Shown piece by piece: positions 1 through 64,000 of a stretch of 64,000 nt of DNA. The stretch's first letter is position 1; every line of letters starts with the position of its first letter. The notes under the pieces are model-generated. The model made no database searches and had not been told where the DNA came from. It saw only the letters and a list, made by a program, of their open reading frames with translations. Source of the stretch: Metridium senile (Eukaryota > Cnidaria > Anthozoa > Actiniaria > Metridiidae); contig OX459107.1 of NCBI GenBank assembly GCA_949775045.1, positions 9,233,250 to 9,297,249 on the forward strand. The letters are read 5' to 3'. The position numbers were made by a program, and so were the translations under genes.

Positions 1-110
1 TCACTATCATCATCATTATTATTATCATCATTATTATTATCATCATCGTAAACATTTTTTTAATCACCATCACCATCATATCATCATCATTAATTATACA
101 TTAGCCCTAT
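1..110. repeat. (ATC)n/(ATT)n microsatellite
   Basis: The window opens in an imperfect ATC/ATT trinucleotide repeat that probably continues to the left. No gene is visible in it. Confidence 0.8.
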
Positions 111-112
111 AC

Positions 113-347
113 ATTAGTGCTATTACGATGAAAATTGTTAAATTATCGAGTTCTAAAACAAGATTGAAAGAAAAAGATAATTATTATATCTAAAATGAAA
201 ACGGATAAGATAGAACTAAAGAGAGTATTTAGCCTTATACATAAGTGCTATTGCGATGTAAATTATTAAATCGAGTTCTAAAACAAGAAAAAGATAAATA
301 CTATCTCTAAAATGAAAACGGATAAGATAGAACTAAAGAGAGTATTT
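113..347. repeat. Tandem duplication, ~117-bp unit, two copies
   Basis: Two successive copies share the blocks AAAACGGATAAGATAGAACT and ATCGAGTTCTAAAACAAG. The copies end near 230 and 347. Small indels separate them, so the duplication is not brand new. No coding function is recognised. Confidence 0.75.
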
Positions 348-559
348 CCTACTTTCCCACCAAGGTCAAGGTCAAGTGGTCATGTTATGTCCGGCGGTCT
401 AAATGACCGGAAACCCACGACGCCGGTTTATGACAATGGGGATAACGGCATTACTATTGACTATGCCGACATGCACCGCACGTTCGATGTATCATTTAGT
501 AAGGTTTTGATTATTGATGTTAAATGCTTTATATACACTTCTCTATAACTGTATTAATT

Positions 560-822
560 AATTCATTCATTCATTCCATATTTAATCATTCACTCATTCA
601 ATTACTCAATCATTGATTCTTTATTTTTTTACTTACTCATTCATTCATTCATTCATTCATTCATTTTTTATTTACTCATTCATTCATTCATTCATTCATT
701 CATTCATTCATCCGTTCATCCATTCATTCATTCATTCATTCATTCATTCTTTATTTACTCATTCATTCATTCATTCATTCATTCATTCATCCATTCATTC
801 ATTCATTCATTCATCCATTCTC
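560..822. repeat. (ATTC)n microsatellite
   Basis: ATTC tetranucleotide repeat with scattered substitutions. The Ser/Ile/His-rich reading frame across it is a product of the repeat, not a gene. Confidence 0.9.
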
Positions 823-1051
823 TGACGTTATTAATATCATTACAAATGTTTCTTTATAGATTTTTTTCTCAAAATCGTAAAACTTCGAGAATCAATATGA
901 TTCCTTTGCATTAAACAAGTTTGAAATATTAAATTATCAATATTAGGAAGTAATATTCTTTTTCTCACATAACTATATAATGTGGTCGTTAAATTGTTTG
1001 ATTATAATACTATTTTACACTTACGACTTTAAAAGCCTGCGTTCTGTTATA

Positions 1052-1343
1052 CACCTATTTTAAAAATCGTTCTCGCAAACAAAGCCACAGTCCACACTCT
1101 GAAGCCTGCAAAGGAGGTCGGTATTTCTTCTCTTGTTATCGATATATTCATAGCATATTTTGGTAGTACATTTTTGAGTTATATCACCAAAACGAGATGT
1201 TGTTGTGGTAGATATAAATACAAACATTTCTTTAAAAAACGTGCAATAAATCATGATCACAAATTTTAATCTTAAAAGTCCATGTAACCGACATCCTTTG
1301 CAGGCTTTAGAGTGTGGACTGTAGCTTCGGCTGCGACAAGGTG
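1052..1343. mobile_element. Family A MITE (TA-flanked), copy 1
   Basis: Terminal inverted repeats of about 75 bp. The left arm carries CACCTATTTTAAAAATCG and CCACACTCTGAAGCCTGCAA. The right arm carries the complement of the latter and ends AAGGTG. TA flanks both ends, as expected for Tc1/mariner-type insertion. There is no coding capacity. Four more copies lie at 6278-7003, 11256-11514, 32065-32349 and 57033-57313. Confidence 0.8.
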
Positions 1344-1361
1344 TATATAAAATATGTGAAC

Positions 1362-1635
1362 CAGGGACGGCGGAGTCGGGAGCCGGGAGCTAGACCCCCC
1401 CCCCCCCCCCCCAATAATTTCCTGAAATTTTTTTTTTTGATTTCTTGAAGATAAAGATAAAGATAAATTCTTGTTAAGCTGAAAAACGAGGACATTTTTG
1501 TAGCATCATTAAAGCTACCAGTGTTTATTTTTGTATTTCATTTGTCTCTCTAAATAGGGTGAATGATAGGGGAGGGGTGGGTGGATAGGAAATAGCTTAG
1601 CCCCCCCAATCAAAAAACTGCTCCGCCGTCCCTGT
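1362..1635. mobile_element. Non-autonomous element with CAGGGACGGCGGAG termini
   Basis: Inverted ends: left CAGGGACGGCGGAG, right CTCCGCCGTCCCTG, with long C runs just inside. The ends resemble hAT-type termini, but no clean 8-bp target duplication could be read. The right end is followed by a short tandem copy of CCGTCCCTGTGAAATTTA. Confidence 0.6.
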
Positions 1636-1807
1636 GAAATTTACCGTCCCTGTGAAATTTATATATATATATATTTACATTTGTATATTTACAGAATATG
1701 TATACATATATGTATTTTAAAATAAGATTAAATATGGTTGTATATATACAATAAAAATAAGATATTTACACAAAAATACAGAATAACACAGTTATCCTAA
1801 GTCGCTC

Positions 1808-1990
1808 CAGTGCCATATTATCTAGCTCCGCTGTACTATTTGACAAAAGGCGCAATTGCACAGGGAAAGCCTCGGTTTGTTGAAAAAATATTCACAAATT
1901 CCAAACAATCACTTAAAACAATAGAAGGCAAATTTGAATTTACTGTGAAATTAGGCCGTTTCTATGTGCAAATGTGCCTTTTGTCAATAG
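1808..1990. mobile_element. Family I inverted-repeat element, degenerate copy
   Basis: Starts with TTATCTAGCTCCGCTGTACT and GACAAAAGGCGCA. The right arm contains GTGCAAATGTGCCTTTTGTC. A better-preserved copy lies at 25018-25236. Confidence 0.6.
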
Positions 1991-2164
1991 TTTTCAATTT
2001 TCATGGCTATTTATTATGCACAGCATAAACCCATAGCTATTTGTTATGCACATCATATATAATTACGTTGATTAAGTATGCATTACACGGTTTCACACTA
2101 GAAGACGTACAAGTTGCCTTATGACTGACAAGTCGTTTGGTGTGAAATCGGGACAAACAAGATT

Positions 2165-2457
2165 TGACAACGTGTCCGTCGAGACAACGTGTCCATCGAG
2201 ACAACGTGTCCTTCAACGTGTCCGTGGAGACAACGTGTCCGTCGAGTTTCCGTCGAGACAACGTGTCCGTCGAGTGTCCGTCGAGACAACGTGTCCGTCG
2301 AATGTCCGTCGAATGTCCGTCGATACAACGTGTCCGTCAAGACAACGTGTCCGTCGAGACAACGTGTCCGTCGAGACAACGTGTCCGTCGAGACAACGTG
2401 TCCGTCGAGACAACGTGTCCGTCGAGACAATGTGTCCATCGAGACAACTTGTCCGTC
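2165..2457. repeat. 17-bp minisatellite (GTCCGTCGAGACAACGT)n
   Basis: About 17 copies of a 17-bp unit with GTCCGTCGA and GACAACGT cores, some truncated. It is open in several frames on both strands because 17 is not a multiple of 3 and the unit lacks stops. Those frames are not genes. Confidence 0.9.
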
Positions 2458-2689
2458 CTCTAGTGCGAATAGGGCCATTGACGCATTTGCCCGCGAAGTA
2501 ATCGCCTGTTATTTGCATTTGTACTTACATCAGTAATTAGAGTAGATTTCATGTGACTGTGGCACAATATAAGGCATTGACATCTGCGTCAGTGATGGTA
2601 TATTGATCTTAAATGTAATTAATCCTCACATATGAGAATGAATTATACACAAACCGTGATGCCCTATACCTTCTGCGCCGTACCATCCT

Positions 2690-2845
2690 TGCTATGCCAT
2701 ACCGTGACGTACCGTACCATACCATACACTACAGTGGGGTACCCTGTCGTACCATCATTGATATGCCATACCGTGACGTACCGTATCATACCGTACAGTG
2801 GGGTACCCTGTCGTACCCTGTCGTACCCTGTCGTACCGTGATTGC
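2690..2845. repeat. Degenerate CCRTACCGT/GTCGTACC minisatellite
   Basis: Repeated blocks GCCATACCGTGACGTACCGT and CCTGTCGTA in tandem, with variants continuing to about 2960. No gene seen. Confidence 0.7.
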
Positions 2846-3017
2846 TATTTTACACTGTGCAACGAGCTTGTCACACGGTAACTCGACCATGTCGTACGTC
2901 ATTGGCCATGTTATACTATGCAGTAACGTACTGCACTCTGCGCAATGCTATGCATCCCTTTCCTGCCGTGTTTCACAGTCACACGAAAATTACTCTTATC
3001 TATTATGATATAGACAC

Positions 3018-6000
3018 TCACACTTCACAGATGTTGTGCCAGTCACGGTTGATCCTGTACGGTCCCTTTCCATGATGTGCGGCCGTATCCCACTTCCAGT
3101 AGAACTCATCCTTGAAAAAGTACGCAAAGCCGTTGTAATACCATACAAAGGCAGTGTCCAGGTTGTCTGGAATTCCTGGCCATGCTGCAGATATCTTCTC
3201 GACTTTAGTGACTTTATCTTTTATGCTGTCGTACTTGTAACTAGTGTCACCCTTAAAGAAGTAACTATTGTAAGAATCCATGGACAAAGCGGCATCGATA
3301 TCGTCGGGTACTCCCGGCCACCCTTGAGATATCAGCTTCGGTGAACCAATAACCGTATCGTATAGGTCGTTGTATGCATAGTAGTATTTACCAACAAAGA
3401 AATACACCGAGTATCTATATCTCCACAAAAACATTTCATCGATTTTGTTAGGTATGCCTGGCCAGCCTTTTTTCAAGTCACGTGGGTATGAAGGCCACTG
3501 AACTTGGTTCTTAAGATCGTCGTACTTCCAGTAGATATCGTTCTTAAATATGTAGGTTTTGCCCAGGTTGAAGGATGATTCGATACTGTCGAGTTTTGTA
3601 GGCTGACAACGACCTTGTAAAGACAGATTATAACATAAGCAAACGACAACAAACTTTATTGGGTAAACAGAGTAAAAACAAGCAGCTTTTTCCAATCTAC
3701 AATGAACAGTAACCTTCACCCTCATCAATTAACACCACCACCACCATCATCATTTCAATGCATTATCGTCAATGTCATCGTCATCATCGTCGTTGTCATC
3801 GTCATCATCATTATCACCATCATCATTTGACACCACCACCATCACCACTACCCTCATCAGTCAACATCATTGAACACAAGCGCGATCACCATCACCCTCA
3901 TCATCATTATTAAGAGCATTATCTCCATCATCCCCATCATCATTATCATCATCGTCATCATCATTTTCTTCATCATCGTCATCATCATCATCATCATCAT
4001 CGTCATCATCATTGTCATCATCATCCCATCATCATCGTCATCATCATCATCATCCCCATCCCCATCATCATCATCGTCATCATCATCATCGCCATTGTCA
4101 TCACCATCATCGTCTTCATCCGCATCATCATCCCCATCATCATTGTCATCATCATCCCCAACATCATCATCGTCATCATCATCATCATCTTCATTGTCAT
4201 CATCAACCCACTTACCATAGATACTTTGAATGCCCTGAATGTCATCAGAAGACAGTGATACACTCAACGAATTAAAGTAAAATCGTCCCATTATCGCTCC
4301 TGCGGCATTGGAGTGCAGTAGACCAAGACTATGTCCAATCTCATGGATAGCGACCAAAAGGAAGCTTTTGTACTGCGAATCTGTCGTTTCTGTTTTCCAA
4401 GGCTCGTCATCGTCAAAGTGAATAGCCCCACCGTACTGTGGGTAGTACGCATGCGCTAGAACACCTTTGGGTCCATCAAAGTATTGTTGGCAGCCATGGT
4501 AACCTAGGTAGAAGATGGACATCAATGATTGACACATTTGAACAGTTGAAACATAGAAACAAGTTTAGCTAAGGGACGGACAATTAATTTCATCAAGTGA
4601 TTCATTGCGTTAAAAATAATTCAGTCAGGCGCGAGGAATTTGACATTCGTGCTCATCCGTCAACCAGGTATTTTTGCGATGGAAAAATCGTAAGATATGT
4701 AGTGTAACGGAATGTTATCGAAGTTTTAATAGTTCAGTTAATTAATATAACGGATAAAGGTTGTTAAAGAGATGATTGACAAGACACAGTCAACAGGGAT
4801 CCCAAAGCATCGAGATATCCAGCGCAAGTAATGGTGAAATTGGAGTATTCTTAGGATATATCATTGTCATTCAAAAATATAAATGTTGTTGTACAACTCG
4901 GAAATAGCCTGAATAATAATAATTATAAACTCTTTATTTAAAGAGGGTGACTCGGAATACAAACTAATAAATTAGTGGCCCTCTATCTAAAATTATAAAA
5001 TACATAGAAAACTAAGAATAAACTTAGAATTAATAAAAAATATATACATACACCGAATCATAATATAAAAAAAAAGAATAATTATTAAACTATAAAATGG
5101 TGCAATTCCTGCTGTTCCTTAAATAAGATATTCCTTTCCTATAAAAGCGCTATCCAACGGATCAAACCTATACAAATTCTATACACTGGATAACTCTTAT
5201 CCAGTGGACAACCGTTTATTCAGGCTTCGAAGAACTGGCCCAAGTTCCATAAGGGACGACCAATTTGATGGTGGTGTGCAAGGCAAGGACTAGAGATAAT
5301 TTCAGTAGATACTGTATTTGTTAGTATTTTTTGCATTGTACGTATATTTCTATTATTAGTTATATTTATATGTAGAAGTATAGGATATTTAATTGGGAGG
5401 AAAGTTCTGTTTCCTTCTCCTGTCGCAATTATACACTCTGTTTTAGTATTATTTTTGTAATTGTGTCATTGTGACAAATAAAATAAACAAAACAAACAAA
5501 TAAACAATTGTATTCAAATTTGTACTTATTTATCGTTCACTTGCAATAAATATTCACTCTTGAAAATGACGCCCTATGGCGTCGAAACGTCGAGTAAAAG
5601 CCTTGTCGTTTTAAATTTTATTATGAAAACTACAAAAACAAACATCTCAATAAACAAATAAACCTAAGAAATATCAAGCAAGGTTTTGGTCTGGAAAAAA
5701 AGATCGTGCAAGATCAAAAATGGTCAAAAATAGCGATATCTTGGATAACAGCATAGCAATCGTGACTTGGTTTTGGCTTATGCAGGAAGGAATCTAGTCT
5801 AATAGGATCACTTGCACTGTCGGGCTAACACCTTCGGCATAATACGTACAGATCAATCAGTAAAGTACCGACTTATAGTGAGCATACTCGAATTGTGAAC
5901 ACTTGACTTTTTCATGTTATTATATTCTGAACCTTCTACTGCTTCAAAACCTCCGGCTAAGAATCAAGCAGTGAGTTCAAATACATTAAGTGTTCATAAT

Positions 6001-9000
6001 AAATCTTATTTCTAATCAATTTGCTCATGGGATGTGGGTTAAAGAAAGAAACAAAAAAACTCAAAGTGTTCACGGTTCGAGTATCCTCACTGTAAAGAAG
6101 GGACTATTTAAAACTACTTTCTTTAGAACTACAGTAGAACAGTAGGTGAAAGCACTTAATTTTATAAAAAAAATTGGTTGTGAAAAATCCGGCAAAGCGC
6201 GGTAAAAGTCAGGCGAACTCGATAAAAATTAAAGGTTACAGTCTGCAACAGCACCTAATGAATAGACGAGCAGAATACACCTATTTCAAAACCAGTTGTC
6301 GAAATCAAAGCTATAGTCCACACTCTAAAGCCTGCAAAGGATTTCGGTATTTTTTCTCTTGTTATCGATTTATTCATAGCATATTTTGGTTGTACGTGTT
6401 TGTGTTAAATGACCATAACAAGTTGTTGCAGTGCCCGGGGGGTACTTGACCCAGTTTCTGACGGGGACGTTCCGCTGGTACCTCTAAACCCTGACCCTAT
6501 TTAAGACAGCAGAATCCTAAAAATATGTACCCTATTTCAAGACAAATTGGTAAAAAGTAGACCCTATCCAAGACTCAAGGGGGAAATTGTATACCCTAGG
6601 TAAGGCAATTTAAGACAAATTAGGCTAAACTGTATACCCTATTCAAGACGCCAAGGCAAAAAAACATACCCTATTTGGCGGAAAGTCCCCGTATAGTAAA
6701 TATAAGGGAGTACCCCCCCCCCCCCCCCGGGTTGCAGTGGTAGATGACGATACAAATATTTATTGAAAATAAAAACGTGTAATAAATCACAAATTCTGTT
6801 CATATTACCGACATTCTTTGCAAGCTTCAGAGTGCTGCTATCTATCTAGGTTAGCCCTTGTGGTTATAGATAGCCTGTACATAAAAACCTGTAAAATCTA
6901 GCCAAAATACATCTGTACATATAATGTAACTCACGGTACTAAAGTAAAATTGAATTGAATTGTGGACTGTATAGCATCGCTTGCGACAACGATTTTTAAG
7001 GTGTACAATTGGATGGCCATATTCAACGGCATTTAGCCAATCAGAGTGGGTGTATAAATCATTCGCGGCAAGGAAACGGCGGCATTACTGCACGAACTGT
7101 TTTTCAGAAGTTGTTTACAATAATACGTAGTTCTAGAGATCAATGTGGGACAAAAGCCCGGGAATTAATGTACGCATTGAATAAGGAAGTCGAGCCAAAA
7201 CCGCACGACAATTGTTAAATGGCTAAAGATTATTCCTATAAAAATATAAAGAGCAACAATAGCTAAGGGTTAACGAGGTTATATGTGTTTATTTACTACA
7301 AAGGTGGACAAATGCGGGGAAAACGCCTGGGAATGTACGCATTGAATGAGGAAGGCGAGCCAAAACCGCACGACAATTGTTAAATGGCTAAAGATGATTC
7401 CTACAAAAATATAAATAGCAACAATAGCTATAAGGGTTGATGAGTTAATGCAACGTTATATGTGTTTATTTACTACAAAGGTGGACACATGTGGGAAAAA
7501 CGCCCGGGAATGTAAGCATTAAATAAGGAAGACGAGCCAAAACTGCAATATTTATATTCCTATTGTGTAGTGTTTATTTATAATTACAACGGGGACAATG
7601 GAAAAGACGAGCCAAATTAATCAAAGTTAAACAATTGGCGGATGGGTTTTAGGGCGGTATGTCGTGAATTGTCCAGAGATAAAGAAAAACAAGTAAAAAT
7701 AGATAGACAAATAACAAGATATGAACTTCACTTGGTATTGACTGTGAGGCGAAAAAACTGGTTAAAAATATTAAGGCTTATTTTTGTTCAATTTCGCAAT
7801 TTGATCTACATCAGTTTTTCAGACTTTGATCATGTAGATCTTTGTGTAGTTTTTGCGTATTTTGTTTTGATTTGTTCGTTTCACTATGTTTTTCATTTTC
7901 ATTATTATTATTTATATATATATATATATTATTATTATTATTATATACATATTTAGCTTGATTCTAATTTTGTTTCTGTTTTTTGTTTTGTTTGAGCGTC
8001 AAACGTCTCGTTTTCATGTACTAGAAACCTGTTTGATTATTTTTTTTAGCTTCATATATCTGTCACGTGATCAAGTATATATTGCATTTTTCTTCCAGTG
8101 GTATCGTGTCCTTTGATAATATTCTGTATTCCTTTTGTTTCTCCTTTTATGTTGTAGCTCTACTCAAATCAACTACAACATAGCATAGAAACAAAAGAAC
8201 TATGATAATGTCCAGTAATATATTTACATAAAGGTGTATTTTGATGATAATAGAGTGTTTTTAACCCGTGAAACAAAGAGTAATAGGGAAAGAGTAATAA
8301 AGTGTATTAATGTGTGTTAGTGCTATTGAACAAATGATTATAGAGTCGTTTTCATTAACCCTTGAAACAAAGTGTAATAGGGAAAGAGTAATAAAGTGTA
8401 TTAATGTGTAATACTGAGTACTATTGAACAAATGATTATAGAGTGGTTTTCATTAACCCTTGAAACAAAGTGTAATAGGGAAAGAGTAATAAAGTGTATT
8501 AATGTGTTATAGTGCTATTGAACAAATGATTATAAAACACAAAGTTTAAGTTAAAGGGTAATAAAGTGTAATAAAGCATATTACGCTTAAGTGTGTTTCA
8601 CGGGTTAATGAAAACCACCCTAATCATTTTCACGCATATATTAAAATGGCGTAGTAGTCATATTTAATCTTATTTCCAGTTATCTATATAAACCAATGGA
8701 AACTTAGCTCGATAACTTTAGTTTCTCTAAGTTCCAACACTCATATTTTATTATTCCCTTCCTTTTTGTAAAAAATATTTATTAAATGAAGTGTAAATAA
8801 AGGCATTATTATATTAAAAACCCACCAACCCTTCTTGAGATGGCTATAGTCTATGTTTTTTTTATAGACTTACGTAGACTCGGGTACGCGCGAAAAACGT
8901 AAGTTTTTAGCCGTTTTCACTAGAAGACGGAAAAGTCGTCTTTTAATATATGACAGAAAAGTCGTCTGTTATGCAATCGGAACGAATACAATTTGACACG

Positions 9001-10543
9001 GAAAGATTTTGTTGAATTCATTTTTGACGCAGAAAGTTATGGACGATTTGTCCGTGCTCAGTTGTGCGAAAATGGTCATTCTTGCAGTGTGTTATTCAAT
9101 TTTGTTTTGTTTTGCTTTGTTTTGTCGGTAACTCACAGCTAGTCACATGCAGTCGGTGTGAATGGCATTCCTTTAAATCCGGATACACAAATAAAAAATA
9201 CCGAAGAGTTTCAAAGTGGATTTGAGTTATGTTCTCTAGGTAAACCGGATATATTCAATGGTTTTCACTGCGTGATAAAATGCTTGAGAAAAAAAATACT
9301 GAAAAATCTAGAAAAAAAATTGAAATGGAACGACTTCCTAGGGAAGTTTTAATTTGTTAAAACATAGTTTTTATTTCTATTTATTTATTCATTTACTTGT
9401 TGTATTTGCACACATTACGAAATCGGCGTTTGAATTTCAAATTCGTTATGTCCGAACAAGATTTTGAGCTCTTCTTGATTGATTTTGGTTCGACTGTTAG
9501 CATTATTCTGGATTTAATTTTGTTTTTACTTGTCTTCGAATTGTTTGTTGATTGTCTTTACGGAGTTTCGATGAGTTGTGGCTGGCTAGATGACATAAAT
9601 TCCGAGTATATCACCCATAACCACATTGTTTCACTAGTAACTGAGTAACATGCATTACGACACTGACTCACAGTGTCACGCGCGTGATGGTCATTCCATA
9701 TGACACCACCACACAAGACTCTAATCACCTCTAACAACATTGATGACTATACAAACGACTCACCTTTGCGAAACTCGATTTTAATATCGGCGTTCGATGG
9801 GTTTGAAACGGGGCGAAACTTTAAAGGCATTACTTCGGCCCATGTTCGGAAAGCTTTCGTCAATGTCGACAACACTTCGGAGTTCGTCATTTTCGTACTC
9901 CATGACTTTGGGTCCACGGCCCAAGTTAGAGTCTGCTTATGGTCAGGCCATTTACTGCCTTGACTCGCAAACCGTCGAAAACGTCTTCGGATTTTCTCTG
10001 GGAGACGTCGATTCGTCTTTCCACTTGCCGTGTCCTCTACTCCACATCTAGGCGCAAGGCCGGTATTATCTTGTGCATCAGAATCCTGACTTGTCGGGGA
10101 AATTTTGATAATTTTTTCTTGGGGAGAGCCGACCAGCGTTTTCTCCTTGCGTTGAAATCCATTACTGAGAACTTTGTCGAATATTTTCATACTTTTTAAA
10201 TAATTATTTTTAGATTGCACTCCGAAGCGGAGTTTGTAAACATCTAAGGTAACACCTCCAGTGGGGTTCGTCGTTTGTAATTTCTACAAATAAATGTAAA
10301 CAATTCAATACTTTGAACTGAAAGAAAAAATCTATGTAGTCTACTGAGGAATACTTTAAGCCAACACACCTAGTTTTTTAAGCAATTGAATGAATGAATG
10401 TACTTTGTTTATATAATCTAAGTACTTACATCAGGTCGTCTTAATTTAGAAATTCTTTCCGTTGGTGTTCGTTGAGATGGCCTGCCATGAACCTCAACAA
10501 GAACACACAACAAGAGCGTTGCTGGTAGTATGCAAACCGTCAT
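3018..10543 (-). CDS. Secreted matrix metalloproteinase with hemopexin domain
   Basis: Zinc endopeptidase (MMP, peptidase family M10A) acting on extracellular matrix or secreted substrates. Exons on the minus strand: 10430-10543, 9764-10283, 4216-4503, 3018-3613 (1518 nt, 505 aa). All junctions are GT-AG and in phase. Residues 1-20 are a hydrophobic signal peptide (MTVCILPATLLLCVLVEVHG). The cysteine switch PRCGVED (Cys118) keeps the zymogen latent, and the basic RRRFRR (137-142) is a furin-type activation site. The catalytic domain runs from about 149 to 307, with HEIGHSLGLLH at 265-275 and Met-turn AIM (Met283). The hemopexin domain (308-505) has four blades, each with a WPGIP-like linker, and Cys310/Cys503 placed to form the closing disulfide. 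The upstream prodomain is poorly conserved, and there is almost no hinge between catalytic and hemopexin domains. Which vertebrate MMP it matches best cannot be said. Confidence 0.93.
3728..4205. repeat. (ATC)n microsatellite in metalloproteinase intron 3
   Basis: Nearly pure ATC/GAT trinucleotides fill the 602-bp intron between the catalytic and hemopexin exons. They begin about 10 nt after the 5' splice site at 4215. Asp-rich or Met-rich frames here are artefacts. Confidence 0.9.
4504..5874. other. Metalloproteinase intron 2, distal part: retroelement debris
   Basis: No exon seen. 4910-5520 reads like eroded 3' ends of LINE/SINE elements, with A-rich tails such as AAATAAAATAAACAAAACAAAC near 5480. 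5565-5620 carries a half copy of the repeat containing GGCGTCGAAACGTCGAGTAAA, related to family E. Confidence 0.45.
5875..6093. mobile_element. Family C MITE, copy 1
   Basis: Inverted ends AGTGAGCATACTCGAATTGT and CGGTTCGAGTATCCTCACTG. TA lies on both sides. Related copies at 11731-12090 and 31804-32010. Confidence 0.7.
6278..7003. mobile_element. Family A MITE, copy 2, carrying insertions
   Basis: Family A ends (CACCTATTTCAAAACC and ACGATTTTTAAGGTG) with TA flanks. The body is split by the G/C-run element at 6436-6732 and by a second block at about 6836-6960. That block resembles a retroelement 3' end, ending in an AATTG repeat. This gives a relative insertion order. Confidence 0.75.
6436..6732. 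mobile_element. G/C-run inverted-terminal element with 8-bp target duplication
   Basis: Begins CCCGGGGGGTACTTGACCC and ends GAGTAC followed by a long C run and GGG. The ends are inverted repeats of CCCGGG(n)TACT. It is flanked by TTGCAGTG on both sides. The uninterrupted family A sequence shows the site once, so the 8 bp are a target-site duplication. Eight bases fit the hAT superfamily. Noncoding. Confidence 0.75.
7090..7600. repeat. ~185-bp tandem repeat, about 2.5 copies
   Basis: Successive copies share GCCAAAACCGCACGACAATT, GTTATATGTGTTTATTTACT and ACAAAGGTGGACA. The last copy is truncated. A noncoding tandem duplication inside metalloproteinase intron 2. Confidence 0.8.
8240..8640. mobile_element. 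Family B inverted-repeat element with internal ~110-bp tandem triplication
   Basis: Outer ends are ATAGAGTGTTTTTAACCCGTGAAAC and the complementary GTTTCACGGGTTAATGAAAACCACC (given as ends only). Inside, a block with AGGGAAAGAGTAATAAAGTG occurs three times. Related elements at 27125-27544 and 41752-41885. Confidence 0.65.
8641..9763. other. Metalloproteinase intron 2, proximal part; no gene
   Basis: 8680-8815 resembles a LINE-type 3' end, with ATTTATTAAATG and an ATTATTATATTAAA tail. The rest (8830-9763) is unique AT-rich DNA with no conserved frame. It runs up to the 3' edge of metalloproteinase exon 2. Confidence 0.4.
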
Positions 10544-10700
10544 AATTCATTTAGTATTGCTAGTTTTCGTAGCAACTTGTCTTACTATTTTGACCGTGAC
10601 CCTTTCTCTGTTGGTTAGTCGTCTTCTGAATGTTGTGTGGTCGACTGCTTTTTTATGTACTGGTACTATGTTACTGGGTGTCGAATGACCGCATGACGTG
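10544..10700 (-). promoter_or_regulatory. Putative metalloproteinase promoter
   Basis: On the minus strand a TATA-like ACATAAAAAAG lies at about 10650-10660, roughly 110 bp before the start codon. A CCACGTCAT CRE-like motif lies near 10690. Position and motifs fit a core promoter, but the call is inference from sequence only. Confidence 0.35.
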
Positions 10701-11255
10701 GGAGAGTGGTACAGGATGTACCCGCTTGTTTGGCGTGCTCATCCTATCTCACTTCCCCCTTTCTAAAAAGCACATATAGTAAATCTTTGTAAGCCGCTTC
10801 GATGTAATGTGAGCCTTGAAACTTGAATAAAGCCGCTCCGTACGTAGTTTACTGGAGAGCCAAGTACAGAGATGAAGTAAAATACCCTTCTTTTTAATCG
10901 TTTTTGTCTTCATCCCTTCACACCTCCCCCCCCCCCTCCTCCCACACACACTCGTATGTCTTTTATACCCACGTACACACAATGAAATAATTCTGTGCCT
11001 CTAATAGGAGTTCGTACTACATTTATATACTTGTAAAGGGCATCGGGCATCATATAAATGTACTATTGTATTTCATAGTAACCTAACCCCCTTAGATTGT
11101 AAGCCCCGTGGATGCAAGTTTTGTGGTCAGCCTACACACCAGTCATTGTAAGGTGTATTGTGATAATGTGAAATGCGCTAGCACAAACACAATTATGCTC
11201 ATCCGTTATGAATGTAAACCACCTGGCTGCAGTGTGCACCTTGAGTACAGCTAGA
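10701..11255. other. Intergenic, no gene seen
   Basis: Unique sequence with a C/T-rich stretch near 10925-10945. No conserved reading frame. Confidence 0.5.
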
Positions 11256-11514
11256 CACCTATTTCAAAAATTGCTGCCGCAATCAAAGCAAAAGTCATCA
11301 CTCTTAAGCCTGCAAAGGATGTCGGCATTTCTTCTCTTGTTTTAGATTTTAATTCAAGGCATAATTGGGTCAGTTACGTACCATTACCATAACTGAAGGT
11401 TGTTGCTGTGGTATATGCATAATGAGACAAATAATTCTTTAGAATCAAAAACACTTAAAATGATATTACCCAACATCCTTTGCAGTTTTGAAATTATGGA
11501 CAGTGCGACAACGT
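11256..11514. mobile_element. Family A MITE, copy 3, right end damaged
   Basis: The left arm CACCTATTTCAAAAATTGC and the AAGCCTGCAAAGGATGTCGG block are clear. The right arm stops at GTGCGACAACG, where the family F element begins. Confidence 0.65.
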
Positions 11515-11515
11515 A

Positions 11516-11706
11516 AAGGCCTTGGCAAACGGTTTCAACATTTGCTTCAACATCCGTTCGATTTTAAACTCTTTCAACATAAATTCAACATCGATTCAAC
11601 ACGTTTCAACAATGTGGAAATAGTTTAAAAGCGTTTAAACATTGCCATTCAACAAAATCTAACGGAAGTTGAAGCAAATGTTGAAACCGTTTGCCCGGCC
11701 CTTGAG
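11516..11706. mobile_element. Family F MITE with TTCAACA-rich inverted ends
   Basis: Left end GGCCTTGGCAAACGGTTTCA. Right end TGAAACCGTTTGCCCGGCCC. The arms (about 35 bp) are near-perfect inverted repeats. The interior is full of TTCAACA words. Confidence 0.7.
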
Positions 11707-11730
11707 ATTCATGAAATATGGAGTAAAGCC

Positions 11731-12090
11731 AGTGAGGATATATACTCGAACGAACCGTGAACACTTGACTTTTTTATGTTATTATTTACTGAACCTTCTA
11801 ATGCTTCAAAACCTGGAGCTGAAAATATATATCAACCTTGAGTATGGTAGCTAAAAATCTAGCTATCCAAAGATCATCCTATTTGAGGATAGTCGAACCG
11901 TGCACACTTAACTTTTTTCATGCTATTATTTTCTAATGCTTCAAAACCTCTTAAAATGAAGCAGTGAGTTCAAGAACACTAAGTGTTCATCTGTAAATCT
12001 TATTTCTAATCTATTCATGGGATATGGTTTAAAAAAGTATCCAGAAAACTCAAAGTGCATGTTCACGGTTCGAGTGTCCTCACTGGTCTC
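11731..12090. mobile_element. Family C MITE, copy 2, with internal duplication
   Basis: Ends CCAGTGAGGATATATACTCG and GGTTCGAGTGTCCTCACTGG are inverted. The GTGAACACTTGACTTTTTTATG block occurs twice (given in part), at 11758 and again near 11900, so the left arm was duplicated. Confidence 0.65.
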
Positions 12091-12489
12091 AAAGGTCTTT
12101 TGAAATGCTCGTAAGCATGCATTACATTTCATAGATGCGGCATTAAACTGCACGATGACAAGCCAGATGCAGTACTGACAGAGAAGACCACACATAATCA
12201 GAAATACTGATAACATTCTTAGACAACGGACAATAGTACCATTTATGATATTTAAAATCTGAGATGGGAGACTAATGAACGAGGAAACACGACACAAAAT
12301 AGACTGCCCGAGATATAAAAAATGCCTCAGGAAAATATAACGATAAGAGAGAGATAACAGAAAAAAATCAATGAATACCGTAGGCTATTCCATGCATGTA
12401 TACATATACATATACATATATATACATATATATTCACTCTTTTAATCCGACGAAGGGCTACAGCTCGAAACGTCAGTAAAGCTAAGGGT

Positions 12490-14179
12490 GCCCGGAAAAC
12501 GAAGACCCGGAAAACGAAGACCTAAGACCCGAAAAACGAAGACCCACGATAATTATCGAGATAAATGCCTTAAACGTCAAAGCCGTTCTTACAACATGTT
12601 CTTTTAACGCTTTGGCATTATTTATGACGTTTTACGATGGTTTTTGATGAGGGTCTTCGTTTTCCGGATCCGGAAAACGAAGACCCACGATAATTATCGA
12701 GATAAACGCCTTAAACGTCAAAGCCGTTCTTAGCATGTTCAAAGCATGTTCTTTTAACGCTTTGGCATTATTTATGACGTTTTACGATGGTTTTTGATGA
12801 GGGTCTTCGTTTTCCGGATCCGGAAAACGAAGACCCACAATAATTATCGAGATAAATAATTATCGAAGTCAAAGACGTCCTTACGTCGGATGCAGACTCA
12901 GTGACTTATTACAACTTAGATATTATAACTAATTGCAAATTACGATGTACTGACAAATTACAATGTATTACAAACATCATCCTTTGATCTCTATAGAATA
13001 ATGTTGCCTTTTACATACGCCGTGCTAGTCATAAAATTATTTCAATAGAATAAATTACAGCTTATGAATGAATTTGAAATGACACATTTAAATTGCAACG
13101 GTTTTTCTTATTTCTGTTCTGTCGCTAATAATACAAATATAAGGTATAATATAATTTAACGCGCTTATTTGAATATTGTTTAAGCGCGCGTTGTTTTAGA
13201 ATTTATATACTTTAGGTATAGCAATATGCCCTAGGAGGGGGGAGGGGGACTCCCTTAATTACTTGTTGGGCACGGGATGTAGATTGTATACAGATCATTC
13301 AGGGTACCGATCACGAATCACGCACCGTTTTCATGATTTCACGGATCACGGAGGAACGAAAAGCGTTTTCACGAATCAAGTTTTAATACTCGCGATGTTA
13401 ACTCTGTTGTTTCTACTAGGTGACGTTGTGACAGATAATCAATATTAACTGGATCTAACAGATATACTGCTAGCAAAAAACCTTTATCGTGGGTCTTCGT
13501 TTTCAAAAACCATCATAAATAATGCCAAAAGAATGCGTTAAAAGAACATGTTGTAAGAACGGTTGTGACGTTTAAGGCGTTTATCTCGATAATTATCGTG
13601 GGTCTTTGTTTTCCGGATCCGGAAAACGAAGACCCTCATCAAAAACCATCGTAAAACGTCATAAATAATGCCAAAGCGTTAAAAGAACATGTTGTAAGAA
13701 CGGTTGTGACGTTTAAAGCGTTTATCTCGATAATTATCGTGATAAAAAACCATCGTAAAAGGTCATAAATAATGCCAAAGCGTTAAAAGAACATGTTGTA
13801 AGAACGGCTGTGACGTTTAAGGCGTTTATCTCGATATTTATCGTGGGTCTTCGTTTTCCGGCTCCGGAAAACGAAGACCCTCATCAAAAACCATCGTAAA
13901 ACGTCATAAATAATGCCAAAGCGTTAAAAGAACATGTTGTAAGAACGGCTTTGACGTTTAAGGCGTTCATCTCGATAATTATCGTGGGTCTTCGTTTTCC
14001 GGATCCGGAAAACGAAGACCCACATCAAAAACCATCGTAAAACGTCATAAATAATGCCAAAGCGTTAAAAGAACATGTTGTAAGAACGGCTTTGACGTTT
14101 AAGGCGTTTATCTCGATAATTATCGTGGGTCTTCGTTTTTCGGGTCTTAGGTCTTCGTTTTCCGGGTCTTCGTTTTCCG
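12490..14179. repeat. Inverted array of palindrome-bounded ~150-bp units
   Basis: Left half (12490 to about 12870) holds roughly 2.5 units. Right half (13487-14179) holds about five units in opposite orientation. They surround a dissimilar 600-bp core. Each unit contains ACGATAATTATCG, AACGTCA and AACATGTTCTTTTAACGC. Adjacent units meet at a 36-bp palindrome centred on GGATCC inside GGGTCTTCGTTTTCC and its complement (centres near 12668, 12818, 13617, 14003). The outer ends carry extra GGAAAACGAAGACC copies. The array lies inside an older family E repeat. No coding frame. Confidence 0.85.
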
Positions 14180-15250
14180 TGTTACATATTTCATTCTATT
14201 ACCTATCGTCTATATATATATATACACACACACTATGTAAACGCATGCATGAATTAATAAAAGACGTATTTTATCAAATCATCAGCTAATTATAATCATA
14301 ACTTAACTTATACACTGTATATAAATTAGAATAACATTTTTTAGATCTTGTATCATGTTCAAAACTTATTCATTGTGAAGCGCTATTGAGCAATTATATT
14401 GGAAACAGCGCTATATAAATAAATAAAGTTATTACTAACATTATTAAATATGGAGACAGGAGACTAACACTTTGAGAAGAATTTGAATTTAAATGTGTTT
14501 TCTCACCACTTATGAAAGACTACTGATTCAAGTAGCTCAGTACTACAGAAAGTGCACAAAAACGCATAATGCAACCCAAATAAATAACGCATAATCTGAT
14601 CCAACACAAAAAAACGCATAATGCAACACAAAAAACGCAAAACCGTTTTGTGGCACACAAAGAACGCGAGAAAATTTAAGAAATTTCCTGAGAACCAGAC
14701 GAAGGACAGGACGTCGGTCGTAATGTCGCCACTTTTTATCATACGACTATTATAAGACAATTTAAAAATTTTCCCGGGAAACAGTGTAACTTCCGCGGAA
14801 ACGCAAGAGAAATTTAAAGTACGCATGTGACTACGCGACATCCGCTAGGACATTCCGTAACCGTTATGTACAAGCCGGATACAGGAATTAATAGTATTAT
14901 CAATGAGAACGTCAACGATATACCACTTATGAAGAAGAAATTTGTACTCAAATGTTGCATATTGCAATATTATTGCTATAAGCCTTTGAAATCGCCTGAT
15001 TTAGTAACAAAATTTGGACTACCCAGTGTCCTTTGGGAGCTCAATGGCGGCGCGTCGACATACTATGAGATCCTGTGTTATCCATTCAAACGATGTTCTT
15101 TGTACATTGTTGTCGTTCGGTTGTACAGGTTCGTGCTATATAAGCCCACAGTGTGTGTCTACTAATGTTTTCATTCGTGATGTACGCCTTCCTTGACAGC
15201 AACACTTGTAACATGGCTTGTTATTCGATGTTTATTCTATATTGTATATC
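14180..15250. other. Intergenic, no gene seen
   Basis: 14345-14430 has a SINE/LINE-type tail with GCGCTATATAAATAAATAAAG. Frames of up to about 112 codons near 14503-15165 lack recognisable motifs and overlap each other on both strands, so I do not call them genes. Confidence 0.45.
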
Positions 15251-15366
15251 ATGTTGAGAAGATTATAAGTATTTTACATTGTGGTTTTAATATAGTAAGA
15301 GCTCGGTATAATAGGATAGAAACTGTATAGATTTCATGGTTGGCATGTGGTACAAATATCATTGTA

Positions 15367-15367
15367 A

Positions 15368-15445
<78 letters not shown>

Positions 15446-15664
15446 TCATCATCATCATCATTGTTAATATAAGTATCATCATCATCATCATCATTGTATC
15501 ATCATTAATTTTAGTGCTACCACTGTCTTCATCAGAACTAATTTCATTCAGTTACCATCACCATCACCATCACCACCACCATCATCATCACCATCATCAT
15601 CATAATAATAATTATATATATCATCTCCATCATTGCCATTATTAGTATCATCATCATCATAACA
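15367..15664. repeat. Compound (ATC)n-(TA)n-(ATC)n microsatellite
   Basis: Runs of ATC interrupted by a 30-bp TA run, then CACCATCAC variants. Noncoding. Confidence 0.9.
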
Positions 15665-15689
15665 ATCACAACCGTCACCAATAGCAACT

Positions 15690-16760
15690 GCTCGTTTCAA
15701 AATATACTTTTTTTTCAGATAAGTTCGCTCGATATTTATTTCCATTTTGAACCTTGCACGATATTTTTTTTTCAGGATCGCAGCCTTGTCCTATATTTTT
15801 TTTGGGGGGGGGGGGAGGGAGGGGGGGATTTAGCCCACGCCCTTCATCAAATATCAAATGGCCCGCACTTTACTCAAAAAGTGATTTACTTTATTATAAT
15901 ATTTGACTACCCTCCAGCAAAGACGTGAGAATACAAACCAAAACAATTTTTCAATTTGTGCCGGATGTTATGTTGAGAAACCGCATAATGCCGTCGGTCG
16001 GAAGCGGCGGCCGATTACAGCGGGATAACAAATTAATCGAGAATTAAATTGTACACATCCTAGGGGGTTCTGGTGCATGATTGGAGGGAGGGGAGGGTGG
16101 AGGATTTTAGTTTGGAATATCAAGGTCCTTCAGATCGAATTGAAATATGGCGAACTGCTATGGCTATTGACGGCTGGCTAGCCTCGTCAGTGAACATAGT
16201 TGAATGGTCAAGAAACCCGGCCGGTCCTTTAAGGTAGATATAAAAATGACCTAAAAACACACTAAAACACATGCAAACTGTTAAACAACTGTAAAGTAAG
16301 ATATAAAACATTGAAACACACAAAAACAGGACTTTTTATATTTTATTTCATTTCTAACAACATTTTCAATTGTAAATTCACCTATAATTTCCTTGTAAAT
16401 GACCACGAAACAATAGCTTGGGCTTCCTGTGTAGAAACTAATAAATAATAGAAAACCATAGAATTGGCATGAAATTACACTAAATGGTATCAAGGATACA
16501 TGTTGTTTGCATGAGAAATACTCCATTTTGTAACATTTGATATAGCATTGTAGCACTTCCGCCGATGTAACACTGATACTAACGATGTAACGCTGATGAA
16601 ATTGAACCCGGAAAGGGCGACTCCTTCTAGGGGGCCACTCATTAGCTTCGTCAATCTTCGTCAAAATAAATATTATACAAGAAGCATAACTGGCATCGTT
16701 GTGTTGAGACAAGCTAAGATAATAACGCAAAGGGCTACTGAACTATTTGGTATGCTTTCT
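15690..16760. other. Intergenic, transposon debris
   Basis: 15700-15860 contains a duplicated pyrimidine-rich block (TTTTTTTTCAGATAAG, TTTTTTTTCAGGATCG) and a long G run. 16125-16200 contains GAAATATGGCGAACTGC, related to family G at 60940-61160. A 149-codon minus frame at 16281-16730 has no recognisable domain. Confidence 0.4.
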
Positions 16761-16840
16761 ATGTTTTTATAGCTTATTCAACATTACATTTGCATATTCT
16801 TGTAGCCGGATACAAAGGATTTAGCGCTATCAAATGAGGC

Positions 16841-16841
16841 A

Positions 16842-16934
<93 letters not shown>

Positions 16935-16936
16935 CA
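16841..16936. repeat. (ATT)n microsatellite
   Basis: About 31 ATT repeats with one interruption near the end. The poly-Asn frame on the minus strand is an artefact. Confidence 0.95.
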
Positions 16937-17494
16937 TTTTTACTATTATTAAAGAACATTCCAACCATTGGCGGTTTATTCAAACAAATATTTCAAGTCT
17001 GAAATAGATCTAGAGACATCATGCTATGCCGTACGGTCGGCAGTGCCCATTGATATCAAATCGTACATTTAAAACATCATATAAATAATTGTACAGGGCT
17101 TATATTGTTAATAAACCATCTGTACAACACAGCATGCGAAAGGAGGTTTTTTTTCTTTTAATATTTTTGATAAAAATAGAGGATTCACAGATATGAAAGT
17201 CGTCGTTACACTGTTCAATGTTGCGGGCTGAGTTCCGTTGTGAAAAGTAGAACTGAACCCTACTTTGTGCAATGCTGCCTGCAACTAAAAGGAACGTGAG
17301 GCAGCCTTGGCAAGTAAATTATACAGTTCTTCGACAACTTGTGCCGCAATGTACGGCAATGCTGCGCGAAAAGTTGCTGAAACATTTGCACAGTGTCACA
17401 ACGCCTTTAGAACAATTTTCCACGAGATTTTAATTTCAAGGCCTGAGAACCCGGAGAGGGGGGGGGGGGGGGGGGCAAGTGGTAGGGGTGATCC

Positions 17495-17576
17495 AACCTC
17501 GTTCCCAGGGCCCTCTCCCTTCGCATTTGGGCGCCCCACCCAAAAGCGAAGGGAGAGGGCCCTGGGAACGAGGGTT
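17495..17576. mobile_element. CCTCGTTCCCAGGG hairpin element, copy 1
   Basis: Two 30-bp arms, AACCTCGTTCCCAGGGCCCT and its complement, surround a 21-bp loop. A second copy is at 60551-60626. Too short to encode anything. Confidence 0.75.
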
Positions 17577-18354
17577 GAAAATATTCCCGTATCTTTTAAG
17601 GCCGCTTTAGGGTTCTTGTAAAGTCTTTGACAGGCTTTGGTAGTTGTCTTAAATTATGCTTACCTTTAAAGCCTTTTAGGGGTCATTTGTCGACCGCCGA
17701 TCACGCCTACCACTTGGCAAAGGGAGTCCCCCCCCCCCCCCTCCAGCCCTGAATATATGATAATGCACCCTAAAGTTCGCGTGAATGAATGCGGAATGAA
17801 GTATGAATGGAATCCTTGTATTCCGCAATGTAGCAAGATGTCAATTAGATACTGTATCGCTAATCTAACCACAAATATCAGCAGGTTTGGTCTTGTTTCT
17901 AGTTCCCACAATGATCATATAACAGAACTGATACACATCGTACATAGCATCGAACATTTCACTAGTACATGTACTAGTACACTAGTCTATAAAGTTGCTC
18001 CCACGTAAATCATTTATTAAAAAAATAAAACAAAAGTGCTTAATTAATTATATTTAGACTTTTATTTAGTTCTACTAAACTTTATTATATATATTATTAT
18101 TATTATATATATTATTATTATTATTATTTATATAATTAAAGAACACGTCTTTTCACCACTTGTTTAATCTTGTGGACTGGCTCGAAAACTTTAGTTACTC
18201 CAGTCCACCGGCACCTTTTCTGTGCTATTTAATTTATTTTATATTATAATTAACTATAATATTTATAATTATGTATTCTTTGTATTTAAACTATTTTCTT
18301 TGTGTGCAAAATAAAATAAAATTGAAAAAATTGAAATTGAAATTGAAAACATGC
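17577..18354. other. Intergenic with LINE-type 3' end
   Basis: 18150-18350 looks like the 3' end of a LINE: TTGTGGACTGGCTCG, CTCCAGTCCACCGGCACC, and a tail of AAATAAAATTG then TTGAAATTGAAA. No gene seen. Confidence 0.45.
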
Positions 18355-18600
18355 ATGTTATGAGAATGATGATGATGGTGAAGATAATGATGGTGATGAT
18401 GATCATGATGATGATGCGGATTGTGGTGGTTATGATTGTGATGATTATGATTATGGTGATGATGATGAATGTAATGCTGCTGCTGATGATGATGTTGAAA
18501 ATGATGATGATGATACAGTATATGCTGGTACTAATGCTGCTGCTGCTGATGATGATAATGATGTTGATGAATATGATGAAAATGATGGTGATGGCGATAT
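18355..18600. repeat. (GAT)n microsatellite
   Basis: Imperfect GAT/GCT trinucleotide repeats. The Met-rich frame is an artefact. Confidence 0.85.
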
Positions 18601-18609
18601 CTAACTATT

Positions 18610-18775
18610 ATTCACCGAAGGCGATGTGAATATCGGTATTATCTACCAATATTCACTGATCCTGAGGTGGATAATTGTTTTAGTATAAATACAAAAGTGA
18701 TATTAAATCTCAAAAAGTGAAAATAATCAGCCTATTTTTGAAGAAAAACTTTAGCTGATATCTACGAATAAATAA
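18610..18775. mobile_element. Dispersed repeat with CTGAGGTGGATAATTG core, copy 1
   Basis: Shares TATTCACTGATCCTGAGGTG and GATAATTGTTTTAGTATAAA with 59330-59460. I recall this type as abundant in coral genomes; that is memory, not a search. Superfamily unknown. Confidence 0.55.
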
Positions 18776-19246
18776 TGATGAGCCTTCACTAGAAGGAAAA
18801 GGAAGTCAGTGTCTTATTTCTTCGGTCCACTGTACTAGTATTTTTAACGTAGTCTGCTAAAAAATGTTTTTTTAATGAGCGCCAATCCGGTATGACTGAC
18901 CTTAGACTTACATTTTTATGTCTACAGCGGCAGTTGACTAAGTCTGGTCACGTGACCGATGAGACACGTACACAGAAAACCTCAAATTTCTAGTACAAAA
19001 TTTAATTAAATGCATGTTGTTTATTACCTACAATTCAACATAAAAACATTTTCTATTTGGGCATATTGTAAGTGCGGGTTTCCTGTGTAATGCTCTATCT
19101 AGATCTAAAAGGCTTGGAACTAGTTATTCCAAATATGGTCAAAGGTAGTAATTTGAAATCAAACTGTAGAAAACAAAATGGCGGCAGAGAGTTCGATTTA
19201 AAAACAACCAGTTTTTAGCGAATGTTCTTTGCTATTTTTAGTTAAA

Positions 19247-22200
19247 ATGCCTTACAAGCGAAGGGTTGTGAACACTTATGGACGCCACAGGTTTAGGACT
19301 GTAAAACCTGATATATGGGCAAAATCTCCTGCCATTTGTAGTTCAGAAAACGACAGTTCAGATTTCGAGTCTCCAGCACTTCGACTTCGGTAAGTTAATG
19401 AAGTTAATCTCGATTTATTATGCTGTCTACAACTTTACAGTAGCTTATATCCATTCTATGCTTGTTTTATTGTTTTTTATTCAATACATTTGTTATTTTT
19501 TTGGGCCCAGTTTTGAATAAGAAAGTTTGATTACTGAACAAAATTACGAACTTCACATTTTTTCAATTTATAACTTAAATTTACCATGGGTAATATCCAC
19601 ATTGTGGACTTGTCCGGTTTTCTTTAATATAGATATATTGAAAAGATAGTAATTAACGTTCTTTTTATTGTATCTGAGATGTTATTTTTCCTCTAACGAA
19701 GGATAATTTAATTAACGTTCGAAGTAAAGTTAACATTCTTTTTCGTGTTTTCTTAGAAAACATCGATTTGGTCCACTTTATCGTTAGTTTTATTCAGTTA
19801 ATGCTTTGGAACGCATTACATATAATATTATAAACACAATCTTATATAGTGTTTTATCCTTTTTTTCTTGTAGTAAACCTTTAGCAACGTGCACCAATGT
19901 TCCAAAAAACCAATGGAACATTCCAAATACCAAAAAGAAAACACTACAAACAAGCGGCAAAGAAAATGTCTTAGAAACATCATCTTCGTCATCTTCAAGC
20001 GGATCACACTCCCCTCAATATGGCAAAACTAGTAAACGTACTGAAATTATCCAAGAGACGCCTCCTTGGGCTGTTTTAGGTGGTAAAAAAAGCAAACAAA
20101 TGTTATCAAGTATGAAAAAACTGTCCATTAGAATTACTCCAACCTCAGTGGATAGTTTCAAGTCAGGGGACCTGAAGAGAAATGCTTTCAGTCAAAGTCA
20201 GTCATCTCCAGTATTTTTAAATGGTAATGGTAACGTTTCTTCAATTCTCCAAGGCTCAAGTTTATCTGCGAGACCGTCACCAGCTGTGTGTGATAGTATT
20301 TCACCCAAGCCAGATCAATTATCATGTGATAATGTGAACAGTTTATTAAACCAAAGCTGTAGTCCAGAACAAAATGGCAACACTTCTCTAAGATTATCAC
20401 AATTAAAGAATGAAACAAGTCGGCCTTATAGTACATCTACTCCAGTTGTCAGAGCAAATTCTGTAAATTCGCAGTTTGTAACTGTACGAGGAAGACGAGC
20501 AGGAATCTCCCAGAGAAAAACCCAAAATACCTCATTCTCTGATTGTCAAGTATTTATTGAGCATTTGAAACTAACTCCAGAGCAATACGAAGCTGCAAGG
20601 CTGTCACTTAGTGATGTGGATACATCACAGGAAGCTCTAGCAACAAGAAATAGTTCTTTGTTGAATATTCCTAAACTTTCTAGCAGCTTACTAGATGTGT
20701 CAGAAGAAACAAATGACAAAAACATTCCCTTGCCAAATGAAGCATTTAATGAAACTACTGACTCTGTAGAACAAAATCAGAATAGTTTTGCAACAAATGA
20801 GTTATCTACTAAAGGTTTAAAAAGTGTAGAGGGAACAGAAACAAATGTATCCACAACTGAAATACTCCTTGAAAGTCTCAGCATTTCAGAAAAAAATGAG
20901 CCCTTGTCAAAAGAATTGTTTTCAAAAAATCTTGACATTGAAAATGGTGACGAAGAGAAGCAATCATCAACTTGTGATAATTCAGCCAACAGCAATTATG
21001 GTGAACTACTAACAGAATGTGTGGTGTCTTTGGAAAAGCTGCGACTTTCTCCATTCAAAGTCAATGGCAGACTTGACAAGAAAAGATTGTGTGTCCGTGT
21101 GTCTTCAGAAAGTAATCTGTCCAACCAATCATTGTCTAGTATTGGTGAAGAAGATGTTGGTTTACCCAAAACACCGCCAAGAAACCAAACTTCTCATATT
21201 TCATTTGCGGTAAGAAAATGCATATTAAGTAATGCTGCCAGGAGTCTATGATGATGATGATGATGGCCATTGATTGTCAGAGTGTAAATATATTTTTTGG
21301 TATAAACAACCATACAATCACAATTCACCCATCATTAGGGGTGGACCATTTGACTTTTGAGGGGGGGGGGGTGGATGATTTGGTCCATGCAGGAAATTTT
21401 TTTTTGCCCGCTTCCATGAGCACGAAATTTATTTGATAAAAATGCAAAGATTTGAGTGGCGATTTTGGCTTGCAGGAAATTCTTTTAGGCCCTTTGGGCC
21501 GTGCAGGAAATTTATTTTCAAAATCATCCACCCCACCCCCTCAAAAGTCAAATGGTCCATCCCTTAGTAAATTTTAGCCTCCTCCGCAGGCAACCCTTTC
21601 CTTTTCCTTTCCCTCTAGTGTGATCAATTTGTCATTTGACCGAGGGGGATTACCCTGGGTTCCAGAGGCTCTAGAGGGGATTTGGGCGAGACCCCCGACA
21701 GGGAGGCAAAAGGCTCTCTCCACCTTTCGCCTCCCCGCCGGGGGTCTCGCCCCAATCCCCTCTAGAGCCTCTGGAACCCAGGGTAAGGGGGGATTGGTCC
21801 CAGCAAGAAATGAATGTACTTAATTTAGTTGTTTTTTTACACTTTGTTTTAGAAATATATTTTATGTGTTTTCAGGATGTTTGGACCCCATCACTGGAGA
21901 AGGAGCCTGCCAATGAGCTGGATGCTCTTGAGAAACTTTTATTAGAATGTGAACAAAAGGCACCCATTACATTCAAAGAATATCTTAAACCAAGGTGAAA
22001 ATAAGTGCTTGTGGGATGATGATACTACACCTAGAAGTGTAATGTTCCAGGAAAGAACAATAGACCATTTCACGGTTCTTGTTGATCAACCTCAGCCTTG
22101 ATATCAATGTAATATATTATCTATTTTTTCAAAGCTAAAGTTGATCAATGAGAACCATGAATAGGTATATTGGGACATAGGCCACATCCTTCAACAAGAT

Positions 22201-25200
22201 TTAAAGTGGGTTTCCTGAGGGTCCCCTATACCACCTCGCAAAATGCATTCAATGACACGTAAAATAAATTGGTCATTTCACGAATCACGCAAAATACTGA
22301 AATCTTTTTCACATTCACGCAAAAATCGATGTAAATCGACATAAATATGAAGTGGAAAGACGTCATGACCTGGTCACACAAAACCAAGGCATTCACGAAT
22401 CATGTTCAATTATTGTTTCTGTCAATCAGTTCACGAATCATGCATAAAGGAAAAGATGAATTCACATGGACGCATAAAGTTTGAATCACAAATCACAGAT
22501 AAAAAAAATGATCCAATCACGTTTCACGCAAAAATAAAACCAATCACGATTCACAGGGACCCTCTTTCCTGTTTCTCATTGCAATGGCTGGCTATTTTGA
22601 CTTTCCTCTTTAGAGGATGACTTTCTGTAGAGATGACTAATTAATACAGTATCTTGCTAACGATTGATAAAATGTTTATAATAGTTAGTACAAATTTCTT
22701 TATTAAAAACATTTGCACTCAGTCCATAATTTCACTTTTTCTTTCCTGCCAGTTCTCTAAAGAAATGTGTCAAGATAGGCGAAGGAGTTTATGGAGAAGT
22801 GTTCAAAACTATCAATGAGTACAAGCAGCCTGTAGCATTGAAGGTAAACAATTTAGATCTTATTCTTTCTTGACCATGCACAATGTCATTTAGTTTTTTT
22901 AATATTGAATTTGCATTTTATGGACTTTGCAAAAAATAGTTATTTTTTACACTATATACAATCATGTAAAAGACAGACAAATCAAAAGGACAAACAAATC
23001 ATCCTGTGATGCACAAGCAATATGATTATGGGACACAAACAGTTTGGGACAAAATGACTTGACTTATTTGAATTCACATTAATTGAAATGTATGGGTGAT
23101 CTATTTGTCAAGACAATTTGTCCTTCCTCTAGTACAAAAAGGGCCAATTAAGGATACAAAAAAATATTTTCAATTAACGTAAACTTTGCAACTCATTTAA
23201 GTGCAATGTTTGATCTGGATAATTATAGTAATATTATTATTAATTTCAGATCATTCCAATAGATGGTGATTTTGAAGTCAACGGCGAACCACAGAAATCA
23301 TGTCAGGAAATACTTCATGAAATTGTTATATCAAAGTAAGAAAGGATTTTTGACTCTAAATTTTATACATACATTGTAATAATAGCTTTATGCCCAGTTG
23401 TTGTGAGTTGTGGTCATCTGGGTGTGGTTTGAACCCATGATTAAGTAATATTGTAGAGTTGTGTAGTTTACAGTCAGTAATGTTTGTTACAGGTCAATCC
23501 AATTTACATGTAAGATTTATTCACAAGATGTGCATTTGTTTCTTGTTTGGTTTCAGGGAATTAAGTGAGCTGGCATATGGAAATGTAAGTATTATACATA
23601 TAGACATCCATCAATCAACCAGCCATTCAATCAATCAATCAATCAATCAATCAACTATTTAAAAAATCAATCAGCCAACCAATTAATCAATCAACTATTT
23701 AATCAATCAATCAGCCAACCAATTAATCAATCAACTATTTAATCAATCAATCAGCCAACCAATCAATCAATCAACTATTTAATCAATCAATCAGCCAACC
23801 AATCAATCAATCAACTATTTATTCAATCAATCAGCCAACCAACCAATCAATCAACTATTTAATCAATCAATCAGCCAACCAATCAATCAATCAACTATTT
23901 ATTCAATCAATCAGCCAACCAATCAATCAATCAACTATTTATTCAATCAATCAGCCAACCAATTAATCAATCAACTATTTAATCAATCAATCAGCCAACC
24001 AATCAATCAATCAACTATTTATTCAATCAATCAGCCAACCAATCAATCAATCAACTATTTATTCAATCAATCAGCCAACCAATTAATCAATCAACTATTT
24101 ATTCAATCAATCAGCCAACCAATCAATCAATCAACTATTTATTCAATCAATCAGCCAACCAATCAATCAATCAACTATTTATTCAATCAATCAGCCAACC
24201 AATTAATCAATCAACTATTTATTCAATCAATCAGCCAACCAATCAATCAATCAACTATTTATTCAATCAATCAGCCAACCAATCAATCAATCAACTATTT
24301 ATTCAATCAATCAGCCAACCAATCAATCAATCAACTATTTATTCAATCAATCAGCCAACCAATTAATCAATCAACTATTTATTCAATCAATCAGCCAACC
24401 AACCAATCAATTAATCAATCAATCAACCAGTCAATCAATCAACCAAGCAACTAATCAATCAGTCAATCAACCAGTCAGTCAGTCAGTCAACCAAACAGTC
24501 AATCAGTCAAATTAACCAACCAACCAGCCAATCAGACAGTAAACCAAACAGTCAATTGGTCAAATTAACCAGCCAATCAGCCAATCAGTCAGTAAACCAA
24601 ACAGTCAATCAGTCAAATTAACCAGCCAACCAGCCAATCAGACAGTAAACCAAACAGACAATTGGTCAAATTAACCAGCCAATCAGCCAATCAGTCAGTA
24701 AACCAAACAGTCAATCAGTCAAATTAACCAGCCAATCAGACAGTAAACCAAACAGTCAATTGGTCAAATTAACCAATCATTCAGTCAATGGAACAATACT
24801 ACAAAGCATTCATCCAGCTTGATGATGTAGCTGTTTACATGGATCCCTTGTATGCTATTAGTGTGTGACATGATATTTATCTCTCATATTTATTGTTTTA
24901 GGAAAAGCTGTGCAAATGGTCAACACCAAACTTTATCAGCGTCCACAGGTAATATAAACAACTAATTAACAAAAGTCTAAATTATAACAATTAATTAATT
25001 TAATAATACTCCTGTTTCATGTTATCTAGTACCGCTGTACTATTTGACAAAAGGCGCATTTGCACAGGCTAAGCCTCGATTTGTTTTATAAATATTCAAA
25101 AATTCCAAACCAAGCATGGGAAAATGCTACTGCTAAACAATATAGAATTTACACATTTGAATTTACTCCAGATCAAGATTATCCCTGTGCAAATGCACCT

Positions 25201-28200
25201 TTTGGCATATTGTACAGCAGTGCTAGATAACATGAAACTGGTCTATTATACACTGAGAGTGATTTGTTACATTAAATGTTATTTAATATTTCAAAGCAGT
25301 TTAATCTTATTGTTTGTTATTGTAGGGTTAGTTTGGTGCAAGACAAGTACCCTGCCCATCTACTGAAGGAATGGGTCAAATGGGATAAACGAAAGAACTC
25401 TGAAAACGACAAACCTGGTAATTAAGGACTGCATTTGTTATTAATGTATGGAATATATATACAGTTGATGGACTCTCTTTGAATGACCACTCGGAGGGCA
25501 GTTTAATATTTGGCTTAGTATGATATAGTTAATGATAAGTAATATGTATGCAATATGAGCGGCCGATCTGTATGCAATATACAACAGCGATTGAGGACGA
25601 GGCGTTGTATATTGCATACAGATCAGACATGGATATTGAATAGTACGTACTTAGGAAAGAACTAACATTTGACTTTCATAAGTACTATTACAGCACGAAG
25701 CGGCTTACTGTTTCCACCAGACAAACATTTTGGACACTTTTTTGATTGAGAGGCGGAGTCATCACAAAGGTGCCGACACACCATTTGATAGCGAGTTTGA
25801 AACGCTATCAAATTGTGTGTCAGCACCTTTGTGATGACTCCGCCTCTCAATCAAAAAAGTGTCAAAAATGTTTGTCTGGTGGAAACGGTAAGGCGTGTCA
25901 CACTGTAATACAATATTTTACTAAAATTGTCAACTGAAGATAAAATCAAATCTGGCAGAGTAAATTCAGCAAATCAGGTCAAAATCTGTATGAGATTTAC
26001 AGAACTCGTCATGGACATTTATAAGTTCTTCTGTAAAATTCTCATTAATTATTCATGAATTTCATTATAATTGATTGTATTATTTCAACTATTTTTTTCA
26101 GATATCTTCCCTAAAGACCAACTCTTCCTAGTATTTGAATTTGCTAATGGTGGAACTGACCTAGAAAGCTTTCAGTTCAAATCTATGCCTGAAGCATTGA
26201 GTGTTCTAAAACAAGTTACTTTATCTCTGGCAATTGCTGAGGCTAGTTTAGAGTTTGAACACAGGGACTTACACTGGGGAAATGTACTTATTATAAGCAC
26301 TGACGAAGAAGAGACGCAATACACTGTAAATGGTGAAACAAAAGTGGTTGACAGCTGTGGTGTACATGTTAGTGTTATTGACTTTACTCTGTCAAGACTG
26401 AAGAAAGGTGAGCTTGAGCACAGGCAGTAAATGACACGAAATACATTTAGCAACAACATATGACTGAGATATGTTCAAATCTATTTTGACAATTAATATT
26501 TTGACGGCTTAATTTCATGATTGTGCGGATGACAATTATGTTGATGATAAGGATGATGTTATGATTGTGTTAATTAATGATTGTGATGATGATTGTAATG
26601 ATTATGGTGATGGTAATGATAAATGGGATGTGATGATTGTGATGATGATGATTGTGATGATTATGATGATGTAATGATGATGATTGTGATGATGATTGTG
26701 ATGATCATGATGATGATGATTGAGATGATCATGATTGTGGTGATGATGATAATGATAAATATGATGTGATGATTGTGAGATCAATTATGGTAATATTATA
26801 ACAGTCTGTGCTAATGATGGTAATGATGTGTCATGCTCTTCTTGATCAAGATTATATTGATGGTTTGTTATAACGTCATTCACCATGATGATAATTATAG
26901 TGTGTTATTCACAATCGTGATAATAATGTCTGATGCATCTTGACATTTGTTTTAGATGGTGTCATAGTATTTTGTAATCTGGCTGAGGATGAGTCTCTCT
27001 TCACTGGTCAAGGGGATTATCAATTTGATATCTACAGAAAAATGCAACAAATAAACTGGTGAGCTACACTTATAGTTGTTACAATACCCCCCTCAGTGAT
27101 TATGTTATACTAACACATATGGATAGAGTGGTTTTCATTAACCTGTAAAATACACTAGTGTAACACTCTTTACAGTGCAACTCGCCGTACCGTAGTCACC
27201 TACACAAACTTTTGATGACTTTTTTACATTATTTTGACATTTTTTCATCTCAATTAGACCAATTACAGACATCAAAGTATCTTAAGTCTCCGCCTCTTAT
27301 CGATATTAACTCCGCCTCTCGATATAAACTCCGCCTCTCTATATAAACGTGTATCTGATTGGTCCGATTGAGATGAAAAAATGTCAAAATAATGTCAAAA
27401 ATTCATCAAATGTTTTTGTAAGTGACTACGGTATGGCGAGTCGCACTGTAATACACTCTAATTCCATTGTGTTCTTTTATGGTTATTTGACTATTACACT
27501 TTAACTAATACACTTTGCTTCACGGGTTAACGAAAACCACTCTACCACTCACACGAAAAGTATTGTGTATGCTCTCCTTGTGACATGGATGATTTTTTAC
27601 CCCAAAGAGCTTTCATTAAAAAAAAATTAAAAAAGCCCAGCTATGCATAATACTTATCATAAAACATGCCTGGGAATTTTTCAATCCTTTAAAAGATATC
27701 AAGATATTCTAAAAGATACCAAATTACCAATATTAACCCCAAAGAGACAATTATGACCATACCTATTACTTTTACCCTGAGCTATTTATAAAACTAATAC
27801 AGTAAAAACCTGCATAAAAGAACAGTTCACAGTTCTCGTTGATTAACTTCAGCCTTGATAGCAAGTATTATATTCTTAAGAATTTGGCTACAGCACGTGG
27901 TAACACATTATCAAACAATTGGCCATGTTCTAAATGACAAGGGGCAAGGAGGGGACTGGGTACTAGTTTCTAGATTTAATGCAATTAAGAAATATAGCCC
28001 ATAGCATGAAAGAGCACAACAAAATATACAATATTACAGAATTACATTATATTATGTTGAATAATGACCAAGTAGCAGCCTTTCAAATATGTGAAAAATT
28101 ATAAAGAAATGTATAGTTTGGAGGGACAGCTGTCCCTCCAAACCATACATTCCTTTGTAATCTTATATATGGATGTTTGAGAGACTATTGCAATGGAAAT

Positions 28201-28802
28201 ATACAACCAAATAGCATCAAAATTTGTGATATGGTATATGTTGATATGCTTTTTCATGTTATGTAGTTTATTTATTAATTGCATTAATTCTAGAAACTAG
28301 TACCCAGTCCCCTCCTAGCCCATCCTCGTTTAGAACATGGCCAATTGAAACACTTGCAAATTTCATGGGTCATAGTCAAATTCTAAAGAATATATTACAT
28401 GCTATCAAGGCTGAGGTTGATGGAAGAGAACTGTGAAATAATCTATTCAAGCACCCAGAACATGAAGAGCATGTTACAATGACTTTGTTGAAAAACCACT
28501 TCAGCCTAACATGGACAATCACTGGTTCCTTTATGCTGGTGTTTTTTACTGTAATGCTAAATCAAATGTTTATGATGATCTAAAATATTTATTATAATTG
28601 TTGTTTCAGTAATGAATGGGAGAAATTTACCCCAGCAACTAACATCCAATGGCTGCACTACCTAGCAGACAAAATTATCAACAAGAAGTTTCCTTCAAGA
28701 AACAGGGCAGCAAGTACAGCCTTGAGACGATTCTATGGAAGGATACTTCAATACCAGTCAGCCAGAGAATTCGTTGAATGTGATGACAGTGGATTTTTCT
28801 AA
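19247..28802 (+). CDS. HASPIN: Haspin, histone H3-Thr3 kinase
   Basis: Atypical nuclear kinase that phosphorylates histone H3 Thr3 in mitosis and so recruits the chromosomal passenger complex to centromeres. Exons: 19247-19389, 19874-21209, 21876-21994, 22753-22843, 23250-23335, 23557-23584, 24902-24948, 25326-25417, 26102-26407, 26956-27058, 28610-28802 (2544 nt, 847 aa, all GT-AG and in phase). Residues 1-530 are a Ser/Thr-rich, low-complexity regulatory tail beginning with a basic patch, MPYKRRVVNTYGRHRFR. The kinase domain starts near 535: glycine loop GEGVYGEV (542-549), VALK lysine 563, catalytic loop EHRDLHWGN (Asp703) and VIDFT (Asp741). VIDFT replaces DFG, as is typical of haspin. 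The conserved QGDYQFDIYR lies downstream. The protein ends SGFF. The terminal exon seeds a tandem repeat. Confidence 0.96.
21338..21563. mobile_element. TTA-flanked inverted-repeat element (PIF/Harbinger-like)
   Basis: Ends GGGGTGGACCATTTGACTTT and AAAGTCAAATGGTCCATCCC are inverted. TTA lies on both sides (21335-21337 and 21564-21566), the 3-bp duplication typical of PIF/Harbinger. It sits just downstream of haspin exon 2. No transposase. Confidence 0.65.
21653..21783. mobile_element. TA-flanked palindromic element
   Basis: Arms CCCTGGGTTCCAGAGGCTCT and complement, about 50 bp each, around a short loop. Each end is flanked by TA. Lies in haspin intron 2. Confidence 0.7.
22213..22566. mobile_element. 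Element rich in CACGAATCACG words
   Basis: Bounded by GAGGGTCCCCT and the roughly inverted AGGGACCCTC. The interior repeats CACGAATCA, TTCACGCAAAA and similar words. A relative occurs at 13300-13375. Lies in haspin intron 3. Confidence 0.5.
23612..24790. repeat. 40-bp satellite in haspin intron 6, plus degenerate continuation
   Basis: From about 23657 to 24420 a 40-bp unit (CAATCAATCAGCCAACCAAT then CAATCAATCAACTATTTATT) recurs about 19 times. From 24425 to 24790 it passes into a longer-period array of CCAGCCAATCAGCC and AAACAGTCAATTGGTCAAAT blocks. It begins 27 nt after the 5' splice site of the 28-nt exon 6 and fills nearly all of the 1.3-kb intron. Confidence 0.93.
25018..25236. mobile_element. 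Family I inverted-repeat element
   Basis: Ends CATGTTATCTAGTACCGCTG and CAGCAGTGCTAGATAACATG are inverted, as are the inner ACAAAAGGCGCATTTGCACA and TGTGCAAATGCACCTTTTGG. Lies in haspin intron 7. Confidence 0.75.
25548..25627. mobile_element. Short palindromic element (GATCTGTATGCAATATACAA)
   Basis: Arms GATCTGTATGCAATATACAA and TTGTATATTGCATACAGATC flank a 22-bp loop. A partial relative lies at 53682-53712. Confidence 0.65.
25694..25895. mobile_element. ~200-bp near-perfect palindrome
   Basis: Arms of about 95 bp contain GTTTCCACCAGACAAACA, TTTGATTGAGAGGCGGAGTC and their complements. The centre is near 25795. Lies in haspin intron 8. Confidence 0.8.
26515..26790. repeat. (GAT)n-type microsatellite
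   Basis: GATGATTGTGAT variants in haspin intron 9. Confidence 0.85.
27125..27544. mobile_element. Family B element interrupted by a TA-flanked MITE
   Basis: Outer ends AGAGTGGTTTTCATTAACC and GGGTTAACGAAAACCACTCT are inverted. Inside, 27173-27448 is a separate element with ends CAGTGCAACTCGCCGTACCG and GGTATGGCGAGTCGCACTG, flanked by TA. The nesting shows the outer element is older. Haspin intron 10. Confidence 0.75.
27826..28441. mobile_element. Large inverted-repeat element with nested hairpin
   Basis: Outer arms carry CACAGTTCTCGTTGATTAAC and TTGATGGAAGAGAACTGTG. Inner arms carry GGACTGGGTACTAGTTTCTA and complement (near 27955 and 28310). At the centre, 28108-28152 is a palindrome around GGAGGGACAGCTGTCCCTCC. 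Haspin intron 10. A short relative of the outer arms lies at 22055-22165. Confidence 0.65.
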
Positions 28803-29420
28803 CAAAATACTGCAATAGTGAATGCAAGGCATGCGCAACAATAACGGGAGGCACTGAAGATTGCCTCGGCACCTCAACAAAGAATTTTAAAGAATTTGTT
28901 GAATGTGATGATTGTGGATTTTTCTAGTAAAAAACTGCAATAGTGAATGCAAGGCATGCTCAATAATAACAGGCACTCAAGATTGCCTCGGCATCTCAAC
29001 AAATAATTCAGAACTTATTGAATGTGAGATGGCAGTGGATTTTTCTAGCAAAAAAAAAACTGCTATTGCCAATGCAAGGCATGCTCAATAATAACAGGCA
29101 CTTAAGTTTGCCTTGGCATCAACAAAGAATTCAGAACTTGTTGAATGTGATGTGATGTGATTTTTCTAGCAAAAAAACTGCTATTGCCAATGCAAGGCAT
29201 GCTCAATAATAACAGGCACTTAAGTTTGCCTCGGCATCAACAAAAAAATCTGAACTTGTTGAATTTGACAAGTCATGCAGAAAATGCAGAATGCAATGCA
29301 TGCAACTGGCATTTATTGCCATTACACAAGACATAACATTGATGGCATTCACCCAAGTGCAGATTGCCCAAGCATTTCAACAAAGAATTCAGAACTTGTT
29401 GAAATTGACAAAAGTGGGCT
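28766..29420 (+). repeat. ~120-bp tandem repeat seeded by the haspin stop-codon region
   Basis: The first unit contains the last 12 haspin codons and stop. Units recur near 28885, 29005, 29128, 29245 and 29383. They carry GAATTTGTTGAATGTGATGA-like, GGATTTTTCTAG-like, AATGCAAGGCATGCTCAATA and GCCTCGGCATC blocks. The copies form the haspin 3' UTR and diverge progressively. Confidence 0.85.
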
Positions 29421-29703
29421 TTTCGAGTCAAAAAAATGCACATTGTATTGTACATACTGTATAAAAGAAACACTACACTGGTGAAGTCACAGTAATTTAA
29501 TTAATAGTAATTTAATATATAAATCAAATATAGGTCAAAGAAAACAATGAGTTTAGAGTCTACTTCTATTAACTATTAGTTAGCATAAAATTATTCTTTC
29601 ACAGGCAAAGGAAAAAATTATAAACGAATTTGAGAAAAATGACATTTTTTTTTTCATTTTTCTCAACTTTGTTGTATATTTGCTGCTGTTGTGTCCAAAG
29701 AAA

Positions 29704-29709
29704 AATAAA
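29704..29709 (+). terminator. Probable haspin poly(A) signal
   Basis: AATAAA about 900 nt after the haspin stop codon, just before the convergent end of PTCD3. No closer canonical signal was noticed. Confidence 0.5.
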
Positions 29710-29830
29710 TTACTGAGTAATTTGATTAAAAAAGGTTTATGTATAATGCACATGTTAGTTGGACCACAATAAATACATCAACGTCACTTTTTTTATTCTT
29801 TTGAGCTTCATTAATTTATTAAAAGTCTTT

Positions 29831-29836
29831 TTTATT
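29831..29836 (-). terminator. Probable PTCD3 poly(A) signal
   Basis: AATAAA on the minus strand (TTTATT on plus), 80 nt beyond the PTCD3 stop. Together with the haspin signal it implies tail-to-tail genes with at most about 130 bp between signals. Confidence 0.55.
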
Positions 29837-29915
29837 TACAATCAGCCTTTGACATGACACTAAATGCCCAAGGTAGCTTAACTTCCACCAGTCCTCATGT
29901 TAACTCCTCATTTCT

Positions 29916-32900
29916 CTAGTCTAAATGACAAAGAAAACTGTTAGTTTTAGTCTGATTGAACGAGAGGAGTACAATTATATGAGAAATCTCTGTAGAGTAC
30001 AAATTAAGTTTTTCAGCAACTATATAAATAAAAAATTGCACAATCTTCTCATACAATTCATAATTAATAGATACTCTTGATGTTTTTTTTAAGTTATCAA
30101 ATTGGACTCTCCTTTTAGGTGAAAAGGCTTTTAAAACATCACTTGTAGCTATTAATTACGAATTGTACTCAAGATCCTGCAATTTCCTGTACTCCAGTTT
30201 CAGGTTGTTTGTTACCTAGTCTAATGTTTATCTATAGTGCGAATCGAAAAACCTAGGCACCCAGAAATATTAATTTTTAGAAATCGTTTATTGTTCGTTG
30301 AACAACTCACAAAGAACTCTAACTAAAAAAATTTTATCATACTACACATCAGTCAAACTTCTTGCAGTGATATAATTGTTTCTGAGTTGTTCAACGAATA
30401 ATAAACAATTTCTAAAATATATCTAGTTGTCCACGGTTTTTTGGACTGTAATATATACAATATAGCCAATAAAATGAAATGTGCATCCAGCCCCAAACAA
30501 AGGGCTACAGCTCAAAACATCAGTAAAGTTAAGTTTACTGTGTTACATATTTCATTTTAATGGCTATAGTATATTTAGTTGAAATCCAACAGGTTTAACT
30601 GCAAAAGAGTTGAATAATGTTACCATGGCAACTCGGCATTGTCCTTATATTTAAGGATAATTATTTGGGGAATGGTATGCTTACTGTTGTTTCTCTCTCA
30701 TGTCTTGCAGGCATACTGAACTTTGCTCTTTGTTTATCTGAAATAATTATTCTTATGTTATAAGTGTATAGATATAAAGTACACCTGTTTTCATGAACAT
30801 TGTCAAAATAATGAAACGTTAGGAATTAATTGCCCTATTTCATTATGAGGTCACAATGTGTTTTAGTGGGGGATAGAATCGCCGAAAACAATGGTAATTC
30901 CAACTAAATCTTCTTTTTCTTTGAAAATTGAGCTTCAAATTATCTAATTTTTATGTATGTAATAATATACATGAAAAAATTACTCGAATTTGATTGGCTG
31001 AGAGCAGTGCAGTTCAAGTGTAACACAGTGCAGAAAAGTGTAACACAGTGCAAATTACATTCCGTACAGTGCAAATTACAAAAAAATAAATCGCTTATGA
31101 TAGGCTTTATTCCTAAATCATTTTAGTCACTAATGCTTGGCAGTAATTTAAAAAACACTTTAAGTGGCAATTCTCTCAAAAATCGTCGAAAATTTGTAAG
31201 AAAAATACAAAAAACTGACCAAGTTTTGAGTGGAAAGTTTTGAATTTTCCGCTTGAGCTCGAGCGCGCGCTTGCTTACGACATCAACACGTCATTTTTGG
31301 CGCGCGCTACTAGCCGAAAAATGACCCAAAAAAATGAAAAAGAGCTTGAGTTTTTTCATGTATATTATTAATAAGTAATCACATGGTTTCTCGTTCAATT
31401 TGGGATAATTCGCACTCATGTGTTTTTCAAAGAGCCAAATTGCACTTGACCTACGGTCTCGTGCAATTTGTACTCTTTGAAAAACACACTCGTACGAATT
31501 AATCCCAAATTGAACTCGAAACCATATGATTACCTATACTTATGTGTCTTTGTTATACTTTCATATTTATGGCATTTTGTTGTCATTTCTTTCCTATCTG
31601 TCTTGTAAATGCAATTTTATTGTGTATTCTTGTATTGTTGTTATGAATCTGTCCCCCACTGGCAACCATGATCCTTAGCGTTAGAACAATAGAATGTTTT
31701 GATGTGACGTCATAGTGAAATAGGGCAATTATGATCTGATTTACTGAAAAAGATGGCAATAAACTATAATATACCACAAAAGGTATCATTGACTAATGGA
31801 ATCACAGTAAGTACACTCAAACCGTGAACACTGAGTTTTTTTGTTCCTTGTTTAGCCTACATCCCATGAGCAAATAGATTAGTAATAAGATTTATTAGCA
31901 ACACTTGGTGTTTTTGAACTCACTGCTTCATTTTTAGAGGTTTTGAAGCATTAGAAAATAATAGCATGAAAAAGTAATGTGTTCATGGTTCGAGTATCCT
32001 CACTGTAATAGGATTAGTATTGAATAGCTAGACTTTTAGCTAACTTAATCAAGGCCGATATATACATCTTTTTCAAAAATCTTTGTCGCAATCAAAGATA
32101 CAGTTCATGCTCTGAAGTACACAAAGAATGTTGGTATTTCTTCTCTTATCAATTTATTTATAGCATATTTTGGTTGTACGTGTTTGTTTTATATGACGAA
32201 CAAGTCGTCGAAGTGGTAGATATTTAAACAAATATTCCTTTAAAAAACATGTACCAATTAACAGTTTATGTTCATATTACCGACACCCTTTGCAGCTTTC
32301 AGAGTGTGAACTGTAGCTTTGGCTGCGACGATGATTTTTGAAATAGGTGTATTTTAAGCTCCAGTGCACCTCTATTTTAGAAAATTAGGTGTATTCAAAG
32401 GGGTAGAGGGTTGGTGCAAAACATAATGTGTTCTTACCAAGTTCTTCCTGGTTGTCAAACAAGTCATTAATGTACATTCTGAAAGATAACAATGACAAGT
32501 TGAAAAATACACAGTAGACTTTTAGAAGGCTACAGATTTACACTTGTGAGATATCAAGTTGAACACTCAAAGATAAACTTCATACCTCCGCACACCCATG
32601 TAAAAATGTGTTTATTATATAATATACCATGTTTTAAATCAATAAATTATTTCAAAATGTTAAAAACATAGACATGTATGATAAATACAAACATCAACAC
32701 CGGACAAATGACTTGTGTGATATGATTTTTATCAGTGTGTGAAATCACTACAAAACACTATGTTATATAATAATAACAATAATTTATTTCTATTATATAA
32801 TAACATTTCTATTATATGATAATAATGTTTATACAGGTAAGTAAAAACAAAAAGGTTTTTACATGAAAGCTTCATTTTTTACCAACCTTTTAGCTAAGGG

Positions 32901-35900
32901 CATCTGTGTGTTGTCAAAGAAGTTACTTCTTCTTCTCTTGGGTACAAGGTAACCATACTTGGCCATCAACTCAAACACTTTCTGTTGGATTAGACAACAC
33001 CATTAGGGGGCTTTCATTTATTATTGTATAGGGGGGGGGGGGGGGGGTTGGTACAAGGTAACCATACTTGGCCATCAACTCAAGCACTTTCTGTTGGCAC
33101 ATACAACAACATTAGGGGGCTTTCATTTATTATTGTATAGGGGGGGGGGGGGGTGGTTGGTTGGTACAAGGTAACCATACTTGGCCATCAACTCAACACT
33201 TTCTGTTGGCACATACAACAACATTAGTGGCTTTCATTTATTATTGTATAGGGGGGGGGGGGGGGGGGTGGTTGGTTGGTACAAGGTAACCATACTTGGC
33301 CATCAACTCAAACACTTTCTGTCACTTTCTTTCTTTCTGTCAATATTAGCTGAGTTTAAAAAATTCCTATACCTTCAGTTTTTAAGATATAAAGGAAATT
33401 AGCGAGTAAACTAGTATAGGCTGCGTCGGTGTTTGATATAAATGATAGGTAATATAATGAAAGTTGTAACACCGTAAAAAATGTTGACTTATAAACTTCA
33501 CTGATGTTTCCTGCTTTAGCCCTTCGTCAGAGTAAAATTCTGTCACTTTCATTTTTTTAGTTTTTTTGATTTACAAGGTCACATGACCATATTCTGCAAA
33601 GGGCCTATTGCATAATCATCACTGATATTAAGTACTTTCCGTACGTCATGACTGCGAGCCGAATATTTTCCCATACAGCCCTCCTGTTCAGTCAATAAGT
33701 TTTTTATCATATGACCCGTATTTTGCCCGGCGCGCGCCATTTTTGTTGTGATGTTTCGAGTAGCAGGTCCGTATGTGTTTGTACGGACCAGGTGAAAAAA
33801 GCTGTACGGACCCCATCATGTGACTTTTTCCGAAGGTTTTCTTAAGAGCGTGCGCCGGGAAAAATGCAGGTCATATGATAATGTGTCTTACGTACCACAG
33901 CTTCATCTCTATCTCTGTTTATGCTGCAGCAGTCTAGTAGCTGTATCAACGCTGTGTACCTACAAGCAGATCAAATCAAGTATGTCAACATTCTTAGTTA
34001 AAACAATTAAAATTCCTTTTATAATGAAAATTAAAGGAATTAAAATAAATTAAATTATGCAAATACATCAATTTAAAGTGCATTATAACAAAAGATATTG
34101 TTTGTAAACACAATAGTTATTTACAGCAAGATGCTCAAGACTGTGACCACTGATAATGTATTTGCATACTTTTGTAGCGCCATCCTCCAATTAGCGTTTA
34201 GATCAGAGATAAGATAAGACAATCCTGTAATGCTGATTGGATAACAGCATAGACGAAAGTATGCGAATACATTAGTGGTGGTCACACTTTTGGGCGCTTT
34301 GCTGTAAATGTTTTTAAATAAATAACTTTGCTTTTATGGAGTCACTTAGTTCGTTGAGCAGGGGTTGGCGAACTTGAATAAACAACATTTCAAAGATTAA
34401 ACAGGATTAAAATTTCCTTGTGTATACACCTATTTCAATTAATGTTGATCATCTAGAAATGGTTGATCGGAGGCAAATACAAATAGCATTTTTCACGGTT
34501 ACTAAAAATAGATATTGCAAAGCCTTGTGGGATGGAAATGTGGACAAACTTTGTAAAAAAGGCTAGTTTGATTTCAAGGAAAAGAAGACCAATATCAGTC
34601 AAAAAACATAGTTTTCCATGAATTAGAAACAACAAGACAAAAAACATTGTTGCAGCATATCATAACTCGTGGGATATCTTATCAACACTCGAAGATAAAA
34701 TTCATATCTCCGCACGCCCATGTAATCTCCTCTATATATTAATGCAACATAATGCATCATCGTGACGATCTGTGGAAAGCGCTATTGTGAAAGTTCATTA
34801 AATGCCAAATTCCAAATGCATTGTTATAATCACACTTGAATGATTCCGAATTACAGATACCAGTATTTCAAGTAAGCATTAGTTTTCAAGCATGATCACA
34901 ATAGTAAATTTGCAATTTAATGAACTCCCACAATTCCTATTGATCTCAGATCAACCATTTCCAGATGATCAATGTTAATAGAAATTAGTAAAGTTTATTG
35001 CTTTTTCCTTCATACGAAAGCAGGACACCACAACAGTGTACAACGCTAATTGACAATGGGCCCTAGCTGCAGTATATCTGAGACCTGACTGCTGTGCCTG
35101 GAAATAATCCCCTGCTCTTTTTGAAGAGCACAACAAGATATTTTACGTCAACATTATATAGGAATTAGAGTGAAGGCAGACGGGACCTCCGGCTTTACGT
35201 CCCTATCCGAGAAGACGAGGCACATAGAGAGTAAAGTGTCTTGTCCAAGGACACAACGCAATCGCCTGGGCCAGGAATCTAACCCAGACCATTAGGCCCA
35301 GAATTTGATTGCCTGACCACTAGACCATTACCCCTATCTAAAAATATCTAAAAGTAAATAATACTTACGTTGGGTGGAAATTGTATTCATCAAACATCTT
35401 CATGACTTTCCTACAATGAAACCATTTAGCACAATTAATATCAATTAAAATAAATAATACCTTCTCTCTGTTCTGGAAACCTATTTTATTCTTTGTAAGC
35501 CTGCAGGCTCATTGTTTACATTCCCGGGCAGGGGGTTTGGGTATGATGGAGGAGGTGGGGGTACTCCCTTTGTCCAAGTGAGTGAGGGGCTCATTTATTA
35601 GTGTATGGGGGGGGGGGGGGGGGGGGGGGTTCGTCAATATTGCAGGGGAATGTATGTTGTTTTCAGAAACTATGTAGGGGGGGTTGTTACAAATTGTATG
35701 CTATAATATAGGGGTTTAGTGAAAATATAATGAAATATAAGGGGGTTATGATATTTTAGCCAACCAGAAAGGGGGGTTGGGTAATATTTGGAAAAGACAA
35801 CAGGTGTTTTTGCCGACCCTACCCCCCCTCCCACATACACTAATAAATGAAAGCCCCTAAGAGACTGTCTACTTACCAGGCTTGCTTGAGGTGACCTCCA

Positions 35901-38900
35901 GCACAATATTGTTTGACGAGCTGACTAATCATATGAGGAGAAATCCTGAGAAAGATAAAACAACACTATTATTGTCAGCATTATTATTACCATCATCAAA
36001 ACTATCATACAATACAATACAATAAACTTTATTTTACAAGGGAAAATATTTATAACATTAAAAGTCATCAAACATACAGCCCTCATATCATCATAATCAT
36101 CATCATTATCATCATCCTAACCATCACCATCATCATCACCGACGAAGAATTATATGCAAGTTGAGTTTGTTTGATGTGTTGTCCTCTCCAATGCCTTAAG
36201 GATTTTTCTCTGGGTTATAATTATCTGTAAGCAGAGTTATGTGCTAAAATATTTAATGTAGGGGTAGTGAGTGTGGGCCCCACTGTCTAGTGGCTAGAAG
36301 TTTTTTTAAACAAGTGTTCTATATATTTTAATAACTTACGGTATATTAAACTTCTTCATCCAGAAAAAGACATCTTCCATGATCTCCACATATTGCTTGT
36401 AATTCTGAAAAACACAAAAAGGTCAATGCATGGTGTGGTACTCCCTTGTTAGAAACAGGTTCCCATTTAAATCTGTACTTATGCATCATCTGTGTGTTTA
36501 GCACACATTAACACAATTTGCATAAGTACAGATTTAAATGGGAACCTGTTTAGAGTAGTTTCACATAAGCTGGTTTTTGTATGCTAATGTGTTCCTTATA
36601 ATTATGCTAATGAGGTTGTTGACAAGAAAAATAATGAATTCAAGTGTATACGTTGTTACAATAAAAACACAATTACAGACTTTCTTAGAAAATCAATAAA
36701 TAAGTTAAGAAATAAGTACAGAATACATAGCTGGCTTAAATAAAGATTATGTTGTTACTTTTGTTTTAAATTAACAAAAAATGAGAAATGATATACACAC
36801 TTTCTATTGTAACAGCATATGCACGTGAACTCGTTATATTTCTTGTCAATGATCTCATTAGCATTACAACACATTAGCATACAAGAACCGGTTTATGTGG
36901 AACTACTCTATTATCAACTTTGTCATTTTAATCTAGGCACAAGTGTAAGCTCAAAGCTCAAGGTTTTCTTTAAGACGATTTACAACACTAGTCATGGTCA
37001 TGGTTTCTTTTGTAAATTTCTCATTAATTATTCATGAGTTTTTAATGATTTTTGGTTGTGTACCTTAGGAGATGTCCTTCTAGCTAAAGCTGAGAAGATT
37101 CCTTTACTTGTCTGCTCACTTATAGGGACCCTGTATCTCTTCATGTCTAGAAACATACACAGAGTCACATGTTGTTGCTGCTACTGTCAACCCCATCATT
37201 GGTTGTCATCATTGTCATCATTACTGTTATCATCATTGTCATCACTATCATTTATTGTATTGTTATCATTATCAATGTCAGGATCATCAATAATATCATC
37301 AACATCAGTATTAGTTGTTATTATTATAATCATCATTGTCACTACCATCACTGTCATCATCATTGTCATCATCATCATCATTAATTGTATTGTTATCATT
37401 ATCATTGTCAGGATCATCATTAACACCATCAACATCAGCATTAGTTGTTATTATTATAATCATCATTGTCACTACCATCACTGTCATCATTATTATTGTC
37501 GTCATCATCATTATCATTAATTGTATTGTTATCATTATCATTGTCACCATCATCATTAATTCATATCATTATAATCATCATTGTCACTATCATCCTTGTC
37601 ATCATCATCATCATCAACATTATCAATCGCTATCATCATAATCATCTTAGTAGCACTATCATAAGATAAGGAGGCAAATCCAAACCAGTCTATTTCTGTA
37701 ACTGTACTGCGCATTAGGTCATTAGGTCATTATATATATTATGTATTTTGCGCATTATGAAATTATTATAAGTATCACCATCATCACCACCATGTTCATT
37801 TTTACCACTACCACCACTACCATAATCACCATCCTATCAATCAATTTACCTTGATAAAACCACCATCCTATCAATCAATTTACCTTGATAAAACCACCAT
37901 CCTGTCAATCAATTTACCTTGAAAAACCACCATCCTATCAATCAATTTACCTTGATAAAACCACCATCCTATCAATCAATTTACCTTGATAAAACCACCA
38001 TCCTATCAATCAATTTACCTTGATAAAACCACCATCCTATCAATCAATTTACCTTGATAAAACCACCATCCTATCAATCAATTTACCTTGATAAAACCAC
38101 CATCCTATCAATCAATTTACCTTGATAAAACCACCATCCTATCAATCAATTTACCTTGATAAAACCACCATCCTATCAATCAATTTACCTTGATAAAACC
38201 ACCATCCTATCAATCAATTTACCTTGATAAAACCACCATCCTATCAATCAATTTACCTTGATAAAACCACCATCCTATCAATTAATTTACCTTGATAAAA
38301 CCACCATCCTATCAATTAATTTACCTTGATAAAACCACCATCCTATCAATCAATTTACCTTGATAAAACCACCATCCTATCAATCAATTTACCTTGATAA
38401 AACCACCATCCTATCAATCAATTTACCTTGATAAAACCACCATCCTATCAATCAATTTACCTTGATAAAACCACCATCCTATCAATCAATTTACCTTGAT
38501 AAAACCACCATCCTATCAATTAATTTACCTTGATAAAACCACCATCCTATCAATTAATTTACCTTAATAAAACCACCATCCTATCAATCAATTTACCTTG
38601 ATAAAACCACCATCCTATCAATCAATTTACCTTGATAAAACCACCATCCTATCAATCAATTTACCTTGATAAAACCACCATCCTATCAATTAATTTACCT
38701 TGATAAAACCACCATCCTATCAATCAATTTACCTTGATAAAACCACCATCCTATCAATTAATTTACCTTGATAAAACCACCATCCTATCAATTAATTTAC
38801 CTTAATAAAACCACCATCCTATCAATCAATTTACCTTGATAAAACCACCATCCTATCAATCAATTTACCTTGATAAAACCACCATCCTATCAATCAATTT

Positions 38901-41900
38901 ACCTTGATAAAACCACCATCCTATCAATTAATTTACCTTAATAAAACCACCATCCTATCAATCAATTTACCTTGATAAAACCACCATCCTATCAATCAAT
39001 TTACCTTGATAAAACCACCATCCCGTCAATCAATTTACCTTGATAAAACCACCATCCTATCAATCAATTTACCTTGATAAAACCACCATCCTATCAATCA
39101 ATTTACCTTGATAAAACCACCATCCTATCAATCAATTTACCTTGATAAAACCACCATCCTATCAATTAATTTACCTTGATAAAACCACCATCGTATCAAT
39201 CAATTTACCTTGATAAAACCACCATCCTATCAATTAATTTACCTTGATAAAACCACCATCCTATCAATTAATTTACCTTGATAAAACCACCATCCTATCA
39301 ATCAATTTACCTTGATAAAACCACCATCCTATCAATCAATTTACCTTGATAAAACCACCATCCTATCAATCAATTTACCTTGATAAAACCACCATCCTAT
39401 CAATCAATTTACCTTGATAAAACCACCATCCTATCAATCAATTTACCTTGATAAAACCACCATCCTATCAATCAATTTACCTTGATAAAACCACCATCGT
39501 ATCAATCAATTTACCTTGATAAAACCACCATCCTATCAATCAATTTACCTTGATAAAACCACCATCCTATCAATCATTTTACCTTGATAAAACCACCATC
39601 CTATCAATCAATTTACCTTGATAAAACCACCATCCTATCAATCAATTTACCTTGATAAAACCACCATCGTATCAATCAATTTACCTTGATAAAACCACCA
39701 TCCTATCAATCAATTTACCTTGATAAAACCACCATCGTATCAATCAATTTACCTTGATAAAACCACCATCGTATCAATCAATTTACCTTGATAAAACCAC
39801 CATCCTATCAATCAATTTACCTTGATAAAACCACCATCCTATCAATCAATTTACCTTGATAAAACCACCATCCTATCAATCAATTTACCTTGATAAAACC
39901 ACCATCGTATCAATCAATTTACCTTGATAAAACCACCATCCTATCAATCAATTTACCTTGATAAAACCACCATCGTATCAATCAATTTACCTTGATAAAA
40001 CCACCATCGTATCAATCAATTTACCTTGATAAAACCACCATCGTATCAATCAATTTACCTTGATAAAACCACCATCCTATCAATCAATTTACCTTGATAA
40101 AACCACCATCCTATCAATCAATTTACCTTGATAAAACCACCATCGTATCAATCAATTTACCTTGATAAAACCACCATCCTATCAATCAATTTACCTTGAT
40201 AAAATCTAGGAACAAGTCTTGGCATCTTTTCTCTTTCCACCATCTTGAACAGTTCACTGTACACCCAGTTGTGTGGGATCAGTTTCTGCAATGATCAGTA
40301 AAACAATGACATTAAAAAACTAACAAATTATAAACTATTAATTATTGTAATTAATAATCAAATTAACGATTTACATTGAACATTGGATTGAATCACAATT
40401 TGATAACAATAAGATAATTATTATTATTAATAATATCAAATATCAAACTTACAGAGGGCACAAGTTCTTTGTACACGTGGAAGATCACTTCTGCACTTTT
40501 TTCTGCCCTGGCTAAAGCCACAAGGAAAGTAGCACTGCAAATTGAATAAACAAAGTACAGCCTTCAGATAAAGCAAACTAATGTTTGTTGGTCATTCATT
40601 CATTCATTCATTTGTCTATTTTTTATTTATTCTTAAGGTGGAAGATAGATATGGATAAAATTCATTTTTTATGGAAAATGTTTAAAATTATAATTAAACC
40701 TTTATATTAAATTCATTGTATGTTATAATTATTGTTTGTTGACTTACTAAAACTGTCCTCTTTTTCCACCCAATAGCATTGAGTCATTGGTCTCTGCTAA
40801 AGCATACAGACGATGTGCTGCATTTGCATCCTGACAGAACAGGGCCTAGAAAACAAACAAGGTTTAATTTATTAGTCACTGACTTAATGACATCTTATGT
40901 TGATATGAAAATTTGATGACATGGCATTTGTTGGCAAATCCAAAATGCAGCTTTAATCTTGGACAAAAATGTTGAAAAACTAAAGAAATTATTTCTCACA
41001 TTAGAAAGTAAGCAATCAATTCCATACCCCCCTATAAACAATGCTGGATCTTAGGCCTATGACGGCCTGTGACGGCCTATGATGGCCTATGACATCAAGA
41101 TTGCGTGCCTAAACATCAGTTTTGAAAGCAACTTTTTGAAAGTTGTCAATATTTTTTTTGTCCAAGATGGTAGCCTCTTTGGCCTGGTTGTCAAGTGTGT
41201 TTCCAACCAGGGATGGTTCCCATAATAGATCTTATCGGCTAATGCGTTGCTATGTACGTTTCCACCCAATTCAAATCTTTTGGGAATAAGATTCTTTGTC
41301 TTATGTATTTCAATGTCACATGGAAAATATTTGGAACAAAAGTTTTTATTCCCAAAGGTCTTCAATTGGGTGGAAATGTACAAAGCAACACGTTAGCCGA
41401 TTAGGTCTATTTTAATAAAAAGGAGGGTTTGTGCATCTTTGCTCAAGGATATACATAAAAGATATAACAATTACTTACTGATCCCATAGCAGTGTTGAAA
41501 AATCTCACTGAAAATAAAATGATAGTTTGAATATTGTGAGAATGATCCGACATAATTTAGGGTTATCATTGTCATCAACACTATCACTAACATCGCTATT
41601 ATTATCATCAAAAACACCATCATTGTTTTTATTATCATAATTAACAGTATTACTATCAGCATCGTCATCATTATCACAGCATAACCATTCTTATCCTTAT
41701 CATCATCTTAATTCTTTTTTATTACTATCACCATCATCATCACTAGATTGGTTGTCATAAACCCGTGAAACAAAAGTTACTTATTAAATAGTAATAGCCA
41801 GAATCAAACAAAAGAAAACAAAAGAATTAGAGCGTAATAGTACTTAATACGCTAACATGTATCTCACAGGTTTATGAAAATCACTCTATCATTACCATTG

Positions 41901-42974
41901 TCACCACTACCATTATCATAACAACCACCACCATTAATACAACACCACCACCACTATAACAAATAAATATCATTAAACACATTGATTATATTCATGCTTA
42001 GATATGTACCCATAATTCCTTTATATATTGGAATAATCCATCATTGTACCAACCTTTTTGAATGAGATGTAAAACTATATATATAAATCACTCACCATCA
42101 GAGACATGCTGCAAGCTTGGTAGTATATCGTATGATTCTAAATGACTTATGACTGTCTGAAGAAGGTTGTTACTGTGCAGTGGCAGGGATTTGTAATCAA
42201 CACCTATAATATCATCATACATATCATGTAGGTTCATTTGTACTAGTAGATTTATAATATACATGTCGAGTTCTTAACTTTTAATACTCAGTATTTTTGA
42301 AAGCGTGAATTAATTGTGCATAAACCTACATTCATTTGTAACACATGTTTAACATGTTTAACTGTGTCACAGGACATTTGGTCTTTGTATGGCACAGAAA
42401 ACCTAACAGTATAGACCTCATCCAGAACAGAGGCATTTTGTTGCACTAAACTTCATTTTAAAATACAATTTTCCAAAAGTTTTGAAGACAATAAAATCTG
42501 TATAATGTATCAATTCCTTTGACATTTAGTAGGCTAGAACATATTTCATGATGTTTTTATTCATAAAAAAACATTTTCCCAACAGTTTTGTAGACAATAA
42601 AAACAACAAAATGATATATGTAATATATGACATTGTCTTGATAAATACCTTTGACACGTTCAGTGTACAGTTGTCTATAATATTCAGATCTCAGCAGAAG
42701 ACTGTATGTTGCAAGTGAAGGCTCTAGATTGGAACAGTATTGTCAATGGTAATGCTCATGATTAACTAAGTGATATTTCAAGGACAGGGAACAGTGAATG
42801 TGGGACCACACCTTAGGCGCATTTGATCATATATCCATGTCAATTTGTGACTAATAAGTAATAAATTATTATTATTATTCAAGTGGTGCACATTAACATT
42901 CTTAGTCATTATCATTGTTTTTATATCACTACTATCATGAGCATCACTATAATCATCATCATCATCACCACTAT

Positions 42975-43011
<37 letters not shown>

Positions 43012-46000
43012 TTCATCATCATCATCACCATCATCATCATCATTATCACCACTATCATCATCATGATCATCACCATCATGATCATCACCATCATCATCAC
43101 CATCACCATCATCATCATCACCACTATCATAATCATCATCATCATCATCATCATCATCACCACTATCATCATCATCATCACCATCATCATCGTCATAGTC
43201 CCAATCATCATTATCATCATAATCATTACTATCACGGTCATCATAATCATCAGCATCATTATTTCCATCATCACCATCATCACAAACTGTCAATATCATC
43301 ACCATCATGATCAAAATTATCACCATCATCATAAACATCATTACCATTATGATCATCATCACTATCATCATCATCATTATCACAACCTGTTAATTATCTA
43401 AAATATCATCACCACCATTATGATCATCATCACTATCATCATCATCATTATCACAACCTGTTAATTATCTAAAATATCATCACCACCACTATGATGATTA
43501 TCATCATCATCATTATCCATTATAAATAATCACTAAAATAAAAGGATAACATACCAATTCCTTTACTTTCCATATCCCTGAATACCTCCAGCGATATATC
43601 AGAACCATTGGGCAGTAAGACACACAACTTTAATAATGCATTATACGTTCCTATAAACAATAATATTACCAATTATTACAGTGCGACTACTGAAACCAGG
43701 ACCACCCAATCAAATTTCAAAATATGTATTTTTTGAGATCAAACAAAAACCTTGTACAAGGTTCTCACAAGCTAAAATGTTTCTTATTCAATGTTGATCT
43801 ATTTCGTTCACATATAGTGGAAATTTCTGGAATTTTAAGCAACAAAATCAAACATTTGTAGAGATTCTATTGTTCATATTCTCAATCGTGATTGGATAAT
43901 AATGTTTTGGTGGCCCCGGTTTCAGTAGTCGAACTGTAAGAGCTTCCGAGTTTTCCTGATTTCCGATTAGTTCAAACCCAGTCTCTTGACCATGCTTGTA
44001 AATAGCCAACTGGTTTGCCTCCTTGCCAGTTGGGATTCTTATCTGAGGGCCATTATGAAAAATACAGGATAAAATTACCTTCCAATAATAATTGTTTTCT
44101 TTTTTAATTGTGTGTCAATAAGGCTAAATTAAACTATAAACATATAGCAAATTAATATCACAATTTCTTACCAAGAGTTGGCAAAACAGCAGGATCTTGT
44201 TTCATGTGTCCAATTATTTCCTATGACAAAAAGAGGTAAAAAGACAGTAAATAATTGAACAAATGCGCTTGTTGGAACTATCATGGTGGCAACATAATCA
44301 GTTCACAAGCATGTAGGTTACTGAAACATCAGACACTAAGGCCTTCAAACATTGCATCTCACAAGTTCACAGAAATAATTGAACAAAAGACTATTGTTTA
44401 AATGCATTTGCATTTGATTCCACACATGTGAGATGTGATGTTTGAACTATGCCTAACAAACAGTTTTAATAAGACTGCACATTAGCAGATGATAACATTT
44501 CACAATCATCACTTCTACCTATAACAGGTTCCCATTTATATCTGTACTTTCCTGGGCATTTAAATCTGTACTTATGCAAATTTTGTTGATGTGTGCTAAA
44601 CACACAGATCAACCAATCAGAGAAGTTCACTTCAGAAATAATATACTCTGATTGGTTGATCTGTGTGTTTAGCACACATCAACAACAGATTTAAATGGGA
44701 AAGTACAGATTTAAATGGGAACCTGTTCTATGTAGGTTAAAAACATAATTGCTATGCATCTAAATTAGTCCTAATTATAGTATTTGCATTGATGATAAAA
44801 GTTACCTTAATGCCATCCCATAATTTCTCTCCATTTCCATATGAAGATGGACTCTTCTGTAGCAAAGCATTGTAGGTAAATATAGATGCTGTCAATTAAA
44901 ATATGTCAATGTCAATTAAATTTCAAAACATTGTTTGTTAATTTGCTAATGAACAAATAAAATGGAAACTAGCAAGTAAACTACTATAGGCTGCGTCGGT
45001 GTTTGATATAAACGATATATAATGACATTTGTAACACTGTAAAAAATATTCATCAACACTGCAATCCCCCATGTCCCCTCTTATTTAAATCTACTTGTTG
45101 GTGTCATTATACTGAATGTATTAATCTATTTGGAATTCTGTTGCACACAGGCATTTATTAAAATACACATGTATGCTTTTCTTGTTTTTGTTTTGTTTCC
45201 CCACAAAAAAGATGGTACCGGTACTGCAAAGGTCATGGGTTCAAATCCCGTTGAAGCCCCGAATTTTTTTCGGGCTTCTATAATTGCAATTACATAAATT
45301 GCTTATTTCTCCGCGACGATCATAATCATACACAAATCATATAACCGCGGATCAGACCCACATATTACAAAAAAGTTGGTGCTCACCATCGACAAGCATT
45401 TTGAACTAGAAAGATTACACCATTATAGGCTAGAGGAGAAAAAACTTTTAAACTTATTATAATATTATAATAATTATATTATAATATTATATTATAATTG
45501 TAATGTTTATCATGACTTTAACTATGAATTTATTGTTAATATTACTGTATTTGAACTGTAACTTATGAATATGTAATTCAGCTATCGTAGGGTACCAGTA
45601 ATTATCAATAAACTATCTATTTATTCAAAAATCCACCGATTGTTGCGACACACTTGACTCAACCCACATGTAAACAATAATATAGGAGCACAATGCATTG
45701 TGGTCCACTTGGATTCTTCAAGTAATATACCTTGATAATTTTTCTTTCTCATTTCTTTGAACAGTTCAAAAGCTCTGCCAGTAAAATTATGCTGCAGAAA
45801 AAATGAAAGAATTATAATGTTAAATTAGCTAACAATTGTAAAACTTTGAAGAAAAAAATTACCATACAATAATAATGATCATTACCTTTATCAATGCTAA
45901 TATCATTGCGTTGTAAGTCCTTGAGTTTTTTTCCTCCATACTTGAAAACAGTTTCTCTGCGTAGTTATCCATACTAAAATTAATAGAGTACAAACATTAA

Positions 46001-49000
46001 AAGGGTGCAACATAAATAGTACTACATAGAGATATGTTATGCTAAAATTTCTTTTGTTTTCTATTGTTTAATTAGTACTTTTTAGTACTAAATAGTATTA
46101 GTCATATGTTTTGGTTTTTGTACTCTATTCCAAATTAAAACTAAATTTAAAATTAATTATCATGTTTATAATTTACACCTTTCAAAATAATTATCAATAT
46201 AACTTATCTGTTTGTGTTTTATTTTGATTATGTTATTGAAACTCTCTAAACAAATGTTTGAGTTCTTGTTTGATTCTTCATGTCAATGAGTACAAAAAAT
46301 AATTCCTTGTTTGAGAACAAACTTTTTAATTAAAAAACTATTTACCTCCATGTATTCTTGTGTCTGACAACTTCTTCCTGTAAAGATAGGCACAATAATT
46401 GAAATATCCTGTCTATCAGGTACCAGTATATATAATTTATTATAAAACATGTGAGCTAGATACTACATACACTCTTATTGGCTGGCTACCGTGTTTATAT
46501 CAGAGGACAGATACATGCTCAGTAAATAATTTCAAAAATATTTCATAAAAGCAACATAAAATATCCGCTTGTGTATATATACTGTGATATTTAACACTCT
46601 AGGGGCTGTAGAGCTCTTGAGAAGTCAAAAATAAACACTCAGCTAAGCCTTGTGTTTCCTTATGACATCTCCCTTACCCCACAGCTAACCAGGAACAACA
46701 AAGCTATATATATTACTTATAATTTAGGCTGACTTTGTTTTTAATATAGCAGAAAACGAGTTGCACGTCTTCCCGATCTTGTTGTCACATTAGTTGTCAT
46801 TAATTTTTTACATTTCTTTTGACCTGATTTGATGCACAAAAAAGTTTGGCCCTCCCCTTAAGACTTTCACAATTCTTTGTGGCCCTCCCTTTTAGCCTAC
46901 ATGAAAAATAATGATCCTCCCCCATTTGCACCAGCCCTCCCCCCTCTAATTTTTGACCAGTCCCTAACAACTCACCTCTTCATCGGATGATTCTGAGTCT
47001 TCAACAGAGTTGTTCTTATCCGAGTCACTTGAAGATGAACTTTCATATTCATTGTCCTGTGATATGAAATTGATAATAAGGATAATGGTGAATGACGTAG
47101 TTTCCCCCGCAGCCGTTTTTAGTCTCATTCCACTCCCCTACAGTCCACTTCTCTCCCCACAAACGGCTGCTCACTCAAGTGCAACATTCCATTAAATCCG
47201 ATTTTGTGATTATACACTTGATCAATCACAACGCTCATTAGATCGGTGAGAGAATGCAGCGGAAATACAAGCTGTGTGTCATTTGTGTGTTTCTAAGGAA
47301 AGACTATAAATATTACAATTTACTCGTCGTGAATGGATGTAACCCCCCAAAAATACAGAATAGTGACATAAACTGTATTATCTGCACAGCCACAGTTAAT
47401 GATTGCAAGAAGCGCATTCGCATTTTCAAATCTGGTAATGGTAAAGTTTTTTAAACCTTTGACCTTCAAGGACTCATTGGTAAAACACTTGACAGTTGAT
47501 GTATCAGTTTACGCTAATTCTAATCTCGTGATATGTATTAAATGTAGAATAAATACCGTTTTGGATCCTTCAAATCTCCTCCTCTGTGCTAACATCGCTC
47601 AAACTAATAGATGCAATACCCATCTGCCTTAAACGTTGTATTTGATCTTCAATCAGTGACATTAAAGGCCAGTATATTCGTCAAAAACTATTGGCATTGC
47701 TTAGAAAAATAACAGATTTCCTGAACCCTGTCAGTAAACTGACAAATACATCCTTTTTTTCAAAACTACTTGCTCCATAGCTTCCTTTTGATGATTATCG
47801 AGGTCATTAGAATTGAATCTTTTACACACTTTGGTAAACACATTTGACAACTCTCAAGCTATTTTGAAACATTTTGAAACTCAAGCTATTTTGCCTATAA
47901 CAACAAAGAGAGAGTCTGGGACAAGGTTTCCAGTATATAGAAGCCTGTTTCCTATTGGTCGAGACTCAGAAAGTAATGTTGCACTCGAGTGAGCAGCCGT
48001 TTGTGGGGAGAGAAGTGGACCGTAGGGGAGTGGAACAAGACCAAAAAAACGGCTGCGGGGGAGACTATGAATGATGTTGCTCATGATAATGAAAATTATA
48101 ATCATTAAGATATTGATGTTGTTGTTGATGATGATGATATTTATAATGGGGGTGATAATTATAATGGGGATGATAAAGATGATGATAGTGATGATGTTGT
48201 TGATGAAGATAATAATAATAGTGATGATAATGATGATGGTAATGATGACGATAATGATGATGGTAATGATGATGATGATAATGATGATGGTAATGATGAT
48301 GATAATGATGATGGTAATGATGATGATAATGATGATGGTAATGATGATGATGATAATGATGATGGTTATGATGATGGTAATGATGATGGTAATGATGATG
48401 GTAATGATGATGATGATAATGATGATGGTAATGATGATGATGGTAATGATGATGGTTATGATGATGCTAATGATGATGGTAATGATGATGGTAATAATGA
48501 TGATGATAATGATGATGGTTATGATGATGGTTATGATGATGATAATGATGATGATAATGATGATGATAATGATGATGATAATGATGATGATGGTAATGAT
48601 GATGGTAATGATGATGATAATGATGATAATAATGATGCTGATGATGATAATGATGATAATGATGATGATAATGATGATGGTAATGATGATGGTAATGATG
48701 ATGATGGTAATGATGATGGTTCATAGGTAATGATCATGATATAAATGGTGATGATGATAAAGATGATAGTGCTTAATATATGATTTTTGCCATTGAATCA
48801 AAAATAAGTCAGGAAAATGTCAGATAACAAATAATTTAATTATTTACTTACTAAATTATCAGCAGCAACAGAACCATAAAACCCAACAAGGTCCAACAGT
48901 TCATTCTTTGTTTCAAGTGAGACCACAACACCTTAAAGAATGGGACACGTCAGCAGCAATCAGAATAGAAGGCAAGGAGGTAATTAAAAGAGAAAGAAAT

Positions 49001-52000
49001 AGAAGGCAAGTAAGAAAAGAGAAGAGAAAAGTAAATGGAAAGTAAAAAAACAAGAGAGAGGATGAAGAGAAGAGAAGAGAAAAGAAGAGAAGAGAAGAGA
49101 AGAGATGGGAAGAGATGTGAAGAGATGGGAAGGGAAGGAAAGAGGAAAAACAAGTTCTAAAGTGTATTTTACCATCACTGACAAGCTTCTCATAAGCACT
49201 GATTGCATCTTGTGGTTTCATTTTTGAAATAACAACTAAAAAAAACATGAAACATCATTAATATACAATTCTGCAATAAATGAACAAAAAATGTTACTTC
49301 TTACCTTTGAGATCTGCTTCAGTTTGTATAGAATCACTATCATTTGATTTCTCCCATGCCTAAGGAACACAAGAAATTAATTATATATACATATGTAGTA
49401 TATACATATCAAGGTGAAGAGTTTTAAAGTCAGGGTTTTTTTGTGCCTGGGTTTGAAATAGAGTAAGCATTTTCAGCAAAAAACAGATAATAGAAACATA
49501 ATCCCATTTTTTATGACTATGATTCATCAGTCACAATTGCATAGGAACAGACAAAAAGGTCTGATTTCCACCTGGTCTTCACCTGATTTCCATTCTAACT
49601 CTGGCCCAGAATATAAGAATCTGAAGCTGAAGCAAATGGCTAATTACTAAACCAGCTATCTACCATCTACCTCTGATGAAAGGCTTAAAGTGCCTATAAA
49701 CCCTGACAGTTTGCTATTTCTATTATAAGTGCTGGTCCTAAATAACAATTTTCCAGAAGAATAAAATACTGCAATAAAAAATGTGCATTTTATAGCAGTT
49801 TGAATATGCCCAAAAAGTGTTGTTTGGGCTTCCTGTGTAAAAAAATCGGAGTTTATTGATATGAGCTGGTGACAATATCAATGACGTACTGTCTGGGATA
49901 GAAACTATTGAAACTTGCAAAACGCTATCCCGGACACTACGTCATCGATATTGTCACCAGCTCATATCAATAAACTCCGATTTTTTACACAGGAAGCCCA
50001 AATAACACATATTCAAACCGCTATAAAATGCACAGTTTTTATCGCAGTATTTTATTCTTCTGTAAAATTGTTATTTAGGACCAGTACTTTTAATAGAAAT
50101 AGCAACCAGCCATAGGCACTTTAAAGCTCAAGACGCCAGTAAAGTTAAGTCAACATTTTTATGGTGTTATAAATTTCATTATATTACCAACAGGTTCCCA
50201 TTTAAATCTGTACTTTCCCATTTAAATCTGTACTTATGCAAATTAAATTGATGTGTGCTAAACACACAGATCAACCAATCAGAGAAGTTCACTTTAGAAA
50301 TAATATACTCTGATTGGTTGATCTGTGTGTTTAGCACACATCAACACAATTTGCATAAGTACAGATTTAAATGGGAAAGTACAGATTTAAATGGGAACCT
50401 GTTTACCTATCATTTTTATCGACGCAGCTTATACTAGTTGACTTGCTAGTTTCCATTTAGATTTCTCAAACTCATTAATAATTCATTATCTCAGGGACCA
50501 ATATAAACTTTGCATTTCAGTTACATGCATAGGTCTTGATACTTCAGACACTGATCAAGACACTGACTATAAATTTGTTAACTTTTAGCCTCATGAGATT
50601 CAAAAACAAAATAATTATTACATAAAAAATTCATACAATACATATCTAATCAAAGCTTGACCTGATTCTACTTATGGCATATGATTTTAACTGACATTAA
50701 TATCTTAACGATAATTGCAAGTCACTTACTGGTTCTGGCTGTCTCATTGGAAACATTTGCGGATATTTCTGTAAAACAAACTCTGCTGCTTTGTACCCTG
50801 ACACACGGGCAGCTTTACACTCTTCCTGGTGACCAGCAAACAAAATCAATCAATGAATGGATGAATGAATGCATGAATATATGAATCAATGAATGGATGG
50901 ATGAATATATGAATGAATGAATGGATGAATTAATGGATGGATGCATGAATATATGAATGAATAGATGAATGAATAAATCAGTAAATGGATGAATGAATGA
51001 ATGAATGCATGAATGAATGAATGCATGAATACATGAATGAATGAATGGATGGATGAATGCATGAATAAATGAATTAATGGATGATTAAATGGACATATGA
51101 ATGAATAAATGAATAGAACATATGAATGAGTGAATGATAACTAAATGAATGAATGAATAAATGAATGAAGTAATATATGAATGAAGGAATAAGTGAATAA
51201 ATAAATGAATGAATACACAAATGAATAAATAAATATATGAATGAGCAAATGAATAAACGAATAAATGAATTATATGAATAAATTCATGAGTGAATAAATA
51301 AATGAATGAATAATTGAGTGAATGAGTGAGCAATTAGTAAAAAAATATAATAGGATATAAAATGGATGAGTGAATAAATAATTAGATGAATAAATAAATA
51401 AATAAACAAATACAAAAATAAATGAATTAATGAACAAACAAACAACAAAGAGATGTATGGATAAGTAGATGTATGAAGTACAAACCCTTTTTCTTGTTGA
51501 CTTTGGATATAAAAATAAATCTTCATAGAGCTCTCTGGGTGGTGCTAAAGCTGTCTGAAGTAACAAACAAACAAAGTCACAATAAAATGGAATGTTTGCT
51601 TTATTTGTTTCACATCTTGAATAGGGTTAACCACATTCACATGATTTACTTATACAAAACAACTATAACAAATAAATAGATAAATTCCTGTATACAGAAC
51701 GGCTGCTCGATCATAATGTATATATTTAATACTCATTACTTATAAAATTCATGAATAATTAATGAGAATTTTACAAAAGAAATCACATCCATTGCGAGTT
51801 CTGTAAATCTCATACAGATATTGTCCTTATTTGCATCAGTTCCAACTTCAATTTTCTCGGCCACATTTACTTTTATCTTGACAATTTTAGTAAAATATGA
51901 AAAAACTTACATTGGACTTTCATGCAAAAGTACTATACAGTATTCATGGCATAGTTCCAAATACTATGAAAATAGCAAACGTTATACCTATACACAAAAA

Positions 52001-55000
52001 AGACTCTAAATTTTCTTTATCAAACTACCGTCCAATCTCACTACTTTCTATATTTAGTAAATTACTTGAAAAGCTTATGGCAAATCGTTTAACAGTATTT
52101 TTAGAAAAAAATAAGATTTTATTTGAAAATCAGTTTGGTTTTCGTAGTAAACACTCCACTGATTATGCCATTCTTAGCATTGTAGACAAAATACAAACTG
52201 CAATAGATGATTCAGACTATTCTTGTGGTCTTTTTCTAGACCTCAGTAAGGCGTTTGATACCGTCAACCATGATATACTAATAGAAAAACTTGAATATTA
52301 CGGAATCAGAGGCATTGCTAAGACATGGTTTACATCTTATATTTATAATCGCAAACAATTCGTCACCATTAAAAATTTTAATTCTGAGCTAGCAACAGTC
52401 AGAACAGGAATTCCACAAGGCTCTGTGCTTGGACCAATTTTGTTCTTAATCTATATAAACGATTTTCATCTTTGCTCTTCTCTGTTTGAGTTTCACTTAT
52501 TTGCAGATGACGCTAACTTATTCTATAGAAATAAAAACATAAACGTCCTACAACAAAACATAAACGCCAAATTAAATAAAGTTCACTTATGGTTATATAC
52601 TAATAAACTATCACTCAACATTCAAAAGTCTAATTTTGTTTTATTTCATTCACGGCAAAAGAAAATCAACTCAAACTTTGAGCTTAAACTAAACAACAAA
52701 TTGATAAAACAAGAAAAAAGTATCAGATATTTAGGCATCTACATAGATAGTAATCTGTCGTGGAAAGATCATGTCGAATATATATCCAAAAAAATCAAAA
52801 AGAATATAGGAATACTATCGAAATTACGATACTATATCAACACTCCTGTTCTTGTAAATCTTTACTATGCACTTATTTACCCATTTCTGATTTACGGAAT
52901 TTTGGCTTGGGGTCATACTTATCAAACAACTTTACAGCCAATAATTGTATTGCAAAAGAAGGCTCTGCGACTAATCAACTTTTCACGTTTTGATGCTCAT
53001 ACAAGTCCTATTTTTAAAAACTTAAATATTCTCAAACTACCAGATCTTGTAGACTATTGCACTTCAATATTCATGTTCAAATTCAAAAGTAATGACTTAC
53101 CATGTAATTTTCATAATTTTTTCACTCATGTTACTAAGGTGCATAGCTATCAAACAAGATCAGCATCAAAACAAAATCTATACTTACCAAAAGCAAAAAC
53201 AAATTATGGCAAATTCAACATTAAATTTGTAGGCAGTAAAATCTGGAACTCTCTTGAGGAAAATGTAAGAAATTCTTCTTTCAAAAAATTTAAAGCTTGT
53301 GTTAAAGAAAAATTATTGTATACTTACTAATGACTCTTCTACTAGAAATTATCTGTTTTTGATTTTTTGCCATAACTTTGTAGTTTGTATTTGTGTGCGT
53401 GTGTCTGTATATGTATGCGTCTTTTTTTTATTATTATTTTTTTTTTGTGTGCTTATAATATAAATTAATTCATTTATTATAAAGTCACTTTCTTCTATCT
53501 ACAATAATAAACTATCAACAGATAATGGTCCTAACACCTTATTAACTCTTTAGTTATTGGTTAGGATCAATACCTAAAACTATACCTTTTCAATTTTATA
53601 TATTATTATAAAAACGTTGTAAATATTTCATGCAAGGTAAAAATAAACTATATTGTTGTTGTTGTTGTGTATTCAAGTATGATCTGTATGCGTTATTACA
53701 TACAGATCGGCCACTCATGTTGTGTATATTATTTCATACTTACAGGTTGTACGGTTCTTGCTAATGCCTTTAGTACAGCTAGTGGATCCCTGTAATATGA
53801 AAAGAAATTAATCAACCAATTGTATCAATCAGTCATTCAAAAACTATAGTCAATCAACTATCTATTCAATCAACTTGTCAATCAATCAGTCACTCAATCA
53901 ATCATTCATTAACTGTAGTCAATCAACTATCTATTCAATTAACTGTCACCAGGGTCCAAAAGTAACTTTTGACACAACCATGTTTGAGAATTTAGGCGTC
54001 CAGAGGAAAATTATTATTGTTTTGAAGACCACAAGGAATTTTGAACAAGATCCGAAAAATGGTTGGTCAGCGGCAAAATGCCCACAGCAGTCACCATGGC
54101 CAGGGTAAAACAAGATGGCGGAAAAACAAGATGGCGGGCGATTTGACGAAGAATGCTATGTGACGCTGTTTTTCTTTTATCTTGCAGTTTTTGAAGTTCA
54201 AAACAGGAGATCAATTTTAGGAAATCTTCATGTCATTTGCTTCGAAAAAAAAATCTACATCATCAGCTGGACAACCATTTTCGAAATCCAGGTGTCCATG
54301 GAAAATTCTAGTCACCCCTGATGACCGGACGACCATTAATTTCGAACCCTGAGTCACTCAATTAATCAATCATTAATTTACTGTCAGTCTGCAGTCAGTC
54401 AGTCAATCAATCAATCATTCATTAACTGTAGTCAATCAACTATCTATTCAATTAACTTGTCAATCAGTCATGCAGTCACTCAATCAATCATTTCTATACT
54501 GTCAGTCTGCAGTCAGTCAAAGTTTAAAAGTATTTTTATTCAAGTCTAACTGCTCACCTTTTCTGTGATACATCATAATTTACTACAAAACCTTTATAAA
54601 CAAAAAACAGTGAATAAATATAACAACTCATCACCATCATATTTATCATCATGAATCATTAACATCAATATCAACACCTCTACTATCATCAATCATCATC
54701 ATCATCATTATAATAACATTATCTAACCATCATCATCATCATCATCATCATTATGAGACGTGTGATTGTGATTAAAATCAAGCAGATCATCCTACCAGAT
54801 TCTATAATGTCTGTCTGTTTTTCGGACAAATTAGAATTTGTTGCAACACTCCTGAAAGACAAATATAATATTTTAATAGCAATTTTAAACCACTCTGTCT
54901 TCAATAATGAAGTTTAAAAATACTTACTCATTAACTGACATAGACATTTAATTTATTTGGTACCTCTTATGATATATTTTACAATACACTGTTATTATTT

Positions 55001-55402
55001 TTACCAGGAATTTAGGTACAGGCTGTCTATATAAATAAATGAGAAGTTAACCTAGATAGACAGCTGACTTAATTTCCTACTTGCTTACTATACTTACTTA
55101 CTTGCTTGGAGCTTACTTACTTATCCAGTAACTTACTTACTTACATACTTACATACTTACTTACTTACTTACTTAAAATAATCTTAATAGTCCTGCACGT
55201 CTCACTGCACGTGAGAAGTAAAGTCACATTTTCACGTAAATTTTATAGCTATTTTCACCTGTTTTACTTAAAATGTTTAACATGTCTTCTTAAAACAAAG
55301 TTAACTAGCATATCCGATGACTACTTACCTAAGAACTGAATACGGCACGCGAAATCTACTCAATCTTCGAGACAAATTTGCAGCACTACTCATGGCCGCC
55401 AT
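29916..55402 (-). CDS. PTCD3: PTCD3 / mS39, mitoribosomal small-subunit PPR protein
   Basis: PPR protein of the mitochondrial 28S subunit near the mRNA entry region. 30 exons, minus strand: 55329-55402, 54796-54851, 54558-54591, 53744-53789, 51486-51554, 50730-50825, 49305-49359, 49173-49235, 48852-48931, 46976-47056, 46346-46377, 45886-45973, 45731-45791, 44806-44888, 44172-44220, 43555-43650, 42649-42723, 42096-42203, 41479-41507, 40748-40845, 40453-40534, 40195-40285, 37064-37146, 36340-36404, 35877-35945, 35369-35410, 33896-33959, 32887-32981, 32438-32478, 29916-29920. Total 2010 nt, 669 aa; human PTCD3 is about 690 aa. Phase closes at every GT-AG junction. Family matches, from memory of the human protein: VVVSLETKNELLDLVGFYG, NYAEKLFSSMEEKN, EPSLATYSLLLR, PPR-like TYNALL repeats, DEAVKVFELMAKYGYL. 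The N-terminus MAAMSSAANLSRRLSRFRVP looks like a mitochondrial presequence. Exon 10 is acidic/Ser-rich. The last exon adds only one base of coding plus the stop, so the C-terminus is the least certain part. Confidence 0.94.
30236..30451. mobile_element. TA-flanked inverted-repeat element
   Basis: Inverted blocks TAGAAATCGTTTATTGTTCG and CGAATAATAAACAATTTCTA, with imperfect outer ends AGTGCGAATCGAAAAACC and GGTTTTTTGGACT. Lies in PTCD3 intron 29. Confidence 0.6.
30832..31733. mobile_element. ~900-bp inverted-repeat element with inner hairpin
   Basis: Outer arms carry AATTGCCCTATTTCATTATG and GTGAAATAGGGCAATTATG. Within, 31372-31535 forms a second inverted repeat (ACATGGTTTCTCGTTCAATT, then TTTTTCAAAGAG and complements) centred near 31455. 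It contains GTGTAACACAGTGCA tandem copies and a GC-rich GAGCGCGCGC stretch. No transposase frame seen. Confidence 0.6.
31804..32010. mobile_element. Family C MITE, copy 3
   Basis: Ends ACAGTAAGTACACTCAAACC and GGTTCGAGTATCCTCACTGT are inverted. PTCD3 intron 29. Confidence 0.7.
32065..32349. mobile_element. Family A MITE, copy 4
   Basis: Family A arms around AAGTACACAAAGAATGTTGG and CCGACACCCTTTGCAGCTTT, ending ATTTTTGAAATAGGTG. TA flanks. PTCD3 intron 29. Confidence 0.75.
33000..33325 (-). repeat. Three partial tandem copies of PTCD3 exon 28 with a transposon end
   Basis: Upstream of the true exon 28 (32887-32981) lie three copies of its first ~44 nt, containing GTGTTTGAGTTGATGGCCAA or close variants. 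Each is joined to AATAATAAATGAAAGCCCCC and a C run. The first two keep a CCAACAG acceptor; the copy near 33170-33215 has lost one base in AAAGTGTTTGAG. The third (near 33290-33322) breaks at the acceptor. The transposon-end block matches the ends of the element at 35585-35860. Confidence 0.85.
34124..34304. mobile_element. Inverted-repeat element ending TTTACAGCA / TGCTGTAAA
   Basis: Arms carry TGTATTTGCATACTTTTGT and ACGAAAGTATGCGAATACAT, plus GTGACCACTGATAATG and its approximate complement. PTCD3 intron 26. Confidence 0.65.
34433..34985. mobile_element. Inverted-repeat element ending in GTTGATCATCTAGAAATGG
   Basis: Left ATGTTGATCATCTAGAAATG and right CATTTCCAGATGATCAATGT are inverted. The interior (34680-34735) shares GAAGATAAAATTCATATCTC and CGCACGCCCATGTAA with 32565-32610. 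Confidence 0.6.
35165..35340 (-). mobile_element. tRNA-derived SINE, minus strand
   Basis: Minus strand: A-box TGGTCTAGTGGTCAG and B-box GGTTAGATTCC, followed by TTGTGTCCTTGGACAAGACA. The pol III box spacing is tRNA-like, but the body is not a functional tRNA. PTCD3 intron 26. Confidence 0.75.
35585..35860. mobile_element. G-run inverted-terminal element (GGGGCTTTCATTTATTA ends)
   Basis: Left GAGGGGCTCATTTATTAGTG then a 22-base G run; right C-rich then CACTAATAAATGAAAGCCCC. One end matches the block duplicated with PTCD3 exon 28 copies at 33000-33325. PTCD3 intron 25. Confidence 0.6.
36454..36550. mobile_element. Family D palindromic element, copy 1 (TSD TAGA)
   Basis: Inverted ends AACAGGTTCCCATTTAAATC and GATTTAAATGGGAACCTGTT. 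TAGA is duplicated at 36450-36453 and 36551-36554. 97 bp. PTCD3 intron 23. Confidence 0.85.
37190..37640. repeat. (ATC)n microsatellite with ~120-bp higher-order repeat
   Basis: ATC/ATT repeats in which a block with TTGTATTGTTATCATTATCA and ATTAGTTGTTATTATTATAA recurs three times at about 120-bp spacing. PTCD3 intron 22. Confidence 0.85.
37827..40204 (-). repeat. 34-bp minisatellite, ~70 copies, each containing a 5' splice site
   Basis: On the PTCD3 strand each unit reads TTTTATCAAG then GTAAATTGATTGATAG then GATGGTGG. TTTTATCAAG is the last 10 nt of exon 22 and GTAAAT is its splice donor. The genuine exon-intron boundary (40195/40194) is the first unit, so the array starts at the exon edge. 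Frequent variants are one T-for-C in CAATCAAT, a G-for-C in CATCCTATC (concentrated in the exon-proximal kilobase), and a few CTTAATAAAA copies. Nearly every copy keeps GTAAAT. There are no intervening unique spacers. Confidence 0.95.
41222..41415. mobile_element. Inverted-repeat element (CGGCTAATGCGTTGC / GCAACACGTTAGCCG)
   Basis: Arms AGATCTTATCGGCTAATGCG and CGTTAGCCGATTAGGTCT, plus TTCCACCCAATTCAAATC and GATTGAATTGGGTGG-like complements. PTCD3 intron 19. Confidence 0.65.
41752..41885. mobile_element. Family B element, short copy
   Basis: Ends TCATAAACCCGTGAAACAAA and TCTCACAGGTTTATGAAAATC are imperfect inverted repeats matching family B at 8240-8640 and 27125-27544. Confidence 0.5.
42925..43530. 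repeat. (ATC)n microsatellite in PTCD3 intron 16
   Basis: Long ATC array with variants and a tandem copy of ACAACCTGTTAATTATCTAA (at 43381 and 43453). It begins about 30 nt after the exon 16 donor. Asp-rich or His-rich frames are artefacts. Confidence 0.9.
43678..43937. mobile_element. Family H TA-flanked MITE
   Basis: Ends ACAGTGCGACTACTGAAACC and GGTTTCAGTAGTCGAACTGT are inverted and TA-flanked. A copy of the interior, without the exact ends, is at 62740-62930. PTCD3 intron 15. Confidence 0.75.
44523..44727. mobile_element. Family D palindromic element, copy 2 (TSD CTAT)
   Basis: Family D ends AACAGGTTCCCATTTA and TAAATGGGAACCTGTT. CTAT is duplicated at 44519-44522 and 44728-44731. The interior arms carry GATCAACCAATCAGAG and complement. 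PTCD3 intron 14. Confidence 0.85.
45205..45330 (+). mobile_element. tRNA-derived SINE fragment, plus strand
   Basis: Contains GGTCATGGGTTCAAATCCCG, an intact B-box with flanking T-arm-like pairing, followed by a CCCGAA...TTCGGG hairpin. The 5' half with the A-box is not convincing. PTCD3 intron 13. Confidence 0.65.
47099..48066. mobile_element. Mutator-like non-autonomous element
   Basis: Terminal inverted repeats of about 90 bp beginning AGTYTCCCCCGCAGCCG and including CACAAACGGCTGCTCACTC. Flanks are TGAATGACGT and TGAATGATGT, a 10-bp duplication with one mismatch (2 bp of offset on the right). Long TIRs plus a 9-11 bp duplication suggest a MULE. The 790-bp interior has only short frames and no transposase motif. 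PTCD3 intron 9. Confidence 0.7.
48110..48775. repeat. (GAT/AATGATGATG)n microsatellite
   Basis: GATGATGGTAAT repeats across 650 bp in PTCD3 intron 9. Met-rich and His-rich frames are artefacts. Confidence 0.92.
48975..49145. repeat. Polypurine GAAGA-type repeat in PTCD3 intron 8
   Basis: AGAGAAGAGAAGAGAAG-type purine tract. On the PTCD3 strand it is a long pyrimidine tract upstream of exon 9. Confidence 0.8.
49688..50125. mobile_element. ~440-bp foldback element, two ~200-bp arms
   Basis: Arms start AAGTGCCTATAAACCC and end complementary ATAGGCACTTT. They include GGGCTTCCTGTGTAAAAAA and ATATGAGCTGGTGACAATAT with complements around a centre near 49906. The high arm identity suggests a fairly recent origin. 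PTCD3 intron 6. A family E half-copy follows directly. Confidence 0.85.
50189..50403. mobile_element. Family D palindromic element, copy 3 (TSD TACC)
   Basis: Inverted ends AACAGGTTCCCATTTAAATC and complement. TACC is duplicated at 50185-50188 and 50404-50407. It splits a family E repeat whose halves lie at 50125-50188 and 50404-50455. 215 bp. PTCD3 intron 6. Confidence 0.88.
50850..51478. repeat. (ATGA)n-type degenerate microsatellite in PTCD3 intron 5
   Basis: GAATGAATAAATGAATGG-type tetranucleotide array. It occupies nearly the whole intron and begins about 8-20 nt after the exon 5 donor. Confidence 0.88.
51840..53672 (+). mobile_element. 5'-truncated non-LTR retrotransposon (LINE) in PTCD3 intron 4
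   Basis: Contains the reverse transcriptase frame at 51897-53330, a 340-bp 3' UTR and a tail ending TTGTTGTTGTTG after AAAATAAACTA. A microsatellite-like tail is typical of CR1/L2-type LINEs. No endonuclease domain remains. Inserted antisense to PTCD3. Confidence 0.85.
51897..53330 (+). CDS. LINE reverse transcriptase, 5'-truncated
   Basis: 477-codon uninterrupted frame from a non-LTR retrotransposon. It copies element RNA at the target site. Motifs in order: IANVIPIHKKD, NYRPISLLSIFSKLLEK, FGFRSKHST, LFLDLSKAFDTVNHDIL (RT motif A), TGIPQGSVLGPILFLIYIND (motif B), FADDANLF (catalytic FADD box), LGIYID, and a C-terminal thumb-like stretch. The first ATG is just the first one in the surviving frame. 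Upstream bases carry stops, so the apurinic endonuclease half is missing and the copy cannot mobilise on its own. The intact frame suggests recent insertion. Clade (jockey, CR1 or L2-like) is not certain. Confidence 0.9.
   Translation: MKKLTLDFHAKVLYSIHGIVPNTMKIANVIPIHKKDSKFSLSNYRPISLLSIFSKLLEKLMANRLTVFLEKNKILFENQFGFRSKHSTDYAILSIVDKIQTAIDDSDYSCGLFLDLSKAFDTVNHDILIEKLEYYGIRGIAKTWFTSYIYNRKQFVTIKNFNSELATVRTGIPQGSVLGPILFLIYINDFHLCSSLFEFHLFADDANLFYRNKNINVLQQNINAKLNKVHLWLYTNKLSLNIQKSNFVLFHSRQKKINSNFELKLNNKLIKQEKSIRYLGIYIDSNLSWKDHVEYISKKIKKNIGILSKLRYYINTPVLVNLYYALIYPFLIYGILAWGHTYQTTLQPIIVLQKKALRLINFSRFDAHTSPIFKNLNILKLPDLVDYCTSIFMFKFKSNDLPCNFHNFFTHVTKVHSYQTRSASKQNLYLPKAKTNYGKFNIKFVGSKIWNSLEENVRNSSFKKFKACVKEKLLYTY
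53815..54540. repeat. (CAAT)n-type repeat split by an inverted-end insertion
   Basis: TCAATCAATCAGTCACTCAA-type repeats at 53815-53950 and 54350-54530 flank a non-repetitive block at 53953-54350. That block starts CAGGGTCCAAAAGTAAC and ends TTCGAACCCTG, with two AAAACAAGATGGCGG copies inside. It looks like one transposon inserted in the microsatellite. PTCD3 intron 3. Confidence 0.6.
54655..54755. repeat. (ATC)n microsatellite in PTCD3 intron 2
   Basis: ATCATC runs about 45 nt downstream of the exon 2 donor. Confidence 0.75.
55080..55175. repeat. (TTAC)n microsatellite in PTCD3 intron 1
   Basis: ACTTACTTACTTACTTAC runs on the plus strand. On the PTCD3 strand they read GTAAGTAAGTAAG, so each 4-bp period is a potential GTAAGT donor. 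Confidence 0.8.
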
Positions 55403-55510
55403 GTTGATTTTACAGCTCTTCTCCAGTCCACGAAGAACATCCGTGTAGCGATGGGCTTCCTTTGTTGAGTTCGGAATGCCTTGTAAATTTTGTCCTCAGC
55501 CAACAAGAAA
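55403..55510. promoter_or_regulatory. Bidirectional PTCD3/CutC promoter region
   Basis: 108 bp separate the two divergent start codons, with no TATA box seen. Both 5' UTRs and the core promoter must fall in or overlap this interval, unless a noncoding first exon exists. A shared bidirectional promoter is the simplest reading. Confidence 0.65.
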
Positions 55511-63724
<8,214 letters not shown>

Positions 63725-63789
63725 GTATGCGATGTACATATATATGACTAGCTAGTTGCGGTTACATTTACGGAATTATATCAGTCTTT

Positions 63790-64000
63790 TGTTCTTCCAT
63801 TTATTTATTCGTTTATTTATACATTCGTGCAATCGTTTGTTCGTTCGTTCATTTATTTGTTCGCTCATTTGGTCGTTCGCTCATTTGTTCGCTCATTTGT
63901 TCATTTGCATGTTCGTTCATCCGATCGATCGATCGCTCATTTGTTCACTCATTCATTCATTTATTTATTCGTTCATTTATTCGTTCATTCATTCTTTCGT
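63790..64000. repeat. (TTCG/TTCA)n microsatellite at window end
   Basis: TTCGTTCATTTATTTGTTCG-type tetranucleotides that begin about 65 nt after the CutC exon 6 donor and continue off the window. Confidence 0.85.

Follow-up and report, generated by a model that had tools for sequence, protein, structure and literature searches.

The gene PTCD3 of the cnidarian Metridium senile contains an intron that starts within a tandem array in which every unit carries a 5' splice-site sequence. This raises the question of which of these sites is the true donor, and what the others are. The array was analyzed in a window of 64,000 nt (contig OX459107.1 of assembly GCA_949775045.1, positions 9,233,250 to 9,297,249); all coordinates refer to this window, and a slash within a motif marks a splice junction.

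The PTCD3 gene and its true donor

Exons of the gene were picked by eye on the minus strand and then tested by script. The resulting model contains 22 exons (51554 to 35369) and reads in a single frame without stop over 531 amino acids, covering part of the gene; AG precedes and GT follows every modelled exon (22/22, script check). The predicted product is similar to the mS39/PTCD3 chains of solved mitoribosomes (best E value 5.6e-50). Altogether, 32 distinct structure sequences matched at E <=1e-10, many of which are designed or chloroplast PPR proteins. A protein homology search with the same product scored 7,993 candidates and returned six; the top homologue is an Actinia PTCD3-like protein (74% over 70% of the query), and one Nematostella protein matches at 58% over 48% of the query. 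Judged by the stop-free model and by the mS39 and Actinia homologies, the gene bearing the array is PTCD3 (mS39, mitochondrial ribosomal), the identity given in the original prediction.

Searches with tblastn located an extra upstream exon near 53794-53735 and extra downstream exons near 33958, 32981, 32537 and 30738. The array-bearing exon, here called exon R, is the 19th exon found, with 17 modelled exons and one tblastn exon upstream. It is separated from the next exon, exon S, by an intron of 3,048 nt, while the remaining 20 modelled introns reach at most 1,795 nt.

Exon R ends with CAA G and exon S starts with AC ATG, which gives the join YQ/DM. Alignment of the Actinia protein P0001 (LYQDMKRYRVPI) with the product of this gene (FYQDMKRYRVPI) shows no gap across the junction, and the junction is likewise ungapped in the mS39 alignments examined, at weaker residue identity than in Actinia. 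Phase and gap-free alignment thus place the true junction exactly where it had been predicted (Table 1), at the donor of the first array copy (donor 1). The predicted match of this donor to the MAG/GTRAGT consensus (8/9) was also right. Seven of the 22 modelled PTCD3 donors, donor 1 among them, reach this score and none scores 9/9; the duplex energy of donor 1 with U1 is -6.8, and 9 of the other 21 modelled donors are stronger. The strength of donor 1 is therefore middling and ordinary for PTCD3. Skipping of exon R (91 nt) or exon S (83 nt) singly would result in a frameshift, and skipping of both (174 nt) would keep the frame.

Table 1. Splice-site arrays, exons and donors of PTCD3 in the window
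Feature	Position	Strand	Basis or remark
34-bp minisatellite, 70 copies, each with a donor	37827..40204	-	TRF and direct count
True donor, copy 1, AAG/GTAAAT, junction 40195/40194	40189..40197	-	phase, ungapped homology
69 further donor copies, last exon-side base 40161 ... 37850	37844..40163	-	each leads to a premature stop if used
PTCD3 exon R (exon 22 of the original prediction), 91 nt, 3' end TTTTATCAAG	40195..40285	-	gene model, homology
PTCD3 exon S (exon 23 of the original prediction), 83 nt, acceptor TTTCTAG/ACATG	37064..37146	-	gene model, tblastn
Second splice-site array, 109-bp unit, 3.4 copies (TRF), four acceptor copies	32941..33322	-	TRF, tblastn, direct comparison
Later PTCD3 exon (KVFELMAKYGYLV...), true acceptor 32981, inside exon-proximal end of second array	32887..32981	-	tblastn, direct comparison

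Seventy donor copies and their predicted consequences for the reading frame

TRF reported a period of 34 with 70.0 copies and 98% matches, and direct counting on the minus strand found 70 head-to-tail anchors (AAGGTAAA), 68 of whose 69 spacings are 34 nt and one 33 nt. A 34-bp unit repeated about 70 times over 2.4 kb, as originally described, was thereby confirmed. The array had been thought to begin at the exon edge; it does join exon R, but its start lies 10 nt within the exon, so that the unit includes 10 exonic nucleotides. Eight unit types are present, the commonest accounting for 45 of the 70 units. The 16 bases around the junction (TTTTATCAAGGTAAAT), which every unit had been said to contain, are exact in 65/70 units and differ in five. 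Of the 70 copies, 69 carry the exact donor 9-mer AAGGTAAAT and one reads AAGGTAAAA; a donor with GT and consensus character is found in all 70 units.

Sites scoring at least 8/9 against MAG/GTRAGT number 69 in the 2,378-nt array versus 20 in the other 61.6 kb of the minus strand, with six on the plus strand; the donor density in the array is not due to chance. Outside the array, the exact 9-mer AAGGTAAAT was not found on either strand of the window, and no close copy of the unit was detected there, the best ungapped match having 12 mismatches in 34. Searching the window against Rfam for known structured RNAs gave nothing that reached the gathering score. A coding role of the array was rejected, since the frame from exon R with the intron retained stops at codon index 42.

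Use of donor k adds 34(k-1) nt to the transcript, and 1 nt less from copy 68 onward because of the single 33-nt step. Donor 2 (one added unit) leads to a TGA in exon S, and donors 3-70 lead to a stop within the added array sequence (68/68). All 69 alternative donors would consequently yield a nonsense product and donor 1 alone keeps the frame, in line with the frame shifts and stops originally predicted.

Each unit could in principle also serve as a splicing relay, either by recursive (ratchet) splicing through zero-length exons at AAG/GT or by inclusion of an 18-nt microexon, TAG/GATGGTGGTTTTATCAAG/GT, which would add GWWFYQ in frame without a stop. AAG/GT is present in every unit, and the array holds 58 occurrences of GATAGGATGG. 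Moreover, the acceptor of PTCD3 exon E is also AAG (one of the 22 model acceptors), so that an AAG acceptor may be usable in this gene; in exon E, it follows a better pyrimidine tract than in the array units. Ratchet sites combine a strong pyrimidine tract with (C/T)AG directly followed by GT. This combination was not found in the array: all 70 units have AAG/GT with a short upstream T run, and the acceptor halves are poor, with the AAG placed behind a TTTT run only. The TAG of the putative microexon lacks a preceding pyrimidine tract, and 16 nt separate the donor from this TAG within a unit, less than a usual intron requires. Apart from the caveat of exon E, these features speak against the ratchet-like splicing that had been proposed, and we regard relay use of either kind as very improbable.

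Possible origin of the array and probable fate of the surplus donors

If all units but one are removed from the sequence, the spacing between a GATT at the end of the exon and a GATT of the intron is exactly 34 nt; a third GATT is found in between. This 4-bp match is weak but could have been the seed of slippage. Both outer edges of the array read GA and the 69 internal unit junctions read GG; therefore, a single altered junction was probably amplified. Unit variants are distributed in blocks: 8 of the 10 GATAC units are located within the first 16 copies, the TTAATT units (11) all fall between copies 28 and 57, and copies 68 and 70 are two odd units. Such patchy variants are usual in evolving minisatellites. 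They also bear on the possibility that the array was misplaced or its copy number inflated during assembly, since block-wise internal variants and odd distal units seem unlike copied-out assembly errors. In addition, both edges join non-array sequence, and the exon edge is in frame with PTCD3. An assembly artefact thus appears highly implausible.

With uniform seeding by position, the probability that a random 34-bp seed in PTCD3 includes a donor is about 0.03, so donor capture should be uncommon. Variable sites make up 1/9 positions in the donor versus 8/25 elsewhere in the unit, two of these eight stemming from one deletion. Selection on the donor was dismissed as unsupported; its low variation is no evidence of selection either way.

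A uniform 4-unit stretch is predicted to fold strongly (-36.1 versus a shuffle mean of -18.2, z -6.75), with z values of -1.97 for one unit, -2.16 for two units and -2.49 for a 4-unit stretch with three GATAC units. The unpaired probability of the 9-mer is 0.018 for donor 1, with means of 0.017 for copies 1-15, 0.030 for copies 16-35 and 0.035 for copies 36-70, and the predicted accessibility of donor 1 is below that of 15 of the other 21 modelled PTCD3 donors. Selective masking of the decoy donors by RNA structure was rejected, because donor 1 is less accessible than the means of copies 16-35 and 36-70.

PTCD3 contains a second array, which carries acceptors. Four copies of an AG acceptor, each followed by the initial 40-41 nt of the exon that starts with KVFELMAKYGYLV, are present in this array of 109-bp units (exon-side bases 33318, 33202, 33090 and 32981), and the last copy runs on into the full exon. 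Use of any of the three upstream copies would lead to stops (3/3). The first copy is preceded by a differing sequence (AAAGAAAGTGACAG) with 3 pyrimidines in 20 nt versus 11 for each other copy; judged by this tract, it is a poor acceptor. By position and with uniform seeding, a random 109-bp seed would hold an acceptor about 11% of the time, and 2 of the 12 merged arrays (period at least 7) in 32430-53800 overlap an exon edge (26 exons). Two splice-site arrays in one gene are unusual, which is not proof of anything. A 125-bp array at 28766-29268 was also considered as a coding repeat and discarded, as stops are present in all six frames of 28740-29300.

The reading we favour, with moderate confidence, is that the 34-bp array is a slippage-born minisatellite seeded across the exon/intron junction, with donor 1 dominant, minor nonsense isoforms, and the other donors as passengers. 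A 34-bp duplication between the exon-end GATT and the intron GATT would have been followed by expansion. Being the first donor to be transcribed and delimiting a normal 91-nt exon, donor 1 would serve most mRNAs; the presumed effects of exon definition and transcription order, together with the precedent of ABCA7 (see below), argue for this preference. A minority of transcripts would be spliced at the donor or donors that follow (+34, +68 and so on) and then undergo nonsense-mediated decay. By analogy to ABCA7, long alleles may raise skipping of exon S, with the resulting frameshift. The remaining donors would be tolerated passengers and not a selected device. One point counts against dominance of donor 1: according to a passage of PMC6002489, where two donors are comparable the intron-proximal one is preferred, which would predict that late copies are used and that PTCD3 mRNA is low.

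Another reading is that donor 1 alone is used, the other 69 not measurably, and that the array has no effect on PTCD3. Exon definition should favour the 91-nt exon, the strength of donor 1 is ordinary, and PTCD3 reads intact across the 22 modelled exons. However, 68 of the 69 further copies share the donor 9-mer of copy 1, and use of neighbouring units is documented for ABCA7 in the passages cited below and, second-hand, for IFI6. We consider an entirely inert array rather unlikely.

It is more doubtful still that the array was selected as a regulatory device. In this view, multiple U1 sites would adjust PTCD3 output through unproductive splicing, titration of U1 or suppression of intronic polyadenylation, the setting being given by array length. 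One intron does hold a large number of identical candidate sites for U1, one AATAAA was read by eye downstream in the same intron (37256-37251), and the decoys of the acceptor array would likewise give nonsense products. Yet the donor shows no constraint beyond the homogeneity of the array, and later donors are not masked by folding more than donor 1.

We give equally little credence to the broadest proposal, that the two PTCD3 arrays (70 donors and four acceptors, with nonsense alternatives) form a heritable, length-tuned rheostat acting via unproductive splicing, and that minisatellites often capture splice sites genome-wide. If it were true, repeat length would set the level of a mitoribosomal protein. 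Whichever reading holds, the locus offers a natural test of how the spliceosome chooses among many equal 5' splice sites, the first transcribed versus the one nearest to the acceptor. Since each donor leaves a distinct mRNA length, donor choice would be readable in one long-read experiment, and the acceptor array provides the mirror test for 3' splice sites.

Comparison with known splice-site repeats

Adjacent alternative donors of one exon are known from GYNGYN tandem donors, described in a passage of PMC1779574 as two donors a few nucleotides apart, in contrast to the 70 donors at 34-nt spacing in PTCD3. Tandem copies of splice-site-like segments also occur in introns born by duplication. 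As far as the cited passages go, introns were gained in fission yeast SPOG_01682/SOCG_00815 (PMC3629103) and in ATP2A1 and potato RdRp (PMC4974935) when a segment holding a proto-splice site was duplicated in tandem. There, a new intron arose in coding sequence, whereas the PTCD3 array appears to lengthen an existing intron from its 5' edge. It covers 10 exonic nucleotides and the acceptor lies outside it, 3,048 nt from the donor, a layout that differs from intron gain by AGGT duplication, where both splice sites of an intron placed in previously uninterrupted coding sequence come from the repeat copies.

The human gene IFI6/G1P3 provides an earlier example of a minisatellite supplying multiple splice donors, as the PTCD3 copies may do. 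Its repeat has a 12-bp unit and comprises about 26 copies, close to where exon 2 ends. Such a unit would keep the frame, unlike the 34-bp unit of PTCD3, which shifts it. The IFI6 donor minisatellite is the subject of Turri et al. (1995); according to a secondary passage (PMC4526556), two downstream repeat units act as donors.

The closest counterpart is the human ABCA7 intron-18 VNTR, with a 25-bp unit in about 12-427 copies (De Roeck et al., 2018, PMC5954066). In the passages drawn on here, this VNTR includes the canonical donor of exon 18, its first two nucleotides being GT. Canonical splicing was found together with three new isoforms, one of which keeps a single unit, resulting in a frameshift and a premature stop; isoforms with premature stops increased under cycloheximide. 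Exon-19 skipping rises with VNTR length. Retention of a unit in ABCA7 was unchanged by length, an observation that we counted against the favoured reading of PTCD3.

Both repeats are intronic minisatellites that adjoin an exon, begin with the canonical donor and have a unit that is not a multiple of 3. In PTCD3, too, the first unit holds the authentic donor of a coding exon and later units keep the consensus. Among the effects proposed originally, nonsense products from alternative donors and length-dependent mis-splicing are those for which ABCA7 offers a precedent. The PTCD3 unit differs in holding 10 exonic nucleotides, owing to which the whole AAG/GTAAAT donor was copied; the cited passages describe no exonic part for ABCA7. 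Gene and repeat sequence differ as well, and population and RNA data are available for ABCA7, whereas PTCD3 is known from sequence alone.

Arrays of this kind have thus already been described, with the same arrangement in ABCA7 intron 18 (PMC5954066) and an earlier precedent in IFI6/G1P3, as far as the cited passages show, and the original statement that none was known has to be withdrawn. A literature search naming cnidaria returned no invertebrate case among its titles, judged by title only. New here are the invertebrate case, a possible birth by slippage at GATT, and the presence in PTCD3 of another repeat that carries splice sites. PTCD3 extends the arrangement of ABCA7 and IFI6 outside mammals, with about 70 near-identical donors.

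Repeats, putative mobile elements and genes in and near PTCD3

Features located in the window
Feature	Position	Strand	Remarks
109-bp tandem array	32941-33322	-	holds the acceptor and the beginning of a later PTCD3 exon 4 times
Short inverted-repeat elements (three)	36455-36549, 44524-44726, 50190-50402		PTCD3 introns; ends ACAGGTTCCCATTTAAATCTGTA
Long ATC/ATG-type repeat tracts	37194-37646, 42934-43453, 48128-48771		several PTCD3 introns
Reverse transcriptase of a retroelement, open	51894-53330	+	Pfam RVT_1
Galactosyltransferase gene	58026-59108	-	PF01762; upstream of PTCD3
CutC-family gene, two pieces	59502-59765, 63563-63751	+	PF03932; upstream of PTCD3
Predicted tRNA-Glu(ttc)	63195-63266	-	ARAGORN

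The terminal sequence of the inverted-repeat elements is present exactly at five of their six ends and with one mismatch at the sixth, where none would be expected by chance, and the three look like a MITE-type family. The retroelement lies on the strand opposite to PTCD3 and is flanked by two PTCD3 exons, the upstream one placed by tblastn only. One of the ATC/ATG-type tracts is located beyond the donor array, about 180 nt from its distal end; this array is the 34-bp minisatellite carrying a PTCD3 splice donor in each unit. The predicted tRNA had no Rfam match at the gathering score.

Splice-site sequences in PTCD3

In the donor array units (37827-40204, minus strand) the arrangement TAG/GATGGTGGTTTTATCAAG/GT forms a potential 18-nt in-frame microexon, which would add the residues GWWFYQ were its weak acceptor ever used; GATAGGATGG occurs 58 times in these units. 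At exon E of the PTCD3 gene model an AAG acceptor was observed (48931, minus strand; TTCTTTAAG/GTG), which is either a real AAG acceptor or the result of a wrongly placed exon edge.

The acceptor array

The 109-bp repeat has a sole productive acceptor copy, the last of the four. This acceptor array mirrors the donor array that PTCD3 also carries.
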